From Roseibium aquae (GTDB lineage: Bacteria; Pseudomonadota; Alphaproteobacteria; Rhizobiales; Stappiaceae), in contig NZ_VXDC01000001.1 of NCBI RefSeq assembly GCF_008711285.1, positions 124,001 through 188,000 on the forward strand: a DNA stretch of 64,000 bases, in the 5' to 3' direction. A program made the translations under genes and the position numbers. The notes under the pieces were generated by a model. The model was not told where the DNA came from. It did no database searches and saw only the letters and a program-made list of their open reading frames with translations. Positions 1 to 64,000 of this stretch are shown piece by piece (the stretch's first letter is position 1; every line of letters starts with the position of its first letter).

Positions 1-576
1 CGCACGACCGAGAGTGCCCAGGCCTCGAACCAGAAGATCGCCGGATTGGCGGAGGCCGCAAACCGGATCGGGGATGTCGTGTCTCTGATTTCGGAGATCG
101 CGGAACAGACCAACCTTCTGGCGCTCAATGCCACGATCGAAGCGGCCCGCGCGGGCGAAGCCGGCCGTGGCTTTGCGGTGGTTGCCGCTGAAGTGAAGGA
201 ACTGGCAACCCAGACATCCAAGGCCACGGAAGAGATTTCAACACAGATCGCCGCAATCCAGGCCTCGACAACGGATGCGGTGGGAGAGATCAGCCGTGTC
301 TCCAGTTCAGTTGGCGAAGTCAATGAGTACACCGCCTCGATCGCCGCTGCGGTGGAACAGCAGGGCGCGGCCACCGGCGAGATTTCCAGAAACGTCGGGG
401 AAGCTGCCCACGGAACGCAAAATGTGTCCGCGGTGGTCTCCAGTTTGAACGACGACGTGGTCGAGAACGCGCAAGCCGTCGAACGCATGCGGCAGGCTTC
501 TGCGGAAATGAAGGCGCAGGCGGGCAAGCTGAGAGAATCCGTCGAGAGCTTTTTGCAGGAAGTGGCCGCAGCCTGA
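1..576 (+). CDS. Methyl-accepting chemotaxis protein, C-terminal part (cut by window edge)
   Basis: The open frame runs in from the window edge and leaves 191 residues of a chemoreceptor signalling domain. The hairpin tip that contacts CheA and CheW is recognisable ([21 protein letters not shown], near base 97-160), followed by [15 protein letters not shown] and a long heptad-type helix that would carry methylation sites. The sensor domain, membrane segments and HAMP domain lie outside the window, so the ligand is unknown. The C-terminus ([10 protein letters not shown]) has no NWETF-type pentapeptide for CheR/CheB docking. A strong terminator follows directly. It probably works with the Che proteins encoded at 29.8-35.6 kb, but other chemoreceptor systems may exist elsewhere. 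Confidence 0.93.
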
Positions 577-597
577 TCTTCTGATTTGGCGAACACC

Positions 598-634
598 AAA
601 ATCCGGTCGGGACTGGTCCTGGCCGGATTTTTTG
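598..634 (+). terminator. Rho-independent terminator after the chemoreceptor gene
   Basis: A 9-bp stem (AAAATCCGG with CCGGATTTT) encloses a 16-nt loop region and runs into a T-rich tail. It separates the chemoreceptor from the tol operon, so ybgC needs its own promoter or read-through. Confidence 0.8.
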
Positions 635-672
635 TTTAGAGGCTGATGCCACGCTGGAAGGAGACAGCTTCG

Positions 673-1143
673 ATGGATTGGCCCGATCTTGCCGGACGCC
701 TGAATGGGCAAACCCATGAGTTGCCCGTGCGTGTCTACTATGAAGACACCGACTTCACCGGCATCGTGTACCACGGAAGTTATGTGCGATTCTTCGAGAG
801 GGGACGTTCGGACCTTTTGCGGTTGGCGGGCATCAACCACGCCGACCTGCGAGACGGCGGCAGAGACGGTCCGGCGCTGGCCTTCGCAGTGCGCCGGCTG
901 AACCTCGATTTCTTGAAAACGGCAACGATCGACGATCTTTTGATCGTGCGCACCATCGTGCGCGAACATCGCGGTGCCCGTATTCGGCTGGATCAGTCCA
1001 TTTGGCGCGGCGATGATCTTTCGGTCAAGGCCGATGTCGAGGTCGCCGTCATCACGTCGGCGGGCAGACCGACCCGGCTTCCGTCCCCGGCCGCTGGCAA
1101 GCTGGCGTCCCTCGTGAGCGCCGGAGACCTGGATCAAGGGTGA
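673..1143 (+). CDS. ybgC: YbgC-type acyl-CoA thioesterase (Tol-Pal associated)
   Basis: This 156-residue hot-dog-fold thioesterase carries the family signature YYEDTDFTGIVYH, whose first Asp is the catalytic residue in characterised YbgC proteins. In other bacteria YbgC hydrolyses short or medium acyl-CoAs and is physically and genetically linked to Tol-Pal. The frame could open at 646, but AAGGAG at 658-663 sits 9 nt before the ATG at 673, so I chose 673. It is the first gene of the ybgC-tolQRAB-pal-cpoB order but is followed by a 297-nt gap, which suggests that tolQ also has its own promoter. Confidence 0.92.
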   Translation: MDWPDLAGRLNGQTHELPVRVYYEDTDFTGIVYHGSYVRFFERGRSDLLRLAGINHADLRDGGRDGPALAFAVRRLNLDFLKTATIDDLLIVRTIVREHRGARIRLDQSIWRGDDLSVKADVEVAVITSAGRPTRLPSPAAGKLASLVSAGDLDQG

Positions 1144-1239
1144 GAGCGCCCCCTAGGGAACCGCGACACCGAAGACGGCTGAGCAGCGTGAGGCGTCCGG
1201 CGTTTGATCGAGCGATTGGCTAAAACAGGATCGCTTGTC

Positions 1240-1258
1240 TTAAGGAAGCAGTAACCAT
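1240..1258 (+). promoter_or_regulatory. CtrA-like box upstream of tolQ
   Basis: TTAA-N7-GTAACCAT is one mismatch from the TTAA-N7-TTAA CtrA consensus and includes most of the extended TTAACCAT half-site. It lies about 180 bp before tolQ, in the non-coding gap after ybgC. The rest of that gap shows no further clear signal. Confidence 0.35.
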
Positions 1259-1440
1259 AGTTGAGTCCATTAGAGGCGGCGGGTTTTCTGCGCGAAAGTC
1301 CCAGTTTTGCCTGATTCGGAGCCCATGGAGGCACCAATGGCAAATGGACGTCCGGAAAACCAGCGTGAGCCTACGGGGACCGCAGGGCGCGGCCCCGAAC
1401 CGTTCCGACAATGCAACATGGCCAAGAGGTCTCAAGATCA

Positions 1441-2148
1441 ATGGATCAACTCGTTCAGTCCACTTTGGCGGCGCCGGAAGGCGAGCTGTCGTTCTTTGCT
1501 CTGTTCTGGCAGGCGCATCTCATCGTCAAGCTCGTCATGGTTGGGCTGTTGATCGCGTCCGTTTGGTGCTGGGCGATCATCGTTGACAAGGTAATGCTGC
1601 TCGGGCGCATGATGCGGCAGATGAACCGGTTCGAGAACGTGTTCTGGTCTGGTCAATCTCTGGAAGACCTCTATGGCACGCTCCAGAACCGCTCCAACCA
1701 GGGCATGGCGGCATTGTTCGTGGCGGCGATGCGAGAGTGGAAGCGCAGTCATGAAGGGGCGCGCCCCGCAATCGCCAGCCTTCAGCAGCGGATCGACCGG
1801 GTCATGGACGTCGCGATCCAGCGGGAGGCCGAACGGATGGAAAGCCGGCTTCTGGTTCTGGCGTCGGTCGGATCGGCAGGGCCGTTTATTGGCCTGTTCG
1901 GCACGGTTTGGGGCATCATGACATCCTTCCAGGCGATCGCAAACTCTGAAAGCACCAATCTTGCTGTTGTCGCACCCGGTATTGCGGAAGCGTTGTTCGC
2001 GACCGCGCTGGGCCTTCTCGCCGCAATTCCGGCGGTTATTGCCTACAACATGCTGAGCAATCGCGTGGCGAAGGCGGTGACGCGGATGGAAGGGTTCGCC
2101 GACGAATTCTCCGCCATTTTGTCACGCCAGATCGATCAGGGACTTTAG
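1441..2148 (+). CDS. tolQ: Tol-Pal system proton channel subunit TolQ
   Basis: TolQ forms the inner-membrane proton channel with TolR that energises TolA during outer-membrane constriction at division. The 235-residue product has the expected three membrane segments: one near residues 25-45, and a pair in the second half ([19 protein letters not shown] and [20 protein letters not shown]). The conserved Gly-rich [11 protein letters not shown] stretch is diagnostic for the MotA/TolQ/ExbB family. An upstream in-frame ATG at 1411 exists, but homologues begin at MDQLVQ. tolR follows after 3 nt, indicating a tight operon. The context with tolR, tolA, tolB and pal excludes ExbB. Confidence 0.96.
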
Positions 2149-2151
2149 GCC

Positions 2152-2601
2152 ATGGGCATGCAGACAGGTGCAGGCGGCGCGGCCGGTGGACGGCGGGGAC
2201 GTCGGCGCCGGCGCAACCAAATGATCAGCGAGATCAACGTGACGCCCTTTGTGGACGTCATGCTTGTTCTGTTGATCATCTTCATGGTGGCCGCGCCTCT
2301 TCTCACGGTTGGCGTTCCCATCGATCTTCCAGAAACCCGGGCGAATGCGCTCGAGGGAGATAATGAACCGATCACGATTTCGGTGAACGCAGACGGTCAG
2401 ATTTTCATTCAGGATACCGAGATCGCCATTGATGAAGTTGTCCCGAAACTCGAGGCAATTGCCGAGAATGGCTACGAAGAGAGGATCTATATCCGCGGCG
2501 ATCAGAACTCTGACTACGGCACGATGATGCGGCTGATGGGCCGGATCAATTCGGCAGGTTTCAACCGGCTTGGTCTCGTGACCCTGCAAGAACAGGACTA
2601 G
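2152..2601 (+). CDS. tolR: Tol-Pal system protein TolR
   Basis: This 149-residue ExbD/TolR-family protein has a basic cytoplasmic N-terminus (RRGRRRRR), a single membrane helix around residues 33-50 and a periplasmic domain. Asp35 in [17 protein letters not shown] corresponds to the proton-conducting Asp (D23 in E. coli TolR). The periplasmic part may bind peptidoglycan, as shown for other TolR proteins. It starts 3 nt after tolQ and ends 9 nt before tolA, so translation is probably coupled. The Gly-rich, Arg-rich N-terminus is longer than in E. coli. Confidence 0.95.
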
Positions 2602-2610
2602 TGGCACACG

Positions 2611-3543
2611 ATGCGTGTCGGTCTTTTCGCTTCTATGGCCGGTCATTCGGCCATCATCGTCTGGGGGCTTTTGGCGCTTCCCGATGCTGGGAGCTTTCCG
2701 ACACCGTCTGTCGAAACACTGCCCGTGGAACTCGTATCGGTTTCCGAGTTTACGCAGTTGCAGCTTGGGGAGCGCGACGCGGACCAAGTCCGCGATGTTT
2801 CGGCTCTTGCCCCCACCGAGACGCCGGCCGAGGAAGTGCCCGCACCCGTGGAGCGCCCCGCAGAGCCACGGCAGGTCCAGCCAACCCCGCCAGCTCCAAC
2901 ACCGCCAGCCCCGACACCACCTGAGCCGACCCCGCCGGCCCCGACGCTGGAAACGGAACCCGAACCGGTCCCGGACGCCGCTGCGGAGGCTGGCCCTGCT
3001 CCCGAAGCAGCCCCCGTTTCCGAACCGGTGCCAGCAGCCGATCCGGCCCCGCAACCGATCGTGACTACTGCGCGCCCGCGCACCAAACCCGCTCCACCCC
3101 GGCCGACCCGGCAGGAGCAGGATTTCAATTCCAACCAGATCGCAGCACTGTTGAACAAGGTTGAGCCGTCGGGCGGGACGACATCGAACACGGATCAGCC
3201 GGCCTCGTTGGGAACCCGATCGGGACGGGAAAACATCCGGATGACCCAGTCGGAGCTCGATGCCTTGCGAAGTCAGGTGTCGGCATGCTGGAACCCGCCG
3301 GTCGGGGCCGCCGGCGCCGAGGATCTGAGTGTCCGCGTGCGGTTCAATCTGTCTCAATCGGGCGAGGTATCCGGTGGGCCGGAAGTCTTGAACTCCAGCA
3401 CCAATCCGGCCTTCCAGGCCGCGGCCAGCAGCGCGGTGCGGGCCGTTATGCGTTGTGCTCCTTACTCGTTGCCGATCGCGAAGTATGATGATTGGCAAGA
3501 AGTTATTCTCAATTTCGACCCCAGAGAACTTTTGGGTGGTTAA
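2611..3543 (+). CDS. tolA: TolA-like energy transducer with a proline-rich spacer
   Basis: TolA links the TolQR motor to TolB-Pal at the outer membrane. The 310-residue protein has an N-terminal membrane helix (about residues 4-24, with a His and Ser as in TolA/TonB). A Pro/Ala/Glu-rich spacer follows (about 70-150, with repeated TPPAP units). The C-terminal domain, from about 215, has a TolA/TonB-like fold pattern ([24 protein letters not shown]) and two Cys that could form a disulfide. E. coli TolA instead uses a long Ala/Lys-rich helix as spacer. Position between tolR and tolB supports TolA over TonB. The tolB frame begins within or just after its 3' end. Confidence 0.88.
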
Positions 3544-3574
3544 AATGTCAAAAAATCAAGGACATGGAGCTTAT

Positions 3575-4924
3575 ATGCTTGCATTTTCCCCCGCTTGGGA
3601 CATGGCCCGCACGCTGAAGGCGGCTTTTGCCATCGTTCTTGGTTTCGCCTGCCTCGTTCTGATCAGTCAGCCGGCTCGAGCCTTGATCGAGCTCGACATT
3701 ACCCAAGGCAACATCGAGCCGCTTCCCATCGCGCTGCCGGATTTCGCAGCGGGCGGCGGAGATCCGAAACTGGCCTCCGACATGACCTCGGTCATTGCCG
3801 ACAATCTCCGGCGTTCGGGATTGTTCCGGCCACTGGATCCGGCCGCATTCATCCAGAAGAACATGGGCGTCGACACCACCCCGCGTTTCGGCGACTGGCG
3901 GACCATCGGCGCGCAGGCGCTGGTCAGCGGTACGGTTTCCCGCCAGCCCGATGGACGGCTGCGGGCCGAGTTCCGCCTTTGGGATGTGTTTGCCGCCGAG
4001 CAAATGCTTGGCCAGCAATTCTATACGACCCCGGAAAACTGGCGCAGGCTTGCCCATATCATTTCGGATGCGATCTATGAGCGCCTGACCGGAGAAAAGG
4101 GATATTTCGACACGCGGATCGTGTTCGTGGACGAAACAGGCCCCAAGGACGCCAGGGTCAAACGCCTTGCGATCATGGATCAGGACGGGGCCAACGTCCG
4201 CTATCTGACCCGTGGGGATGAACTCGTTCTTACACCGCGGTTCTCCCCGACCAGCCAGGAAATCACCTACATGTCCTATGCGGGCACGGACCCAAGCGTC
4301 TACTTGCTCAACATTGAGACGGGGCAACGCGAGATCGTGGGCAACTTTCCGGGAATGACTTTCGCTCCGCGCTTTTCCCCGGACGGTCAGAGCGTGATCA
4401 TGAGCCTGCAGCAGGGCGGCAATGCGAACATCTTCAAAATGGATTTGCGGTCGCGCCGGACGACCCGTTTGTCCAATTCGGCGGCGATCGACACGAGCCC
4501 GTCCTATTCGCCGGATGGCCAGCGTATCGTGTTCGAATCCGACAGAGGCGGCTCCCAGCAACTCTATGTCATGAGCGCCAACGGCCAAAATCCGCAGCGT
4601 ATTTCGTTCGGCCCAGGGCGCTATTCGACACCGGTCTGGTCACCTCGCGGAGATTTGATCGCGTTCACCAAAATGCACCAGGGGCGGTTCATGATCGGCG
4701 TGATGAAGCCTGACGGCAGTGGAGAACGCATCTTGACCGAAGGTTATCACAATGAGGGGCCGGCTTGGTCACCAAATGGCCGTGTTTTGGTGTTCTTCCG
4801 CGATACCCCTGGTGCGAATGGCGGACCGCAAGTTTGGACCGTGGACCTGACCGGCTACAATGAACAACGGCTTGGAACACCGGCCTTCGCGTCTGATCCA
4901 TCGTGGTCTCCGTTGCTCGACTAG
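3575..4924 (+). CDS. tolB: Tol-Pal system periplasmic protein TolB
   Basis: TolB is the periplasmic partner of Pal and TolA. The protein has a signal peptide ending in ISQPARA, an N-terminal domain starting [18 protein letters not shown], and a C-terminal beta-propeller with repeated PD40 blades (FSPDGQ, YSPDGQ, WSPRGD, WSPNGR). Length from 3575 is 449 residues. Several in-frame starts exist (3455, 3545, 3575, 3602). GGAG at 3566-3569 favours 3575, whereas 3602 would give the most typical signal peptide, so the exact start is uncertain. It lies 31 nt after tolA in the same operon. Confidence 0.95.
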
Positions 4925-5073
4925 CAGGCTGGCAATCCCGAATCCTAAACGGGGTCGGTAGGGTTTCGTTTACCATGTTTGCCAATCGCGCCTTAACCCT
5001 CTTTGGATACAAGCTGTTCACCATGCGCTCGGGTGGGCATGTCCGGCAAAGGCCGGGTAGTAGGAGTTGATAG

Positions 5074-5559
5074 ATGTTGGTTGTGAACAAAATCGCGCAA
5101 GGCGCGCGGTTTGCGGGTGTGGTCGCGGTCATGATGTTTCTGGCCGCCTGCGCCCAAACCAAACCGGACCTGGCGAGCGGCACTGCGGCGCCGGGCACGG
5201 GACAGGACTTTGTCGTCAATGTCGGAGACCGGGTGTTTTTCCTTGAGGATCAGTCGACATTGACTGCGCAAGCGAGGGCAACGCTGGACAAGCAGGCGCA
5301 GTGGCTGAACCGGTACTCAAGCTACACGGTTACGGTCGAGGGCCACGCGGACGAGCGAGGAACACGCCAGTACAACCTTGCTCTCGGTGCCCGCAGGGCG
5401 AACGCCGCCCGGGATTATCTGGTCGCAAATGGTGTTCCGGCTGCGCGCATCAAGACGATTTCATACGGCAAGGAACGGCCGGTCGCTGTTTGCAACAATG
5501 ACAGCTGCTGGTCGCAAAACCGCCGGGCAGTCACGGTCTTGAACAACGCGACCAACTAA
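5074..5559 (+). CDS. pal: Peptidoglycan-associated lipoprotein Pal
   Basis: Pal is an outer-membrane lipoprotein whose OmpA-like domain binds the diaminopimelate of peptidoglycan. The 161-residue precursor has a lipobox FLAAC with Cys26 as the lipidated residue. The OmpA-family motif GHADERGTRQYNLALGARRA carries the conserved Asp and Arg that contact peptidoglycan. TAGGAG lies 7 nt before the ATG. The 149-nt gap after tolB has no terminator and may hold an additional promoter, since Pal is usually needed in excess over the other Tol proteins; no convincing -35/-10 pair could be fixed. A strong terminator follows. Confidence 0.96.
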   Translation: MLVVNKIAQGARFAGVVAVMMFLAACAQTKPDLASGTAAPGTGQDFVVNVGDRVFFLEDQSTLTAQARATLDKQAQWLNRYSSYTVTVEGHADERGTRQYNLALGARRANAARDYLVANGVPAARIKTISYGKERPVAVCNNDSCWSQNRRAVTVLNNATN

Positions 5560-5618
5560 TCCGGGCCGCCGTGCGATTGTTCGTTTGAACAAACACACGG
5601 ATCGACCGGGAAAGCTTG

Positions 5619-5650
5619 ACCGCTGGGCCTGTCCCGGCGGTTTTCTTTTT
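5619..5650 (+). terminator. Rho-independent terminator after pal
   Basis: A 9-bp stem (ACCGCTGGG with CCCGGCGGT, one T-G pair) has the 5-nt loop CCTGT and is followed by TTTCTTTTT. A smaller hairpin, TTGTTC-GTTT-GAACAA, precedes it near 5578. Confidence 0.88.
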
Positions 5651-5750
5651 GAGTGCCGTCAAAATTTGGCCGAACTCGAAGCGCCGATATGATATGCAGG
5701 CGCTTGATTGGCGGATGCATGAAGGCTGGCATGCCCAATAGGAGGAATGA

Positions 5751-6680
5751 ATGATTAAGCTTCGCTTTGCGGTCATGACGCTCGCAATTGCGTTTGTTGC
5801 GACGAGCGTGGTGCCTTCGCATGCTCAGCTGTTCGGGCGCAGAACAGACGATGCAGCGGTTCGCATCAATGAAATGGAAGAACGGCTGCGCGCGCTCACC
5901 GGACAGCTCGAACAGCTTTCCTTCCAGCTTCGCGAATTGCAGGAGCAGATGCGCCGCATGCAGGAAGACAACGAGTACCGGTTCCAGCAGCTCGAGGGCG
6001 GCACGCCGCGCGATCGCTCAGATCTCGGCAATCCCAGCTCCTTGGGCTCGGCGCCTTCGACCGATCTGGCCGGATCTGTCGGGACCCTTGGAACACTTTC
6101 GACCTCCGGATCCGGCGATGGAGCATGGTCGGCCACCGGCGGCTACGAGCCCGGCGGCAATACCGGGCTTCCAGGCAGCGGACCGATAGATCTGTCCGCC
6201 CTTGCCGGTGGCAATGCCTCTGCGCTTCCGGGGGGTGGCGGCTTTCAATCCAGCCCGGGTCTGGGCTCACAGGCGGCCAGCCTTGGTTCGTCCGGCGATC
6301 CGCGCATGGATTACGATCAGGCGTATAGTTCAGCGGTGAACGGGGATTACCGGGGCGCGGAGGCCGGTTTCCGGACCTTTCTCGAAACCTATCCCAATCA
6401 TGAAATGGCGCCGAATGCACAATACTGGCTAGGCGAAAGCCTGCTAGCGCAACAAAATTTCCGGGATGCTGCGGATGCGTTTCTCAAGACCTACACCGAG
6501 TATCCGCAAACCAGCAAAGCGCCCGACAGCCTTCTGAAACTTGGGGTGTCCTTGCGCGGTCTGGGCGAAGCCAACGCGGCCTGTGCAACGTTTTCCGAGC
6601 TCTTGAACAAATATCCGTCTGCCGCTCCGGCAGTGCTCCAGCAGGCGCGGGATGAACAGCGTCGCGCGCAATGTTCCTGA
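5751..6680 (+). CDS. cpoB: Cell division coordinator CpoB (YbgF)
   Basis: CpoB is a periplasmic TPR protein that couples Tol function with peptidoglycan synthesis at the septum. The 309-residue precursor has a signal peptide ending near VVPSHA and a coiled-coil trimerisation region at about 38-80 (EERLRALTGQLEQLSFQLR). A long Gly/Ser/Pro-rich low-complexity linker spans about 85-180, and three TPR units cover about 185-300 (YDQAYSSAVNGDYRGAEAGF and following). AGGAGG at 5740-5745 serves the ATG at 5751; an ATG at 5747 would stop after three codons. The linker is longer than in E. coli CpoB. Confidence 0.92.
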   Translation: MIKLRFAVMTLAIAFVATSVVPSHAQLFGRRTDDAAVRINEMEERLRALTGQLEQLSFQLRELQEQMRRMQEDNEYRFQQLEGGTPRDRSDLGNPSSLGSAPSTDLAGSVGTLGTLSTSGSGDGAWSATGGYEPGGNTGLPGSGPIDLSALAGGNASALPGGGGFQSSPGLGSQAASLGSSGDPRMDYDQAYSSAVNGDYRGAEAGFRTFLETYPNHEMAPNAQYWLGESLLAQQNFRDAADAFLKTYTEYPQTSKAPDSLLKLGVSLRGLGEANAACATFSELLNKYPSAAPAVLQQARDEQRRAQCS

Positions 6681-6699
6681 GACGGAGAGCCATCGTGGA

Positions 6700-8001
6700 A
6701 TGGGTCTGACGTCTGACGAAATCGACAGCATTTTCCGACCACAGTTCCCTCTTTGCCGCCTCGTTTTGGGGGTGTCCGGCGGGCCGGATTCCCTTGCATT
6801 GCTCTACTTGTTTCATGAGTGGACAAAACGGGTGGGATGGACCGGTGATATTCTGGTTGCGACAATAGATCACGGACTTCGGCCGGAGAGCGCCGCCGAG
6901 GCCCAGCAGGTTGGCGAACGGGCCCGGGCAATGGGATTGCGGCACGTTGTTCGGACGTGGGAGGGGGAAAAGCCATCCTCCAACATTCAGGCGCAGGCGC
7001 GGGCGGCCCGCTATCGCTTGTTCGCTCAGGAAATGGCAAGCATCGGCGCCGACGCGCTCGTCCTTGCCCATCATTTGGATGATCAAGCCGAAACATTTCT
7101 GGATCGCCTCACGCGCGGTAGCGGGGTGTATGGTCTTGGGGCGATGATCGGAGACGATAGCGGGGGACCGGAAGGCCTGCGCATCATGCGCCCCTTTCTG
7201 GAGGTGCCAAAATCGGCCTTGATGGACGCGCTGCGCGCGCGCGGGATTCCATGGGTATGCGATCCGAGCAATTATGATCCCGCCTATAAGCGCGCCCGGC
7301 TGCGCCAGATCATGGGCGGTCTTGCGGAAGAAGGGCTGACATCACAGCGCCTTGCTGACACCGCGCGGCGCATGCGCCGCGCCCGCGAGGGGCTCGACTA
7401 TTGCTGCCGTAGCATTTTGAACGCACATTTGGTCTGTCACCCGGCTGGTCCTGTCAGACTTCCGTGGAACTCGATCGGTGACCCGCCCGAGGAGATCCGC
7501 CTTCGGCTTTTGGCGCATTTGATCTTGGGAGTCACCGGACAGCAAGCGCCCGGCAGGCTCGCGAAACTGGAAGGCCTGCTGTTCACCCTTGAAGCGCATG
7601 AGCGTGTGAAACAGACACTGTCCGGTGCCGTGGTACAACGGCAGGATGACACCTTGTACCTTTGGAAAGAGGTGGGGCGAACGCCCCCGGCCGTTTGTCG
7701 GGTTGCGGACCTGGTTGCCGCCGCGCAGGCCAACGGTCGTCCGGCAATATGGGACGGGCGCTATCACCTTGGCCTCGAGGGCGCGGGCTTTTTGAACTCA
7801 GATGTGGTGATTGGTCCACTGGTTCGTGCGCCTGGCCCAAGAGATGGCCTCACTTTGCCATCCGACTTTCCGGTGGCGGCTTTCGCGTGTGCGCCTGCCT
7901 TTTGGGACAGCGAAGGTCTTCTGTACGTGCCGGATTTGTTTCAAATGCGTGGTTCTGAGGCCGCTTATCCTTTGTCCTTGAAGCGGACCGGGCTGTTTTA
8001 G
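6700..8001 (+). CDS. tilS: tRNA(Ile)-lysidine synthetase TilS
   Basis: TilS converts the wobble cytidine of the CAU-anticodon tRNA-Ile to lysidine, using ATP and lysine, so that AUA is read as Ile. The PP-loop ATP-binding motif SGGPDS lies about 25 residues from the start, followed by ATIDHGLR and the family motif LAHHLDDQAETFLDRLTRGSG. The length of 433 residues is normal for the family. The frame extends up to 6652, overlapping cpoB, but GGAGAG at 6684-6689 supports the ATG at 6700. The cpoB-tilS-ftsH order is conserved in alphaproteobacteria. It is essential in most bacteria. Confidence 0.95.
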   Translation: MGLTSDEIDSIFRPQFPLCRLVLGVSGGPDSLALLYLFHEWTKRVGWTGDILVATIDHGLRPESAAEAQQVGERARAMGLRHVVRTWEGEKPSSNIQAQARAARYRLFAQEMASIGADALVLAHHLDDQAETFLDRLTRGSGVYGLGAMIGDDSGGPEGLRIMRPFLEVPKSALMDALRARGIPWVCDPSNYDPAYKRARLRQIMGGLAEEGLTSQRLADTARRMRRAREGLDYCCRSILNAHLVCHPAGPVRLPWNSIGDPPEEIRLRLLAHLILGVTGQQAPGRLAKLEGLLFTLEAHERVKQTLSGAVVQRQDDTLYLWKEVGRTPPAVCRVADLVAAAQANGRPAIWDGRYHLGLEGAGFLNSDVVIGPLVRAPGPRDGLTLPSDFPVAAFACAPAFWDSEGLLYVPDLFQMRGSEAAYPLSLKRTGLF

Positions 8002-8122
8002 GCGGTCCGGCGGACCCCGCATTGGTGTTAATCGGCGCCGCCTGGTACTCTGACGCGGGTTTTAAACCAGGTGCTCATCTTAAGGAAATTCATAGACGCT
8101 GTGCGCAAGAATGGCGCACCGC

Positions 8123-8153
8123 CTTGGCATTGGGCTTCCGCCGACCTATCTTG
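8123..8153 (+). promoter_or_regulatory. RpoH-type heat-shock promoter of ftsH
   Basis: CTTG (8123-8126), an 18-nt spacer and CCTATCTTG (8145-8153) match the alphaproteobacterial heat-shock consensus CTTG-N17/18-CYTATNTNNG in all but the last base. Transcription would start near 8160, leaving a leader of about 48 nt before ftsH. A weaker sigma70-like -10 (GTATAG) lies just downstream. Confidence 0.6.
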
Positions 8154-8207
8154 CCAGTTAAGATGGAAATCCGAGTATAGGCCGTGTCGCACGGTCAAGG
8201 GATCGAA

Positions 8208-10127
8208 ATGAACGCACACTTCCGCAATTTTGCCCTGTGGGTGATCATCGCATTGCTGCTGATCGCTCTTTTCCAGCTGTTTCAAAGCCCAGCTCAGCGC
8301 GGGGCCACGAATGAGATAGCTTTTTCGCAGTTCCTTGACCAAGTCGATCGGGGAGAGGTTCGCGAGGTCACGATCCAGGATCAGCAAATATCGGGAACGA
8401 CCACGACTGGACAGTCGTTCCAGACCTATGCGCCAACCGGAGCCCAGTTCGTGGATGAACTGCGGGCGAAGCAGGTTGCCATCAATGCGCGCCCGCCGGC
8501 CGAGAATTTCTCTCTCCTTGGCGCTCTGATCTCCTGGTTGCCCATGCTGATCATCCTCGGGATCTGGATTTTCGTGATGCGTCAGATGCAAGGTTCGGGC
8601 GGCAAGGCGATGGGCTTTGGCAAATCCAAGGCCAAGCTTCTGACCGAGGCTCACGGTCGGGTCGTGTTTGACGACGTGGCCGGAATCGACGAAGCGAAGG
8701 AAGACCTGCAGGAAATCGTTGAATTCTTGCGCGATCCTCAGAAGTTCCAACGACTTGGTGGCCGCATCCCGCGCGGGGTTCTGCTCGTCGGCCCCCCGGG
8801 CACGGGTAAGACCCTGACCGCTAAGGCTGTTGCGGGCGAAGCAAATGTGCCCTTCTTCACTATTTCGGGCTCGGACTTCGTTGAGATGTTTGTCGGTGTC
8901 GGTGCAAGCCGTGTCCGCGACATGTTCGAACAGGCCAAAAAGAATTCGCCGTGTATCATCTTCATCGACGAGATCGATGCGGTCGGCCGTCACCGGGGTG
9001 CGGGCCTTGGCGGGGGGAATGACGAGCGTGAGCAAACCTTGAACCAGCTTCTCGTGGAGATGGACGGGTTCGAGCCCAACGAAGGCATCATCATCATTGC
9101 GGCGACCAACCGGCCCGACGTGCTCGATCCGGCGCTGTTGCGTCCGGGCCGCTTCGACCGCCAGATCGTTGTTCCGAATCCCGACATCACCGGCCGCGAG
9201 AAGATCTTGAAAGTCCACATGCGCAAAGTGCCTTTGGCGCCCGATGTGGATGTGAAGGTTCTGGCGCGGGGAACCCCCGGTTTCTCTGGCGCAGACCTCA
9301 TGAACCTGGTCAATGAGGCGGCTCTTCTGGCGGCTCGGCGGTCGAAGCGTCTCGTCACCATGGCGGAGTTTGAAGACGCCAAGGACAAGGTAATGATGGG
9401 TGCCGAGCGCCGCACGCTGGTCATGACCGAGGAGGAGAAGACGCTCACCGCCTATCATGAAGCGGGACACGCGCTGGTCGCTCTCCACCAGCCTGCTTCG
9501 GACCCGATTCACAAGGCGACCATCATTCCGCGCGGTCGGGCTCTTGGCATGGTCATGCGGCTGCCCGAGAAAGATCAGGTGTCGTTGACACGAGCCAAGT
9601 GCAAGGCGGATCTGGCTGTTGCGATGGGTGGCCGGGTCGCTGAAGAAATGATCTTCGGCTACGAGAAGGTCACGTCCGGCGCGTCCGGGGACATCCAAAT
9701 GGCGACGAAGCTCGCCCGCGCCATGGCGACCCAGTTCGGCATGTCGGACAAGCTTGGTCCGCTTCTATACGGGGAAAACCAGGAGGAGGTTTTCCTGGGC
9801 CATTCCGTCGCGAAAAGTCAGAATGTGTCCGATGAAACCCAGAAGATTGTCGACGCCGAAATCAAAACCTTCGTCAATCAGGGATATGAGACCGCGAAGC
9901 ACATTCTCACCGAGCATGAAGATCAGTTGCACACCATTGCCAAGGGTTTGTTGGAATACGAAACGCTCTCCGGCGATGAGATCCGCGATCTTTTGGATGG
10001 CAAGCCACCTGTTCGGGATACTGACGACGATCAGCCTGTCGGACGCGGGTCTGCGGTCCCGGTCGCTGGCATCAAGCGCGGCGGCGGGGAGCCGAGCGGT
10101 GGCATGGAGCCACAACCCCAAACCTGA
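8208..10127 (+). CDS. ftsH: ATP-dependent zinc metalloprotease FtsH
   Basis: FtsH is the membrane-anchored AAA+ protease that degrades RpoH, LpxC-type regulators and misassembled membrane proteins. The 639-residue product has two membrane helices (about 7-25 and 105-125). The Walker A motif is GPPGTGKT, Walker B is IIFIDEID, the second region of homology is [20 protein letters not shown], and the zinc site HEAGH is near residue 416. An ATG at 8184 is in frame, but homologues start at [11 protein letters not shown] and AAGGG precedes 8208. A heat-shock promoter lies upstream and a terminator downstream. The C-terminal tail is Gly/Pro-rich. Confidence 0.97.
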
Positions 10128-10154
10128 TCGGGCTTTCCCTGGAAGGTTCATGAC

Positions 10155-10185
10155 AAAACCCGGCGCTTCCCGCGCCGGGTTTTTC
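10155..10185 (+). terminator. Rho-independent terminator after ftsH
   Basis: A perfect 12-bp stem, AAAACCCGGCGC with GCGCCGGGTTTT, has a TTCCC loop and a short T tail. It separates ftsH from glmM, which therefore has its own promoter in the AT-rich stretch 10190-10287. Confidence 0.9.
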
Positions 10186-10287
10186 AGTTATGAACAAGTT
10201 ACAAACAATCATAATATGTGAAGCGTTTTTGCCGCAGCTTTGCGATAAAACACCGCAAAGTGAATAAGAACCGGGCAGTATCAAGAA

Positions 10288-11631
10288 ATGCGGAAATACT
10301 TCGGAACCGATGGGATTCGCGGACGGGCCAACACATCCCCCATGACAGCGGAAATGGCGTTGAAGGTGGGAATGGCAGCGGGGCTATCGTTCAAGAACGG
10401 CGGTCACCGGCACCGCGTGGTGATCGGGAAGGACACCCGGCTTTCCGGGTACATGCTCGAGAACGCTCTGGTCGCCGGTTTCACATCCGTGGGTATGGAC
10501 GTCTTCTTGCTGGGCCCCATGCCGACGCCCGCTGTGGCCATGTTGACCCGGTCTCTTCGGTGCGACCTGGGGGTGATGATTTCAGCGTCCCACAATCCGT
10601 TTGAAGACAACGGAATCAAGTTCTTCGGCCCCGACGGCTTCAAGCTCAGCGACGAAATTGAATTGCAGATCGAAGGCCTTATGGAGGCTGATCTGAGTTC
10701 GCATTTGCCAGGTGCATCGGAGTTGGGCCGGGCCAAGCGGATCGACGGCGCGCAGCAGCGCTATATCGAGTTTGCCAAGCGAACCTTACCACGGGAGATG
10801 AGCCTTGAAGGCTTGCGGGTGGTCATCGATTGCGCGAACGGGGCGGCCTACAAGGTCGCGCCCGAAGCCTTGTGGGAACTCGGCGCCGAGGTGTTCTCGA
10901 TCGGCGTCCAGCCGAACGGGTTCAACATCAATCAGGAATGCGGGTCGACATCCACGGCCGCATTGAGCCGCAAGGTTCATGAAGTCCGGGCTGATATCGG
11001 CATCGCTTTGGACGGAGATGCGGATCGCGTCATTATCGTGGACGAAAATGGTGCCACAATCGATGGGGATCAGCTCATGGCGGTCGTGGCGCAATCGTGG
11101 CAGTCCCAAGATCGGCTATCGGCCCCCGGCATTGTTGCGACCGTCATGTCAAATCTGGGTCTCGAGAGGTATCTGGACGGACTTGGGTTGGGCCTCGCGC
11201 GAACAAAGGTCGGCGATCGTTACGTGGTCGAGCGCATGCGGGCAGATGGATACAATGTCGGGGGAGAGCAGTCGGGCCATATCGTCTTGTCGGACTTTGC
11301 GACCACCGGAGATGGCCTTATTGCTGCTTTGCAGGTTTTGGCCTGCGTGAAGGATCAGGATCGCCCTGTTTCGGAAGTGTGCAAGCGTTTTGACCCGGTG
11401 CCGCAAATCCTGAAGAACGTCCGCTACAGTGGCGGCAAGCCTTTGGAGCTTGACGAGGTCAAGATGGCGATCAACGAGGGCGAAGCGCGGCTTGGCAATC
11501 AAGGGCGCCTTGTGATCCGGGCTTCGGGCACGGAACCGCTCATCCGCGTCATGGCAGAGGGCGATGATGCCGATCTTGTCAATCAGGTTGTCAATGATAT
11601 CGCCGGTGTCGTGAAAAAGTCCGCGGCATAA
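10288..11631 (+). CDS. glmM: Phosphoglucosamine mutase GlmM
   Basis: GlmM interconverts glucosamine-6-phosphate and glucosamine-1-phosphate on the way to UDP-GlcNAc, feeding peptidoglycan and lipopolysaccharide synthesis. The 447-residue product begins [12 protein letters not shown]. The catalytic phosphoserine is Ser101 in [13 protein letters not shown], the metal-binding loop is ALDGDADR, the sugar-binding loop is GGEQSGHI and the phosphate-binding loop is [14 protein letters not shown]. All are diagnostic of GlmM rather than other phosphohexomutases. The ftsH-glmM pairing is conserved in many proteobacteria. No strong terminator follows. Confidence 0.97.
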
Positions 11632-11756
11632 GCGGCTGCCAGTGAATGGCATCCCCGACAGTCAAAGCAGAGATCGCAATATCTTACGGTTTCGTAAACG
11701 CTCGTTTCTCGTGTTCATAAATACTTAAGGTAAAAAAGCTCGGTTAAAGAATACGG

Positions 11757-11771
11757 TTAAGTGGTTCTTAA
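11757..11771 (+). promoter_or_regulatory. Consensus CtrA box upstream of the outer-membrane protein gene
   Basis: TTAA (11757-11760), a 7-nt spacer and TTAA (11768-11771) form an exact TTAA-N7-TTAA CtrA site 78 nt before the start codon. The surrounding 100 bp are AT-rich and contain two further TTAA tetramers (11714-11717 and 11744-11747), consistent with a regulated promoter. Confidence 0.55.
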
Positions 11772-11848
11772 TCAGTTTTCTGCATGTTCTGACAGTGACC
11801 CAGGTGCGCCCTGCTTCGCAGCGGACGCTCGATTTGGAGGACGAGAAC

Positions 11849-12670
11849 ATGGACAAGCTTTTCAAGAGACTGTCTTTGGTCGGCGTCGCGGTACTTCTGT
11901 CCACTGCGGGTAACGCTGCGGACCTGCCGCCGCCGATCATTGAACATATTCCCCACGTGCCGGCCGCAGCACCCGGCGGCTTCTACTTGCGTGGTGACAT
12001 CGGCTACAAGATCTACGGTGATCCGTCGGGAAGTTTCAATGACCCGATCGTCGGTGACCTGCGTTTTCAGCGCGAGAGCGTCGACGACACGTGGATGGTT
12101 GGTCTTGGTGTCGGTTATAAATTCAACAGCTATCTGCGTACGGACTTGACAGTCGACTACGAGGCTCCGGCTCAGGTTAAGGGCTACGCACCCTGTTTCG
12201 GCTGTGTTGGCGGCTTTTCGACCGAGACGGCTGACATCGATGTCTGGACCGTCATGTTGAACGGTTATCTGGATATCGGGACCTGGAACAATATCACGCC
12301 GTATGTCGGCGGCGGTATTGGCGCGGCATGGGTCAACACCAGCGGCCAGACGTCCGTGAACCCGGGTGTTGGCGGGACAACCACCACCACTTACGATGGC
12401 TCGAACAGCGAATGGAATTTCGCCTGGGCGCTGATGGCGGGTGCGTCCTATGCCGTGACACCGAATTTCGCGATTGATGCGGGCTATCGCTACAAGGATC
12501 TTGGCGAGGCCAAGACCGTCCGTCTTCACGACGTGGGAACCGGCAGCACGCGGATCAAGTATGAAGACCTGACCGCACATGAATTCCGCCTCGGTGCGCG
12601 CTACACGTTCAATACGGCAGCGCCCGCACCGAGCTTCCTGCATTCCGGGCCGATTAGCAGCAATTTCTGA
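11849..12670 (+). CDS. Outer-membrane beta-barrel protein (Omp25/31-like)
   Basis: The 273-residue precursor has a signal peptide (MDKLFKRLSLVGVAVLLSTAGNA, cleaved near AADLPPP) followed by alternating hydrophobic strands typical of an eight-stranded porin-like barrel. These include FYLRGDIGYKIYGD, VGLGVGYKFNSYLRTDLTVDYE, WNFAWALMAGASYAV, NFAIDAGYRYKDLGEA and a final EFRLGARYTF strand. This matches the rhizobial and Brucella outer-membrane protein family. The frame is open from 11795, but GGAGG at 11836-11840 fixes the ATG at 11849. A consensus CtrA box precedes it and a terminator follows, so it is monocistronic. The role is probably structural or related to surface integrity; no pore function can be shown from sequence. 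Confidence 0.88.
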   Translation: MDKLFKRLSLVGVAVLLSTAGNAADLPPPIIEHIPHVPAAAPGGFYLRGDIGYKIYGDPSGSFNDPIVGDLRFQRESVDDTWMVGLGVGYKFNSYLRTDLTVDYEAPAQVKGYAPCFGCVGGFSTETADIDVWTVMLNGYLDIGTWNNITPYVGGGIGAAWVNTSGQTSVNPGVGGTTTTTYDGSNSEWNFAWALMAGASYAVTPNFAIDAGYRYKDLGEAKTVRLHDVGTGSTRIKYEDLTAHEFRLGARYTFNTAAPAPSFLHSGPISSNF

Positions 12671-12695
12671 CTTGGTTCGCGACTGAGCAATGACC

Positions 12696-12723
12696 AAAGG
12701 GCCGGCAACCGCCGGCCCTTTCC
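12696..12723 (+). terminator. Rho-independent terminator after the outer-membrane protein gene
   Basis: A perfect 11-bp stem, AAAGGGCCGGC with GCCGGCCCTTT, closes an AACC tetraloop. The tail is short, so terminator strength rests mainly on the stem. Confidence 0.85.
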
Positions 12724-12753
12724 ATTTGGAACTGGCGTTCATGTAAGGAGTAT

Positions 12754-12782
12754 TTGACTGGCCGATTGGTCCGGCGTAGGTG
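12754..12782 (+). promoter_or_regulatory. Probable sigma70 promoter of serC
   Basis: TTGACT (12754-12759), a 17-nt spacer and TAGGTG (12777-12782) form a good -35 with a weaker -10. The predicted start is near 12788, giving a leader of about 50 nt that coincides with the structured serC leader. Confidence 0.5.
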
Positions 12783-12786
12783 TTTT

Positions 12787-12836
12787 GGCGGGCCACCCCT
12801 CCCCACCGAGGGGCAACTATCTGAAAGGGTAGTCTG
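12787..12836 (+). ncRNA. serC leader RNA (putative serC motif, cis-regulatory)
   Basis: Two hairpins lie back to back just before serC. The first is CCCCT (12796-12800) with AGGGG (12809-12813). The second is ACTATC (12816-12821) with GGTAGT (12828-12833), and its loop and 3' arm hold the AAAGGG ribosome-binding site. A structured serC motif has been described upstream of serC in alphaproteobacteria, and this position and size fit it. Identity with that motif is inferred from position and shape, not from a covariance-model match. Confidence 0.6.
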
Positions 12837-14015
12837 ATGATCGACCGCAATGCTCAGCCGGATGTTCGTCCGGCCAATCCCCATTTCTCGTCCGGACCGT
12901 GCTCGAAGCGCCCGGGTTGGACGCTTGAGGCTCTGAAGGACGCGCCCCTTGGCCGTTCTCACCGGGCAAGTCCCGGAAAGGCGAAACTTGCCGAAGCCAT
13001 TGACCTGACCCGGTCCGTTTTGCAAGTGCCCGATGACTACCGCATTGGCATAGTCCCGGCCTCGGACACGGGGGCCGTCGAACTTGCCATGTGGTCGCTC
13101 CTTGGCGAGCGGGGCGTGGACATGCTGGCCTGGGAAAGTTTCGGCTCTGCTTGGGTCACCGATGTTGTCAAACAGCTGCGTTTGGAAAAAGCCCGTGTTT
13201 TGGAAGCGCCTTACGGACAACTGCCTGACCTGTCATCGGTGAATTTCGACCATGATGTGGTGTTCACCTGGAATGGAACCACCTCAGGGGTCCGGGTTCC
13301 GAATGCGGACTGGATCCCGGACAATCGGGCTGGTTTGACGATCTGTGACGCCACCTCCGCGGCCTTTGCACAGGCCTTGGATTTCTCCAAACTCGATGTC
13401 GTGACCTTCTCATGGCAAAAAGTCCTGGGTGGTGAAGCCGCCCATGGCATGCTGATTCTGAGCCCGCGGGCCGTGGAACGCCTGGAGACCTATACTCCGG
13501 CCTGGCCGCTTCCCAAGATTTTCCGGCTTACCAAAGGGGGCAAGCTGAACGAGGGCATCTTTCGCGGTGAAACGATCAACACGCCGTCCATGCTCTGCGT
13601 CGAAGACTATCTGGATGCCTTGAAATGGGCTGCAAGTATTGGCGGCTTGTCAGGGCTCATGAGCCGCGCGAACGAGGCATTGCGGATCCTGGAGACCTGG
13701 GTTGCTCAGACCCCTTGGGTGGATTTTCTCGCCGAAGATCCCGCCACCCGGTCTAACACCTCGGTGTGTTTGCGCGTCAGCGATCCGGACATCACCGGCT
13801 TGCCGGACGCGGATCAACTGGCCTTTTCAAAAGCCATGGTCCGCGCGCTTGAAGCCGAGGGCGTCGCATTCGACATCGGGTCCTACCGGGACGCGCCGGC
13901 CGGTTTGCGGATCTGGACCGGTGCGACGGTTGAGCCGTCCGATGTCGCGAAGCTGACCCCATGGCTCGACTGGGCCTTCACTCTTGCCAAGGCGAAACAC
14001 GCCGAAGTGGCGTGA
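12837..14015 (+). CDS. serC: Phosphoserine aminotransferase SerC
   Basis: SerC transfers the amino group of glutamate to 3-phosphohydroxypyruvate, the second step of serine synthesis. The 392-residue enzyme is of the alphaproteobacterial/methanosarcinal type. It shows an N-terminal [14 protein letters not shown], the substrate loop [19 protein letters not shown], and the PLP lysine in [16 protein letters not shown]. The start codon sits directly after the leader hairpin that can mask the ribosome-binding site. serA follows 81 nt downstream with no terminator, so the two enzymes share an operon. It may also serve vitamin B6 synthesis through 4-phosphohydroxythreonine. Confidence 0.95.
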
Positions 14016-14096
14016 CAAGGCCTTCTCCAGCATGTCAGTCGGCGGGCGGCGTGCGCGCTGCCCGTCCCGTTGCGTCAAGCGAACTGGGAGGGGTCG

Positions 14097-15683
14097 ATGG
14101 CTCCGCGTGTATTGATTTCAGATAAATTGTCAGCTGCCGCCGTTCAGATTTTCGCGGACCGGGGCGTTGATGCGGATTTTCTGCCCGACATAGGGAAGGA
14201 CAAGGCCCGGCTCCAGGAGATCATCGGCGGCTATGATGGCCTTGCGATCCGCTCTGCCACGAAAGTCACGGAAAAACTGATTGGAGCTGCCGGACGGCTC
14301 AAGGTCATCGGCCGCGCGGGGATCGGCGTGGACAATGTCGATATCAAGGCGGCAACCAGCCGCGGTATCATTGTGATGAACACCCCCTTTGGCAACGCCA
14401 TCACCACCGCAGAACATGCACTGTCCATGATGATGGCCGCTATCCGGCAAATTCCGGCTGCCGATGCCTCTACCCAGGCAGGCAAGTGGGAAAAGTCGAA
14501 GTTCATCGGGAGGGAACTGACCGGCAAGACGCTGGGCTTGATCGGTTGCGGCAATATCGGGTCGATCGTCGCGGACCGGGCTTTGGGCCTGAAAATGAAA
14601 GTGATCGCCTATGATCCCTTCCTGACCCCTGAGCGTGCCATTTCTCTGGGGGTGGAAAAGGTGGAACTGGAGACACTGCTGGCGCGTGCCGATGTCATTT
14701 CCCTTCATACCCCTTTGACCGATAAAACACGAAACATCATCAACGATGAGACCCTTGCCGCGATGAAGCCGGGCGCCGTTCTGATCAATTGCGCGCGCGG
14801 CGGGTTGGCGGACGAGATGGCCGTTCGCGCGGCCCTGGATTCTGGAAAACTCGGGGCGGCTGCTTTTGACGTATTTGTGGAAGAGCCCGCCGAAACCAAC
14901 CCGTTGTTCGGGGCGCCCAACTTTGTCGCCACCCCGCATCTGGGAGCATCCACCCTGGAGGCACAGGAAAATGTTGCGCTCCAGGTCGCGGAACAAATGT
15001 GCGACTATCTTCTTCATGGCGCTGTGACCAACGCGTTGAACATGCCTTCGATCTCGGCAGAAGAAGCGCCGAAGCTGGCGCCCTTTGTCCGGCTGGCCGA
15101 GCAACTGGGTCTGTTTGCTGGCCAACTTACCGAGAGCGGGATTGAAACGGTGCGGCTGGAATATGCCGGCGCGGTCGCCGAGTTGAAGACAGAAGCCCTG
15201 ACGGCCGCCGCGCTCACGGGTCTGCTCACACCGTTGCTCCAGACTGTCAACATGGTATCCGCACCGGCGCTGGCGGCCGAACGCGGGCTTTCGGTTGAAG
15301 AGCTTCGCCGCGGGAAACGAGGCGCCTATGAAACGTATATTCGCCTGACCGTCGTAACGGAAAGACAAGAGCGCTCCGTGGCCGGCACCGTTTTCGCAGA
15401 CGGCAAACCCCGGATTATCCAGGTAAAGGGCATCAATATGGAGGCCGAACTCGGCGCCCACATGCTCTACATTACCAATGAGGACAAGCCCGGTTTTATC
15501 GGGCATTTGGGCACGGAATTGGGCTCAGCCGGGGTGAACATTGCGACATTCAATCTGGGCCGCAGCGCGCCTGGGCAAGATGCGATCTGCCTGGTCGAGG
15601 TTGATGGCGAAGTGCCCCCGGATGTTATGGCCCGCTTGCAGGCTGTTTCGCATGTGAAGCAGGTCAAGGCCTTGCGGTTCTAG
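14097..15683 (+). CDS. serA: D-3-phosphoglycerate dehydrogenase SerA
   Basis: SerA oxidises 3-phosphoglycerate to 3-phosphohydroxypyruvate, the committed step of serine synthesis. The 528-residue, three-domain form has an NAD-binding fold (LGLIGCGNIGSIVADRAL) and the catalytic residues Arg (NCARGGLADE), Glu (VFVEEPAETN) and His (TPHLGASTLEAQ). An intervening allosteric domain follows, then a C-terminal ACT domain (LYITNEDKPGFIGHLGTELG) that usually senses serine. GGGAGG before 14097 fixes the start; an earlier in-frame ATG at 14070 is unlikely. Its stop codon abuts the stop of the convergent transporter gene, with no intergenic base. Confidence 0.96.
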   Translation: MAPRVLISDKLSAAAVQIFADRGVDADFLPDIGKDKARLQEIIGGYDGLAIRSATKVTEKLIGAAGRLKVIGRAGIGVDNVDIKAATSRGIIVMNTPFGNAITTAEHALSMMMAAIRQIPAADASTQAGKWEKSKFIGRELTGKTLGLIGCGNIGSIVADRALGLKMKVIAYDPFLTPERAISLGVEKVELETLLARADVISLHTPLTDKTRNIINDETLAAMKPGAVLINCARGGLADEMAVRAALDSGKLGAAAFDVFVEEPAETNPLFGAPNFVATPHLGASTLEAQENVALQVAEQMCDYLLHGAVTNALNMPSISAEEAPKLAPFVRLAEQLGLFAGQLTESGIETVRLEYAGAVAELKTEALTAAALTGLLTPLLQTVNMVSAPALAAERGLSVEELRRGKRGAYETYIRLTVVTERQERSVAGTVFADGKPRIIQVKGINMEAELGAHMLYITNEDKPGFIGHLGTELGSAGVNIATFNLGRSAPGQDAICLVEVDGEVPPDVMARLQAVSHVKQVKALRF

Positions 15684-16589
15684 CTAGGTGGATCGCCAGG
15701 GTTTGCTCGCGACCAGCGAGACCGCCCTGCCGTCCAGAATGACCAACCCGGTGAGCAGCAGCACCAATCCAATCAAATGGCCGGTGTCTAGCTGCTCGCC
15801 GAGAAGAGTTGAGCCGAAAAAGATCGCGGTTCCCGGAACGATCAGCGTCACAAGCGAGGCATTGGTCGCGCCCGCTTCGGCAAGAAGCCTGAAATAGATG
15901 AGGTAGGCAGCGCCGGTAGCTACAATACCGAGTGCGAGTACATTCAACCAGGCGAGGCCGGAGACGGCAGCGGGGGACCAGGCTTGGGCCGCGAAAAGGG
16001 CAGGAACGACCAGCAAGAGACTCGATCCTGTCAGTTGTCCTGCTGCTGAAACGATTGGTTCCGAATTCCTGAAAGTCTTCGCGTAGGCTGCTGCAAAACC
16101 GTAGGACAAGGCTGCGCCAAGGCATGCAAGCTGGGCTGTAATAGGCGTGGAAACGAGGCCCATCAGGCTGTTGGACAGCATGAAGACAACACCGGCAAAA
16201 CCGATCAAAACACCCGCTAAACGGTGCCATGCCGCTTGTTCCTGGGACAGCCACACGACGGCAATCACGTAGGTGAAGAGCGGCGTGGCGGCGTTCAAGA
16301 TGGACGCAAGGCCCGCGCCGATCTGGGTTTGGCCCCAAAGGACAAGAGAAAACGGAACAGCATTGTTCAAAAAGCCCATGATCAAAAACGGCTTGAAGGT
16401 CTGCCAACTGACAGGGAAAGTCCGGCCGGTCAGTTTTAGCAATGCGTGAAGCATCAAGCACGCTGAGAACACGCGAAAGAAGGCGAGCGTGAAAGGCGGG
16501 ATCTCGGCAACGGCTACCTTGCCGAACAAAAAAGAACCGCCCCAGATTGCGCCAAGGCCGATGAGCAGGAACCAATTGCGGATGGTCAT
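15684..16589 (-). CDS. DMT-superfamily (EamA) transporter
   Basis: The 301-residue protein has about ten hydrophobic segments arranged as two EamA repeats (first beginning [25 protein letters not shown], second near [24 protein letters not shown]). Such proteins commonly export amino acids or other metabolites, but the substrate cannot be read from the sequence. The frame is open further upstream, but MTIRNWFLL at 16589 is the first start that leads directly into the first membrane helix. It is convergent with serA with no gap, so the two transcripts must overlap or end inside each other. Association with serine export is speculative. Confidence 0.88.
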
Positions 16590-16909
16590 TTCGGGTGTCC
16601 GTGCGTGGAAGCGTGTCAGATGAGTATCCAGTCGCCCAATATGGGAGGCGTCAGCCACCCGTTTTCCGATGTCGAACCTTGAAAGCTTCGACTGACCGGT
16701 GGCCTGGGTCCTCCTTTGGATGCCAAGACATTGCAAAAACGGGCTTATTCTTTTCCAAAGACATCAATGCAAAAACCCGGAACTATGGTCTCGCAAGTTG
16801 CCCGGCAAATGGCTATAGTCCGGCGCGTTTGCCCCGGACCGCGCGTTCGGGGTTTCCTGTGTTTGCGCAGCGTGTGCGCGGTCGGCCGCTTAGGAGGGCG
16901 TTTGAAGTA
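16590..16909. other. Divergent promoter region between the DMT transporter and purA
   Basis: This 320-nt gap holds no gene that I can support. A TATAGT -10-like hexamer lies near 16813 on the plus strand and AGGAGG at 16892-16897 serves purA. No operator-like inverted repeat stands out. Confidence 0.5.
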
Positions 16910-18202
16910 ATGGCGAATGTGGTTGTTGTCGGGTCACAGTGGGGCGATGAAGGCAAGGGTAAGATCGTCGACTGGCTCTCCGAAAAAGCCGACGTCATCG
17001 TGCGCTTTCAAGGCGGGCACAATGCCGGTCACACACTGGTCATCGATGGGGTCAGCTACAAGCTGTCGCTTCTGCCGTCCGGGGTCGCGCGACCAGGCAA
17101 AATGTCGGTGATTGGCAATGGGGTTGTTCTGGATCCCCATGCGCTGGTTGATGAAATTGCCCGTTTGGGCAAACAGGGCGTTGTTGTCACGCCTGAAACG
17201 CTGCGTATTGCTGAAAACGCGACCTTGATCCTGTCTCTCCACCGGGAATTGGATGCCTTGCGCGAGAGCTCCAATACCGGCACCCGGATTGGCACCACCA
17301 AGCGCGGCATTGGCCCGGCTTACGAGGACAAGGTCGGACGGCGCGCCATTCGCCTGATGGATCTCAAAAACCTGACGACCCTGCCCGCAAAGATCGACCG
17401 GATGCTGGTGCATCACAACGCCTTGCGCCGGGGGCTTGGCCAGGATGAAATTTCCGCGCAAGCCATCTACGATGAATTGTCGAGTGTCGCCGCGCAGGTC
17501 CTTCCCTATATGGATTCGGTCTGGCGTTTCCTCGATCGCAGCCGCCGGGAAGGCAAACGAATCCTGTTTGAGGGCGCTCAGGGCGCTCTGCTGGACATTG
17601 ATCACGGAACCTATCCGTTCGTGACCTCATCCAACACGGTGGCCGGTCAGGCGGCCACGGGCTGCGGCCTTGGCCCGAATTCCATCGATTACGTTTTGGG
17701 AATCACGAAGGCCTACACGACCCGTGTGGGGGAAGGCCCGTTTCCGACCGAGCAAAAAAATGAAATTGGGGAGTTTCTTGGCACCCGCGGGCACGAGTTT
17801 GGCACTGTCACCGGCCGCCGCCGGAGGTGTGGGTGGTTCGACGCCGTTCTCGTCCGGCAAACCGTCTGTACGTCCGGCATCAGCGGTATCGCGCTGACCA
17901 AACTGGACGTGCTGGACGGTCTGGAAGAAATCAAGATCTGCGTCGGCTACGAACTCGACGGCGAGCGGATTGACTACCTTCCTGCATCTCAAGGAGCTCA
18001 GGACCGGGTGGTTCCCATCTATGAAACGATGTCCGGGTGGCAGGAATCGACCGAAGGTGCCCGGTCTTGGGCGGAGTTGCCGGCACAGGCGGTCAAGTAT
18101 GTCCGACATATCGAGGAACTGATCGGCGCGCCAGTGGCGCTGCTGTCGACCAGTCCAGAGCGCGACGACACGATTCTTGTGCAGAATCCGTTTCAGGATT
18201 GA
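16910..18202 (+). CDS. purA: Adenylosuccinate synthetase PurA
   Basis: PurA joins IMP and aspartate using GTP to form adenylosuccinate, the first step from IMP to AMP. The 430-residue enzyme opens [23 protein letters not shown], containing the GTP-binding GDEGKGK loop. It continues with [10 protein letters not shown], which includes the catalytic His, then [11 protein letters not shown] and [12 protein letters not shown]. The open frame extends far upstream, but conservation and AGGAGG at 16892-16897 place the start at 16910. No clear terminator follows; a 221-nt spacer leads to the next gene. Confidence 0.97.
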
Positions 18203-18423
18203 GACATGTAGTGGATCGGTTCCAATACTGTTCAAGGGGCGAATCTGTCATGCGGGGATGCCCCACAACCGACCAAATCGTCCGGTACCGGTAAATACTT
18301 CCTCGCGGCAGGCGGGGGCGGGCGTTAAGAAATAGTATGTCGGGCTGGAACTTGGTATATGCCTGACAGCGGCGGACAAATGCGACTGGAAACGGGCTAA
18401 CTGGACGGCCAACGGGCAAGGGA

Positions 18424-20262
18424 ATGGCTGACTATTATTCGATTTTGAAAAGAACGATCGCCTCGCTGCCGGAAAGCAACGGCGCTGCCCGGCGGAGTGT
18501 GTACAGCAGGGCGCGAAATGCGATCGTGAATCAGCTGAAAGCCTATGAGCCCCCGCTTTCGCCCTCCGAGATTACGGCTGAGCAGCTGCGTCTGGAAGAA
18601 GCTATCCGCAAGGTTGAAGCTGAAGCGGCACGCGAAAGCCTGGGTCTTGGACCTTCGGTGAAAACCGCGCCTGCTTCTGGTCCGGCCGGGGTTTCCACTC
18701 CTCCAGCATCGGTTCCGCCCCAGGCCGCAGCGCCTGAAGCTTCCTCCCAGCTTTCCAGCGGATACGGTCAGGCGTCGGTGGCGCCTGATACGAACATCGG
18801 CGCTGGACGCGGTCCGTCTCAAGAACCGCCAGCGGCGCCTTACGTCGCGCCCGGCGCCACCGAGCCGCAGCCGTCCGGCGAACGCCAGGAACCTAGCGCC
18901 AGTGGAGAGGTTCCACCGGCGAGGGACGAACGGGAACCGGGTGAGCGCGTCGGCGCCGTTTCTAGCGGTGCGGTAGCGGGCAACCGCCGGTCTTTCGACG
19001 ATCAACCGGAACAAGGTCTGCCGGAACCGCGTCAAGAGCCCGCGTTTTCCAGCCCTTCAGCCAGTGTTTCAGACGATGACGATAGCCTGTTCGTGGCCGA
19101 GACAAGCGCCGACGGCAATCCGATCAGGCCAGGGTCGATTGCGGCTGGGCAAGTGACCGATGCGGGCCGCAGGGGCGAGCGAAAGTCCCGGAAGCGCGCG
19201 GCGGAAGCCCTGTCGACGGCGCGCCGCCCAAGTATGCTGCACATGCTCTTGATCGCCGTTCTCATTCTGATCTTGGCCAGCATAGGGGGCGTAATTTATT
19301 CCCAACGCGATCTGATCGCCAGCCTCACAGGACCTTCGCAACCGGCAGAGCCTGAAGGGCAGGCCTCGGTGCCGGTTGACGATGTCTCGGATGCACCTGG
19401 TGAAGAGGCGAACGGCGCTCCGCAAAAGAACACAGCCCGGCTGCTGGACGGGAATGGCGAACCGCCGGTCGCGCCAGATGCGCGTAGCGTGACAACAACA
19501 TTGATCACGCCGGGACAAACCGAAACCCGGCTTATCGAGCCCGATCCGCCTGTATCGCCGATCGATGTTCCGGCCACCCCTCCCGTGGAAACACCGCCAC
19601 CCGCAGGGGATGACGGGTCCCTCGATGCGGCGACACCGAACGACCCGGCGTCTGCTGAAGGTCAACAGTTCGCCGCCGTTGCGCCGGAAACAGCAACTGC
19701 CCCGGGGCCGGATACGCCTTCGGCGCAAAGGTCCATTCTTTATGAAGAGGGCGCGGAGGCGAGCGGCGCGGGAACCGCCTCACAAGGCGCCGTTGTGTGG
19801 CGTTTGGAAGATGAAACCGCCCTCGATGGTCAGAAGCAGGTTGTGCTTGTCGCGGATGTCGAGATCCCGGAACGGAACGTGCGGGTCAACTTGCGGATCA
19901 AGCCGAATGACGACAATTCGCTCCCGGCCAGCCATCTGGTTGAAATCAAGTATGAACTTCCAAAGGAATTCGCGTCCGGAACGGTCGTGAACGTACCGGG
20001 TCTGGTGATGAAGCCGACGGAGGAAGCCCGGGGTGATGCCCTCCTGGGCGCATCGGTCAAGGTTTCAGAAGGATATTTCTGGATCGCGTTGTCCAGTCTG
20101 TCGAGCGAACAGGAGCGGAATCTCGGTTTGTTGCGCGAACGCGGCTGGATCGACATTCCAATGCTCTATACAAACGGCAAGCGAGGAATCCTGACCCTGG
20201 AGAAGGGGGCAACCGGATCCGACGCAGTGGAAAGAGCCATTGCGGCCTGGGCGGCAGGTTGA
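18424..20262 (+). CDS. Single-pass membrane protein of unknown function, 612 residues
   Basis: I do not recognise a named function. The N-terminal 75 residues are a conserved-looking helical region (MADYYSILKRTIASLPESNG then RLEEAIRKVEAEAARES). A Pro/Ala/Ser/Glu-rich low-complexity stretch runs to about 265. One strong membrane helix follows at about 272-292 (LLIAVLILILASIGGVIYSQ), then a second low-complexity linker. A folded C-terminal domain of about 165 residues contains VVWRLEDETALDGQKQVVLVAD and ISMALSSL-type strands. By the positive-inside rule the N-terminus should be cytoplasmic and the C-terminal domain periplasmic. Similar proteins appear to be conserved hypotheticals of Hyphomicrobiales. 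No operon partner is close. Confidence 0.8.
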   Translation: MADYYSILKRTIASLPESNGAARRSVYSRARNAIVNQLKAYEPPLSPSEITAEQLRLEEAIRKVEAEAARESLGLGPSVKTAPASGPAGVSTPPASVPPQAAAPEASSQLSSGYGQASVAPDTNIGAGRGPSQEPPAAPYVAPGATEPQPSGERQEPSASGEVPPARDEREPGERVGAVSSGAVAGNRRSFDDQPEQGLPEPRQEPAFSSPSASVSDDDDSLFVAETSADGNPIRPGSIAAGQVTDAGRRGERKSRKRAAEALSTARRPSMLHMLLIAVLILILASIGGVIYSQRDLIASLTGPSQPAEPEGQASVPVDDVSDAPGEEANGAPQKNTARLLDGNGEPPVAPDARSVTTTLITPGQTETRLIEPDPPVSPIDVPATPPVETPPPAGDDGSLDAATPNDPASAEGQQFAAVAPETATAPGPDTPSAQRSILYEEGAEASGAGTASQGAVVWRLEDETALDGQKQVVLVADVEIPERNVRVNLRIKPNDDNSLPASHLVEIKYELPKEFASGTVVNVPGLVMKPTEEARGDALLGASVKVSEGYFWIALSSLSSEQERNLGLLRERGWIDIPMLYTNGKRGILTLEKGATGSDAVERAIAAWAAG

Positions 20263-20620
20263 AGCACCGGGCGGTATCCCGGAAACTTGGAAAATATTAC
20301 GGGCCCGAATAACGCGCAGCCGCGAATGCTTTCGATCATTTGCGATTTGCCGCGCATGGATCTGCTGCCAAACAAAGCGATTAAATGTGTTTTGAGTTCG
20401 GTGGGCGTCCCCTGGATCATCTCCTGAGAGGGTTCAATCGCCCCGCGATCGTTCGCATCCGGACAAGACGTTCTACCACTTTAAAACTGCGAGCGTTTTT
20501 CACGGGTAGTTTTGAGTGTGCCGCGTCAACCGGACCGAGGATTGCGCCACTCCGCCTCCATGAAAATCATGGTGGTCACGTCTTGCCTTTTTTCTCCCGC
20601 CGGGGCATGGTCGGCCCCGG
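20263..20620. other. Non-coding region upstream of the TPP riboswitch
   Basis: No supported gene is present. Two hairpins stand out: an imperfect stem near 20476-20520 (AAAACT with AGTTTT at its top) and CCGGGGC with GCCCCGG at 20600-20620, directly before the aptamer. The promoter for the riboswitch transcript should lie here, but I cannot fix it. Confidence 0.4.
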
Positions 20621-20773
20621 TCCGAGGGGTGTTCCAGAACCGGAACTGAGATGGCAAGCGCCGAACCCTTAGAACCTGATCCGGGTCATGCCGGCGAAGG
20701 GACGGAATTACCTTTAGCCTATCCCGGATCTCCAGTGTCATTTTCGGTTGTTCCGAAGACGGGAGATCCTTGC
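20621..20773 (+). ncRNA. TPP (THI-element) riboswitch with a ribosome-binding-site-masking platform
   Basis: The aptamer spans about 20621-20706. Conserved cores are ACTGAGATGG, ACCCTTAGAACCTGATC and GGGTCATGCCGGCGAAGGGA. Downstream, GGATCTCC (20726-20733) is the exact complement of GGAGATCC (20762-20769), which contains the ribosome-binding site of the permease gene, and a TTCGG/CCGAA hairpin nests between them. Binding of thiamine pyrophosphate is therefore expected to reduce translation. Confidence 0.93.
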
Positions 20774-21604
20774 GTGTTTGAAAACTCGGCGCTCGCGAGC
20801 GCTTCACCCCTCTTGGCCCGAACATTTCGCGGCCCTTTCACCGCAATCGGATTGTCGGTACTCAAACGGCTGGCGCGGTTCCTGGCGGGCCTCGGCATCT
20901 TCCTGGTTCTTTGGCACTCCCTTGTGACGGTTCTGGATATTCCGCCGTTTATGCTGCCCGGACCCTTGAAGGTCGCCGAGGCGTTTCAGGCCCGTGGGGC
21001 CTTCCTGCTCGAGCATGCCGCCATCACCGCTTCAGAAACCCTTCTGGGCTTCTTCTTTGGTGTGCTGGCCGGCACATCCATCGCGTTGATCATGTGGCTT
21101 TTTCCACTGGCCCGGCGGGGACTGTTGCCGGTTGTGCTGGTGACCCAGGCCCTGCCTGTGTTCGCGATTGCCCCCATTCTCGTGCTTTGGCTGGGCTTTG
21201 GGCTCGCGTCCAAGGTCGTTATGGCGGTTCTGGTAATTTTCTTCGCCGTGACCTCGACCTTCTATGACGGACTGCGCCGAGCAGATCCGGGATACACCGA
21301 TCTGGCACGCCTTTATCGGGTAGGACGGTTGAAGGAGCTCATCTACTTCCGGTTCCCTGCGGCTCTCCCGGCCTTGGCGTCCGGCGTCAGGATCGCGGCC
21401 GTTTTTGCGCCGATCGGCGCCATTGTGGGGGAATGGGTTGGGGCCAAGGGCGGCCTCGCGTTCATTATGCTGCAGAGCAATGCGCGGATGCAAACCGACG
21501 TGATGTTCGCCGCCCTGATCTTGTTAGCCCTGATGGTTCTGGCGCTGCGCTATTCGGTCGAATGGGCAGCCAGAGCCATGGTGCCCTGGCAAGCCGAAGA
21601 CTGA
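20774..21604 (+). CDS. thiX: ABC transporter permease, thiamine-precursor type (ThiX-like)
   Basis: This 276-residue BPD-type permease has about six membrane helices and the EAA-like loop DLARLYRVGRLKELIYFRFPAALPALASGVRIA, where the ATPase would dock. The frame is open from 20651, but that stretch is the riboswitch aptamer. GGGAGA at 20761-20766 points to the GTG at 20774 as start. With the adjacent ThiY-like binding protein and the TPP riboswitch it should import a pyrimidine precursor or breakdown product of thiamine. No ATP-binding subunit is encoded next to it. Confidence 0.85.
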   Translation: MFENSALASASPLLARTFRGPFTAIGLSVLKRLARFLAGLGIFLVLWHSLVTVLDIPPFMLPGPLKVAEAFQARGAFLLEHAAITASETLLGFFFGVLAGTSIALIMWLFPLARRGLLPVVLVTQALPVFAIAPILVLWLGFGLASKVVMAVLVIFFAVTSTFYDGLRRADPGYTDLARLYRVGRLKELIYFRFPAALPALASGVRIAAVFAPIGAIVGEWVGAKGGLAFIMLQSNARMQTDVMFAALILLALMVLALRYSVEWAARAMVPWQAED

Positions 21605-21631
21605 TTTCCCAAACACAAAAAGGAGACTTCC

Positions 21632-22573
21632 ATGAAAAGACGCGTGATCGCGGGGCTTTTTGCCATTGCGGCGCTGCTGGCGGTGCCCGCGCAAGCACAG
21701 GACAAGCTGACGGTGCTGCTCGACTGGTTCACCAACCCGGACCATGCGCCAATCGTTGTCGCCCAGCAAAAGGGGTTCTTCGCGGCCGAAGGTCTGGACG
21801 TTGAGCTGATCGAGCCGGCTGACCCGGCCATGCCGCCAAAACTCGTGGCTGCCGGGCAGGGGGATATCGCTGTATCCTATCAGCCGACGCTTCATGCGCA
21901 AATCGAAGAAGGCTTGCCGCTGAAGTGGATTGGCACGCTCGTCGCGACCCCTCTCAACTCGCTCATTGTTCTGGAAGATGGACCGATCAAGGCGTTGGAA
22001 GACTTGAAGGGCAAAACGATCGGCTTCTCGGTATCCGGGTTTGAAGACGTGATGCTCAATCAGATGCTGAAATCGGTGGGCTTGAGCATCAAGGACGTGG
22101 AGCTGATCAATGTCAATTTTGCCCTGTCGCCGTCCTTGATGTCCGGCCAGGTCGATGCCGTTATCGGGGCCTACCGCAATTTCGAACTCACGCAAATCGA
22201 GATCGAAGGCAAGACCGGCAAGGCCTTCTTTCCCGAAGAACATGGTGTGCCCGTCTTCGACGAATTGATCTATGTCGTCCATAAAGACCGGACCGATGAT
22301 GCCCGCTTTGCCCGCTTCATGGCGGCAATAGAAGCGGCCACCGTCTATCTGATCAACCATCCGGATGAGGCTTGGGAAGCATTTATCGCGGCTTATCCAA
22401 GCCTTGACGACGAGCTCAACCGCCGGGCATGGGCGGATACGCTTCCCCGGTTCGCCAAGCGGCCCTCCGCCTTGGATCAGGGCCGGTATCAGCGCTTTGC
22501 CGAATTCATGGCAGAAAACGGATTGCTGGAAACGGTCCCGCCGGTAGACAGCTACACCGCCGAGCTGCGTTAG
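21632..22573 (+). CDS. thiY: ThiY-like substrate-binding protein (NMT1/THI5 family)
   Basis: The 313-residue precursor has a signal peptide ending in AVPAQA and the NMT1/THI5-family opening LTVLLDWFTNPDHAPIVVAQQKGFF, typical of binding proteins for pyrimidine precursors of thiamine such as formylaminopyrimidine. Further family features are GLDVELIEPADPAMPPKLVAAGQGDIAVSYQP (in two parts) and a C-terminal YAEL-like end. AGGAG precedes the ATG by a standard distance. It lies 27 nt after the permease gene and shares its riboswitch. The exact ligand among thiamine-related pyrimidines cannot be told from sequence. Confidence 0.86.
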   Translation: MKRRVIAGLFAIAALLAVPAQAQDKLTVLLDWFTNPDHAPIVVAQQKGFFAAEGLDVELIEPADPAMPPKLVAAGQGDIAVSYQPTLHAQIEEGLPLKWIGTLVATPLNSLIVLEDGPIKALEDLKGKTIGFSVSGFEDVMLNQMLKSVGLSIKDVELINVNFALSPSLMSGQVDAVIGAYRNFELTQIEIEGKTGKAFFPEEHGVPVFDELIYVVHKDRTDDARFARFMAAIEAATVYLINHPDEAWEAFIAAYPSLDDELNRRAWADTLPRFAKRPSALDQGRYQRFAEFMAENGLLETVPPVDSYTAELR

Positions 22574-22586
22574 GCCGGATCAAAAC

Positions 22587-22617
22587 AAACACCGCCGGGC
22601 ATGACCCGGCGGTGTTT
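22587..22617. terminator. Bidirectional terminator between thiY and rpoH
   Basis: A perfect 13-bp stem, AAACACCGCCGGG with CCCGGCGGTGTTT, has the loop CATGA. The minus strand reads TGTTTTGATCC after the stem, so it should stop rpoH transcripts at least as well as those of the thi operon. Confidence 0.9.
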
Positions 22618-22652
22618 GGTGTCGGATTGATGGCCATTTAATGCGGCCCGAT

Positions 22653-23537
22653 TTATGCGGCGGGCAGTTCGCGGCTCCGCGCGGCTGTTTTCACGGCCTT
22701 TTGGACCTTTTCGAAAGCCCGCACTTCGATTTGACGCACGCGCTCACGGCTGACGCCGAACTCGGTCGAAAGGTCCTCCAGGGTCATGGGATCCTCCGCG
22801 AGACGGCGGGCCTCGAAAATACGGCGCTCACGCTCATTCAGAACCCCCATCGCGTCGCCCAGCATCTGGCGCCTTTGATCAAGTTCTTCCTGATTGGCCA
22901 GCATCGTCTCCTGGCTCTCGCTCTCGTCGACCAGCCAGTCCTGCCATTCGCCGGCATCGGCTTCGGCACGAACGGGGGCGTTCAAGCTCGCATCCCCGCC
23001 CAACCGGCGGTTCATGGACACCACTTCTTCCGGTAAAACTCCGAGTTTCGTGGCGATCTCATTTACCTGCTCGGGCTTCAGATCGCCCTCATCCAACGCT
23101 TGGATTTTGCCTTTCAGGCGGCGCAAATTGAAAAAAAGACGCTTCTGGTTTGCGGTCGTGCCCATTTTGACGAGCGACCAGGACCGAAGGATGTATTCCT
23201 GAATAGCCGCCTTGATCCACCACATCGCATAGGTGGCAAGACGGAACCCCTTGTCCGGCTCGAAACGCTTGACCGCTTGCATCAGGCCGACATTGCCTTC
23301 GGACACAACCTCGCCGATGGGCAGACCATATCCGCGGTATCCCATCGCAATCTTGGCAACGAGGCGTAAATGCGACGTCACCAGCCGTTCGGCCGCCTCG
23401 GGATCTTCATGCTCTTTGTAGCGCTTGGCGAGCATGTACTCTTCCTGCGGCTGGAGCATCGGAAATTTACGGATTTCGTCCAGATAGCGGCTCAGGCCGC
23501 CTTCTCCGGACGTTAGCATCGGTACATTCTGGGCCAT
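22653..23537 (-). CDS. rpoH: Heat-shock sigma factor RpoH (sigma-32)
   Basis: The 294-residue sigma factor has region 2 (HLRLVAKIAMGYRGYGLPIGEVVSEGNVGL read in parts; KGFRLATYAMWWIKAAIQEYILRSWS) and region 4 with a helix-turn-helix (TLEDLSTEFGVSRERVRQIEVRAFEKV). It also has the RpoH box QKRLFFNLRR between regions 2 and 3 that separates RpoH from housekeeping sigma factors. AAAGGGGG lies before the start. Alphaproteobacteria often carry two rpoH paralogues; which one this is cannot be decided here. A likely target promoter lies upstream of ftsH in this window, and FtsH normally degrades RpoH. Confidence 0.95.
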   Translation of the reverse strand: MAQNVPMLTSGEGGLSRYLDEIRKFPMLQPQEEYMLAKRYKEHEDPEAAERLVTSHLRLVAKIAMGYRGYGLPIGEVVSEGNVGLMQAVKRFEPDKGFRLATYAMWWIKAAIQEYILRSWSLVKMGTTANQKRLFFNLRRLKGKIQALDEGDLKPEQVNEIATKLGVLPEEVVSMNRRLGGDASLNAPVRAEADAGEWQDWLVDESESQETMLANQEELDQRRQMLGDAMGVLNERERRIFEARRLAEDPMTLEDLSTEFGVSRERVRQIEVRAFEKVQKAVKTAARSRELPAA

Positions 23538-23713
23538 AAATGCGCCCCCTTTCTCCCAAGTCTTGCGTTCCCTCCCGGCGATGCCGTGGAGCGTCCACAG
23601 TCACCCCGCTTGGTAGAGGCAAACGCATTTCTTCCAGCGTCCGTGATCGGCACGCCGAAATTTAATATAGGTAGAAATATGCCATTTGCATGGCGCCGAA
23701 GTGGAATCAGAAT

Positions 23714-24739
23714 CTAAAAATGGCGAAAACCCGATAAAAGGTCATTAAAATCAGATGGGTAGGGACTTTCGAACCTGAGAGTTTCTCCGGTGACCGGATG
23801 GGCAAATGCCAAAAGGCCGGCATGGAGCGCCTGCCGCGAAAACCGCTCGACGCGGTCCTTGAGATGGGGCGGCAGCCGATTGGCCTTGGTCTTGAACCCT
23901 GTCCCGTAATCCTGGTCGCCAATCAAGGGGTGCCCGATATGCGCCATATGAACACGGATCTGGTGAGTGCGACCGGTCTCCAGGCGGCATTCGACAAGGG
24001 CGGCAACGGATGGATCCTGCGCCGGGCCGAAGCGTTCTTTCACCTGCCAATGGGTCACCGCATGGCGGCCGCTGGTTTTGACCACCGCGATCTTCTGCCG
24101 GTTGGCTTGTGATCGGGCAAGATTGGCGTTGATCGTTCCCTTCAAACTTTGAGGCGCGCCCCAGACCAGCGCAGAGTAGGCGCGCTCCAGAGGGCCTGTC
24201 TTGCCATGATCCGCAAATTGCGCGGCCAGGCCCTGGTGTGCCTCGTCTGACTTCGCAACAACCAGAAGACCGCTTGTGTCCTTGTCGATGCGGTGGACAA
24301 TTCCGGGCCGTTTGACGCCGCCGATCCCCGACAGGCTGTCGCCGCAATGGTGGAGAAGCGCGTTGACCAGCGTCCCCGTCCAGTTCCCGGCGCCGGGATG
24401 CACCACCAATCCGGCGGGTTTGTCCACGACGATGAGGTGAGCGTCTTCGAAGACAACCGTAATGGGGATGGCTTCCGCTTCCGGATCCGCATCAACCGGC
24501 TCAGGCAGAGTGATCGCGATCTCCCACCCTTCATTGACCCGGTGTTTGGGCTCCACTATCTTCCGGCCGTCAACGGTGACTTCACCGCTTTTGATCAGCG
24601 TTTGGATGCGATTGCGGCTGAGCGTTGGGATATGGGCGGCCAACACGGCATCAAGACGCTTTCCGTGGTCGTCTGCGGCAATCCTCAAATCGTATTGCAG
24701 ATCCGGATCTGTCGGATTCTGCTCACTGGTGTATGACAT
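23714..24739 (-). CDS. rluD: RluD-type 23S rRNA pseudouridine synthase
   Basis: RluA-family enzymes convert uridine to pseudouridine in rRNA; the RluD type modifies helix 69 of 23S rRNA. The 341-residue protein has an N-terminal S4 RNA-binding domain (RLDAVLAAHIPTLSRNRIQ, then GEVTVDG) and the catalytic motif HRIDKDTSGLLVVAK with the nucleophilic Asp. RTHQIRVHMAHIGHPLIGD follows. The frame is open further upstream, but MSYTSEQ at 24739 is the natural start. Its start codon overlaps that of the divergent small gene in the palindrome CATG. RluC-type specificity is an alternative. Confidence 0.9.
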   Translation of the reverse strand: MSYTSEQNPTDPDLQYDLRIAADDHGKRLDAVLAAHIPTLSRNRIQTLIKSGEVTVDGRKIVEPKHRVNEGWEIAITLPEPVDADPEAEAIPITVVFEDAHLIVVDKPAGLVVHPGAGNWTGTLVNALLHHCGDSLSGIGGVKRPGIVHRIDKDTSGLLVVAKSDEAHQGLAAQFADHGKTGPLERAYSALVWGAPQSLKGTINANLARSQANRQKIAVVKTSGRHAVTHWQVKERFGPAQDPSVAALVECRLETGRTHQIRVHMAHIGHPLIGDQDYGTGFKTKANRLPPHLKDRVERFSRQALHAGLLAFAHPVTGETLRFESPYPSDFNDLLSGFRHF

Positions 24740-25091
24740 GACAAATCCCAAACTGCGCGACGATGAGCTTGACGAGGCTCCTCTCGATCCGGCGGCCCAG
24801 CGTCTGCAAGTTAAATTGCGCCGCCTTCTGCTTGGATCATCGCTGATCATGTTTCTTGGCTTCGTCGCCGTCTTCGCAGCAATTATCTATAAGATCAATG
24901 AGCCAAGTGACGATGAAGGCGTGATCTTCGCCGAAACGATCGTTCTTCCCGAACCCCTGGACATTCGAAGCGTCAATCTGTCGGATGGGGTTCTGACGCT
25001 TGTCGGAGGGCAAGGGGGAGCGACAGTGCTTGTCTTTGTGGATGCGCAATCTGGCGAAGTGCTTGGAACCTCCCGTGTGTTGAGCAGATAG
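24738..25091 (+). CDS. Small single-pass membrane protein divergent from rluD
   Basis: The 117-residue protein has a charged N-terminus (LRDDELDEAPLDPAAQRLQVKLRR) and one membrane helix at about 33-52 (LLLGSSLIMFLGFVAVFAAIIY). A short periplasmic C-terminal domain (FAETIVLPEPLDIRSVNLSDG then VLVFVDAQSGEVLG) completes it. I do not recognise a characterised function; a small conserved membrane protein divergent from an rluD-like gene is known in related bacteria (perhaps DUF6476, uncertain). No ribosome-binding site is visible before the ATG at 24738. The ATG shares two bases with the rluD start codon on the other strand. Confidence 0.75.
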   Translation: MTNPKLRDDELDEAPLDPAAQRLQVKLRRLLLGSSLIMFLGFVAVFAAIIYKINEPSDDEGVIFAETIVLPEPLDIRSVNLSDGVLTLVGGQGGATVLVFVDAQSGEVLGTSRVLSR

Positions 25092-25168
25092 TCGCATCCG
25101 GCTAGCGGGCGCGGCCGCTTGTAAGCCGGGTTATTAACAGGTGCCGGAATTTTTGTTGCCTGGTGGCC

Positions 25169-25197
25169 TTGCGCAGTCTGCGTCGGCGCCTTATACC
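25169..25197 (+). promoter_or_regulatory. Probable promoter of tRNA-Glu
   Basis: TTGCGC (25169-25174), a 17-nt spacer and TATACC (25192-25197) form a sigma70-type promoter about 32 nt before the tRNA. A CAGCAC-TTCG-GTGCTG hairpin (25207-25222) would form in the 5' leader of the precursor. Confidence 0.5.
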
Positions 25198-25228
25198 GCC
25201 GGGTATCAGCACTTCGGTGCTGCACCGC

Positions 25229-25304
25229 GCGCCCATCGTCTAGCGGTCTAGGACGCCGCCCTTTCACGGCGGAAACACGGGTTCGAGTCCCGTTGGGCGT
25301 GCCA
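25229..25304 (+). tRNA. tRNA-Glu (anticodon UUC), CCA encoded
   Basis: The cloverleaf is complete. The acceptor stem pairs GCGCCCA with TGGGCGT, with a G-T closing pair. The anticodon stem CCGCC/GGCGG carries the loop CTTTCAC with anticodon TTC. The T arm is CGGGTTCGAGTCCCG, and the discriminator G is followed by an encoded CCA. No integrase or attachment duplication lies near its 3' end. Confidence 0.95.
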
Positions 25305-25401
25305 CTTCTTCCAACAAGCCAATTGCAGTCTTTTCTGGTAATGACCTGCCTCCGCGGATCTGTCGGGCGCATGTCCTGTGCAACCCGATCCGGACAGAAG
25401 T

Positions 25402-26193
25402 TCATTTTGCGCGAGATGCGACGGCAATTTGATCCGTGTCCGTTTCAAGCAATGTGACATCGTGTTCCCTGGCGATTTGTGCCATTTGCCGGGATGGGCA
25501 TTTATCCGTCACGAATGTTGTCACTTGGGAAAGATGCCCCACCCGAACCGGGGCAGTGCGCTCGAACTTGGTACTGTCGGCCACCAGCACAACATGCCGG
25601 GCGTTCTGCATGATGGTTTGGGTTACCCGCACCTCCCGGTAGTCATAGTCGAGCAAGGATCCGTCCGGATCGATGGCGGATGCCCCGATGATCGCGAAAT
25701 CGACCTTGAATTGGGCCATGAAATCGACCGCTTGTTCGCCGACGATGCCGCCGTCCGCATGGCGAAGCACGCCTCCGGCAATCACAACCTCGATCTGGCT
25801 GTAGCCCCGCAGGAGACTGGCCACGTTGATATTGTTGGTAATGACCATCAGGCCGCTGTGCTGAAGAAGCGCCTGGGCTACAGCCTCGGTCGTCGTGCCG
25901 ATATTGATGAACAGGGAGGCATTGTCGGGGATCAATGCAGCCGCCCGGGCCGCAATGTCCGCTTTTTCCCGGCTCGAGATAATCCGCCTTGCCTCGTATC
26001 CGACGTTTTGCACACCGGATGACAGAAGGGCGCCGCCATGGGTGCGCGCTAAAAGCCGGCGTTCACACAATTCGTTGAGATCTTTTCTGATGGTCTGGGG
26101 GCTGACCTCGAACCGTCTTGCCAGATCGTCAACCGTGACCCGGCCGTTTTGCCGGGCAATTTCCAATATCGCATTGTGGCGCGCGATGAGCAT
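25402..26193 (-). CDS. glpR: DeoR-family transcriptional regulator, GlpR-like
   Basis: The 263-residue protein has an N-terminal DeoR-type winged helix-turn-helix (VDDLARRFEVSPQTIRKDLNEL, LARTHGGALL). The C-terminal sugar-phosphate-binding isomerase-like domain shows FINIGTTTEAVAQALL, GGVLRHADGGIVGEQA and DYREVRVTQTIMQ. The closest functional match is the glycerol-3-phosphate repressor GlpR. This fits the presence of glpD-glpK at 44-47 kb, but the two loci are 18 kb apart. TTTCG motifs occur both before this gene and in front of glpD, which supports the assignment. Another sugar-phosphate effector remains possible. Confidence 0.8.
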   Translation of the reverse strand: MLIARHNAILEIARQNGRVTVDDLARRFEVSPQTIRKDLNELCERRLLARTHGGALLSSGVQNVGYEARRIISSREKADIAARAAALIPDNASLFINIGTTTEAVAQALLQHSGLMVITNNINVASLLRGYSQIEVVIAGGVLRHADGGIVGEQAVDFMAQFKVDFAIIGASAIDPDGSLLDYDYREVRVTQTIMQNARHVVLVADSTKFERTAPVRVGHLSQVTTFVTDKCPSRQMAQIAREHDVTLLETDTDQIAVASRAK

Positions 26194-26203
26194 TGCGGGT
26201 TGC

Positions 26204-26213
26204 TTTCGTTTCC
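26204..26213. promoter_or_regulatory. TTTCG-TTTCC motif before the GlpR-like gene
   Basis: Two adjacent TTTC-type pentamers lie 11-20 nt upstream of the regulator's start codon. They resemble the phased TTTCG repeats in front of glpD and could serve autoregulation. Confidence 0.3.
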
Positions 26214-26252
26214 TACCAAAGGCGAAGGGTTAAATCACCCTAAACAGCCTGG

Positions 26253-27572
26253 TCATGCAACACCCATCTTTTTCGCCGGCTGGCTGGGAGAGGTTTGTTT
26301 GGTCTTGCGTTTTGGCGCTGCCGGGTCCGTTTTCTCACCTTTTTCCCTGGCCGAAACGCTCGCTGTCTGGTCTGCGGCTGAGCCGGTGACTGCACCCCGC
26401 TGGGCATTGACAACCCGGCGGACCAGATCTCTTGCCGCCGATGGGACGGGATGGGTGTCTGCCGGAACTTCGGCGGCCTTTTGACCCTGCTTGTTTGGAA
26501 CGTCCACCCCCTGTTCGGCACCGACCTGCCCCCGGCGGGGTGTCTTGGATTTGCCGGGTTTTGCGGTCCCTGCCATGTCCGAATTTTTGTTAGCCGTGCC
26601 CGCTTTCGCATTTGCCGAGGATTTGGATGCCAGGATGGCCTGGACGATTTCATGCAACTCTTTGCGCATGTCCGCGAGCAGCGGCTGGTTCAGGTCGCGC
26701 TGTAGTTGCTGAAGCTTGGTGCGCGCACGGGCGAGCGTCCTGTCCCGGTCGTGAAGCTCCGCTTTGAGACGCGCGCGATCGGCCTGAATGGCCCGCAGTT
26801 CATTGTCCGTGTGCTCGCTCTGGCCGGCGCGGGCCCCACTGGTAAAGTCCAGTTGCGCGGTCAGGCGGGTGACATCGCTCTGTGCGGATATGTACTTTGC
26901 TTCGCTGTCAATCAATTGGCGCTCTAGGTTGGCGATGATGGCGCGTTCGTTGCCTTGATCGAGTTCCGGACGAAGCAACACGCTGCTCGCAGCCCGAGTC
27001 TCCGCTTCGGCAAGCCGTGTCTTGAGGACCGCGATTTCCCTCTCCAGACTGGAAACCGTCGATGCAGCTGCCATGTCATCAGGTGGAAGCCAGCCGAGTT
27101 TCGCGTCGCGCTCGCGCCGCAAACCTTCCGCTTCATTGCGAACAGCGGCGAGCGTTCGCTCCATGCTTTCAATGCGCGCCTTTGCGGTTTCCAGGTCTTG
27201 TCGCACAGCCTTCGCGGCTTCGATCTTCGCATTCGCGACATCAAGTTCCGTCCGGAGGGACACCAAGTCTGCGGCGTGGGCCTCTTGCAGATTGACGAGC
27301 TGAGCCTGCAATTCGCCCGACTGCCTCTTCTGCGCAGTCAGTGCGTCGCGCTCTGTTTCAAGCCGCCGCTCGAGCCGTCTGAATTCGACCGCGTGCCGCG
27401 CCAGGGCCTGGTCCTGGGCGGCGCGGACTTCCGCGTAGGTGGACGGATTGGTTGCATCTATCGCTTCTTTGGTGAGCCGGACAGCGCGTTTATAGAAAGC
27501 GGGAAAGACCGCAAGACTCAGCAGACCTGATACGCAGAATCCCAACACGATGTACATCGCTGCTTCGATCAA
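26253..27572 (-). CDS. Membrane-anchored coiled-coil protein of unknown function
   Basis: The 439-residue protein has one N-terminal membrane helix (about residues 6-26, MYIVLGFCVSGLLSLAVFPA). A long, highly charged coiled-coil region follows, at about 50-310 (for example RRLERRLETERDALTAQKRQ and RARLKAELHDRDRTLARARTK). The C-terminal tail of about 125 residues is Lys/Pro/Ala-rich, low-complexity and basic. GGGGAG lies 7 nt before the TTG at 27572; an ATG five codons later is the alternative start. I do not recognise the function. Domain order suggests a cytoplasmic scaffold anchored at the inner membrane. It lies downstream of eipA on the same strand. Confidence 0.75.
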   Translation of the reverse strand: MIEAAMYIVLGFCVSGLLSLAVFPAFYKRAVRLTKEAIDATNPSTYAEVRAAQDQALARHAVEFRRLERRLETERDALTAQKRQSGELQAQLVNLQEAHAADLVSLRTELDVANAKIEAAKAVRQDLETAKARIESMERTLAAVRNEAEGLRRERDAKLGWLPPDDMAAASTVSSLEREIAVLKTRLAEAETRAASSVLLRPELDQGNERAIIANLERQLIDSEAKYISAQSDVTRLTAQLDFTSGARAGQSEHTDNELRAIQADRARLKAELHDRDRTLARARTKLQQLQRDLNQPLLADMRKELHEIVQAILASKSSANAKAGTANKNSDMAGTAKPGKSKTPRRGQVGAEQGVDVPNKQGQKAAEVPADTHPVPSAARDLVRRVVNAQRGAVTGSAADQTASVSAREKGEKTDPAAPKRKTKQTSPSQPAKKMGVA

Positions 27573-27664
27573 GGCCGACTCCCCAAAGCTGGCATCAAGC
27601 TTCTCCGGCTATCAATAGCTCAGCGGGCCGGTAGCGCCAAGTGTCCCGTTTGCGCTGCGTCATG

Positions 27665-28249
27665 TCAAAACGGGTTCCACGTCGGCTCAGCCGTAAACTT
27701 CAGATAACCGACATTCACGCCAAGGCGCGCGCCCACGCCCGCCCGGACAGGAACCACATATGTGTTGTGATTGCTCAACACAGTCATGCCGACACCGCCA
27801 ACAAGATATGCCGACCCGTTCACACCCAGGTACCGCTGGTACATTGAATCGACGGAAGGGAGATTGTAGATCAGCATCATCACGCGCGCGCCATCGCCGC
27901 CAAAATCCCAGCCGACCGATGGACCTTGCCAGAACACCTTGTGGGTACCCGCGTTCCGGGTGTAGAGCGTGCCCTCTCCGTACCGTGCGCCTGCGACAAA
28001 AGCCCCCGCGCCTTCCTCTCCCAGTATATAGCCATTGGGTTCACCATAGCTGCTGAATGCCCGCTCGACGACGGAGGCCAGGCCGCCGGATACCGTCCCG
28101 AAGAACTTGTGCCCGGCCACGACGACTTCGTCCTCGCTGTAGGTATCGGGTTGCGCGGTGGTCTGAGCCAAGGCGGCCGGAAGTCCCGCAAGCGCAAGAC
28201 CCATGAGGCCGAAAGCGATGTTTAGTATCGTTTTCCGCAAAACCGTCAT
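27665..28249 (-). CDS. eipA: Envelope integrity protein EipA (DUF1134)
   Basis: EipA is a small periplasmic protein of alphaproteobacteria shown in Brucella to be needed for envelope integrity and virulence. The 194-residue precursor has a signal peptide ending in AALAQ. The family core reads VVVAGHKFFGTVSGGLASVVERAF, YGEPNGYILGEE, SVGWDFGGDGARVMMLIYNL and VPVRAGVGARLGVNVGYLKF. In Brucella the gene is reported to be under CtrA control. Here its upstream region has no TTAA-N7-TTAA site but does contain a 10-bp inverted repeat shared with the divergent gene. Confidence 0.92.
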   Translation of the reverse strand: MTVLRKTILNIAFGLMGLALAGLPAALAQTTAQPDTYSEDEVVVAGHKFFGTVSGGLASVVERAFSSYGEPNGYILGEEGAGAFVAGARYGEGTLYTRNAGTHKVFWQGPSVGWDFGGDGARVMMLIYNLPSVDSMYQRYLGVNGSAYLVGGVGMTVLSNHNTYVVPVRAGVGARLGVNVGYLKFTAEPTWNPF

Positions 28250-28313
28250 TTTTTTCTACTCCACGTTCCTCGAAGGGCAAGCCGTGCTGGCGGTGGCCGC
28301 TTGCGCTATTGTT

Positions 28314-28366
28314 GGCATAGTTTGCCCGATTCGTGCTTGGATGGGGCAATAACGGGAAACTATGCC
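28314..28366. repeat. Long inverted repeat in the eipA / YHS-protein intergenic region
   Basis: GGCATAGTTT (28314-28323) and AAACTATGCC (28357-28366) are perfect 10-bp inverted copies. Beyond them CCCG (28325-28328) and CGGG (28353-28356) extend the pairing with one bulged base. Arms lie either side of a 24-nt centre, midway between divergent start codons. Confidence 0.7.
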
Positions 28367-28401
28367 GTGTCAGATCGATAGTGTTGAATTCAGACGGAGG
28401 T

Positions 28402-28890
28402 ATGGCTGCGTTGAGGGCCGGTCGAAAAGTCCACAGGCGACTTGTTGTGGCGGCGTTGTGTCTCTTGATCGGCTGGGGTGCGGCCGTGACCGCGCGTCCG
28501 CAGATATTTGTTCCGGACCCTGTCTCTGGATATGCGCTAGGCGGACATGACCCGGTCGCCTATTTCGTTGACGGCTACCCGCGAAAAGGCCGACGCGACT
28601 ATGTGGCTTCCTGGGGTGGGGCCGATTGGATCTTCGTGAACGAAGGCAACAAGGCTGCATTTGAGGGCGCGCCGCAGACCTACGCCCCGCTCTTTGCCGG
28701 TTGTGGCGCCTATGGTTTGGCCGAAGGTTTTGCAGCCGCGGGAAGTCCTTTGATCTTCGCATTTGTCGAGGGGCAATTGGTCTTCTTCTATTCCAGGGTC
28801 AACCGCTTCCTGTTCCTGATCAATGCCGGCCAGTTGCGTGAGGACGCGGACGGAAATGCGCGGATAACCGGCTGCGTGCCGGATCTGTAA
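28402..28890 (+). CDS. Exported YHS-domain-like protein
   Basis: The 162-residue protein has an N-terminal hydrophobic segment (LVVAALCLLIGWGAAV) that is a signal peptide or anchor. A YHS-like domain follows (YALGGHDPVAYFVDGYPRKG, then DWIFVNEGNKAAFEGAPQTYAP and GCGAYGLAEG). YHS domains often bind metals or accompany copper proteins. The classical Cys pair is not obvious here, although two Cys are present, one in the AGCGAY stretch and one near the C-terminus. GGAGG before 28402 fixes the start. It is divergent from eipA and followed by chpT about 100 nt later. Confidence 0.78.
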   Translation: MAALRAGRKVHRRLVVAALCLLIGWGAAVTARPQIFVPDPVSGYALGGHDPVAYFVDGYPRKGRRDYVASWGGADWIFVNEGNKAAFEGAPQTYAPLFAGCGAYGLAEGFAAAGSPLIFAFVEGQLVFFYSRVNRFLFLINAGQLREDADGNARITGCVPDL

Positions 28891-28991
28891 GGGTCTTCAC
28901 ACCTTGGCATTGCTGGCAGTGGCATGTAACGCTTTGGGATCTTCCGCGATTCGAGCGGTGAGCAAAATGCCAGACGAGATTTGATAGCGCC

Positions 28992-29645
28992 ATGCCCGAA
29001 CTGAAAGAGCTTTCGTCCCTCGATTTGTCTGCCCTGGTTGCAAGCCGCGTCTGTCACGACATCATCAGTCCTGTCGGCGCGATTACCAACGGCCTCGAAG
29101 TACTCGACGAGGAGGGGTCCGAAGACATGCGCGAGTTTGCGATGGATCTCATCCGCAAGAGCGCACGGCAAGCATCGGCGAAACTTCAATTCGCGCGGCT
29201 GGCATTTGGGGCCGCTGGGTCGGCCGGGGCCGAAATCGATCTTGGCGATGCGCAACTCGTCGCGGTTGGATTTATGGAAAATGAAAAATCCAACCTCGAT
29301 TGGCAGGTTGCACGGCATTTGATGCCGAAAAATTACGTAAAGTTGCTTTTGAACCTCATCTTGATTGCAAACCAGTGCGTGCCGCGCGGGGGCGATATCA
29401 CCGTAACGATGGACGGATCACCGTCCGATCCCGGCTTTAGCCTGAGGGCGGAAGGGCTTAATCCCAGGATACCGCTGGGAATGGCCGAGACGTTGAGCGG
29501 TCAGGAGCCGGAGCGTGTTGATGCTCATTCCGTACAGCCGATTTACACAGTCCTGCTTGCAAGAGAATGCGGTATGACTCTCAGCATCCAAAAAGATGAC
29601 AATGTGGTCAGCATTGCGGCCAAGAAGACTGAAGAACGAATGTAA
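28992..29645 (+). CDS. chpT: Histidine phosphotransferase ChpT
   Basis: ChpT relays phosphate from the hybrid kinase CckA to CtrA and CpdR in the alphaproteobacterial cell-cycle circuit. The 217-residue protein has the dimerisation/phosphotransfer helix with the active His in SRVCHDIISPVGAITNGLEVL. A degenerate ATPase-like fold follows (VKLLLNLILIANQCVPRGG), lacking the ATP-binding G boxes. It precedes the che operon by 127 nt on the same strand, and ctrA lies 7.4 kb downstream, so both relay partners are in one region. cckA is not in the window. Confidence 0.92.
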   Translation: MPELKELSSLDLSALVASRVCHDIISPVGAITNGLEVLDEEGSEDMREFAMDLIRKSARQASAKLQFARLAFGAAGSAGAEIDLGDAQLVAVGFMENEKSNLDWQVARHLMPKNYVKLLLNLILIANQCVPRGGDITVTMDGSPSDPGFSLRAEGLNPRIPLGMAETLSGQEPERVDAHSVQPIYTVLLARECGMTLSIQKDDNVVSIAAKKTEERM

Positions 29646-29771
29646 AATAAGAAGCTGTGCGCTTCAGCGTATCTTAACTGTTTGACCTCACTCTCTGTGA
29701 CTATGGACATCCGGGTCCAGCCGCCTCTGCCTGGAGGCGCGGAACAGTCATTAGTCGGGTGAGAGCAGGCC

Positions 29772-32564
29772 ATGGACGACCTTCTTAGGGAATTTATTAC
29801 CGAGACCAATGAAAGTCTCGATGTCGTGGACGTCGAACTGGTCAAGTTCGAACAAGAGCCAAACAACGCCACGATTTTGGACAATATTTTTCGTCTTGTT
29901 CATACAATCAAAGGCACTTGCGGCTTCCTAGGCCTGCCGCGGCTCGAGGGCATCGCCCACGCCGCCGAAACGCTGATGGGCAAGTTTCGGGATGGCGCTC
30001 CTGTCACACAGGAAGCCGTTTCTCTCATCCTGACGTCGATCGACAAGATCAAAGACATTCTGTCGGAGTTGGAAGACGCCGAAGGAGAGGAACCCCAGGG
30101 TGATGACAGCGAGCTGATCGCCGAACTCGAGGCAATGTCGGCGAAGGCCGATGCGGCAAAGAATGGCCCGCCAGTCGAAGAACAAGGCTCAGCCGCATCG
30201 CAGGCCGCCGCCGAGGAAGCCGACAGCACCCCCGACCAGACTCTGGAGCGGCCGCTGCGTCCGGGCGAGGTGTCTCTCGATGAACTTGAGCGTGCCTTCC
30301 GTGAGACGGAAATCGAAGTCGAAATAGCCGATGGCGACGGAGACGCGGATACCGCCGCACCGGTTGCCCAGGTTTCCGAAAGCGCCAAAATCGAAGCCAC
30401 CATGAAGATTGCTGACGCAAAGGCTGCCGCAGCGTCCGACAAACCCGCAGCCGAGAAGGCGCCGGGTGAAAAGAAAGCCGGTGGCGGCGTTTCCAATAAA
30501 AGCATTCGGGTGGCTGTCGATACGCTTGAGCACCTGATGACGATGGTGTCCGAGCTCGTTCTGACCCGAAACCAGCTTCTCGAAATTGTCCGGCGTCATG
30601 AGGACAGTGAGTTCAAGGTTCCGCTGCAGCGCCTGTCCAACGTCACGGCCGAACTGCAGGAAGGCGTGATGGCCACGCGGATGCAGCCGATCGGTAACGC
30701 TTGGCAGAAACTGCCTCGTATTGTCCGCGATTTGAGCCAGGAACTCGATAAGCCGATCGAGCTTGACATGCGCGGTGCGGAAACCGAGCTCGACCGTCAG
30801 GTTCTCGAACTCATCAAAGACCCGCTCACACACATGGTGCGCAACTCCGCCGACCACGGCTTGGAACACCCTGCCGAGCGCAGAGCGGCCGGTAAGCCGG
30901 AGAAGGGCACGATCACACTCGCTGCCTATCACGAAGGCGGGCACATCATCATCGAAGTAAAGGATGATGGTAAAGGTCTCGACGTCGCCAAGATAAAGTC
31001 GAAGGTTCTGGAGCGTGGTCTCGCGACCGAGGCCGAATTCGACAAGATGACGGACGCCCAGATCCACAAGTATATCTTTGCCGCCGGGTTCTCAACGGCT
31101 GCAAACGTTACCAGTGTTTCCGGCCGCGGCGTCGGCATGGACGTGGTGCGCAACAACATCGAGCTGATCGGCGGTACGGTCGATCTTCGTTCGACGCCGG
31201 GCAAGGGCACGGCCTTCATCATCAAGATCCCGCTCACGTTGGCAATCGTTTCGACGCTCATCGTCGAGGCCGGTGGCGATCGCTTCGCCATCCCGCAGCT
31301 GTCTGTGGTTGAACTGGTGCGTGTCCAGACCAATTCCGAGCACAGGATAGAGCGGATCAAGGACACCCCTGTCCTGCGCTTGCGGAACAAACTGTTGCCG
31401 CTCGTGCATATGTCCCATCTGCTTGGCATCGCCGAGGCCAAGGTGGCCGAAGAGGCGTTCGACGCGGACAACGGATTTATCGTTGTCATGCAGGTCGGCA
31501 GCCAGACCTTCGGGGTTGTTGTCGACGGGGTCTTCCATACGGAAGAAATCGTGGTCAAGCCGATGTCCACGATGCTGCGGAACCTGACCATGTTCTCCGG
31601 AAATACAATTCTGGGCGACGGATCGGTCATCATGATCATCGATCCGAACGGGGTCGCCAGTGCCATGGCAAGCCATGCATCCAGCGCCGTGGCGGAGCAG
31701 AACGAGGAAGAGGAGGCCGAGGAGCTCAGCCGCAAGGCCATCACCAATACTTCGGCGATTTCCCTGCTGTTGTTCCGGGCCGGTTCTCCAGAGCCGAAGG
31801 CGGTCCCGCTCTCGCTCGTTACCCGTCTCGAAGAGTTCGAGGTCAGCAAGATCGAGCGGTCCAACGGACGCGATCTGGTTCAGTATCGCGGCGCGTTGAT
31901 GCCTTTGGTCTATGTCAACGATGGGGATTGCCACAAGACGGAGGGGACACAGCCTATGCTTGTATTCTCCGACAGCGGCCGATCCATGGGTCTTGTTGTC
32001 GACGAGATCGTCGACATCGTGGAAGACCGCATGAACATCGAAGTCGGTTCGGAACGTCCGGGCATCCTCGGGTCCGCGGTCATCAAGGACCGCGCGACGG
32101 AAATCATCGACCTTGGGTACTACCTCCCGCAGGCCTTCGAAGACTGGTTCATGCGCAAGGAAATGGATATCGAGGCGCTGACCAAGAAGGTGCTTTTTGT
32201 CGATGACTCGCCATTCTTCCGGAACATGCTCACGCCGGTGCTCAAAGCGGCCGGCTACGACGTGACGACCTGCAACGGACCGGGCGAAGCCTTCGAACTG
32301 TTGGAAAACGGCGCGAAGTACCATGCGATCGTCAGCGATATCGAGATGCCTGAAATCAACGGCTTCGAATTCTGCGAGGCGCTCCGGCGGGATCCGAGAT
32401 TCCGCAACATTCCGATCCTTGCCCTGTCCGCAATGGTGACGCCGGCCTCGATCGAGCGGGGCCGCCAGGCAGGGTTTGACGACTATGTCGCCAAATTCGA
32501 CCGTCCGGGGCTGATTGCTGCTCTGAAAGACGTCTTTTCGGGTGAAATGGGAGCTGCGGCATGA
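29772..32564 (+). CDS. cheA: Hybrid chemotaxis histidine kinase CheA with C-terminal receiver domain
   Basis: The 930-residue kinase has an HPt domain with His44 in RLVHTIKGTCGFLGL and a long acidic linker (about 110-235) with no clear P2 domain. The dimerisation domain follows (SIRVAVDTLEHLMTMVSELV). The HATPase core has the N box HMVRNSADHGLEHP and the G boxes DDGKGLD and GRGVGMDVV. Two CheW-like domains come next (about 500-630 and 660-790), then a receiver domain with the phospho-acceptor Asp856 in VSDIEMPEINGFEF. Such CheA-REC fusions occur in several alphaproteobacterial Che systems. cheW overlaps its stop codon by 4 nt. Confidence 0.95.
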   Translation: MDDLLREFITETNESLDVVDVELVKFEQEPNNATILDNIFRLVHTIKGTCGFLGLPRLEGIAHAAETLMGKFRDGAPVTQEAVSLILTSIDKIKDILSELEDAEGEEPQGDDSELIAELEAMSAKADAAKNGPPVEEQGSAASQAAAEEADSTPDQTLERPLRPGEVSLDELERAFRETEIEVEIADGDGDADTAAPVAQVSESAKIEATMKIADAKAAAASDKPAAEKAPGEKKAGGGVSNKSIRVAVDTLEHLMTMVSELVLTRNQLLEIVRRHEDSEFKVPLQRLSNVTAELQEGVMATRMQPIGNAWQKLPRIVRDLSQELDKPIELDMRGAETELDRQVLELIKDPLTHMVRNSADHGLEHPAERRAAGKPEKGTITLAAYHEGGHIIIEVKDDGKGLDVAKIKSKVLERGLATEAEFDKMTDAQIHKYIFAAGFSTAANVTSVSGRGVGMDVVRNNIELIGGTVDLRSTPGKGTAFIIKIPLTLAIVSTLIVEAGGDRFAIPQLSVVELVRVQTNSEHRIERIKDTPVLRLRNKLLPLVHMSHLLGIAEAKVAEEAFDADNGFIVVMQVGSQTFGVVVDGVFHTEEIVVKPMSTMLRNLTMFSGNTILGDGSVIMIIDPNGVASAMASHASSAVAEQNEEEEAEELSRKAITNTSAISLLLFRAGSPEPKAVPLSLVTRLEEFEVSKIERSNGRDLVQYRGALMPLVYVNDGDCHKTEGTQPMLVFSDSGRSMGLVVDEIVDIVEDRMNIEVGSERPGILGSAVIKDRATEIIDLGYYLPQAFEDWFMRKEMDIEALTKKVLFVDDSPFFRNMLTPVLKAAGYDVTTCNGPGEAFELLENGAKYHAIVSDIEMPEINGFEFCEALRRDPRFRNIPILALSAMVTPASIERGRQAGFDDYVAKFDRPGLIAALKDVFSGEMGAAA

Positions 32565-33043
32565 CAATGCTGGAAAAAAACATCAAGGCAACCGGCAGTG
32601 ACATGATCCAATATGTCACGGTCGTGATCGGAGGTCAGTTGTTCGGCTTGCCGATCTCTCAAGTGCATGACGTGTTTGTCCCGGAGAGTGTTACGCGGGT
32701 TCCGCTCTCCGCGCCGGAAGTGGCGGGCGTGCTCAACCTTCGCGGCCGGATCGTGACCGCAATCGACATGCGCCGCCGGCTTCATTTGCCGCCACTTGAG
32801 GAAGGCCAGATGATGGCCGTCGGGATCGAGTACAAGCATGAAAGTTACGGTCTGGTGATCGATACGGTTGGCGAGGTGCTCACGTTGCCGATCAGCAGTT
32901 CGGAGCCAAATCCCTCCAATCTGGACAAGCGTTGGGCGGAAATATCCGGTGGGGTGCATCGGCTTGATGGACGATTGATGGTGATCCTGGATGTCGACCG
33001 GTTGCTGGGGGCCATGTTCACCGAACCAATGGTCGCGGCTTGA
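32561..33043 (+). CDS. cheW: Chemotaxis adaptor CheW
   Basis: CheW couples CheA to chemoreceptor tips. The 160-residue protein is a single CheW domain, with IQYVTVVIGGQLFGLPISQVHDVF, then VAGVLNLRGRIVTAIDMRRRL and YGLVIDTVGEVLTLP, which are the family's core strands. Its ATG overlaps the cheA stop codon (ATGA), so the two are translated together. An ATG three codons downstream is an alternative start. cheY begins 33 nt after its stop codon. Confidence 0.95.
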   Translation: MTMLEKNIKATGSDMIQYVTVVIGGQLFGLPISQVHDVFVPESVTRVPLSAPEVAGVLNLRGRIVTAIDMRRRLHLPPLEEGQMMAVGIEYKHESYGLVIDTVGEVLTLPISSSEPNPSNLDKRWAEISGGVHRLDGRLMVILDVDRLLGAMFTEPMVAA

Positions 33044-33076
33044 TTGACGTAGGGTGAAAAACTTGGGGAGAGCCCG

Positions 33077-33442
33077 ATGAAACAATGCCTCGTAGTGGAC
33101 GATTCAAGTGTCATCAGAAAAGTCGCGCGTCGTATTCTCGAAGACCTGAACTTCGAAATCACCGAAGCTGAAGACGGACAGCAGGCTCTTGATGTCTGCC
33201 GGCAGACCATGCCCGATGCAATCCTGCTGGACTGGAACATGCCCGTGATGGACGGACTGGAGTTTCTGACCAGTCTGAGGGGAGAAGCTGGTGGTGAGAA
33301 ACCGGTCGTTGTTTTCTGCACGACCGAGAACGACGTCGCCCACATCGCCCGTGCCATTCGTGCCGGTGCCAATGAGTACATCATGAAGCCTTTCGACCGG
33401 GAAATCGTGGAAGCGAAGTTTCAGGAAGTTGGTCTCATTTAA
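33077..33442 (+). CDS. cheY: Chemotaxis response regulator CheY
   Basis: This stand-alone receiver domain of 121 residues would bind the flagellar switch when phosphorylated by CheA. It shows the acidic pair in CLVVDDSS, the phospho-acceptor Asp52 in ILLDWNMPVMDGLEFL, the conserved Thr in VFCTTENDVAHI and the conserved Lys in YIMKPFD. GGGGAG lies 7 nt before the ATG. Since CheA carries its own receiver domain, phosphate could be shared between two receivers, which is a recognised way to create a phosphate sink. Confidence 0.95.
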   Translation: MKQCLVVDDSSVIRKVARRILEDLNFEITEAEDGQQALDVCRQTMPDAILLDWNMPVMDGLEFLTSLRGEAGGEKPVVVFCTTENDVAHIARAIRAGANEYIMKPFDREIVEAKFQEVGLI

Positions 33443-33462
33443 CGGCATGGCGGACCCATTGA

Positions 33463-34689
33463 ATGGCATTTGCGCAAACAACCATAACGACCGGTGCAAA
33501 ACCGAGCAGTGATCCAATCAAAGTCATGGTGGTCGACGACGCTGTCGTGATCCGCGGGCTGTTGAGCCGCTGGCTTGATGCCGATCCGGATATATCCGTC
33601 GTCAGCTCCCACAGAAATGGCAAACTCGCGGTCGACGATATCGAAAAAAGCAACCCCGACGTCGTGGTCCTCGACATCGAGATGCCGGAAATGGACGGCA
33701 TGACGGCTTTGCCTTTGATGCTGGCGAAGAAGCGGGACCTCGTCGTGATTATGGCGTCCACTTTGACCCGCCGGAATGCGGAGATCAGTCTCAAGGCCCT
33801 GTCCTTGGGCGCCGCCGATTACGTTCCAAAGCCAGAATCCACCTCGGAGGTCACAACGTCGGTCGATTTCCGCCGGGAGCTCATCGACAAGGTCAAGGCG
33901 CTTGGCCAACGTGCGATCCGGATGCGAGGACCCGCGCGCCCTGCACGGGCGATGCGCGCCGAAACAACGGCAGGCCGGGCGGCGGCGCCGGTCCAGAATC
34001 GCGTAGAACAACCGGTGAACACGCGGGAAGCTTTCCGAAGTGCACCGGCGGCGCCGGTTGCCAAGGGAAAAGCGCCCATCAAGCTGAAGCCGTATTCCTC
34101 GGTTCGGCCGCGGGTGCTCGTGATCGGGTCGTCAACCGGCGGGCCGCAGGCGCTTCAGGACGTGATGAAGGAAATTGGCACGGCCATGAACGACGTGCCG
34201 GTTCTCATTACCCAGCATATGCCCCCGACCTTTACTTCAATCCTTGCCGAGCATGTTGGCAAAGCAGCGTTGCGCCCGTCCAAGGAAGGGGATGACGGTG
34301 AGGTGGTGCGTCCAGGCAATATCTATGTTGCGCCGGGCGGCAAACACATGATCGTGGAGAAGACGCCTGCGGGCGTGACGATCCGGCTCACCAACGGTGC
34401 GCCCGTTAATTTCTGCAAGCCCGCGGTCGATCCCTTGTTTGAAAGTGCGGCAACGGCTTTTGGCTCCGCGACCCTCGGCTTGATTTTGACCGGAATGGGA
34501 CAAGACGGTGCCGAAGGCGTGCGGAAGATCTCGGCTGCTGGTGGTAGTATCGTGACCCAGGACGAAGAAAGCAGTGTCGTGTGGGGGATGCCAGGTGCTG
34601 CGGCAATGACCGGGATGTGCAGCGATTGTCTGCCGCTGAAGCAAATTGGACCGAAGATCGCTCGTGTTCTGAAGGGGAGTACCCGATGA
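33463..34689 (+). CDS. cheB: Chemoreceptor methylesterase CheB
   Basis: CheB removes methyl groups, or deamidates glutamines, on chemoreceptors for adaptation. The 408-residue protein has an N-terminal receiver domain with Asp71 in VVVLDIEMPEMDGMTALP. A long basic, Ala/Arg/Pro-rich linker spans about 150-215. The catalytic domain has Ser in IGSSTGGPQAL, His in ITQHMPPTFT and Asp in LTGMGQDGAEG. The linker is longer than in E. coli CheB. The upstream ribosome-binding site is weak. cheR overlaps its stop codon by 4 nt. Confidence 0.95.
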   Translation: MAFAQTTITTGAKPSSDPIKVMVVDDAVVIRGLLSRWLDADPDISVVSSHRNGKLAVDDIEKSNPDVVVLDIEMPEMDGMTALPLMLAKKRDLVVIMASTLTRRNAEISLKALSLGAADYVPKPESTSEVTTSVDFRRELIDKVKALGQRAIRMRGPARPARAMRAETTAGRAAAPVQNRVEQPVNTREAFRSAPAAPVAKGKAPIKLKPYSSVRPRVLVIGSSTGGPQALQDVMKEIGTAMNDVPVLITQHMPPTFTSILAEHVGKAALRPSKEGDDGEVVRPGNIYVAPGGKHMIVEKTPAGVTIRLTNGAPVNFCKPAVDPLFESAATAFGSATLGLILTGMGQDGAEGVRKISAAGGSIVTQDEESSVVWGMPGAAAMTGMCSDCLPLKQIGPKIARVLKGSTR

Positions 34690-35561
34690 CACCAACAGAA
34701 TTCGAGTTCTTGAAGAAGTTTTTGAAAACCCGGTCGGGTTTGGTGTTGTCGAATGACAAGCAGTATCTGGTCGAGAGCCGTTTGCTTCCGGTTGCCCGGA
34801 CCGCGAAACTGGAAACGCTGAGCGCGCTGGTTCAGTCGCTTCAGCGTGGCGGAAACCGGTCAATGGAGGAAAACGTGGTGGAGGCCATGACCACCAATGA
34901 ATCCTTCTTCTTTCGCGACAAAACGCCGTTTGAGCATTTCAAGGATACGATGCTTCCGCATCTTCTTGAGAGCCGCGCGAGAACAAGAGCGATCAAGGTC
35001 TGGTGTGCAGCTTGCTCCACTGGTCAAGAGCCTTACTCCCTATCGATCGTTCTCAAGGAAGAGGCCGCAAGGGTCGCCGGTTGGCGGATCCGGATTCTGG
35101 GAACAGACCTTTCGAACGAAGTTCTCGATAAGGCGAAAGCCGGAATCTACAGCCAGTTCGAAGTCCAGCGGGGACTGCCGATCCAGCTCTTGCTGAAATA
35201 TTTCGAACAAAAGGGTGATGTTTGGCAGATCAACCCTGGACTGCGGGCGATGGTGGAATGGCGCAAGCTCAACCTTCTTGAAAGCTTCTCCCATCTGGGC
35301 GAATTCGACATCGTGTTCTGCCGCAATGTGTTGATCTATTTTGACCAGCCGACGAAGACGGAAATCCTCGATCGCCTCGCCAAGAGCTTACCTGAAGACG
35401 GGTACCTCGTCCTGGGGGCAGCCGAAACGGTGGTCGGGCTGACCGAGGCATTCAAGCCGGTGCCGGGAAAACGCGGCTTGTTTCAAAAGAAGCAGGTCGC
35501 CAATACGACCACCCGGCCCGTGCCCGCGCGCATGGTTGCTGGAGCCGGACTTACCAGATAA
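34686..35561 (+). CDS. cheR: Chemoreceptor methyltransferase CheR
   Basis: CheR methylates glutamates of chemoreceptors with S-adenosylmethionine. The 291-residue protein has the N-terminal helical domain (MTPTEFEFLKKFLKTRSGLVL) and the SAM-binding motif VWCAACSTGQEPYSLSI. ILGTDLSNEVLDKAKAGIY and FDIVFCRNVLIYFD follow. The ATG at 34686 lies in the ATGA overlap with cheB, and the long upstream extension of the frame is cheB antiphase. The che operon ends here with a terminator at 35599. No cheD gene is present in the cluster. Confidence 0.95.
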   Translation: MTPTEFEFLKKFLKTRSGLVLSNDKQYLVESRLLPVARTAKLETLSALVQSLQRGGNRSMEENVVEAMTTNESFFFRDKTPFEHFKDTMLPHLLESRARTRAIKVWCAACSTGQEPYSLSIVLKEEAARVAGWRIRILGTDLSNEVLDKAKAGIYSQFEVQRGLPIQLLLKYFEQKGDVWQINPGLRAMVEWRKLNLLESFSHLGEFDIVFCRNVLIYFDQPTKTEILDRLAKSLPEDGYLVLGAAETVVGLTEAFKPVPGKRGLFQKKQVANTTTRPVPARMVAGAGLTR

Positions 35562-35598
35562 CTCTCGGTATCGTGCACGCGATCGGAAAACGATCGGG

Positions 35599-35624
35599 AA
35601 AGCCGGCGGATCGCCGGCTTTTTC
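35599..35624 (+). terminator. Rho-independent terminator of the che operon
   Basis: A 10-bp stem, AAAGCCGGCG with CGCCGGCTTT, has a GAT loop and a short T tail. A smaller GATCG/CGATC hairpin lies just upstream. Confidence 0.88.
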
Positions 35625-35962
35625 ATGTCCCGACTTTGGCTGCGCTCGCCCCGGGCCGTACGTCACCGGTCACTGGGCCCGGTCTTTGCGAAATGAATGG
35701 GCTCCTGATCGCGCATCGTGTCTCTCCAAACCGTTGCTATTCGCGATAGATGACCCCCGAAATCATCTAAGCTTGTGATCTATTGGAAAAATATCGGAAA
35801 ACGCCCTTCGTTCGCAGTTTCGTGAACGGAGCAAACAAGAAGTGGCCAATTGCCGCGGGAGCGCCAAATACCTGTTGGCTCCGGCCCGTCCTCACGAAGT
35901 TTTTCGCGAGGCGGATCGTTGACATGAAATTCTGCTCATGAAGAGCGATTGGGAGTGATGGC
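35625..35962. other. Non-coding gap before the exported metallo-hydrolase gene
   Basis: No gene can be supported. An imperfect stem, GGAG-CGCCAA with TTGG-CTCC, lies near 35858-35885. The promoter of the following gene should be here; GGGAG at about 35951 is its ribosome-binding site. Confidence 0.4.
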
Positions 35963-36937
35963 ATGACATCGATCAATGTGAATTTGACACGCCGCGGGGC
36001 CCTTTTGGGCGGCGGAGGGCTGATAATCGGGGCAGGGATGGCAATAACGGCCGGCCCCGCGTTCGCTGCCGCCGAGCAACAAGGGGAAATGGTCCGACCA
36101 GTTGCCCGGTTCATGGTGGGCGATTTCGAAGTAACTACACTTCTGGATGGCGCCGTTACGGTGGGCGAGCCCCAAAACACATTCGGTATGAATGTTGACG
36201 CAGACACCTTCGCTGCCACCTCGGCCGACAATTTCATACCCGCCGACACCTTCAAGGCCTTTTTCACACCGACTGTCGTGAACACGGGGTCTGAGTTGAT
36301 CCTTTTCGATACAGGCGTGGGCGAAGGCGGGCGGCCTGCGCGCGGGAACATGCGGGCTGCCCTTCAGAGCGCCGGCTACAGCCCGGAACAGGTGGATGTA
36401 GTGGTGCTGACGCACATGCATCCGGACCACATCGGTGGATTGATGGAAGCGGGGGCGCCTGCATTTCCAAACGCGCGGTACGTGACCGGCAGGGCAGAAT
36501 ACGATTTTTGGGCTCCCATGGATCCTGGATCCAATGGCGTTGCACGGTTGGTGGCGCAGAACGTGGTCCCGATAGCCGGCAACATGACATTTCTAGAAGA
36601 TGGTGGCAGCGTCGCACCAGGCGTGACAGCGATGGCAGCGTTTGGCCACACACCCGGGCATATGACCTACATGCTGGAAAGCAACGGTCAGCAATTGCTG
36701 CTTGTCGCCGATATGGCGAACCACTACGTCTGGTCGCTGGCCAAGCCTGACTGGGAAGTCCGTTTTGACATGGACAAGGAAGCTGCGGCAGCGACACGGC
36801 GCCGCGTGCTCGCGATGCTGGCCGCTGACAGGCTGCCCTTCGTCGGCTATCACATGCCGTTTCCAGCAGCCGGCTATGTCGAGGTGGACGGGAACGGTTT
36901 CCGCTATGTTCCCGTTTCCTATCAACTCAGTCTGTAA
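35963..36937 (+). CDS. Tat-exported metallo-beta-lactamase-fold hydrolase
   Basis: The 324-residue precursor carries a twin-arginine signal (TRRGALLGGGGLIIGAGMAI, cleaved near GPAFAA) and an MBL fold with the metal motif THMHPDHIGG (HxHxDH). A second metal His is in GHTPGHMTY, an Asp in VADMANH, and a His in the C-terminal VGYHMPFPAAGYVE. Lactonases, arylsulfatase-like enzymes and other hydrolases share this fold, so the substrate is open; quorum-signal lactonase is one possibility. Tat export fits folding with bound metal in the cytoplasm. The gene stands alone and is convergent with ctrA. Confidence 0.85.
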   Translation: MTSINVNLTRRGALLGGGGLIIGAGMAITAGPAFAAAEQQGEMVRPVARFMVGDFEVTTLLDGAVTVGEPQNTFGMNVDADTFAATSADNFIPADTFKAFFTPTVVNTGSELILFDTGVGEGGRPARGNMRAALQSAGYSPEQVDVVVLTHMHPDHIGGLMEAGAPAFPNARYVTGRAEYDFWAPMDPGSNGVARLVAQNVVPIAGNMTFLEDGGSVAPGVTAMAAFGHTPGHMTYMLESNGQQLLLVADMANHYVWSLAKPDWEVRFDMDKEAAAATRRRVLAMLAADRLPFVGYHMPFPAAGYVEVDGNGFRYVPVSYQLSL

Positions 36938-36997
36938 GAAGCGCAATCAATCGGGGACTGCGGCCGGGATACCGGCCTTACACCTCAGCTCAAACAA

Positions 36998-37022
36998 AAA
37001 CTCCCGCTGCATGCGGGAGTTT
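36998..37022. terminator. Terminator between the hydrolase gene and ctrA, strongest for ctrA
   Basis: A perfect 10-bp stem, AAACTCCCGC with GCGGGAGTTT, has the loop TGCAT. On the minus strand it is followed by TTTGTTTGAGC, a good T tail for ctrA. On the plus strand the tail is poor. Confidence 0.85.
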
Positions 37023-37053
37023 CCACTTCACATGACGGTTTGATCCGAGCGCG

Positions 37054-37746
37054 TCAGGCCGCGACCTCGATATCGGGCTCGCGAAGCACATAGCCTCGGC
37101 CCCACACGGTTTCGATGTAGTTCTTGCCCGACGTTGCGGCCGCCAGTTTCTTGCGCAGCTTGCAGATGAACACGTCGATGATCTTCAGTTCCGGCTCGTC
37201 CATACCGCCATAAAGATGGTTCAGGAACATCTCCTTGGTCAGGGTTGTTCCCTTGCGCAGGGAAAGCAGCTCCAGCATCTGGTATTCCTTACCGGTCAGA
37301 TGCACGCGCTGGCCGCCAACCTCGACGGTTTTCGTGTCCAGGTTCACCTTCAGGTCGCCGGTCACAATCACGGACTGGGCGTGTCCCTTGGATCTGCGGA
37401 CAATCGCGTGGATGCGGGCGACGAGTTCATCCTTGTGGAAGGGCTTCGTCATGTAGTCGTCAGCGCCAAACCCCAGGCCGCGAACCTTGTCCTCAATTCC
37501 AGCGTTGCCGGACAGGATGAGGATTGGCGTTTTAACCTTGGATACGCGCAGCGTCCGCAAGACCTCATAGCCGGACATGTCCGGCAGATTGAGGTCCAGC
37601 ATAATTATGTCGTAATCATACAATTTACCGAGGTCGATACCTTCCTCGCCGAGATCCGTCGTGTAGACATTAAAGTTCTCGGATTTGAGCATCAGTTCGA
37701 TGCTTTGCGCTGTTGCGCCATCGTCCTCAATCAACAAGACACGCAT
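37054..37746 (-). CDS. ctrA: Cell-cycle master response regulator CtrA
   Basis: CtrA controls division, motility and polarity genes and can silence the replication origin in alphaproteobacteria. The 230-residue protein begins [20 protein letters not shown], has the phospho-acceptor Asp51 in [17 protein letters not shown] and [22 protein letters not shown]. Its OmpR-type DNA-binding domain includes [19 protein letters not shown] and [19 protein letters not shown]. The C-terminus ends in a hydrophobic Ala-Ala pair, the proteolysis signal used by ClpXP. A TTAACCAT half-site in its promoter region suggests autoregulation. The frame extends upstream, but MRVLLIEDD is the conserved start. Confidence 0.97.
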
Positions 37747-38119
37747 GCCAATCCCCTTATGTTGCCTTTCCTGGGCAAGTCGCAACGGCTGTGTCGGCGC
37801 CTGCTACGAAGGACTGCGATTAACCCCGACTCATGCTTAGAGCCTTATGGTTAACAAAATCTCATTCCCACCGGCAAGCTTGGCCGCAATGATTCTGTGC
37901 ACAAAGGCTAAAGGCTTGACTTCCCGAAAAAAAACCGGGGATGGGCCAGTTAAACCTTTTGTTTAAGAAACCGGCTTAGCCGACTCTCACAGGACTCATA
38001 TTCGCAAAGCCGTTAGGACTCGTAACTGGAGCTCGCCTGACGACGTTCTGTTCATTAAGATTAAGCAGAGACGTAAACGATCCGTTACCAAAACCGTTAA
38101 CAGGCGGAAGGAATCGACA
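37747..38119. promoter_or_regulatory. ctrA / fliI divergent regulatory region with five GANTC sites
   Basis: GANTC methylation sites occur at 37828 (GACTC), 37891 (GATTC), 37982, 37993 and 38017 (all GACTC). One site per 256 bp is expected by chance. TTAA tetramers are frequent between 37820 and 38100. No gene fits in this 373-nt gap. Confidence 0.65.
37847..37854 (-). promoter_or_regulatory. CtrA half-site TTAACCAT upstream of ctrA
   Basis: Read on the minus strand the sequence is GTTAACCATAAGG, an exact TTAACCAT half-site about 100 nt before the ctrA start codon. No second TTAA sits at the 7-nt spacing, so binding would be to a half-site or to a degenerate partner. Confidence 0.45.
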
Positions 38120-39445
38120 TTGAAGCCGCTTTTTGCCGAAATCGATTCGCTGATGGGCACCGAAATCTACGGACGGGTGGTGGCGGTGCAGGGTCTTCTG
38201 GTTGAGGTGGCGGGGCCTTTGCACGAAATGAGTGTCGGGGCCAGGCTCCTGATCGACAGTGGGGAAGAGCGGCCGCCGGTTTCGGCGGAAGTGGTTGGTT
38301 TTCGCGATGATCACGCCCTTTGCATGCCATTTGCCGGGCTTGAGGGGGTCCGGATGGGGTGCCGGGCGATCATCAGCGCGCGTGAAAGCAGCGTGCATCC
38401 GGCCCATTCCTGGCTCGGCCGTGTCGTCAACGCAATGGGTGAGCCCATCGATGGCAAGGGCGATCTGCCCAACGGCGAAACGCCACGTTTCTTGCGCAGC
38501 GCGCCACCGCCCGCCTCCCAAAGAGCGCGCGTTGGCGCACCGCTCGACCTGGGCGTCCGGGCCCTCAACACTTTTGTGACCTGTTGCGAAGGGCAGCGGA
38601 TGGGGATCTTCGCCGGATCCGGGGTGGGGAAATCGGTGCTCATGTCGATGCTGGCTCGCAATACGCAATGCGATGTGGCTGTAATAGGCTTAATTGGTGA
38701 ACGCGGCCGGGAGGTGCAGGAATTCATCGAGGATGATCTGGGGGACACCGGACTTGCGCGTTCGGTTGTGGTTGTCGCGACATCCGACGAAAGCGTCTTG
38801 ATGCGCCGCCAGGCGGCCTACCTCACGATGACTGTGGCCGAACATTTTCGAGATGAGGGGGCGAACGTCCTGTGCATGATGGATTCGGTGACACGGTTTG
38901 CGATGGCGCAACGTGAGATCGGCCTGTCAATCGGCGAGCCTCCGACTTCGAAAGGTTACACGCCGACGGTCTTCACCGAACTGCCGCGCCTTTTGGAGCG
39001 CGCCGGACCGGGCAAAGTGGGAACGGGGTCCATTACCGGGCTGTTCACCGTCCTCGTGGAGGGCGACAATCACAATGAACCCGTCGCGGATGCCGTCCGT
39101 GGCATTCTGGACGGTCACGTCGTCATGGAGCGCGGCATTGCCGAACGGGGGCGATACCCTGCCATCAATGTGCTAAAGTCTATTTCCCGGACCATGCCGC
39201 GCTGTGTGCCAAGTGAGCACCTGCCGGTACTTCGGCGGGCCAAGCAATTGCTGTCAACCTATACGGATATGGAAGAACTCATTCGTTTGGGAGCCTATCG
39301 GAAGGGGTCGGACCCGATGGTCGACGAGGCGATCGCGAAATTCGGGAAAATCGACGATTTCTTGAATCAGCAAAAAGACGAGTGCACGTCGTTAGCCGAA
39401 GGATATCGTCAGCTTGCCAACCTTTTGGAAATGACTCCGGGCTAA
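38120..39445 (+). CDS. fliI: Flagellar export ATPase FliI
   Basis: FliI is the ATPase of the flagellar type III export apparatus. The 441-residue protein has an F1-beta-like core with the Walker A motif [11 protein letters not shown] near residue 166, the export-ATPase signature [19 protein letters not shown], Walker [22 protein letters not shown] and [23 protein letters not shown] (in parts). The start is a TTG at 38120, preceded by GGAAGGAA, and no ATG is available at a suitable distance. It is divergent from ctrA and begins a fliI-fliJ unit. Confidence 0.94.
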
Positions 39446-39473
39446 GGTTGGGCTGCTAGGGGAGTATTGAGTG

Positions 39474-39881
39474 ATGAAAACCCGAGACAGTCTGATCCGG
39501 TTGAAGCGGTTTCAGGTCGACGACAAGCGGCGGCAACTCGCTCAAATCGAGGCCATGATTGCTGAATTCAATCGAATGGCTGATGAGCTGGACGACCAGA
39601 TCAAGTCGGAACAAGAGCGTGTTGGGATCACGGATGTGACCCATTTCGCCTACCCAACCTTTGCCAAAGCCGCTGCGACCCGCCGCGACAACTTGCGCAA
39701 TTCAGCCAGCGAGCTCGACGAACAGCTTCAGCGCGCTCAGGATGAACTGGCGGAAGCAATTGAAGAATTGAAAAAGTTCGAGCAGCTTGAAGAGCGGGAT
39801 CAGCAACGTGAACGCTTGAGCGCCGAGGCGGCCGAACAAGAGCAACTCGACGAAATCGCAAGCCGGTATCGCGCCCGCTGA
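39474..39881 (+). CDS. fliJ: Flagellar export protein FliJ
   Basis: FliJ is the coiled-coil stalk-like partner of FliI and an escort for export chaperones. The 135-residue protein is almost entirely charged helix (LIRLKRFQVDDKRRQLAQIEAMIAEF at the start, then QLQRAQDELAEAIEELKKFEQLEERDQQR in parts). This matches the FliJ pattern although primary sequence is poorly conserved in the family. GGGGAG at 39459-39464 fits the ATG at 39474; a GTG one codon earlier is the alternative start. It follows fliI by 28 nt, which is the main support for the name. Confidence 0.85.
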   Translation: MKTRDSLIRLKRFQVDDKRRQLAQIEAMIAEFNRMADELDDQIKSEQERVGITDVTHFAYPTFAKAAATRRDNLRNSASELDEQLQRAQDELAEAIEELKKFEQLEERDQQRERLSAEAAEQEQLDEIASRYRAR

Positions 39882-40260
39882 GACGCCAGTTGCGAAGCGC
39901 TTGCTTGGGGGTATCGCGTTTCGGAAGCCGCTCGCGCCTTGGGCGCATCCTTTTGCATGTGCCTAGCGCATCGTGCGTTTTGCTTGAAACGCCCAAAGAT
40001 GCGCGGTCACTCAAGAAGAGATCATCCAAGGGGTGTGAAATCGGCTCAGATGAAACGCCTGCCGATCTAGCCGTCAGAAGGTGTGAGCCCTTTCCGTCGA
40101 TTGATTGCTCCGCCAGGTTTCGAACCGGGTTGTGGGCCAAAGATGAGCTGTGCGAAGGCCGGGGACCAGATCGGTTTTCGCTCGCCCGGCATCACTCGAA
40201 AATGAAAATCTGATCGATCTTCGGATGGCTGTGCATCCGGCTATTTTTAGAAGCTCTTGC
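39882..40260. other. Non-coding gap between fliJ and the DUF2336 gene
   Basis: The genes on either side converge on this 379-nt gap. I see no credible gene. It contains copy 1 of a hairpin repeat (39966-40030) also found at 58562-58620. No clear T-tailed terminator for either gene is visible. Confidence 0.5.
39966..40030. repeat. Dispersed intergenic hairpin repeat, copy 1
   Basis: GCGCATC (39966-39972) pairs with GATGCGC (39998-40004), enclosing GCGTTT (39975-39980) with AAACGC (39987-39992). The 3' flank TCAAGAAGAGATCA is also conserved in copy 2 at 58562-58620. Confidence 0.65.
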
Positions 40261-41388
40261 CTAGAAACCCGCCGCCAATGTCAGTTTGCGATTCAAGGAA
40301 CCCTTTTTCTCGGGTCTGACCCGTTTGGGCCGTTTGGCTGCAAACTCGCTGTTGCGACGAACGGGCGTAGCTTCAACATCTGCCTGGAGGGCTGCGAACG
40401 ACCTGCGCCATTCGGCCGCTTCCCCGCTTGGCAGCTTCAGCTTCTTGCTCCTGACAGTTGCGAGGAAAGCGAGCGTATCGGCGTTCAATCCGGTCAGCAT
40501 TGCCAAGCGTGCCCCATCTTCCGGCTCCCCGTTAAAAACAATGTCGCGTATTTTAGGTTCCCGTTGGCCGCTGACATGGGCCAGCAGGCGCGCCACGTCT
40601 TCAAGGCGCTCGTCCTGGAGCAGAAGGGTGAGGATATCGTTGAGGTTCGCGCCCTCCTTCTGGCACGCAGCCCAAAGGCCCATCGAGTTCTTTTGGGTGT
40701 AAGCGGCCCCCAAATTGCGTCTCAGGCTTCTCAAATACTGCAGGTGCTCCCTTTGTTCCGGAGACAGGGATTCCTCGATCAGCTTGCGAAGTTTGTGGCG
40801 GGTGTTGGTGTCGACATAGGGCAACATCTGCTTGTAGTTCGACGGCGTTAGGTCCTTGCGCAAGAGCAAGGCGTCGCATGTCCGTGCATCTTTCATGGCC
40901 CTCCTGATGAGAAGCGACAGCGCCTTTTGGGAAAGCTGGATCTGAAGATTTTCAGCGATAATCCGATGGACGGCGATGCTGCCGCGCCCGACCAGCTGTT
41001 CCGAGACAGGCTGTGTCAGGTCGGGTCGTCTTGCGAGTACCTGGAGATGGGGATCGGGCAGACTCATGGAGAGTTTAAGCAAGACCGGTTCCCGGAACCC
41101 GCGGTAGCCAGTGAGGATCGGATTGGCGACAACGGGTTGGTCCTGCGCCAGCTGAAGAACCAGCCATTCTGGAAGAGTGCCGCATGCGGAGACCAACTCG
41201 GCGACATGGGCCCTGTCTTCCAGGGGACTTAACGGGTAAAGCAGCCGTATAATCTCCGAAAAAATGCGGATATCCGCCTCACTTCTTCTTGGCAAGCTGC
41301 TGGCGACTTGATCCGTAACCTTGCGCAACAAGGTGCTGCGGGACTCCTGCAAGTTGTCACTCGTCATTTCCACCACTGCATATTTCAT
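40261..41388 (-). CDS. DUF2336 domain protein
   Basis: The 375-residue protein matches the alphaproteobacterial DUF2336 family. It has repeated helical pairs with Leu/Ala-rich repeats, such as IFSEIIRLLYPLSPLEDRAHVAEL, ILTGYRGFREPVLLKLSMSL and VAVHRIIAEN-like segments, suggesting a HEAT-like solenoid. The C-terminal 40 residues are basic. No catalytic motif is visible and no function is established to my knowledge; members often lie near motility or cell-cycle genes, as here. Two ATGs are adjacent; the second (41388) has the better spacing to GGGGGG, the first is 41391. Confidence 0.8.
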   Translation of the reverse strand: MKYAVVEMTSDNLQESRSTLLRKVTDQVASSLPRRSEADIRIFSEIIRLLYPLSPLEDRAHVAELVSACGTLPEWLVLQLAQDQPVVANPILTGYRGFREPVLLKLSMSLPDPHLQVLARRPDLTQPVSEQLVGRGSIAVHRIIAENLQIQLSQKALSLLIRRAMKDARTCDALLLRKDLTPSNYKQMLPYVDTNTRHKLRKLIEESLSPEQREHLQYLRSLRRNLGAAYTQKNSMGLWAACQKEGANLNDILTLLLQDERLEDVARLLAHVSGQREPKIRDIVFNGEPEDGARLAMLTGLNADTLAFLATVRSKKLKLPSGEAAEWRRSFAALQADVEATPVRRNSEFAAKRPKRVRPEKKGSLNRKLTLAAGF

Positions 41389-41692
41389 CATTGTCCCCCC
41401 TTGTTTTTGAGGGTGTTCTTCACACTGTTATTTTTGCGTTACTTTTCGGGGTCAGAGTGTTTTTTTTCGTGATTTTAAATACTTAACGTAACGGCATTTT
41501 CTGATTTCGGGCCTTTGCTTGCGGCAGGAACCAGGAGCAATGGGCGCGGCACGGTTCCTGAGGGCTCTAGGAAAACAGCGGTCACCGGCATTGTTCCTGA
41601 CGGCGAATGATGTAGGTTTCCGGCAACTCGGCCCAATCGCAGCGCTTCAGCGATGCGCTGGTTCCGCGCCAAGACGACGCAAAGGCTTTGAC
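41389..41692. other. Divergent promoter region between the DUF2336 gene and the MscS-type gene
   Basis: The first 100 nt are AT-rich with T runs (41401-41480) and TTAA tetramers that are not at CtrA spacing. No gene is supported. AAAGG at 41681-41685 is the ribosome-binding site for the channel gene. Confidence 0.4.
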
Positions 41693-44038
41693 ATGAAATA
41701 TCTCGCCCTGCTGGTTTGCTCTTTCTTGATCTCAGCATTGCCAGAAGCGACGCTTGCACAGCTCCCTTCGCCGCCCCCTTCTGCCGCCAACTCATCGCAA
41801 GAGCCGGTCACGCCGGAGGCGGTCGAACAGGCCGGCGAAGTGCTTCTGCGCTTTCTTGACAGTGCCGAAGGCCGCAAGGCGCTGAACGATTATCTTCAAA
41901 ACAGCGGCGCCACGGATGAGCCAACAGCACAGACCGCTCCGGCGGCAGACGGTCAAACCGCTTCGGCGGCGCCGGAGGCCAAAGCCGACGCCGATGCCGC
42001 CGCAGTTGCCGAAACAGAGGCGGTTTCGCAAACATTCGCCGTCCGTCTCGGGCAGTATACGAGAGTTGTGGCCGACGATTTCGGTTTGATCATCGAGCGC
42101 GTGAGAGCCTCCTTGAGAGGCATTGCCCTGCTGGCCACTGGCGAATTGCAAATCCGATGGGACAGGGTTTCAGAAGCCTTCCTGTCTCTTGCAACCGTCT
42201 TGCTTTCCGCAACGGTCATTTCGTGGCTCGGGCGCTGGCTCGTTGCAAAGGTCTATGATCGCCTGGATGTAAAGGCACGTTACGGGGGATGGACGACCCG
42301 GACCGGCATCCTGATCTTCACCAGCGTTCTGGACGGGCTCGCTGTTCTCCTTGGCTGGGGTGGTGGCTACGTGGTTGCCTTGGCAAGTTTTGGCGGCTTG
42401 GAAACCGGTGTGACCTTGCTCGAAAGTCTCGCTCTCAATGCATTTCTGTTTTCGGGTCTGGCCTTGGTGGCTCTGAGGTTCGTATTCGAGCCGGGCCGCC
42501 CGGCTTTGCGCTTGCTGCCCTTCGACGACTGGGCGGCAGGTTATTGGACCCGATGGCTCGGTTTTGTCTTTGTGTTGCTGATATATGGAATCATGCTGGG
42601 CGTTCCGCTTGCCAACCAGACCGTGTCTTTCGTCTTTGGGAATGCTGTTCGTTTCCTTGTCGTTTTGTGCGCGGCAGCAACGATCGCCGTTTTGATCGTC
42701 AGGAATAAAAAACGGGTTGAGGACGGTATCCGCACTTACGCCGAGAACTTGTCCGGCGACCTTGGCAAGAAGTCGATGACGCTTCTGGCGCGCACCTGGC
42801 ACATCATCGCGTTCTTCTATGTGCTCATGACATTCCTGATCTGGTTGTTCCGCCCCTATGATGCGACCCAAATCATTGTGCGATCGACCGGACTGTCCGT
42901 TCTCACCATCATGGCAAGCGTTCTGGCATCGCTCATGATGACAAGGGCGATCGTGCGTGGAATCCGGCTCCCGGACAGCCTTCGAGAATCCCTGCCAGCC
43001 CTTCAAGGAAGGTTGAACGCCTTTGTGCCGAGGATCCTGAAGATCTTCCGGTTTGCTGTCGGGGTTCTGACGGTTTTGTTGCTGCTCGACATCTGGCACA
43101 TTGCGAGCTTCACGACCTGGGCCCGCAGCCCGCAGGGCGCCGACGTCATTGGCCGGTATGGCTCGGCGGTTATGGTGCTGCTATTCGCGTTTGGGATCTG
43201 GATCGCCGTCATGTCCTGGGTGGACCTCAGGCTCCGGAGCCGCTCCGGATACGTCGTGACTGCGCGTGTTCGGACCTTGTTCCAGTTGTTCCGAAACGCC
43301 TTCACAGTGGTCATTATCGTGATGGCAAGCTTGCTTGCTCTTTCTGAAATCGGCATCAACATTGGCCCGCTCATCGCCGGTGCCGGTGTTGTTGGTCTAG
43401 CGATCTCGTTCGGCGCGCAAACTCTGGTGAAAGACATCATCACGGGCGCCTTCATCCAGATCGAGAATGCGATCAACGAGGGCGACGTGGTAACGGTCGC
43501 CGGGACCACAGGTGTGGTGGAACGGCTAACCGTACGCTCAGTGCGCATCCGGGATCTTGACGGGACCGCGCATATCGTACCGTTTTCTTCCGTCGACATG
43601 GTCTCGAACTTCATGCGCGATTTTTCCTACCATGTGGCGGTCATTGGCGTGTCTTACAGCACCGATATCGCGAAGGCCAAAGGCGCGATGGTCGAAGCGT
43701 TCAACCGGCTTCGCAATAGCGACCTCGGCCCAAAGATACTTGATGACTTCGAAATGCACGGTGTCACCATGTTCGGAGACAGCGCGATCAATATCCGTGC
43801 CCGTATCAAGACCTTGCCGGGCGAGCAATGGGGCGTCGGGCGGGCATTCAACGAGTATGTCAAGCAGGTGTTTGACGAGGAGGGAATCGAGATTCCCTTC
43901 CCGCAGGTTACATATCATGCGGCGCCTCCGCCGGCGATGGCCGGCAGGCCGTCAAAGAAAACCGAGAGCGTCGATGCGGATCCAGAAGGCGCCTCGCCAA
44001 CACAGGCCGGTTCGGACGGCCCCGCGGAAGACCGTTAA
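41693..44038 (+). CDS. Large MscS-family mechanosensitive channel
   Basis: The 781-residue precursor has a signal peptide (MKYLALLVCSFLISALPEATLAQ) and a periplasmic Ala/Glu-rich region to about 160. About ten membrane helices follow. The MscS core has a pore helix and beta domain: LLALSEIGINIGPLIAGAGVVGLAISFGAQ (in parts), LVKDIITGAFIQIENAINEGDVV and VERLTVRSVRIRDLDG. It is far longer than E. coli MscS (286 residues) and nearer to the MscK/YbiO/YjeP size class. It probably releases solutes on hypo-osmotic shock. The open frame upstream of 41693 lacks a suitable ribosome-binding site. Confidence 0.9.
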   Translation: MKYLALLVCSFLISALPEATLAQLPSPPPSAANSSQEPVTPEAVEQAGEVLLRFLDSAEGRKALNDYLQNSGATDEPTAQTAPAADGQTASAAPEAKADADAAAVAETEAVSQTFAVRLGQYTRVVADDFGLIIERVRASLRGIALLATGELQIRWDRVSEAFLSLATVLLSATVISWLGRWLVAKVYDRLDVKARYGGWTTRTGILIFTSVLDGLAVLLGWGGGYVVALASFGGLETGVTLLESLALNAFLFSGLALVALRFVFEPGRPALRLLPFDDWAAGYWTRWLGFVFVLLIYGIMLGVPLANQTVSFVFGNAVRFLVVLCAAATIAVLIVRNKKRVEDGIRTYAENLSGDLGKKSMTLLARTWHIIAFFYVLMTFLIWLFRPYDATQIIVRSTGLSVLTIMASVLASLMMTRAIVRGIRLPDSLRESLPALQGRLNAFVPRILKIFRFAVGVLTVLLLLDIWHIASFTTWARSPQGADVIGRYGSAVMVLLFAFGIWIAVMSWVDLRLRSRSGYVVTARVRTLFQLFRNAFTVVIIVMASLLALSEIGINIGPLIAGAGVVGLAISFGAQTLVKDIITGAFIQIENAINEGDVVTVAGTTGVVERLTVRSVRIRDLDGTAHIVPFSSVDMVSNFMRDFSYHVAVIGVSYSTDIAKAKGAMVEAFNRLRNSDLGPKILDDFEMHGVTMFGDSAINIRARIKTLPGEQWGVGRAFNEYVKQVFDEEGIEIPFPQVTYHAAPPPAMAGRPSKKTESVDADPEGASPTQAGSDGPAEDR

Positions 44039-44078
44039 AGCGCCCGATTGCCCCTGTTGTCCCGGCCATATCCTGGAT

Positions 44079-44099
44079 CGCGGCAATTGTCCGCGTTTT
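44079..44099 (+). terminator. Probable terminator after the MscS-type gene
   Basis: A short 5-bp stem (CGCGG with CCGCG) with a 7-nt loop runs into TTTT. The stem is weak compared with the other terminators in the window. Confidence 0.45.
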
Positions 44100-44132
44100 G
44101 GGCGTGGGCTTGTCCGGTCTTATTCTCTTTCC

Positions 44133-44168
44133 TTTCATTGAATTTCGATCTGTTTCGCTTTATTTTCG
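44133..44168. promoter_or_regulatory. Phased TTTCG repeats upstream of glpD (putative GlpR operator)
   Basis: TTTCA at 44133 and TTTCG at 44143, 44153 and 44164 recur every 10-11 bp, that is on one face of the helix, 46-81 nt before the glpD start. TTTTCG is the half-site of known GlpR operators in pseudomonads. The GlpR-like regulator gene at 25.4-26.2 kb has a similar motif in front. Confidence 0.5.
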
Positions 44169-44213
44169 GTTCCATCGAATAAACGCGTATTGCCTATCTG
44201 CCGGAGGCTGGCC

Positions 44214-45737
44214 ATGACGCCTGACTTTGACCTTGTCGTAATTGGCGGGGGGATCAACGGAACTGGAATCGCCCGGGATGCGGTGGGCCGCGGTGCCTCG
44301 GTCCTGCTGGCCGAGATGGGGGATCTGGCGGGCGCCACTTCGTCGGCGTCGACCAAACTCATTCACGGTGGTTTGCGGTATCTCGAATATTATGAATTCG
44401 ATCTGGTCCGAAAGGCGCTGAAAGAACGCGAGGTCCTCTGGAAGGCGGCCCCCCACATTGCGTGGCCCATGCGTTTCATCCTGCCTCATCACAAGGATTT
44501 GCGTCCTGCCTGGCTCCTGCGTTTGGGGCTTTTCCTCTACGACCACATCGGTGGCCGCAAGCTTCTGCCCGCCACTCGGACGGTTCCGCTCGACCGCGGT
44601 CCTTTCGCCCAGGGACTCAAGAGCATGTTTCGCAAGGGCTTTGAGTATTCGGATTGCTGGGTCGAGGATTCCCGCCTAGTTGTTCTAAATGCCCGCGATG
44701 CAGCCGACCGGGGCGCGGAAATCGCGACCAGGACGAAATGCATCAGCGCCCGCCGCGAAAACGGCCTGTGGCGCGTTGTTCTGCGCGACCTGAGCAGCGG
44801 AACAGACCGGACAGTGACAGCAAAGGTCCTGGTCAACGCGGCTGGTCCCTGGGTTGCCGAGATGCTGACCGGGGTTGTCGGGGCAAACCGGCGGTCGAAT
44901 GTCCGGCTTGTCAAAGGCAGCCATGTGGTTGTTCCCAGGCTGTTCGACCACGACCGGTGTTTCATTTTCCAAAATGCCGACGGCCGCATCATTTTCGCGA
45001 TCCCCTACGAAACCGATTTCACCTTGATCGGTACGACAGATGTCGAGTTCGAAGGGGATGCGACGGGGGTTCAGATCTCGCCCGACGAAATCTCCTATCT
45101 GTGCGCTGCCGTCAGCGAATACCTGAAGGAGCCGGTGACGCCCGATGACGTGGTGCACACCTATTCCGGCGTCAGACCCCTCTATGATGACGGCGCCAGC
45201 GATGCGAAGGCGGCCACGCGAGATTATGTGCTCGAGCTTGAGGGCGGCGAGAATGGGGTGCCGGCACTTCTATCGGTATTTGGAGGTAAGATCACAACCT
45301 ATCGCAAATTGGCGGAGCACGTGCTGGAAAAGCTGGCGCCGTTTCTCCCTTTCAAGACGGGAGAATGGACGGCCGGTGCGTCGTTGCCCGGCGGTGATTT
45401 CCCGGCTCAGAAGTTCGAAGAGGAAGTTGCCACGCTTCGGAAGGACTTCGGGTTCCTTGATGAGCGGTTCGCCCGCCGGCTGTGCCATGCCTATGGCCGC
45501 GACACCTGGCGTCTGCTGGCCGGTGCGGCGAGCGAGGCTCATCTGGGCCGTAAATTCGGGGCGGACCTTTACGAACGTGAGGTGCGTTGGCTGATCGAAC
45601 GCGAATGGGCGCGCACAGCTGACGACATCTTGTGGCGCCGGAGCAAACTTGGCTTGAGACTGTCCAAAGAGGAAGCCGGGGCCTTGGACGAATTTGTCGT
45701 CTCCGAGGTTGCGGCGCTGGCAAATGCTGCGGCATAA
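44214..45737 (+). CDS. glpD: Aerobic glycerol-3-phosphate dehydrogenase GlpD
   Basis: GlpD oxidises glycerol-3-phosphate to dihydroxyacetone phosphate and passes electrons to quinone at the inner membrane. The 507-residue flavoprotein has the FAD-binding motif DLVVIGGGINGTGIARDAVGR and ATSSASTKLIHGGLRYLEYYEF. The substrate-domain elements FAIPYETDFTLIGTTDVEF and HTYSGVRPLYDDG follow, with a C-terminal helical domain. GGAGG at 44203-44207 fixes the ATG at 44214. glpK follows 72 nt downstream in the same operon. Phased TTTCG repeats upstream suggest repression by a GlpR. Confidence 0.96.
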   Translation: MTPDFDLVVIGGGINGTGIARDAVGRGASVLLAEMGDLAGATSSASTKLIHGGLRYLEYYEFDLVRKALKEREVLWKAAPHIAWPMRFILPHHKDLRPAWLLRLGLFLYDHIGGRKLLPATRTVPLDRGPFAQGLKSMFRKGFEYSDCWVEDSRLVVLNARDAADRGAEIATRTKCISARRENGLWRVVLRDLSSGTDRTVTAKVLVNAAGPWVAEMLTGVVGANRRSNVRLVKGSHVVVPRLFDHDRCFIFQNADGRIIFAIPYETDFTLIGTTDVEFEGDATGVQISPDEISYLCAAVSEYLKEPVTPDDVVHTYSGVRPLYDDGASDAKAATRDYVLELEGGENGVPALLSVFGGKITTYRKLAEHVLEKLAPFLPFKTGEWTAGASLPGGDFPAQKFEEEVATLRKDFGFLDERFARRLCHAYGRDTWRLLAGAASEAHLGRKFGADLYEREVRWLIEREWARTADDILWRRSKLGLRLSKEEAGALDEFVVSEVAALANAAA

Positions 45738-45809
45738 CACAATCCATCAAAGCCTTTGAGCGAGGGGCGTTCGCCCACCAATCAATAATAATCCAAAAGG
45801 GAGGCGGCC

Positions 45810-47300
45810 ATGGGCGGAGCGATCTTGGCCATTGATCAGGGAACGACATCGAGCCGGGCCATCGTTTTTGGCGGCGACTTTCAACCGGTCTCGGTGGGGC
45901 AGCAGGAATTTCCGCAGCATTTTCTAAAATCCGGCTGGGTGGAACACAATCCCGAGGACATTTGGACCAGCACATTGGCCGTTTGCCGGGATGCCATTGC
46001 AAAATCCGGCATGGCTGCGTCGGAGATTTGTGCGATTGGCATCACCAATCAAAGAGAGACCACGCTGGTGTGGGATCGCCTCACCGGCGAACCGGTCTAC
46101 AATGCGATTGTTTGGCAGGACCGCAGGACATCGGCTTTTTGTGCCGACCTTCGCGCACGCGGCCTGGAAGCAACGTTTGCGGCGAAGACAGGATTATTGC
46201 TGGATCCCTATTTCTCGGGCACGAAACTCGCCTGGATTCTCGACAGTGTTGAGGGTGCTCGCGCCCGCGCCGAGAAGGGGGATCTGGTCTTCGGGACCGT
46301 CGATACCTGGCTGATCTGGAAGCTTACCGGCGGCGCGCGTCACGTGACGGACGCCACCAACGCCTCCCGGACGCTGATCTACAATATCCGGGAAAACGCC
46401 TGGGACCCGGAACTGTGCGAATTGCTTGGCATTCCGATGTCGATGTTGCCGGAGGTCCTCGACAGCGCCGATGATTTCGGCGTGTGCGAAGAGAGCCATT
46501 TCGGCGCGCGCCTGTCCATTCTCGGTGTGGCCGGGGATCAACAGGCGGCGACGGTCGGGCAGGCTTGTTTCGAGCCGGGGATGGTGAAGTCGACTTATGG
46601 AACCGGATGTTTTGCGTTGATGAACACCGGATCCGACCCTGTGCCTTCCAAGAACCGGATGCTGACAACGATTGCCTACCGTTTGAACGGCCAAACCACC
46701 TACGCGTTGGAAGGATCGATTTTTGTCGCGGGCGCTGCGGTCCAATGGCTGCGTGATGGGTTGGGGCTGATTGAAAACGCATCTGAGTCTCAGAAGCTGG
46801 CCGAACAGGCCGATCCAAACCAGGATGTTTATCTGGTTCCGGCGTTCGTCGGGCTTGGTGCGCCGTATTGGGACGCGGATGCCCGCGGGGCGCTTTTTGG
46901 CTTGAGCCGGGCCACCGGGCCAAAAGAAATCGCGCGTGCCGTGCTGCAAAGTGTCGGCTTTCAAACGTTCGATCTTCTCGACGCGAAAAAGGAAGACTGG
47001 AAATCCGACACCGAGACCGTGTTGCGGGTCGATGGCGGCATGACGATTTCCGACTGGACCATGCAGTTTCTGGCCGACATTCTTGGGGCGCCTGTCGACC
47101 GTCCCGCGGTGCTTGAAACCACGGCATTGGGGGCGGCCTGGCTCGCCGGATCGAAGGCAGGGGTTTGGCCCGGCCAAGAGGAGTTCGCGAAAAGCTGGAA
47201 GCTGGAAAAGCGGTTCGAGCCGAAAATGGACGCGGCAACGCGCGACCGTCTCATCGCCGGATGGCGCGATGCCGTGCGCCGGACCCGTTCCGACTTCTGA
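45810..47300 (+). CDS. glpK: Glycerol kinase GlpK
   Basis: GlpK phosphorylates glycerol to glycerol-3-phosphate. The 496-residue FGGY-family kinase shows [60 protein letters not shown] and the C-terminal [27 protein letters not shown] lies 6 nt before the ATG. It follows glpD, so the two provide glycerol use via glycerol-3-phosphate. No glycerol facilitator gene is in this operon; the aquaglyceroporin gene 3 kb downstream belongs to the ars operon. Confidence 0.96.
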
Positions 47301-47326
47301 TAGGTCCCTCTCTGCCTTTCACCAGT

Positions 47327-47356
47327 CGCATCGCCGCTCAATGAGATGGCGATGCG
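47327..47356 (+). terminator. Stem-loop after glpK
   Basis: A perfect 9-bp stem (CGCATCGCC with GGCGATGCG), with an inner CTC/GAG stem, lies 27 nt after glpK. There is no T tail, so termination may be Rho-assisted or the stem may protect the mRNA end. Confidence 0.5.
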
Positions 47357-47473
47357 GCCGTTCTTCCGCGCAGCGATGCCTGAAAACCGTTAAAGTTCAG
47401 CCCCCCGCTACTCGTCATCGCCACCCGGACTGTTCTAGACTGACCCAAACGGTTGGAACGGGCGGCGGTTCAG

Positions 47474-49072
47474 ATGAAGCGGTTCTTGGGAATTTGGCTG
47501 GTGGCCTTGGCGACTGTCTTGGGCGGCGGGGCTGTTGCCGCCAAGACCTTGGTGTTCTGCTCCCAGGCATCGCCAAACGGGTTTGACCCTGCCCTCCACA
47601 CCGACCCGGCAACGCTGAACGCGTCTTCCCGGCAAATCTACGACCGCTTGGTCGAATATGCGCCTGGTTCAGGCGACATTGTTCCTGGTCTCGCGGAGCG
47701 ATGGACCATTTCTGAAGATGGCTTGAGTGTCACCTTCTCGCTGCGTCGGCAGGTTTCCTTTCACTCCACGCCTTACTTTGCCCCTTCGCGGTTCCTGACC
47801 GCTGATGATGTCGTGTTTTCGTTCCGGCGGCAGATGTCCGAGCGCCATCCGTGGCACGCCTACCGGGAGGGCGAGACGTGGGAGTATTTCAATAGCCTGG
47901 CGCTGGCGACCCTTATTGACGACGTCGTCAAGATCGATGATCAAACTGTCCGGTTTGTTCTCCGGCGGCCGCATGCCCCGCTATTTGCCACGCTGGCGAT
48001 GGACTTTGCTTCGATTCTTTCGTCCGAGTATGCCGAGCAGCTTGCTCAGGCCGGCGCGAAGTATCAACTGGACCGCCGGCCGGTCGGCACGGGTCCTTTT
48101 GTGTTTGCCGATTATGAGGAGAGCGAGGTCATCCGGTATAAGGCCAACGCCGTTTACTGGAAGGCCCCGCCGGTAATCACTGAATTGGTCTTTTCGATCA
48201 CGCCCGACGCTGCAGACCGCCTGCGCAAATTACAATCCGGCGAGTGCAGTCTCATGCTGGAGCCAGATCCCAAGCACATCCCGGTGTTTAAAGAGGATGG
48301 CCAAATCAAACTGCTGGAGAAGAGCCGTCCGGATATCAGTTACCTTGCGTTCCGCACCACAATCGCGCCATTTGACAATAGTCTGGTGCGCAAGGCGTTC
48401 AATTTCGCGATCAACAAGCAGGCGATCGTGGACCGGGTTTTTCAAGGGCGCGGTGAGGTTGCAAAGTCCGTTCTTCCGCCGGGCTCCGAAGCACGCGATG
48501 AAAACCTGAATGACGCGTTCTATGACCCGGGTCTGGCGATCCAGCTTCTGGAAGCCGCCGGTGTCGAGGATCTCTCGATGACCCTGCTGGTCATGCCGTC
48601 CGGCCGGACGTACAATCCGGATCCGGGTCTCATGGCGCGGATGATACAAGCCGATTTGCAGCGTATCGGCATCGAGGTGAAACTCGTGACACCGGCGTCC
48701 TTTGGCGAATTTCTGGTCCGGGCGCGGTCCTCGGTCCGGGACGCGGGCATTTTGTATGGAACAACCAGCCGAATGGCCGATCCCGGCCAGTTTCTGAGTG
48801 ACCAGCTTGGCTGCGATGCCGCCGACGGCTTCAACCTTGCACGGTGGTGTCTCGAGGCATTTGATGATTTGCTGCAGCAGGCAGAACAGGCCTACGATCA
48901 AGACGATCGCGATGGCCTCTACCGCCAGGCACAGGCGCTTTTCAAGGATGCAGCGCCATGGGTGGCCATCGCGCATTCGCGAGAGTTTGTGCCCATGTCG
49001 CAGAGCGTGACGGGATTCGTCCCCGATCTGTTCGGAGGCCTCCGTTTCAACGGCGCGGATATCGTGGAGTAG
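47474..49072 (+). CDS. Peptide/nickel-type ABC transporter substrate-binding protein (SBP family 5)
   Basis: The 532-residue precursor has a signal peptide ending near GAVAAK and the family-5 fold. It shows LVFCSQASPNGFDPALHTDPAT, RQIYDRLVEYAPGSGDIVPGLAERW, FHSTPYFAPSRFLTADDVVFSFRR (read in parts), PVGTGPFVF and VRKAFNFAINKQAIVD. This resembles DppA/SapA-like dipeptide-binding proteins; the FCSQASPNGFDPAL start is typical of the DppA branch, which in E. coli also binds haem. No permease or ATPase genes adjoin it, so it is an orphan that must use a transporter encoded elsewhere. Start set at MKRFLG rather than the upstream TTG at 47453. Confidence 0.88.
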   Translation: MKRFLGIWLVALATVLGGGAVAAKTLVFCSQASPNGFDPALHTDPATLNASSRQIYDRLVEYAPGSGDIVPGLAERWTISEDGLSVTFSLRRQVSFHSTPYFAPSRFLTADDVVFSFRRQMSERHPWHAYREGETWEYFNSLALATLIDDVVKIDDQTVRFVLRRPHAPLFATLAMDFASILSSEYAEQLAQAGAKYQLDRRPVGTGPFVFADYEESEVIRYKANAVYWKAPPVITELVFSITPDAADRLRKLQSGECSLMLEPDPKHIPVFKEDGQIKLLEKSRPDISYLAFRTTIAPFDNSLVRKAFNFAINKQAIVDRVFQGRGEVAKSVLPPGSEARDENLNDAFYDPGLAIQLLEAAGVEDLSMTLLVMPSGRTYNPDPGLMARMIQADLQRIGIEVKLVTPASFGEFLVRARSSVRDAGILYGTTSRMADPGQFLSDQLGCDAADGFNLARWCLEAFDDLLQQAEQAYDQDDRDGLYRQAQALFKDAAPWVAIAHSREFVPMSQSVTGFVPDLFGGLRFNGADIVE

Positions 49073-49123
49073 GGTGCTGCGGGTTCTCGCAGGGGTCAGA
49101 AAAGGGGTTTTGTTTTTCCATAT

Positions 49124-49139
49124 TTCGAGTATTCTCGAA
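49124..49139. promoter_or_regulatory. Putative ArsR operator overlapping the arsR promoter and start region
   Basis: TTCGAG-TATT-CTCGAA is a perfect 6-4-6 inverted repeat ending 2 nt before the arsR ATG. TATTCT inside it (49130-49135) could be the -10 box, which would put the transcription start at the ATG itself. Confidence 0.6.
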
Positions 49140-49141
49140 TT

Positions 49142-49507
49142 ATGGAAAAAACTGAAGCGCTCAATACTCTGGCAGCTCTTGGTCAGGAAACACGCCTTGA
49201 TGTGTTCCGCCTGCTCATAAAGGCGGGCCCGGGAGGTATGTGTGCCGGAGCAATTGCCGAGCATCTGCAGGTTCGTGCCAATACCCTATCGACCCATCTG
49301 AGCGCCTTGTCTCGGTGCGGCCTTGTGCACGCCGCCCGCGACGGGCGCTCAATCACCTATTCCGCCCGTATCGACCAGATGCAGAATCTCATCCTCTACC
49401 TGATGCGCGATTGTTGCGATGGCAAGCCAGAGCTCTGCGATCCCATCGCGGGCGCCCTGGTCGGATTTGACCAGACCGACGCATCCGGTCCGACAAGCCG
49501 TTTTTGA
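49142..49507 (+). CDS. arsR: ArsR-family arsenic-responsive repressor
   Basis: This 121-residue winged-helix protein (ALNTLAALGQETRLDVFRLLIKAG, then EHLQVRANTLSTHLSALSRCGLV) represses the ars operon. The classic ELCVC metal site in the recognition region is absent. Instead Cys residues cluster near the C-terminus (RDCCDGKPELCD), as in a branch of proteobacterial ArsR proteins, and these probably sense arsenite. No ribosome-binding site precedes the ATG because the operator-like inverted repeat occupies that position, so leaderless translation is likely. arsC begins 10 nt after its stop codon. Confidence 0.9.
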   Translation: MEKTEALNTLAALGQETRLDVFRLLIKAGPGGMCAGAIAEHLQVRANTLSTHLSALSRCGLVHAARDGRSITYSARIDQMQNLILYLMRDCCDGKPELCDPIAGALVGFDQTDASGPTSRF

Positions 49508-49517
49508 AAGAGTGATC

Positions 49518-50024
49518 ATGCGCCGTGTCATGTTTGTCTGCACCGCCAATTCCGCCCGTTCGGTGCTTGCTGAAGCCATTCTCAGGCATCGGGGGGGGCG
49601 GCGGTTCGAAGCCTATTCCTCCGGCTCAAGTCCGCGGGGAACAGTGAACCCGGACGCCCTGCTGTGCCTTGCACGCCACGGTCTGCCAACGACGGGCTAC
49701 CGGTCCAAGAGCTGGGACGAATTCGCAAGTGAAAAGGCGCCGGTTCTGGATCTGGTCGTGACCGTTTGTGACAGCGCGGCTGGCGAATCCTGCCCGGTCT
49801 GGCTCGGGCATCCTATGACCGTGCACTGGGGTATTCCCGATCCGGCATCGGTTGATGGTGACGAAGCGGTCCGTGCGGCGGCTTTTGATCTGGCCTTTCT
49901 GCGGCTGTCCAAACGCATCAGTGCGTTCCTCGATGAGGGCGATGACGTCTTTGACGCTCCTGATGGCCGGGATCGGCTGAATGCCATCGGAAAACTCGAT
50001 CTGCAGCCGGAGCCATCCGAATGA
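49518..50024 (+). CDS. arsC: Arsenate reductase ArsC (low-molecular-weight phosphatase family)
   Basis: ArsC reduces arsenate to arsenite. The 168-residue protein is of the thioredoxin-coupled, tyrosine-phosphatase-fold type. It has the P-loop VCTANSARS (CX5R), the general-acid region IPDPASVDG and the Cys pair VTVCDSAAGESCPVW, which would form the redox relay. The C-terminal 25 residues are an extension without known function. The frame is open from 49419, but MRRVMFVCTANSARS is the natural start. It overlaps aqpS by 4 nt (ATGA), so reduction and export are translationally coupled. Confidence 0.92.
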   Translation: MRRVMFVCTANSARSVLAEAILRHRGGRRFEAYSSGSSPRGTVNPDALLCLARHGLPTTGYRSKSWDEFASEKAPVLDLVVTVCDSAAGESCPVWLGHPMTVHWGIPDPASVDGDEAVRAAAFDLAFLRLSKRISAFLDEGDDVFDAPDGRDRLNAIGKLDLQPEPSE

Positions 50025-50707
50025 GTGATTATGACGTGTCCCGTCGTCTCGCGGCAGAAGCCCTGGGAACGGCCATCCTTGTTTGCACGGTGGTCGGATC
50101 GGGGATCATGGCGGACAAGTTGTCCGACGACATCGCCGTCTCGCTTCTTGGCAACACGATTCCAACCGGCGCTATTCTGGTGGTTCTCATCACGATTTTG
50201 GGACCTATTTCCGGGGCGCATTTCAATCCCGCGGTCACTTTCGCCTTCCTGTTGCGGGGTCAGATCGCGACAGGTCTCGCAGGGGCCTATATCGCGGCGC
50301 AATGCCTCGGCGGTATATCGGGGTCCATGCTGGCGCACCTCATGTTCGAACTGCCCATCGTCCAGACCTCTGCCACGATCCGCACCGGAACCGGGCAATG
50401 GACGGCGGAAGTCGTTGCCACATTCGGACTGGTGGCAACCATCCTTGCCGGTCTCAAGTTTAAGGAAAGCGCCATTCCGTGGCTGGTGGGCCTTTACATC
50501 ACGGCGGCCTACTGGTTTACCGCTTCCACCTCCTTCGCCAATCCGGCTGTCGCCATTTCCCGCAGCCTGACCGATACGTTTTCGGGAATCCGGCCGATCG
50601 ATCTGCCGGGATTCTTGCTGGCGGAGTTCTTTGGCGCGGCCCTTGCCGTGCTCGTGTTTGGCTGGCTTCTGACGTCGGCGAAATCCCGTATCGAGCAGCC
50701 CTCATGA
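50021..50707 (+). CDS. aqpS: Aquaglyceroporin AqpS, likely arsenite channel
   Basis: The 228-residue MIP-family channel has six membrane helices and two NPA boxes (ISGAHFNPAVTFAF and TSFANPAVAISR). Aquaporin genes inside ars operons, as in Sinorhizobium meliloti aqpS, allow arsenite formed by ArsC to leave the cell down its gradient. The position directly after arsC, overlapping by 4 nt, supports that role over general glycerol uptake. No arsB or acr3 pump gene and no arsH is present in the operon. A stem without T tail (TCCTGTAGG with CCTGCAGGA) lies about 35 nt after the stop codon. Confidence 0.9.
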   Translation: MSDYDVSRRLAAEALGTAILVCTVVGSGIMADKLSDDIAVSLLGNTIPTGAILVVLITILGPISGAHFNPAVTFAFLLRGQIATGLAGAYIAAQCLGGISGSMLAHLMFELPIVQTSATIRTGTGQWTAEVVATFGLVATILAGLKFKESAIPWLVGLYITAAYWFTASTSFANPAVAISRSLTDTFSGIRPIDLPGFLLAEFFGAALAVLVFGWLLTSAKSRIEQPS

Positions 50708-50905
50708 AAACCCGGGCTTGAGATCACGCTTTTGCGTCCGAGGGAAGAATCCTGTAGGCCCTGCCTGCAGGACAGTTGTCCGTTGGGCCGGTCTGCGTGC
50801 CCGATGCCGGTTCCCAGTTTGAAGATGCCGCTTGTGCATCGCCGCGTTTGGGGTGAAAGCCGGACCGTGTTCTGATGATTTTGAGAGATGTTCCGGAGAA
50901 CGTGC

Positions 50906-52147
50906 ATGTCCGGCTTGAAAGTCGTTGTTGTCGGGTCGGGTATCGTTGGCTTGTCGACTGCAGCCGTCCTTGTTCAGCGCGGGTGCTCGGTCACCATTCT
51001 TGACCGTGACGCGGTGGCTGCCGGCGCGAGCCGCGGCAATGCGGCGGCCATCGCCTGGACGGATGTTGCGCCGCTGGCCTCGCCCGGTATCTGGAAGGAT
51101 GCCATCAAGTGGATGATGGATCCGCTTGGCCCACTGACCGTCCGCCCGGCTTACGCGCTGAAGATCCTTCCCTGGATGCTCCGTTTCCTGGCTGCATCCA
51201 GGCCCGCGCAAGTCGCCGCGAGCACCAAAGCTCTGGCGGCTTTGAATGCAGGGGCCCTGCCGGCGTGGGACCGGCTGTGGCGGGCGTCCGGAACGCACAA
51301 TCAGGTGCGTTACGACGGATGCCTGGAGGTGTTCACCGATCTGCGGAAATTAGCCGCGACCCGTGCGTCCTGGGCGGAGCAGAGACGCTACGGGATTGAG
51401 GTTCGGGAACTCTCGTCGGTAGGGATCAGGGATCTTGAGCCAGCCCTGTCGGACAAGGTGGTTGGTGGCGCACTGGTGCCCGGCTGGGCGCAAGTCGATG
51501 ATCCCTACCATTTGTGTCTGGATCTGGCGGACTGGCTGAAGACCCAAGGCGTGCATTTCCAAACCGCTTGTGTGGAGGCAGTCCAGCCAGGCGCAGATTG
51601 GGTCGATCTGCGGACTGCCCAAGGGGATACGGTTCGAGCGGACAAGGCGGTCATTGCCTGCGGTGCGTGGTCGAAGAGCCTGGCGGCGCAACTGGGGGAC
51701 CGGGTCCCGCTGGACACCGAGCGCGGCTATAACATCACCGTCAGCAATCCCGGCGTCGACCTGCTCCGTTTCATCATGTTGCCAGGCCATGGATTCGTCT
51801 TGTCGCCCCTGTCCACCGGATTGCGGATTGGCGGAGCGGTGGAATTTGGCGGTCTCGATCTTCCGGCCAATTGGAAACGTGTATCGGCCATGGTGACCCG
51901 GGCGAAGGAGATCGTTCCGGGCCTTCAGGCTTGCGAGGGTAAGACCTGGATGGGGTTCCGGCCTTCGCTGCCGGACAGTCTGCCGGTCATAGGACTTGCA
52001 TCCGCGAGCCCGCATATCTGCTACGCCTTTGGTCACGCCCATCATGGATTGACCCAGGCAGCCACCACAGGGGAACTCAGCGCGCAGCTGTTGTTCGGCG
52101 AGACACCGTCCATCGATCTTGCGCCGTTTGGCGCCCAACGCTTCTGA
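50906..52147 (+). CDS. FAD-dependent oxidoreductase, D-amino-acid dehydrogenase (DadA)-like
   Basis: The 413-residue protein belongs to the DAO family. It has the FAD dinucleotide-binding motif KVVVVGSGIVGLSTAAVLVQRG, the GASRGNAAAIAW loop and VIACGAWSKSLAAQLG. The C-terminal FAD-contact segment WMGFRPSLPDSLPVIG is followed by YAFGHAHHGLTQAATTGELSAQLL. These are hallmarks of DadA-like quinone-linked D-amino-acid dehydrogenases. GGAGA lies 7 nt before the ATG at 50906; an earlier ATG at 50888 is in frame. No alanine racemase or other partner adjoins it, so the substrate is uncertain. Confidence 0.87.
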   Translation: MSGLKVVVVGSGIVGLSTAAVLVQRGCSVTILDRDAVAAGASRGNAAAIAWTDVAPLASPGIWKDAIKWMMDPLGPLTVRPAYALKILPWMLRFLAASRPAQVAASTKALAALNAGALPAWDRLWRASGTHNQVRYDGCLEVFTDLRKLAATRASWAEQRRYGIEVRELSSVGIRDLEPALSDKVVGGALVPGWAQVDDPYHLCLDLADWLKTQGVHFQTACVEAVQPGADWVDLRTAQGDTVRADKAVIACGAWSKSLAAQLGDRVPLDTERGYNITVSNPGVDLLRFIMLPGHGFVLSPLSTGLRIGGAVEFGGLDLPANWKRVSAMVTRAKEIVPGLQACEGKTWMGFRPSLPDSLPVIGLASASPHICYAFGHAHHGLTQAATTGELSAQLLFGETPSIDLAPFGAQRF

Positions 52148-52227
52148 TTGTCCGTGCGGCCCCGTAGCACCATAAGGAAAAACCGGGTATTGAGGCTTTT
52201 TGAACTAGAACGAAACGGGAATCGGGG

Positions 52228-53349
52228 ATGAGCTGGTCGCCGGAGCAGGACAGAGCCCTTACCGAAGTTGCCGACTGGTTCCGGCGTGGCGACCGGCAGG
52301 TCTTTCGCCTTTTCGGATATGCGGGCACCGGCAAGACGACGCTGGCCCGGCATCTGGCCGAGGGCATCGATGGGGACGTGGTTTTTGGAGCGTTCACGGG
52401 AAAGGCGGCCCATGTTCTGCGGCAAAAAGGCTGCGAGGACGCAGGCACCATCCACTCGCTGATTTACCGCCCGCGCTCTTCCAAAGAAGAAGAGGACTTG
52501 GACAATGACGAGGAAGATTCGGGGCCGCAATTCGCCTTGAAGCGCGACAGCGCTGCGGCCACTGCAAAACTGATTGTCATCGACGAGTGTTCCATGGTCG
52601 ACGAGGACCTAGGTAAGGATCTTCTGTCTTTCGGGACCCCGGTTCTTGTTTTGGGCGATCCGGCTCAGTTGCCGCCAGTCAAGGGCGGGGGCTATTTTAC
52701 CGAAGCCGAGCCCGATGTGATGCTGACGGAGGTCCACCGTCAGGCGCAGGACAACCCGATCGTGCGTATGTCCATGACCATCCGGGACGGCGGCCAGCTC
52801 GATTATGGCACGTTCGATGAAAGCAGCGTCATTCATCGCCGGGATATTGACAAGGATCAGATCCTCAGCTGCGATCAAGTGCTGGTGGGGACCAATAAGA
52901 CCCGGCGGCTTTACAATGGCCGGATCCGCGAGCTGAAAGGCTTCACCACTCCGATGCCCGCGGTCGGTGACAAGCTGGTGTGTCTGCGCAACGACAAGAC
53001 CAAGGGGCTGCTGAACGGCGGGCTTTGGACCGTCGAGCGTCTGCGCCCGCCGCGCGGCAACACCCTCCGGTTCGATGTGCTGCCCGAGGATGAGACCGGG
53101 AAGAAGGCGGTCAAGGTGAAGGTGCTTCCGGCCATGTTCGAGGATGGGGCGGAGCAGGTGCCCTTCGCCCTCCGGCGGAATTCAGACGAATTCGACTACG
53201 GTTATGCGCTGACTGTCCACAAGGCCCAGGGTTCGCAATGGGACAATGTGGTTTTGTTCGACGAAAGCTGGGCGTTCCGGGAACACAAGGCGCGTTGGTT
53301 GTACACCGCCGTGACACGGGCTGCCGAACGCATCACCGTGGTTCGTTAA
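52228..53349 (+). CDS. Compact RecD/Dda-like superfamily 1 helicase
   Basis: The 373-residue ATPase has the Walker A motif FGYAGTGKTTLARHL, Walker B LIVIDECSMVDEDL, motif III VLGDPAQLPPVKGGG, and the SF1B C-terminal motifs YALTVHKAQGSQWDNVVLFDE and LYTAVTRAAERITVVR. It lacks the long N-terminal domain of RecD2 and is closer in size to the T4 Dda helicase. A 5'-3' polarity is predicted from the SF1B type. It stands alone, between an oxidoreductase and a convergent CBS gene 19 nt away, and no recB/recC or phage gene is near. Probable role: DNA repair or replication-fork processing. Confidence 0.88.
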   Translation: MSWSPEQDRALTEVADWFRRGDRQVFRLFGYAGTGKTTLARHLAEGIDGDVVFGAFTGKAAHVLRQKGCEDAGTIHSLIYRPRSSKEEEDLDNDEEDSGPQFALKRDSAAATAKLIVIDECSMVDEDLGKDLLSFGTPVLVLGDPAQLPPVKGGGYFTEAEPDVMLTEVHRQAQDNPIVRMSMTIRDGGQLDYGTFDESSVIHRRDIDKDQILSCDQVLVGTNKTRRLYNGRIRELKGFTTPMPAVGDKLVCLRNDKTKGLLNGGLWTVERLRPPRGNTLRFDVLPEDETGKKAVKVKVLPAMFEDGAEQVPFALRRNSDEFDYGYALTVHKAQGSQWDNVVLFDESWAFREHKARWLYTAVTRAAERITVVR

Positions 53350-53368
53350 GCCTCCCGGATCCCGCCTT

Positions 53369-53878
53369 CTATCCGGCTGTGATGAATACCATCGCAATGC
53401 CGTAGATCAGCACCGCGGCGATGATCCAGATGTACTGGTTGTTGGTGCCAAGTCGCTTTTCGACCCTGTCGCTCGCGATCTTCAGGAGTTCCGGCCAAGT
53501 GTAGGAGACGAAGTCGCCCTGGGTCATGATGGAAACGATCCGGCCCTCGTCATCGACGACCGGCAAGCGGCGGAACCGTTCGTTCGACATGACACGCAGC
53601 CAGTCCACGACCTTGTCCGTATCCCGAGCGAGCCGGAGGTTGGTGGTCATGATGTCGCTAAGCAGGGTTGTTTCGGGGGATTTATTTTCGGCCACGATCC
53701 GTCGCAGAAGGTCCCGCTCGGTCACAAGGCCGACGACCTTCCGGCTTTCATCAGTGATGACGACGGATCCGATATTGCGCGCCGACATTTCCTTGGCTGC
53801 TTCCAACACGCTCATCTCGGGCGATGCGGTATAGGGAGCCGGTTTCGACAGGTATTCGATGCGGTCCTTGATCTGCAT
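53369..53878 (-). CDS. CBS-domain pair protein with C-terminal membrane anchor
   Basis: The 169-residue protein has two CBS domains (about 12-65 and 78-132: SVLEAAKEMSARNIGSVVITD, ERDLLRRIVAENK, then VMSNERFRRLPVVDDEGRIVSI and TQGDFV). One C-terminal membrane helix follows (YIWIIAAVLIYGIAMVFIT). CBS pairs usually bind adenine nucleotides and signal energy status. The membrane tail suggests it regulates a membrane-bound partner that cannot be named. GGAGG precedes the start. Its promoter lies in the 221-nt divergent gap shared with tex. Confidence 0.85.
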   Translation of the reverse strand: MQIKDRIEYLSKPAPYTASPEMSVLEAAKEMSARNIGSVVITDESRKVVGLVTERDLLRRIVAENKSPETTLLSDIMTTNLRLARDTDKVVDWLRVMSNERFRRLPVVDDEGRIVSIMTQGDFVSYTWPELLKIASDRVEKRLGTNNQYIWIIAAVLIYGIAMVFITAG

Positions 53879-54099
53879 TGTTCCCTCCTGCTGATGTTGG
53901 TGGGTGCGTTTGTTTGACGCAAAGCCTACGTTCGAAAGCTGCGAGTGGTTCGTTCAGGTTGCCGGAAACTGCTGTATTCGAAGTGCATGGGCCAACTGCA
54001 TGGTTACACCACGGTGGATGAACGCGCGTTGTCTCTTTATTGCCCGCGTTGGCGGCTCTATCGTCGCGTCCCTGATTTCAAGAACGGATCCGATCATCG

Positions 54100-56523
54100 A
54101 TGTCTGAAATGCCCGCATTTTCCGCCCCACCCGCCTCTGCAAAGCCTTTGGGGCTCCCGGCGCAGGCCGCTCTGCGGATTGCAACGCAAATTGCCGGGGA
54201 GATCGGGTGTCAGGCAGGGCAGGTGAATGCGGCCGTTCAGCTGCTCGACGAAGGATCGACGGTTCCCTTCATTGCCCGGTACCGGAAGGAAGCGACCGGC
54301 GGTCTGGACGACAGCCAGCTTCGCAAACTGGAAGAACGCCTGATTTATCTGCGTGAGCTGGAAGACCGGCGGGTAGCGATTACCAAGGCGATTGATGAGC
54401 AGGGCAAGCTGACCGGCGACTTGTCGGACAAGATCGCGGCTGCGCAGACCAAGGCGCAGCTTGAAGACCTTTACCTGCCGTTCAAGAAGAAGCGCCGGAC
54501 CAAGGCGCAGATTGCCAAGGAAGCCGGACTGGAGCCGCTGGCCGATCTTCTTTTGGGCGATCCTTCCAGGACGCCCGAAACTGAGGCTGCGGCGTTCGTG
54601 GATGCCGAGAAAGGTATTGCCGACACAAAGGCTGCTCTGGACGGAGCGCGTCAGATCCTGATGGAGCGTTTTGCGGAAAACGCGGACCTTGTCGGGCGCC
54701 TGAGGACCTATCTGCAAGAGCGGGGTGTGGTGCGGTCCGCGCTGATTGACGGACAGGCAGAGAAGGGCGCGAAGTTCGCCGACTACTTCGATTATGAAGA
54801 ACCCTTGGCCAAGATCCCCAGTCACCGGGCCCTGGCCCTTTTTCGCGGGCGGAACGAAGGCGTTCTGGCTGTCGAGCTGGTGGTCGATGCGGATGACCCG
54901 GCCCCGGTTCCTCCGGTGGTCCGGAAGGTGGCCGATGCCTATCACATCGCTGACAAAGGCCGTCCGGCCGACAAATGGCTGATGGAGGTTGCCCGCTTTG
55001 CCTGGAAGGTGAAGCTCGCACTGCATCTGGAACTCGATCTCATGGGCGACCTCCGTGAACGCGCCGAGGAAGCCGCCATCGAGGTTTTCGCCAAGAACCT
55101 GAAAGATCTCCTGCTGGCCGCGCCCGCCGGTTCGAAGACCACTCTTGGTCTTGATCCGGGCATCCGCACAGGCGTCAAGGTTGCGGTGGTGGATCAGACC
55201 GGCAAGCTTGTCGACACCGCCACGATCTATCCATTTCAACCGCGCAATGATCTGTCAGGGTCCCGGAATGCCCTTCTGGCGCTGATCGCCAAACACAAGG
55301 TTGGTCTGATCGCGATCGGTAACGGCACGGCAAGCCGCGAAACCGACAAACTTGCGGGCGAGGTCCTGGCCGATATCCCTGCAGCAAGCCGGCCGATCAA
55401 GGTCATCGTCAACGAGGCAGGGGCCTCGGTCTATTCGGCGTCCGAACTGGCGGCCAAGGAGATGCCGGATGTGGATGTGTCCCTGCGCGGTGCCGCATCC
55501 ATTGCCCGCCGGCTGCAGGATCCGTTGGCCGAGCTGGTGAAGATCGAGCCGAAATCCATCGGCGTTGGTCAGTACCAGCACGATGTGAACCAGACGAAAC
55601 TTGCCCGCGCGCTGGATGCCGTGGTCGAGGATGCGGTGAATGCGGTCGGGGTCGATCTGAACACCGCGTCACCGGCGCTGCTGTCGCGGATTTCCGGGTT
55701 GAGCGAGAGCCTCGCCAAGGCGGTGGTCGAGCACCGGGAAGCCATCGGCCGGTTTGACAAGCGCAACCAGCTGAAGGATGTGCCGCGCCTTGGCGCGAAG
55801 GCTTTTGAGCTTTGCGCCGGTTTCCTACGCATCAACGATGGTACTGAGCCGCTTGACGCATCGTCCGTTCACCCTGAAGCCTATCCGCTCGCCAAGCGCA
55901 TCGTGAAGGCCTGCGGGCGGGACGTGCGGCAGATCATGGGTGACAGCGCGCTCATTCGCGGCCTCGATCCGAAAGAATTCATCGACGAACGGTTCGGCCT
56001 CCCCACCATCAAGGATATCCTGTCGGAGCTGGAGAAACCGGGACGCGATCCGCGCCCTGAATTCAAAACGGCCACGCTTCAGGACGGGATTGAGGACATC
56101 AAGGATCTCAAGCCCGGCATGAAACTGGAAGGCACGGTTACAAATGTCACGAATTTCGGCGCCTTTGTGGATGTCGGCGTCCATCAGGACGGGCTTGTCC
56201 ACGTCTCGCAACTCGCCGACCGGTTTGTCGATGATCCGCACAAGGTGGTGAAGGCCGGTGATATCGTGAAGGTTACAATCCTGGAAGTCGATGTGCCGCG
56301 CAAGCGGATCTCGATGACGATGAAATCCCAGGCGGATTATCAGGGGCAGCGGGAGCGGAGCCAGCAAGACCGTGGCGGGCAGCGGCCAGGTTCCGCGCCG
56401 CGAGGCCCAGCACCCGGCGGAAAGGGCTCCGGACAACGGCCGCCCAATCGCGGCGATGAAGCTGGCGGTAACAACGCCATGGCTGCAGCGCTGGCTGCCG
56501 CTATGAACAAGAAGCGGAAGTAG
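54100..56523 (+). CDS. tex: Tex-family RNA-binding transcription accessory protein
   Basis: Tex is a conserved nucleic-acid-binding protein of the transcription machinery. The 807-residue protein has the N-terminal helical Tex domain ([27 protein letters not shown] in parts) and a YqgF/RNase H-like domain ([19 protein letters not shown]). Helix-hairpin-helix repeats follow ([18 protein letters not shown]), then an S1 domain ([35 protein letters not shown]). The C-terminal Gly/Arg/Gln-rich tail (about 745-807) is disordered. The ribosome-binding site is weak, and an ATG three codons downstream is an alternative start. Confidence 0.95.
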
Positions 56524-56714
56524 GCGATCGGCGCATCCGGGCATGTCTTGTCCGGTTTCGCCTTCAGCATGCATCGAAACCATAAGACGGTTGACGGGGA
56601 TGGGACATCGTCATCCGGAAAATTTGTGCCATTTGGTGACATAATTCAACAATAGGTCATCTAATCACCATCTGTAGATGAGTGTGTTCAATTATAGATT
56701 TAGATCACAAGTCT

Positions 56715-56740
56715 CCCGTTGAGATAATCTGAGCAACGGG
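56715..56740 (+). promoter_or_regulatory. Hairpin in the leader of the desaturase gene
   Basis: CCCGTTG (56715-56721) pairs perfectly with CAACGGG (56734-56740), and AGAT/ATCT pair inside. The region just upstream (56630-56710) is unusually AT-rich for this window and includes a TATAGA -10-like hexamer near 56694. Confidence 0.45.
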
Positions 56741-56787
56741 CGATAAGCTCGGCACGTCAATTGCTTCTCAAAAAACTGGAGACTTTC

Positions 56788-57711
56788 GTGCCGCGAACAC
56801 CCGTTTGCGAATGGCCGACCCTTGCCTTGATTCTGGGTGTATCGGTTGCTTGGTCCGGTCTTGTCGCTCTGTCCGGCGCAATGCCCATCTGGATCGCGCT
56901 GCCACTGGCCGCCCTGGCCGTGACCCTTCACTCATCCTTGCAACATGAGGTCTTGCATGGCCATCCGACGCGCCATGGCTGGATCAACGAGGCCTTGGTC
57001 TATTTTCCGATCGGCTTGTTCATCCCCTACCGACGGTTCAAATCTCTCCATTTGCAACATCACAACAATGACCGTCTGACCGACCCTTATGACGATCCGG
57101 AAAGCTTTTATCTGGCCTGGGCCGACTGGCAGCGATTGCCGCGTCCGATCCATTTGATCCTGGTTGCGAACAACACACTTGCCGGGCGTCTCACGATCGG
57201 TCCGGCTGTCTCGCTTGTCGGATTTTATGGATCCGAAATCCGGCTGTTGTTGCAGGGACATGAAAAGGTGTGGAACGCCTGGATGCATCATGCGCTGGGT
57301 CTTTTGCCCGTTTTGTGGTTCGTTTCGCAAATCGCAGGGCTGCCGATTTGGTTGTATGTTCTTTCGATTGCCTATCCGGGAATGTGCCTCTTGATGCTGC
57401 GCACCTATGCCGAGCACAGGGCCCATGTGTGCCCCGAGGCCCGCTCGATTATCGTCGAATCTTGCCCGGTATTCTCCTTCCTGTTTTTGAACAACAATCT
57501 GCATGTTGTGCATCACAGTCATCCGCAGGTGCCTTGGTACCGGTTGCCCGGTCTCTACCAGGCTCGGAAAACCGCGTGGAAACGCCGCAACGGCGACTAT
57601 GTGTTCAAGGGCTACGGGGCCCTCGCCCGGCAGTATCTCTTCAAGGTCAAGGAACCCGTCGTGCATCCTCTCGTCGGCAACCAGACACCGGAAAGCAGGA
57701 GGATCGGTTGA
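56788..57711 (+). CDS. Membrane fatty-acid desaturase / hydroxylase family protein
   Basis: The 307-residue integral membrane di-iron enzyme has the three histidine boxes HEVLHGH (HxxxH), HLQHHNND (HxxHH) and HVVHHSH (HxxHH), with about four to six membrane helices between them. The family includes fatty-acid desaturases, carotenoid hydroxylases and related oxidases, so the substrate is open. GGAGA is 6 nt before the GTG at 56788, which I chose over the TTG at 56761. The next gene starts inside its stop codon (TTGA) with AGGAGG 5 nt before, so the two proteins are made together. Confidence 0.85.
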   Translation: MPRTPVCEWPTLALILGVSVAWSGLVALSGAMPIWIALPLAALAVTLHSSLQHEVLHGHPTRHGWINEALVYFPIGLFIPYRRFKSLHLQHHNNDRLTDPYDDPESFYLAWADWQRLPRPIHLILVANNTLAGRLTIGPAVSLVGFYGSEIRLLLQGHEKVWNAWMHHALGLLPVLWFVSQIAGLPIWLYVLSIAYPGMCLLMLRTYAEHRAHVCPEARSIIVESCPVFSFLFLNNNLHVVHHSHPQVPWYRLPGLYQARKTAWKRRNGDYVFKGYGALARQYLFKVKEPVVHPLVGNQTPESRRIG

Positions 57712-58556
57712 CGGACGTTGTGACGAACGATGCCGGCAAACAGCTGAAATCGCCGGCCTTGCCGGTTTTCCTGCCCATGTATGATTGGCCGGAGATTGGT
57801 GAGGCGACACGCACGCTCGAAGCGGCACTTCAAGCGGCTATCGCGGATCGCTTGAGCGACCTGAAGGCCGGACCTGACCCGTCTCCCGGCGCGACCCTTC
57901 TGGCGCGCTGGCAAGACCCTTCGCTTTTGCTGAGCCAGACCTGCGGGTTCCCGCTGGTCACCACGCTAGCCCGAAAGGTGAGGCCGGTTCTCACGCCGCA
58001 TTATGGCGCGGATGGCTGCTCGGGTCCAAATTATTGCAGTTTCGTGCTTGCACACAAAAAAAGCCGCTTGGCCGGATTGCGCGACGCACAAGGGCTGCGG
58101 GTTGTCTTGAATGGATGGGACAGTCAATCGGGCTTCAACGCACTGCGCTTCGCGCTCACCCAGCTTTCGGGAGACGGGCCGTTTTTCGGGAGCGTCCAGA
58201 TCAGCGGGGGCCACATGAGATCCATGGAGGCCGTGGCCAACGCGGGAGCCGACATATGCTGCGTCGATGCGGTGTGCTGGACTCTGGCCCAGTCCTACCG
58301 GCCCGACATCGCGGCAAAGCTGAAGCCAATCGCGCGAACACCATCCGTTCCGGGCTTGCCCTGGGTGACATCATCGGCAAGACCGGGGGAAGAGGCGGCT
58401 GCCATCCGGTCCGCTGCCGAAGAGGTCTTGAACAGTCCGGTGCTGGTTGACATCAGGAAGACACTGCTGATCATTGGGTATTCAATTTTGAAGGTAACCG
58501 ACTATGCCGTCGTTATGGCCATGAAAACGGCCGGGGAAGAGGCCGGTTGTCTTTAG
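57708..58556 (+). CDS. PhnD-like periplasmic-binding-fold protein without signal peptide
   Basis: The 282-residue protein has the fold pattern of PhnD-type phosphate/phosphonate binding proteins: LPVFLPMYDWPEIGEATRTLEAAL, LLSQTCGFPLVTTL, LRVVLNGWDSQSGFNALRFAL, SGGHMRSMEAVANAGADICCVDAV and IARTPSVPGLPWVTS. No signal sequence or lipobox precedes the domain, so it should be cytoplasmic. The TTG at 57708 is preceded by AGGAGG and overlaps the desaturase stop codon; a GTG at 57720 is an alternative start. No ABC permease or ATPase is adjacent. It may bind a phosphorylated or carboxylate ligand for the partner enzyme, which is inference. Confidence 0.82.
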   Translation: MTDVVTNDAGKQLKSPALPVFLPMYDWPEIGEATRTLEAALQAAIADRLSDLKAGPDPSPGATLLARWQDPSLLLSQTCGFPLVTTLARKVRPVLTPHYGADGCSGPNYCSFVLAHKKSRLAGLRDAQGLRVVLNGWDSQSGFNALRFALTQLSGDGPFFGSVQISGGHMRSMEAVANAGADICCVDAVCWTLAQSYRPDIAAKLKPIARTPSVPGLPWVTSSARPGEEAAAIRSAAEEVLNSPVLVDIRKTLLIIGYSILKVTDYAVVMAMKTAGEEAGCL

Positions 58557-58561
58557 AGTCT

Positions 58562-58620
58562 TGGGCGTTTTTATGAAACGTCCAAAGATGCTTGGCAGTT
58601 CAAGAAGCGATCAGTTTTGG
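58562..58620. repeat. Dispersed intergenic hairpin repeat, copy 2
   Basis: GGGCGTTT and AAACGTCC pair around TTATG, with a G-T pair where copy 1 differs. The shared 3' part is CCAAAGATGC, then GG, CA and TCAAGAAG-x-GATCA. It begins 5 nt after the PhnD-like gene. Copy 1 lies at 39966-40030. Confidence 0.65.
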
Positions 58621-58681
58621 GTATCCAATCGATTCCGAATTAATATCCGCTGGTCTATCTGCAAAACCAACGGTAGCCCCA

Positions 58682-58717
58682 AGACAAAAAAACCGGCCAC
58701 CAAAAGGTGACCGGTTT
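58682..58717 (-). terminator. Rho-independent terminator of the 46-residue minus-strand gene
   Basis: AAACCGG/CCGGTTT and CACC/GGTG stems, with one C-A mismatch, surround an AAAA loop (TTTT on the minus strand). On the minus strand the stem runs directly into seven T residues, so it points leftward, away from the PhnD-like gene's transcription. Confidence 0.85.
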
Positions 58718-58745
58718 CATGGCCGTGCGATCATCGCGCGGAATG

Positions 58746-58886
58746 TCAAGAGCGACGGCCCGTTTGCAGGTTCTTGCGTTCCTCGGAGGTACGCAGGGTC
58801 TGGTTCATGCGGGCAAGATCGGCAGCGGATTGAGTGGATACGACTCCCATCAAAGCCGTGCCGAGAATTTGGTTGAGAAGGACCAT
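58746..58886 (-). CDS. Probable small protein, 46 residues, unknown function
   Basis: An open frame of 47 codons on the minus strand encodes a protein with a hydrophobic start (MVLLNQILGTALMGVVS) and a polar, Arg-rich end (NQTLRTSEERKNLQTGRRS). It could be a short amphipathic or membrane-associated helix followed by a cytoplasmic tail. Support comes from a strong terminator 29-64 nt downstream on the same strand, GGAAA before the ATG, and its place in an otherwise empty 490-nt gap. It is divergent from the lysR gene at 59048. I know no family for it; it could instead be part of a small RNA. Confidence 0.5.
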   Translation of the reverse strand: MVLLNQILGTALMGVVSTQSAADLARMNQTLRTSEERKNLQTGRRS

Positions 58887-59028
58887 GTCGTTTCCAATCC
58901 CTGTCTCGGTTGTGGGGTGACTTGCGGTCCACTGCTAAAGAATTGGGCCGCTTGACGCCGATATGGGCATTTCCGTCTTTTCAATCAATCGAATTGCACT
59001 TAAGTCTCAGTTCAGAAAAATTGATCTG

Positions 59029-59043
59029 TTAAGGTTCGGTTAC
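59029..59043 (+). promoter_or_regulatory. CtrA-like box before the lysR gene
   Basis: TTAA-N7-TTAC lies 5 nt before the lysR start codon, and TTAA-N7-TTCA lies at 59000-59014. Each has one mismatch from the CtrA consensus. A chance match is quite possible in this AT-rich gap. Confidence 0.2.
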
Positions 59044-59047
59044 AAAC

Positions 59048-59965
59048 ATGGAAAAGCTCCCCGCCGCCGCGACAAAACTGATCGATATGGAGCTCTATCG
59101 CACCTTCCTGCTTATTGCGGAAACCCAAAGTTTTTCAAAGACTTCAGAGATCGTCGGCCGGACGCCATCCGCGGTGTCGATGCAGATCAAGAAGTTGGAA
59201 ACCATGCTTGGTGTTTCCGTTTTTGCAAGGGAGGGTCGCAGCGTGCGCATAACTGCGGAAGGCGAAGCGCTGCTTGGATATGCCCGCCGGATCCTGATGC
59301 TGAACGAGGAGGCTGTGTCGCTCTTCCTGTCACCTTCCGTGGAGGGCATGGTGCGGTTTGGTGCGCCTTCGGATTTTGGCACGCGTCATTTGCCGAATTT
59401 CCTCGCCCGCTTTGCCCGGTCGCATCCTGGTGTGAATGTCGATGTGAGCTTGGATGGCAGTCCGATGCTCGCCGAGAAATTCAAGAAAAAGGAACTTGAT
59501 CTGGTGCTCTATACGGCGCGGCCAGATAGTGAATTGGCCCGGCGCGGAGAGACCATATTTGCGGAACCGCTTGTTTGGGTCGGTCTGGAAGGGGGAATTG
59601 CATATGAACGCGACCCTTTGCCCCTGGCGGTCTCGACATCTGGATGCCCCTGGCGCCGGGCGGCCCGGATCGCGCTCGACAAGGCCGAAAAGCCCTACCG
59701 CATCTCCTACACCAGCTTTCACAGTGCCGGGCAGGAGGCTGCCCTGGTTGCCGATCTTGCGGTCGCGCCGTTTCCGGCGAGTGTCGTCGAACCTCCACTT
59801 CAAATTCTCGATGAACGCCACGGCCTGCCGCCTATCGGGGACTATCATATCATCATCGAACAACGCCCGCGTTCGGGCCGGGCGACGCAAGCCTTTGCCG
59901 ACCATGTTGTCGAGTGTTTCCGGGACATTTCCGTTGGACGGTTTGGTTCTTCAGCCACCGCTTGA
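59048..59965 (+). CDS. LysR-family transcriptional regulator
   Basis: The 305-residue protein has the N-terminal LysR helix-turn-helix (MELYRTFLLIAETQSFSKTSEIVG, then TPSAVSMQIKKLETMLGVSVFAREGR). A C-terminal effector-binding domain follows (VRFGAPSDFGTRHLPNFLARFARSHPGV in parts). It is 157 nt upstream of the ABC-transporter ATPase gene on the same strand and is the obvious candidate regulator for that locus. A LysR gene next to an AEP-type transporter is known from aminoethylphosphonate loci, but no phosphonate catabolic gene is in the window. Confidence 0.92.
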   Translation: MEKLPAAATKLIDMELYRTFLLIAETQSFSKTSEIVGRTPSAVSMQIKKLETMLGVSVFAREGRSVRITAEGEALLGYARRILMLNEEAVSLFLSPSVEGMVRFGAPSDFGTRHLPNFLARFARSHPGVNVDVSLDGSPMLAEKFKKKELDLVLYTARPDSELARRGETIFAEPLVWVGLEGGIAYERDPLPLAVSTSGCPWRRAARIALDKAEKPYRISYTSFHSAGQEAALVADLAVAPFPASVVEPPLQILDERHGLPPIGDYHIIIEQRPRSGRATQAFADHVVECFRDISVGRFGSSATA

Positions 59966-60122
59966 CCCCTCGCGTCTCCTTTGCCCGACCTGAGCTCATC
60001 TGTTTCGGATCAAAGTGGCTTTTTTGAACGATCTGCACAAATCCGGTCTGGTCTCAGCGTTTCCAGCCTTATCTGCGTTTTCTCGTAATGCGATCGTTAC
60101 AAATGACGGGTAAGGCCCGGCC

Positions 60123-61178
60123 ATGTCCATTCGTCTGTCTTCCTTGTGCAAAAGCTTTGGCGATCACCTTGCCCTTGACCATGTGTCGGTCGAGATCGAA
60201 ACGGGCGAGTTTTTTGTCGTCCTGGGACCGTCCGGTTGTGGCAAATCCACGTTGCTGCGCTGTATTGCCGGGCTGGAAGCCATTGACAGCGGGGAGATCG
60301 CGCTGGGCGGGCAGATGATGGCCGGACCGCGGACATTCGTTCCGCCGGAGCGGCGCAATGTCGGGGTGGTGTTTCAATCCTATGCGCTCTGGCCGCATAT
60401 GTCGGTCGAGCAAAATGTTGCCTTTCCTCTTGAAACAGCCGGTCTTGCCAGATCGGAGACCGCTGACCAGACGGCTGCCTGTCTTGAAATGGTGGAGCTT
60501 GCGCCTCTGGCCAAGCGCCGCCCGGCGGACTTGTCGGGCGGTCAACGGCAAAGGGTTGCGTTGGCACGATGTCTGGCTCAGTCCGCCAGGACCATCTTGA
60601 TGGATGAACCGCTGGCCAATCTCGACCCGCATTTGCGCAGCGCGATGGAAGAGGAACTTGCCGAGTTTCATCGCAAAAGCGGCTCAACCACGATTTTCAT
60701 TACCCATGATCAGCGCGAAGCCATGGCCCTGGCCGACCGTATTGCCTTGATGAAGGACGGCAAGTTGTTGCAGGTGGATGCGCCGGATAAGCTCTATTCC
60801 CGCCCGGCCAGCGAAATGGCGGCGCAGTTTATCGGCCGCAGCACGATTGTGAATGCGACCGCGATGCAGGTTCAAAACGGCCGTGCGCGGGTCCATTGGG
60901 CGGACCAGCCAATCGACGTTGCGTGCCCGTCCTCAACGCGCCCGGGACCAGTCCGCTTGATGATCCGCCCGGAACATCTCAAGCCCGCGGATGACGGAGC
61001 TCTGGCCTCGATTGTCCAGCGGGCAACCTATCGCGGCGGCTATTGGGAAGCCCATGTTCGCATCGAGCGGACATCGGAGGAGGTGCTTGTAAACCTGGCG
61101 ACCCGTGCCGGGTCCGGCGACGAACTGCATCTCTTCCTTGATGGGGGCTGGGTTGTGCCGGCGGACGGTCCGCTTTAA
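60123..61178 (+). CDS. ABC transporter ATP-binding protein, Fe(III)/aminoethylphosphonate type
   Basis: The 351-residue ATPase has Walker A LGPSGCGKSTLLRCIAGL, the Q-loop VVFQSYALWPHMSVEQNVAFP, signature LSGGQRQRVALARCLA, Walker B TILMDEPLANLD and the H-loop FITHDQREAMALADRI. A C-terminal TOBE-like regulatory domain starts at about 240. This size and layout is that of the FbpC/PotA/PhnT group. It is convergent with the permease gene; the two stop codons overlap in TTAA. Together with the permease and binding protein it makes a complete importer, although the genes lie on opposite strands. Confidence 0.92.
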   Translation: MSIRLSSLCKSFGDHLALDHVSVEIETGEFFVVLGPSGCGKSTLLRCIAGLEAIDSGEIALGGQMMAGPRTFVPPERRNVGVVFQSYALWPHMSVEQNVAFPLETAGLARSETADQTAACLEMVELAPLAKRRPADLSGGQRQRVALARCLAQSARTILMDEPLANLDPHLRSAMEEELAEFHRKSGSTTIFITHDQREAMALADRIALMKDGKLLQVDAPDKLYSRPASEMAAQFIGRSTIVNATAMQVQNGRARVHWADQPIDVACPSSTRPGPVRLMIRPEHLKPADDGALASIVQRATYRGGYWEAHVRIERTSEEVLVNLATRAGSGDELHLFLDGGWVVPADGPL

Positions 61179-62872
61179 TTCCGCCAGGGAATGGTGCCTG
61201 CCGGAGCCCGTTGCGCCAACCCGTTCATCGCCAGCATGATGCAGATCGTGGCAAGCACCACGACGGTGGACATGGCGGCCGCCAGAGTTGTGTAGCCACC
61301 GTCTTCGTAGTTGAAGATCGTGGTCCCGATGGTTTCATTCCCCGTCGACCACAGAAGGGCCGAGACGGTGATTTCGTTGTATGCAGTCAGGAACACCAGG
61401 ATTGCCCCGGAAGCGGCCGCCGGCGCAATCATCGGCGCGAAGATCCGCCGTAGCCGGCGCCCGAAACCGGCCCCAGCAACCTTGGCCGCCTCTTCCAGGC
61501 TTCCATCGATTTGCAGGTAGGCAGCCGTCACCGGCTTCAATCCAATCGCCAGGAAACAGGAGACGTAGGCCACGAAGATGATCCAGAGCGTGCCGTAGAG
61601 CGAGACATTGATAATCGGCAGCGGCCGGATGAATGCCAGAATAAAGGCAATCGACATGACAATTCCCGGAACGGCAAATGCGATTTCCGCCTGGGCGCCC
61701 GCAGCTGCGGCTGCACGGCGATGGTTTCGTCTTTTGTGGGTCAGAAAATATCCCAGCAGGAGGCTGACCAAAGCGATCGCGATCGCGGCAAGTCCGGCAA
61801 TCAGACTTGAGTTCGCAAAGGCGCGAACGGTCACCGATTGGCGCCACAAAACCTCCGCGAAGTTCTCGAATGTCAGTGTCGACCAGGTCAGTGGCAGCCC
61901 ATAGGTCTTGACCAGCGCTGTGGCCAGAAGGGAGGCGGCCGGCAAGACAAGGACCGCTGCGACGAAGCCCCAAAGCAAAGCCTCGATGAGGATACGGTTC
62001 TTGCCAAGGGAAAGTGCCAGAGCATCCTGCGGCAGGCCGATCAGGGCAGTGCGCATGCGTTTTTGCAACCCAGTTTGCAGCAGGATCGCCAGCAGGGCGA
62101 CCGCTGCCAGTATGACTGAGATCACCGCGACGTTCGGGAGAACGTCCGGTCCGAAACTGGCCAGCCTGCGCCACACCAGAACCGGCAGCGTTGTATAGCG
62201 CGCCGGAATGCCGAGCATGGCATTGATCCCGAAATTTCCGAGCGCGGCCACAAACGACAAGGCAAACCCTGCCAGCAACGAGGGCGCCAAAAGCGGTAGG
62301 GTGATCTTCCAAAGCATCCGGGAAGCGCCCGATCCGCAAACACGGGCTGCGTCGGAAAGCTCCCGGGGGAAGGATCTCAAAGCGGCGCGCACCAAAAGGA
62401 ACACCAGGGGGCTGTGCTGCAAGGTCAAAAGAAGCACCAAACCCTCCCGCGAGTACAGCGGATGTGTCGAACCAATTTCCGGCGCGATACCGAACCACTG
62501 AAGAACCTGGCTCCCCGGTCCAAGTGCCTGGATCCACGCAATCGCCGTGACATGCGGTGGTATCATCATCGGCAGGAGAATGAGAAAGACCAGAATACCT
62601 TTCGCGCGGACATTCGTGAGACCGATGATCAGCGCGAGAGCGGTGCCCAGAACCGTCGCGCACAGAGCAGACAAAGTGCTGCTTTCAATGGAGTTCCAGA
62701 GGGCTTGTTGAACCGAACGGCTGTTCAGGGCTTCCAACAGCGGGGTCAGTGTGAATCCGCCGGTGCCGGTCAGACCGATTTTGAACAAAAGCAAGAGCGG
62801 CAGCCCGCAAATCAGGGTGGCTCCAGCCACGACAAGGCCAAGCGAAACGGTTTCTGCCGAAAAAGAAGCGCG
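61175..62872 (-). CDS. ABC transporter permease, fused two-domain (FbpB/PhnU2-like)
   Basis: The roughly 565-residue protein has about twelve membrane helices forming two BPD permease domains, each with an EAA loop (FPRELSDAARVCGSGASRMLWKITLPLL in parts, and DGSLEEAAKVAGAGFGRRLRRIFAPM). Such fused permeases are typical of Fe(III) and 2-aminoethylphosphonate importers. No ATG suits the start. The TTG at 62872 (LRASFSAETVSLGLVV) lies just before the first helix and after the intergenic hairpin, and I prefer it, but the ribosome-binding site is weak. Transcribed after the binding-protein gene. Confidence 0.87.
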   Translation of the reverse strand, partial: RASFSAETVSLGLVVAGATLICGLPLLLLFKIGLTGTGGFTLTPLLEALNSRSVQQALWNSIESSTLSALCATVLGTALALIIGLTNVRAKGILVFLILLPMMIPPHVTAIAWIQALGPGSQVLQWFGIAPEIGSTHPLYSREGLVLLLTLQHSPLVFLLVRAALRSFPRELSDAARVCGSGASRMLWKITLPLLAPSLLAGFALSFVAALGNFGINAMLGIPARYTTLPVLVWRRLASFGPDVLPNVAVISVILAAVALLAILLQTGLQKRMRTALIGLPQDALALSLGKNRILIEALLWGFVAAVLVLPAASLLATALVKTYGLPLTWSTLTFENFAEVLWRQSVTVRAFANSSLIAGLAAIAIALVSLLLGYFLTHKRRNHRRAAAAAGAQAEIAFAVPGIVMSIAFILAFIRPLPIINVSLYGTLWIIFVAYVSCFLAIGLKPVTAAYLQIDGSLEEAAKVAGAGFGRRLRRIFAPMIAPAAASGAILVFLTAYNEITVSALLWSTGNETIGTTIFNYEDGGYTTLAAAMSTVVVLATICIMLAMNGLAQRAPAGTIPWRN

Positions 62873-62900
62873 CAAGGGATCGGGTGTCCGGAATAGGTGG

Positions 62901-62927
62901 CATCCCGGCCAATGACTGGCCGGGATG
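62901..62927 (-). terminator. Intercistronic stem-loop between the binding-protein and permease genes
   Basis: A perfect 11-bp stem, CATCCCGGCCA with TGGCCGGGATG, has a 5-nt loop and no T tail. Such stems after binding-protein genes often stabilise the upstream mRNA or partly terminate, so that binding protein exceeds permease. Confidence 0.7.
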
Positions 62928-62954
62928 GATGTTGCGGTTGAATGCCGTTGGTGT

Positions 62955-63935
62955 TTAGCCGCCGAAAATCTCGGAGAACTTGAGCTTGTTCGCTTGATCC
63001 TTGGCAAGCGCTTCGGCGGGATCGAACTCCATCAACTTGATCTGATCGCGGGCTGGAAAGCCTTCGGGCGGAGCGATGTCCGGATGGGCCGCCAGGTAGC
63101 CCTGGCTGGCGGCAAGCTGCTGTCCCTCAGCGGACAGGAGAAAGTCAACGAACGCCTTGGCTGCATCCGGGTTTTGGGCGGTCGAAAGAATCCCGACCGG
63201 CTCGGTCACGGCGGACACGCCTTCTTCCGGGAACACGAACTCGACTGGCGCGCCATCCAGCTTGCTGCGGATCGGGAGGAAGTCGACCACGAAGCCGTAG
63301 AGCTTCTCTCCACCGGCAACCGCCTTGTATGTTCCACCGTTCCCGCCTTGCGGGTTGGCCCCTTGCTCGAACAGGGCCTCATAATAGGCCCAACCGAGCT
63401 CCGGGTTTGAGGTGAGGGCCGTCATGTGAATCGTTGCCGCGCCGGAGGTGAGCGGCGACGGCATGGCGATTTTGCCTTTGGCTTCTTCCTTCAAGAGATC
63501 CTTGTAGGAAGTTGGCTTCATCGGAGCATTGGTGTTGTAGACGATGCCCGTGGTGATCAGTTTGGTCGAAAAGTAAGTCTTGCCGGGATCCATGATCGCC
63601 GGATCGTAGGCCGAAATGTCCGCATCTTCATGGGCCATCAATCGCCCTTCCGCTTTCAGGCTTTCCATGGTGACCATGTCGGCGATGAGGAGGACGTCCG
63701 GCTTCGGGGCTCCCGCTTCAAACTCCGCGCGCAGTTTCGCCATGATTTTGGTGGTGCCGTCGCGGACCCATTCGACCTCAACACCCGGATGCTTTGCCAT
63801 GAAAGCATCAACGGTCTGCTGTGCATCCTGGTTGGGCTGGGATGTGTAGAGAACAAGCTTGCCGGAAACATCGGCCGCCAACGCCGAGGCGGATGTCGCA
63901 ACCAGAAGGCCGGCTGCAATCAGGAATTTTTTCAT
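62955..63935 (-). CDS. ABC transporter substrate-binding protein, Fe(III)/aminoethylphosphonate type
   Basis: The 326-residue precursor has a signal peptide (MKKFLIAAGLLVATSASALA, cleaved before ADVSG) and the family-1 iron-type fold (KLVLYTSQPNQDAQQTVDAF, VEVEWVRDGTTKIMAKL, KPDVLLIADMVTMESLKAEG, TSGAATIHMTALTSNPELGWAYYEAL). A Tyr pair (WAYYEAL) lies where FbpA proteins bind iron, but the conserved iron-site pattern is not complete enough to decide between iron and a phosphonate. AAAGGA lies 9 nt before the ATG. It is the first gene of the minus-strand unit. Confidence 0.9.
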   Translation of the reverse strand: MKKFLIAAGLLVATSASALAADVSGKLVLYTSQPNQDAQQTVDAFMAKHPGVEVEWVRDGTTKIMAKLRAEFEAGAPKPDVLLIADMVTMESLKAEGRLMAHEDADISAYDPAIMDPGKTYFSTKLITTGIVYNTNAPMKPTSYKDLLKEEAKGKIAMPSPLTSGAATIHMTALTSNPELGWAYYEALFEQGANPQGGNGGTYKAVAGGEKLYGFVVDFLPIRSKLDGAPVEFVFPEEGVSAVTEPVGILSTAQNPDAAKAFVDFLLSAEGQQLAASQGYLAAHPDIAPPEGFPARDQIKLMEFDPAEALAKDQANKLKFSEIFGG

Positions 63936-64000
63936 GCCACTAATCCTTTTGCGATGGGCCGCAGGAGAAGGCTGCGGTCGTCCGTGACCTATCAACAATT

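Follow-up and report, generated by a model that had tools for sequence, protein, structure and literature searches.

A Conserved Tandem Pair of GANTC Sites Upstream of ctrA in Roseibium, Probably Part of a P1-like Promoter

The closest described counterpart of the locus analyzed here is the ctrA promoter P1 of Caulobacter crescentus, which carries one GANTC site (PMC3667746). According to the literature, GcrA recruits RNA polymerase and binds DNA in dependence on its methylation; binding of the GcrA proteins of S. meliloti and B. abortus to a probe of ctrA P1 from C. crescentus likewise depends on methylation (PMC3667746). In B. abortus, GANTC is enriched 4.4- to 4.7-fold in GcrA ChIP peaks (PMC6813329), and in Caulobacter, promoters whose GANTC lies between −35 and −10 are active at 40–60 min (PMC4287350). 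Comparable arrangements exist at other genes: The C. crescentus mipZ and ftsZ promoters share with our locus a GANTC (as conserved CGACTC) at fixed promoter positions (PMC3708114) and mipZ even has two juxtaposed GANTC (PMC3667746), but both the genes and the order are different. The gcrA promoter of Agrobacterium tumefaciens, which belongs to the same order and likewise to a cell-cycle regulator, contains 6 GANTC in 250 bp; it differs in the gene concerned and in that full methylation is proposed to repress it, and the available part of this source describes no conserved tandem pair (PMC11514494). For ctrA of S. meliloti, CtrA boxes and two starts, P1 and P2, have been published in two papers that make no mention of GANTC at ctrA (PMC4433202, PMC3616915); autoregulation there was found to be weak, from which an action of other factors was concluded (PMC4433202). 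Of the surveys across the class, one reports as many as five or six GANTC per 300 bp at ctrA in Sphingomonadales and Caulobacterales and any GANTC in only 50% of Rhizobiales (PMC8116508), and another, using a window from −200 to +100, places ctrA under GcrA control in the first two of these orders only (PMC7987155). According to Brilli et al., methylation control is not derivable from GANTC counts and the link from GcrA to ctrA is not general (PMC2877005).

In the window, by which we mean the whole 64,000-nt stretch of DNA that was analyzed, ctrA (37054–37746, minus strand) encodes an OmpR-type response regulator of 230 aa (Pfam Response_reg and Trans_reg_C), which is 97–100% identical among 37 Roseibium-group genomes. 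It faces away from fliI (38120–39445, plus strand; Pfam ATP-synt_ab and T3SS_ATPase_C), the TTG-initiated gene of the flagellar export ATPase, downstream of which lies fliJ (39474–39881; Pfam FliJ). The divergent arrangement is found in 37/37 Roseibium genomes, with a gap of 370–375 bp that holds 4–9 GANTC. The ccrM gene on which the original prediction of methylation-coupled control depended is present: Its product of 385 aa combines PF01555 with a RAMA domain, the single RAMA match in the genome, and carries the catalytic DPPY (DPPYNLQL). GcrA is encoded as well (PF07750, E = 2.4e-55), and so are MucR and SciP.

All five GANTC starts reported for the gap (37828, 37891, 37982, 37993, and 38017, a span of 194 bp) were verified. 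The list is incomplete, as GANTC also occurs at 38111 in the gap and at 38144, 25 bp into fliI, which brings the region to 7 GANTC in 321 bp. Across the window, 92 GANTC were observed compared with 316 in dinucleotide shuffles; the sites are thus avoided in this genome, as is already known for Alphaproteobacteria with CcrM (PMC3973325). If 92 positions are placed at random, at least five GANTC fall within some 200-bp stretch of the window with P = 0.016, and at least seven within some 330-bp stretch with P = 0.001. The gap itself is richer in A+T than the window, and with its own dinucleotides 1.1 GANTC are expected where 6 are seen (P = 0.001). An 864-kb sample, about 20% of the genome, served as genome background: Just three windows in it have at least five GANTC per 200 bp, one of them being the ctrA–fliI gap. 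The other two (C12:373136–373333 and C12:374963–375113) both lie beside an integrase (tyrosine-recombinase) gene, and no sampled window outside the integrase element equals the ctrA–fliI cluster. Such clusters are hence rare rather than common in the sampled portion, so that the refuting condition set for the original prediction came out in favor of the cluster there, and the methylation-site cluster between ctrA and fliI is confirmed as real.

The dense GANTC windows at C12 373.1–375.1 kb with their repeated GAATCCTT are probably element DNA. They belong to a probable integrative element of ∼21 kb (C12:373136–394238; L075, about 3137–5113, and L076:4162–4238), which comprises a tyrosine integrase with an arm-binding domain (L075:3261–4817), a copy of a tRNA-Met 3′ end on one side, an intact tRNA-Met on the other, and the GANTC-bearing repeats GAATCCTT and GAGTCGGTAC, which may be integrase arm sites. 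Within the window, a further three GANTC lie in 67 bp (27515–27581) where a minus-strand ORF (26253–27572) begins, near an EipA/DUF1134-like gene (27665–28249).

The individual sites differ considerably in their conservation within Roseibium. The ctrA-proximal GANTC (37828–37832) is found in 33/37 genomes, the one at 37891–37895 is weakly conserved (13/37), and the one at 38017–38021 is lineage-specific (3/37); toward fliI, GANTC covers the ribosome-binding region (38111–38115) in 17/37 genomes and lies within the fliI start region (38144–38148) in all 37. The two central sites form a pair on the minus strand: site 1, distal to ctrA (37993–37997), is present in 37/37 genomes and part of an order-wide signature, and site 2, proximal to ctrA (37982–37986), is present in 36/37, its N column being variable (19/37). 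By these counts, two sites of the original five resemble recent accidents, and the other three are old. The starts of the pair are 11 bp apart, and in the alignment of the 37 genomes both sites keep their G, A, T, and C but not a constant N. Fixed outer bases and a free N occur together in no further palindromic pentamer of the gap in these genomes: GTNAC at 38084 is the sole other one with conserved outer bases, and its N is invariant. Four GANTC positions that are frequent in the relatives are missing from the window genome, namely 37863 (24/37), 37918 (31/37), 37938 (26/37), and 38068 (27/37). Many relatives (e.g., L007 and L012) keep an inverted repeat, TTGTTGAATC...GATTCACAA, that has GANTC in each arm and a loop rich in A, at the equivalents of 37918–37942; near 37918–37938 this repeat is degraded in the window genome.

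Beyond the genus, the pair can be followed through the order. We compiled 138 ctrA loci (80 named Hyphomicrobiales loci plus 58 further ones; 42 Roseibium and 96 non-Roseibium), of which 102 show, in roughly the same place, two GANTC with a spacing of 9 or 11 bp. A spacing of 11 was found at 41/42 Roseibium loci and a spacing of 9 at 61/96 non-Roseibium Hyphomicrobiales loci, against a simulated mean of 0.5 and maximum of 3, although related genomes are not independent and such counts overstate the number of events. Read in the ctrA sense, the element is GARTC-N4-GARTC-RSTTR, with an N6 spacer in Roseibium, and ends ∼205–245 bp before the ATG; the longer consensus is GARTC-N4/6-GARTC-RSTTR-N6-7-TTTCTTAAnGT-N6-TTAAG. 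It spans many families, with diverged flanks and spacers. The exact pattern GAGTCN4GARTCRSTTR has 92 matches in 150 genomes of the order compared with 8 for a reversed control pattern, and 38 of these matches, each in a different genome, sit 201–251 bp upstream of ctrA on the ctrA strand; this strict signature is thereby carried by 38 of about 140 ctrA-bearing genomes of the order. Loci in the Sinorhizobium group, related to the S. meliloti ctrA region discussed above, possess the same tandem pair (L178 of S. americanum; L176 and L180 of Ensifer); among those that have lost it are Pseudovibrio, Kaistia, and Microvirga. In other orders, where the comparison drew on 142 genomes from the class and was made by eye, the relaxed pattern had no match near ctrA in 87 ctrA-bearing genomes.

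GANTC is abundant at these loci in general: 78 of the 80 named Hyphomicrobiales ctrA loci have at least one within 300 bp, and none of the other pentamer types, 16 in all, reaches its mean of 3.7. The difference between 78/80 and the 50% of Rhizobiales in the published survey (PMC8116508) may be due to sampling or ortholog choice. On the ctrA strand N is nearly always a purine, a restriction that goes beyond what recognition by CcrM would account for. The count of GANTCN6GANTC in this genome is 7, versus 10 for the control; there is no genome-wide preference for 11 bp and the case for the pair consequently rests on conservation, not on count. Apart from ctrA, the tandem GARTC signature has 54 exact matches in genomes of the order (L183–L202). 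Some of them are intergenic, and an EipA-like gene (L187) and a serine acetyltransferase-like gene (L200) each have one match upstream. These matches possibly represent a wider promoter class; for 20 of them, the genes that follow were of mixed kinds, with some matches in coding sequence, and formed no coherent regulon.

The gap also contains more TTAA tetramers than expected (7 versus 2.3, P = 0.008), which bears on the additional CtrA layer that had been proposed for it. This part of the proposal is borne out by halves: TTAACCAT (37847–37854, minus strand) and the seven mostly conserved TTAA are there, but a TTAA-N7-TTAA CtrA box with up to 1 mismatch was not found in the gap. A CtrA layer on the ctrA–fliI gap is plausible from these sequences, and the TTAA tetramers could be CtrA half-sites. 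The proximal TTAA element upstream of ctrA, TTTTGTTAACCAT (37847–37859, minus strand), has its TTAA at 37851 in 37/37 genomes and holds the core TTTGTTAACCAT of the S. meliloti promoter “Motif 2” (PMC3616915); a further TTAA beside the proximal GANTC (37820–37823) is kept in 35/37. A scan for consensus sigma70 promoters returned none in the gap. The longer consensus continues downstream of the pair with TTTCTTAAnGT-N6-TTAAG, as expected of a promoter, and TTAA-N9-TTAA at 37950–37966 on the minus strand (37/37 and 31/37) is a candidate for the −10/start region of a distal ctrA promoter; possible alternative roles are half-sites of CtrA or of another factor. Between 37950 and 37982, downstream of the pair, the tetramers follow a 13-bp period (TTAR-N9-TTAA-N9-TTAA), whereas CtrA spacing would be 7 bp; their conservation holds for Roseibium and, in part, for the order.

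Taken as a whole, the cluster is probably a ctrA regulatory region with a P1-like promoter that is built on the tandem pair and read by CcrM and GcrA. Features of a P1-type promoter were found, namely CcrM, GcrA, and GANTC at ctrA conserved by selection; since a canonical CtrA box is lacking, we call the element P1-like and do not count it as a member of P1. The core of the cluster is the tandem CcrM-site element GARTC-N6-GARTC (37997–37982), which most of the Hyphomicrobiales sampled have as GARTC-N4-GARTC-RSTTR and which is followed here by a CTTAG-like motif and TTTCTTAA. CcrM would methylate both sites, GcrA would read their full or hemi-methylated state, and GcrA would then recruit sigma70 RNA polymerase to the promoter, where transcription would begin roughly 205 bp ahead of the ATG. 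In this arrangement site 2 would lie near −35 and the TAAnGT region near −10, and site 1, one helical turn upstream, would offer a second GcrA contact: A distance of 9 or 11 bp, approximately one helical turn, would place two GcrA units on one face of the DNA. Transcription of ctrA would thereby change once per cycle, when the replication fork runs through the gene. The proximal GANTC at 37828 beside TTAACCAT may mark a second, CtrA-influenced promoter, and the conserved TTAA tetramers may be contacts for CtrA or another factor.

With C. crescentus P1 the region shares the gene, a GANTC in the distal promoter, the presence of CcrM and GcrA, and a second promoter region near TTAA. It differs by having a fixed-spacing tandem pair plus further sites instead of one GANTC (PMC3667746), by its greater distance from the ATG, and by its order-specific flank consensus. 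Methylation-coupled control of ctrA, as originally predicted, fits the presence of ccrM, the rarity of such clusters in the sample, and the conservation of the core sites in the genus. Several of the results above count against our explanation, namely the lack of a sigma70 consensus promoter in the gap, the near restriction of N to purines, the presence of the strict signature in just a part of the order, and the loss of the pair from some of its members. So do two published observations: An unmethylatable ctrA promoter causes no abnormal phenotype in C. crescentus (PMC3973325), and the distal mapped ctrA start of S. meliloti has a 291-nt leader (PMC3616915), so that the pair there would be downstream of that start. 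The more far-reaching proposal that Hyphomicrobiales couple ctrA to fork passage via the order-specific tandem GARTC-N4/6-GARTC-RSTTR with paired same-face binding of GcrA is tentative, and we consider it possible rather than probable.

The strongest rival, though unlikely, is that GARTC-N4/6-GARTC is a direct repeat recognized by a transcription factor that has nothing to do with methylation, such as a response regulator binding direct repeats spaced by about one turn, with the overlap with CcrM sites being incidental or only modulatory. It would account for the purine at N on the ctrA strand and for the conserved flank RSTTR, and further regulators have been inferred for S. meliloti ctrA (PMC4433202). 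However, the four palindromic bases are kept at both sites while N and the spacer vary, additional GANTC accumulate in the same promoters (the mean of 3.7 in 300 bp), and the genome-wide avoidance of GANTC makes incidental sites unlikely.

Far less probable is the original prediction that one cluster gates both ctrA and the divergent fliI–fliJ unit through its methylation state. The sites do lie between divergent genes whose arrangement and gap length persist in all 37 genomes, and a GANTC at 38068 within a conserved fliI-proximal block occurs in 27 of them. But the pair stays with ctrA: It is found at 48/71 loci without an adjacent fliI and at 13/25 with one, the GANTC numbers per 330 bp are equal (3.46 and 3.48, respectively), and the element did not prove dependent on a divergent fliI neighbor. 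A reading of the pair as a fliI mark was rejected, as the pair persists at loci without fliI. Moreover, the fliI-proximal sites are variable, with 38068 absent from the window genome, 38017 in 3/37, and 38111 in 17/37. The role at ctrA is thus separable from a shared gate, and judged by these sequence comparisons the pair belongs to ctrA and is not a switch shared with fliI. The fliI-proximal block itself, TTAAGATTAAG...TAAA-N7-TTAC (38055–38088, plus strand), has TTAA at 38055 and 38061 in 37/37 genomes and a conserved TAAA-N7-TTAC at 38074–38088 with two departures from the CtrA-box consensus, which makes it a candidate CtrA-like site in the fliI promoter; fliI would then have its own TTAA-rich promoter block, which is not needed to explain the cluster.

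Marginally less probable still is that CtrA, MucR, or another protein shields the sites from CcrM, so that local hypomethylation would be a read-out and not a control. MucR and CtrA shield GANTC from CcrM in C. crescentus, as does MucR in S. meliloti (PMC5172544), conserved TTAA flank the sites, and a mucR gene is present; but the pair overlaps no canonical CtrA box, and the conserved spacing and position of two GANTC are not predicted by such occlusion. A functionless cluster due to chance or base composition, for which the A+T-rich gap and the poorly conserved 37891 and 38017 could be cited, is the least credible reading in view of the scan statistics, the sampled genome background, and the conservation across genera: Chance is refuted for 37982/37993 and unlikely for 37828, and it may hold for 37891 and 38017.

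None of the papers searched in open-access full text describes the tandem element; GANTC at ctrA is already known, but the order-specific tandem architecture of the P1-like region appears to be new. As the pair ends ∼205–245 bp upstream of the ATG, it lies outside the −200 to +100 window of the survey that limits GcrA control of ctrA to two other orders (PMC7987155). The pair bears on the timing of ctrA transcription in rhizobia, Brucella, and Agrobacterium relatives. If the more far-reaching proposal of paired GcrA binding is true, the tandem element would be a GcrA route to ctrA that is unlike the single-site P1 of C. crescentus and was missed by that survey.
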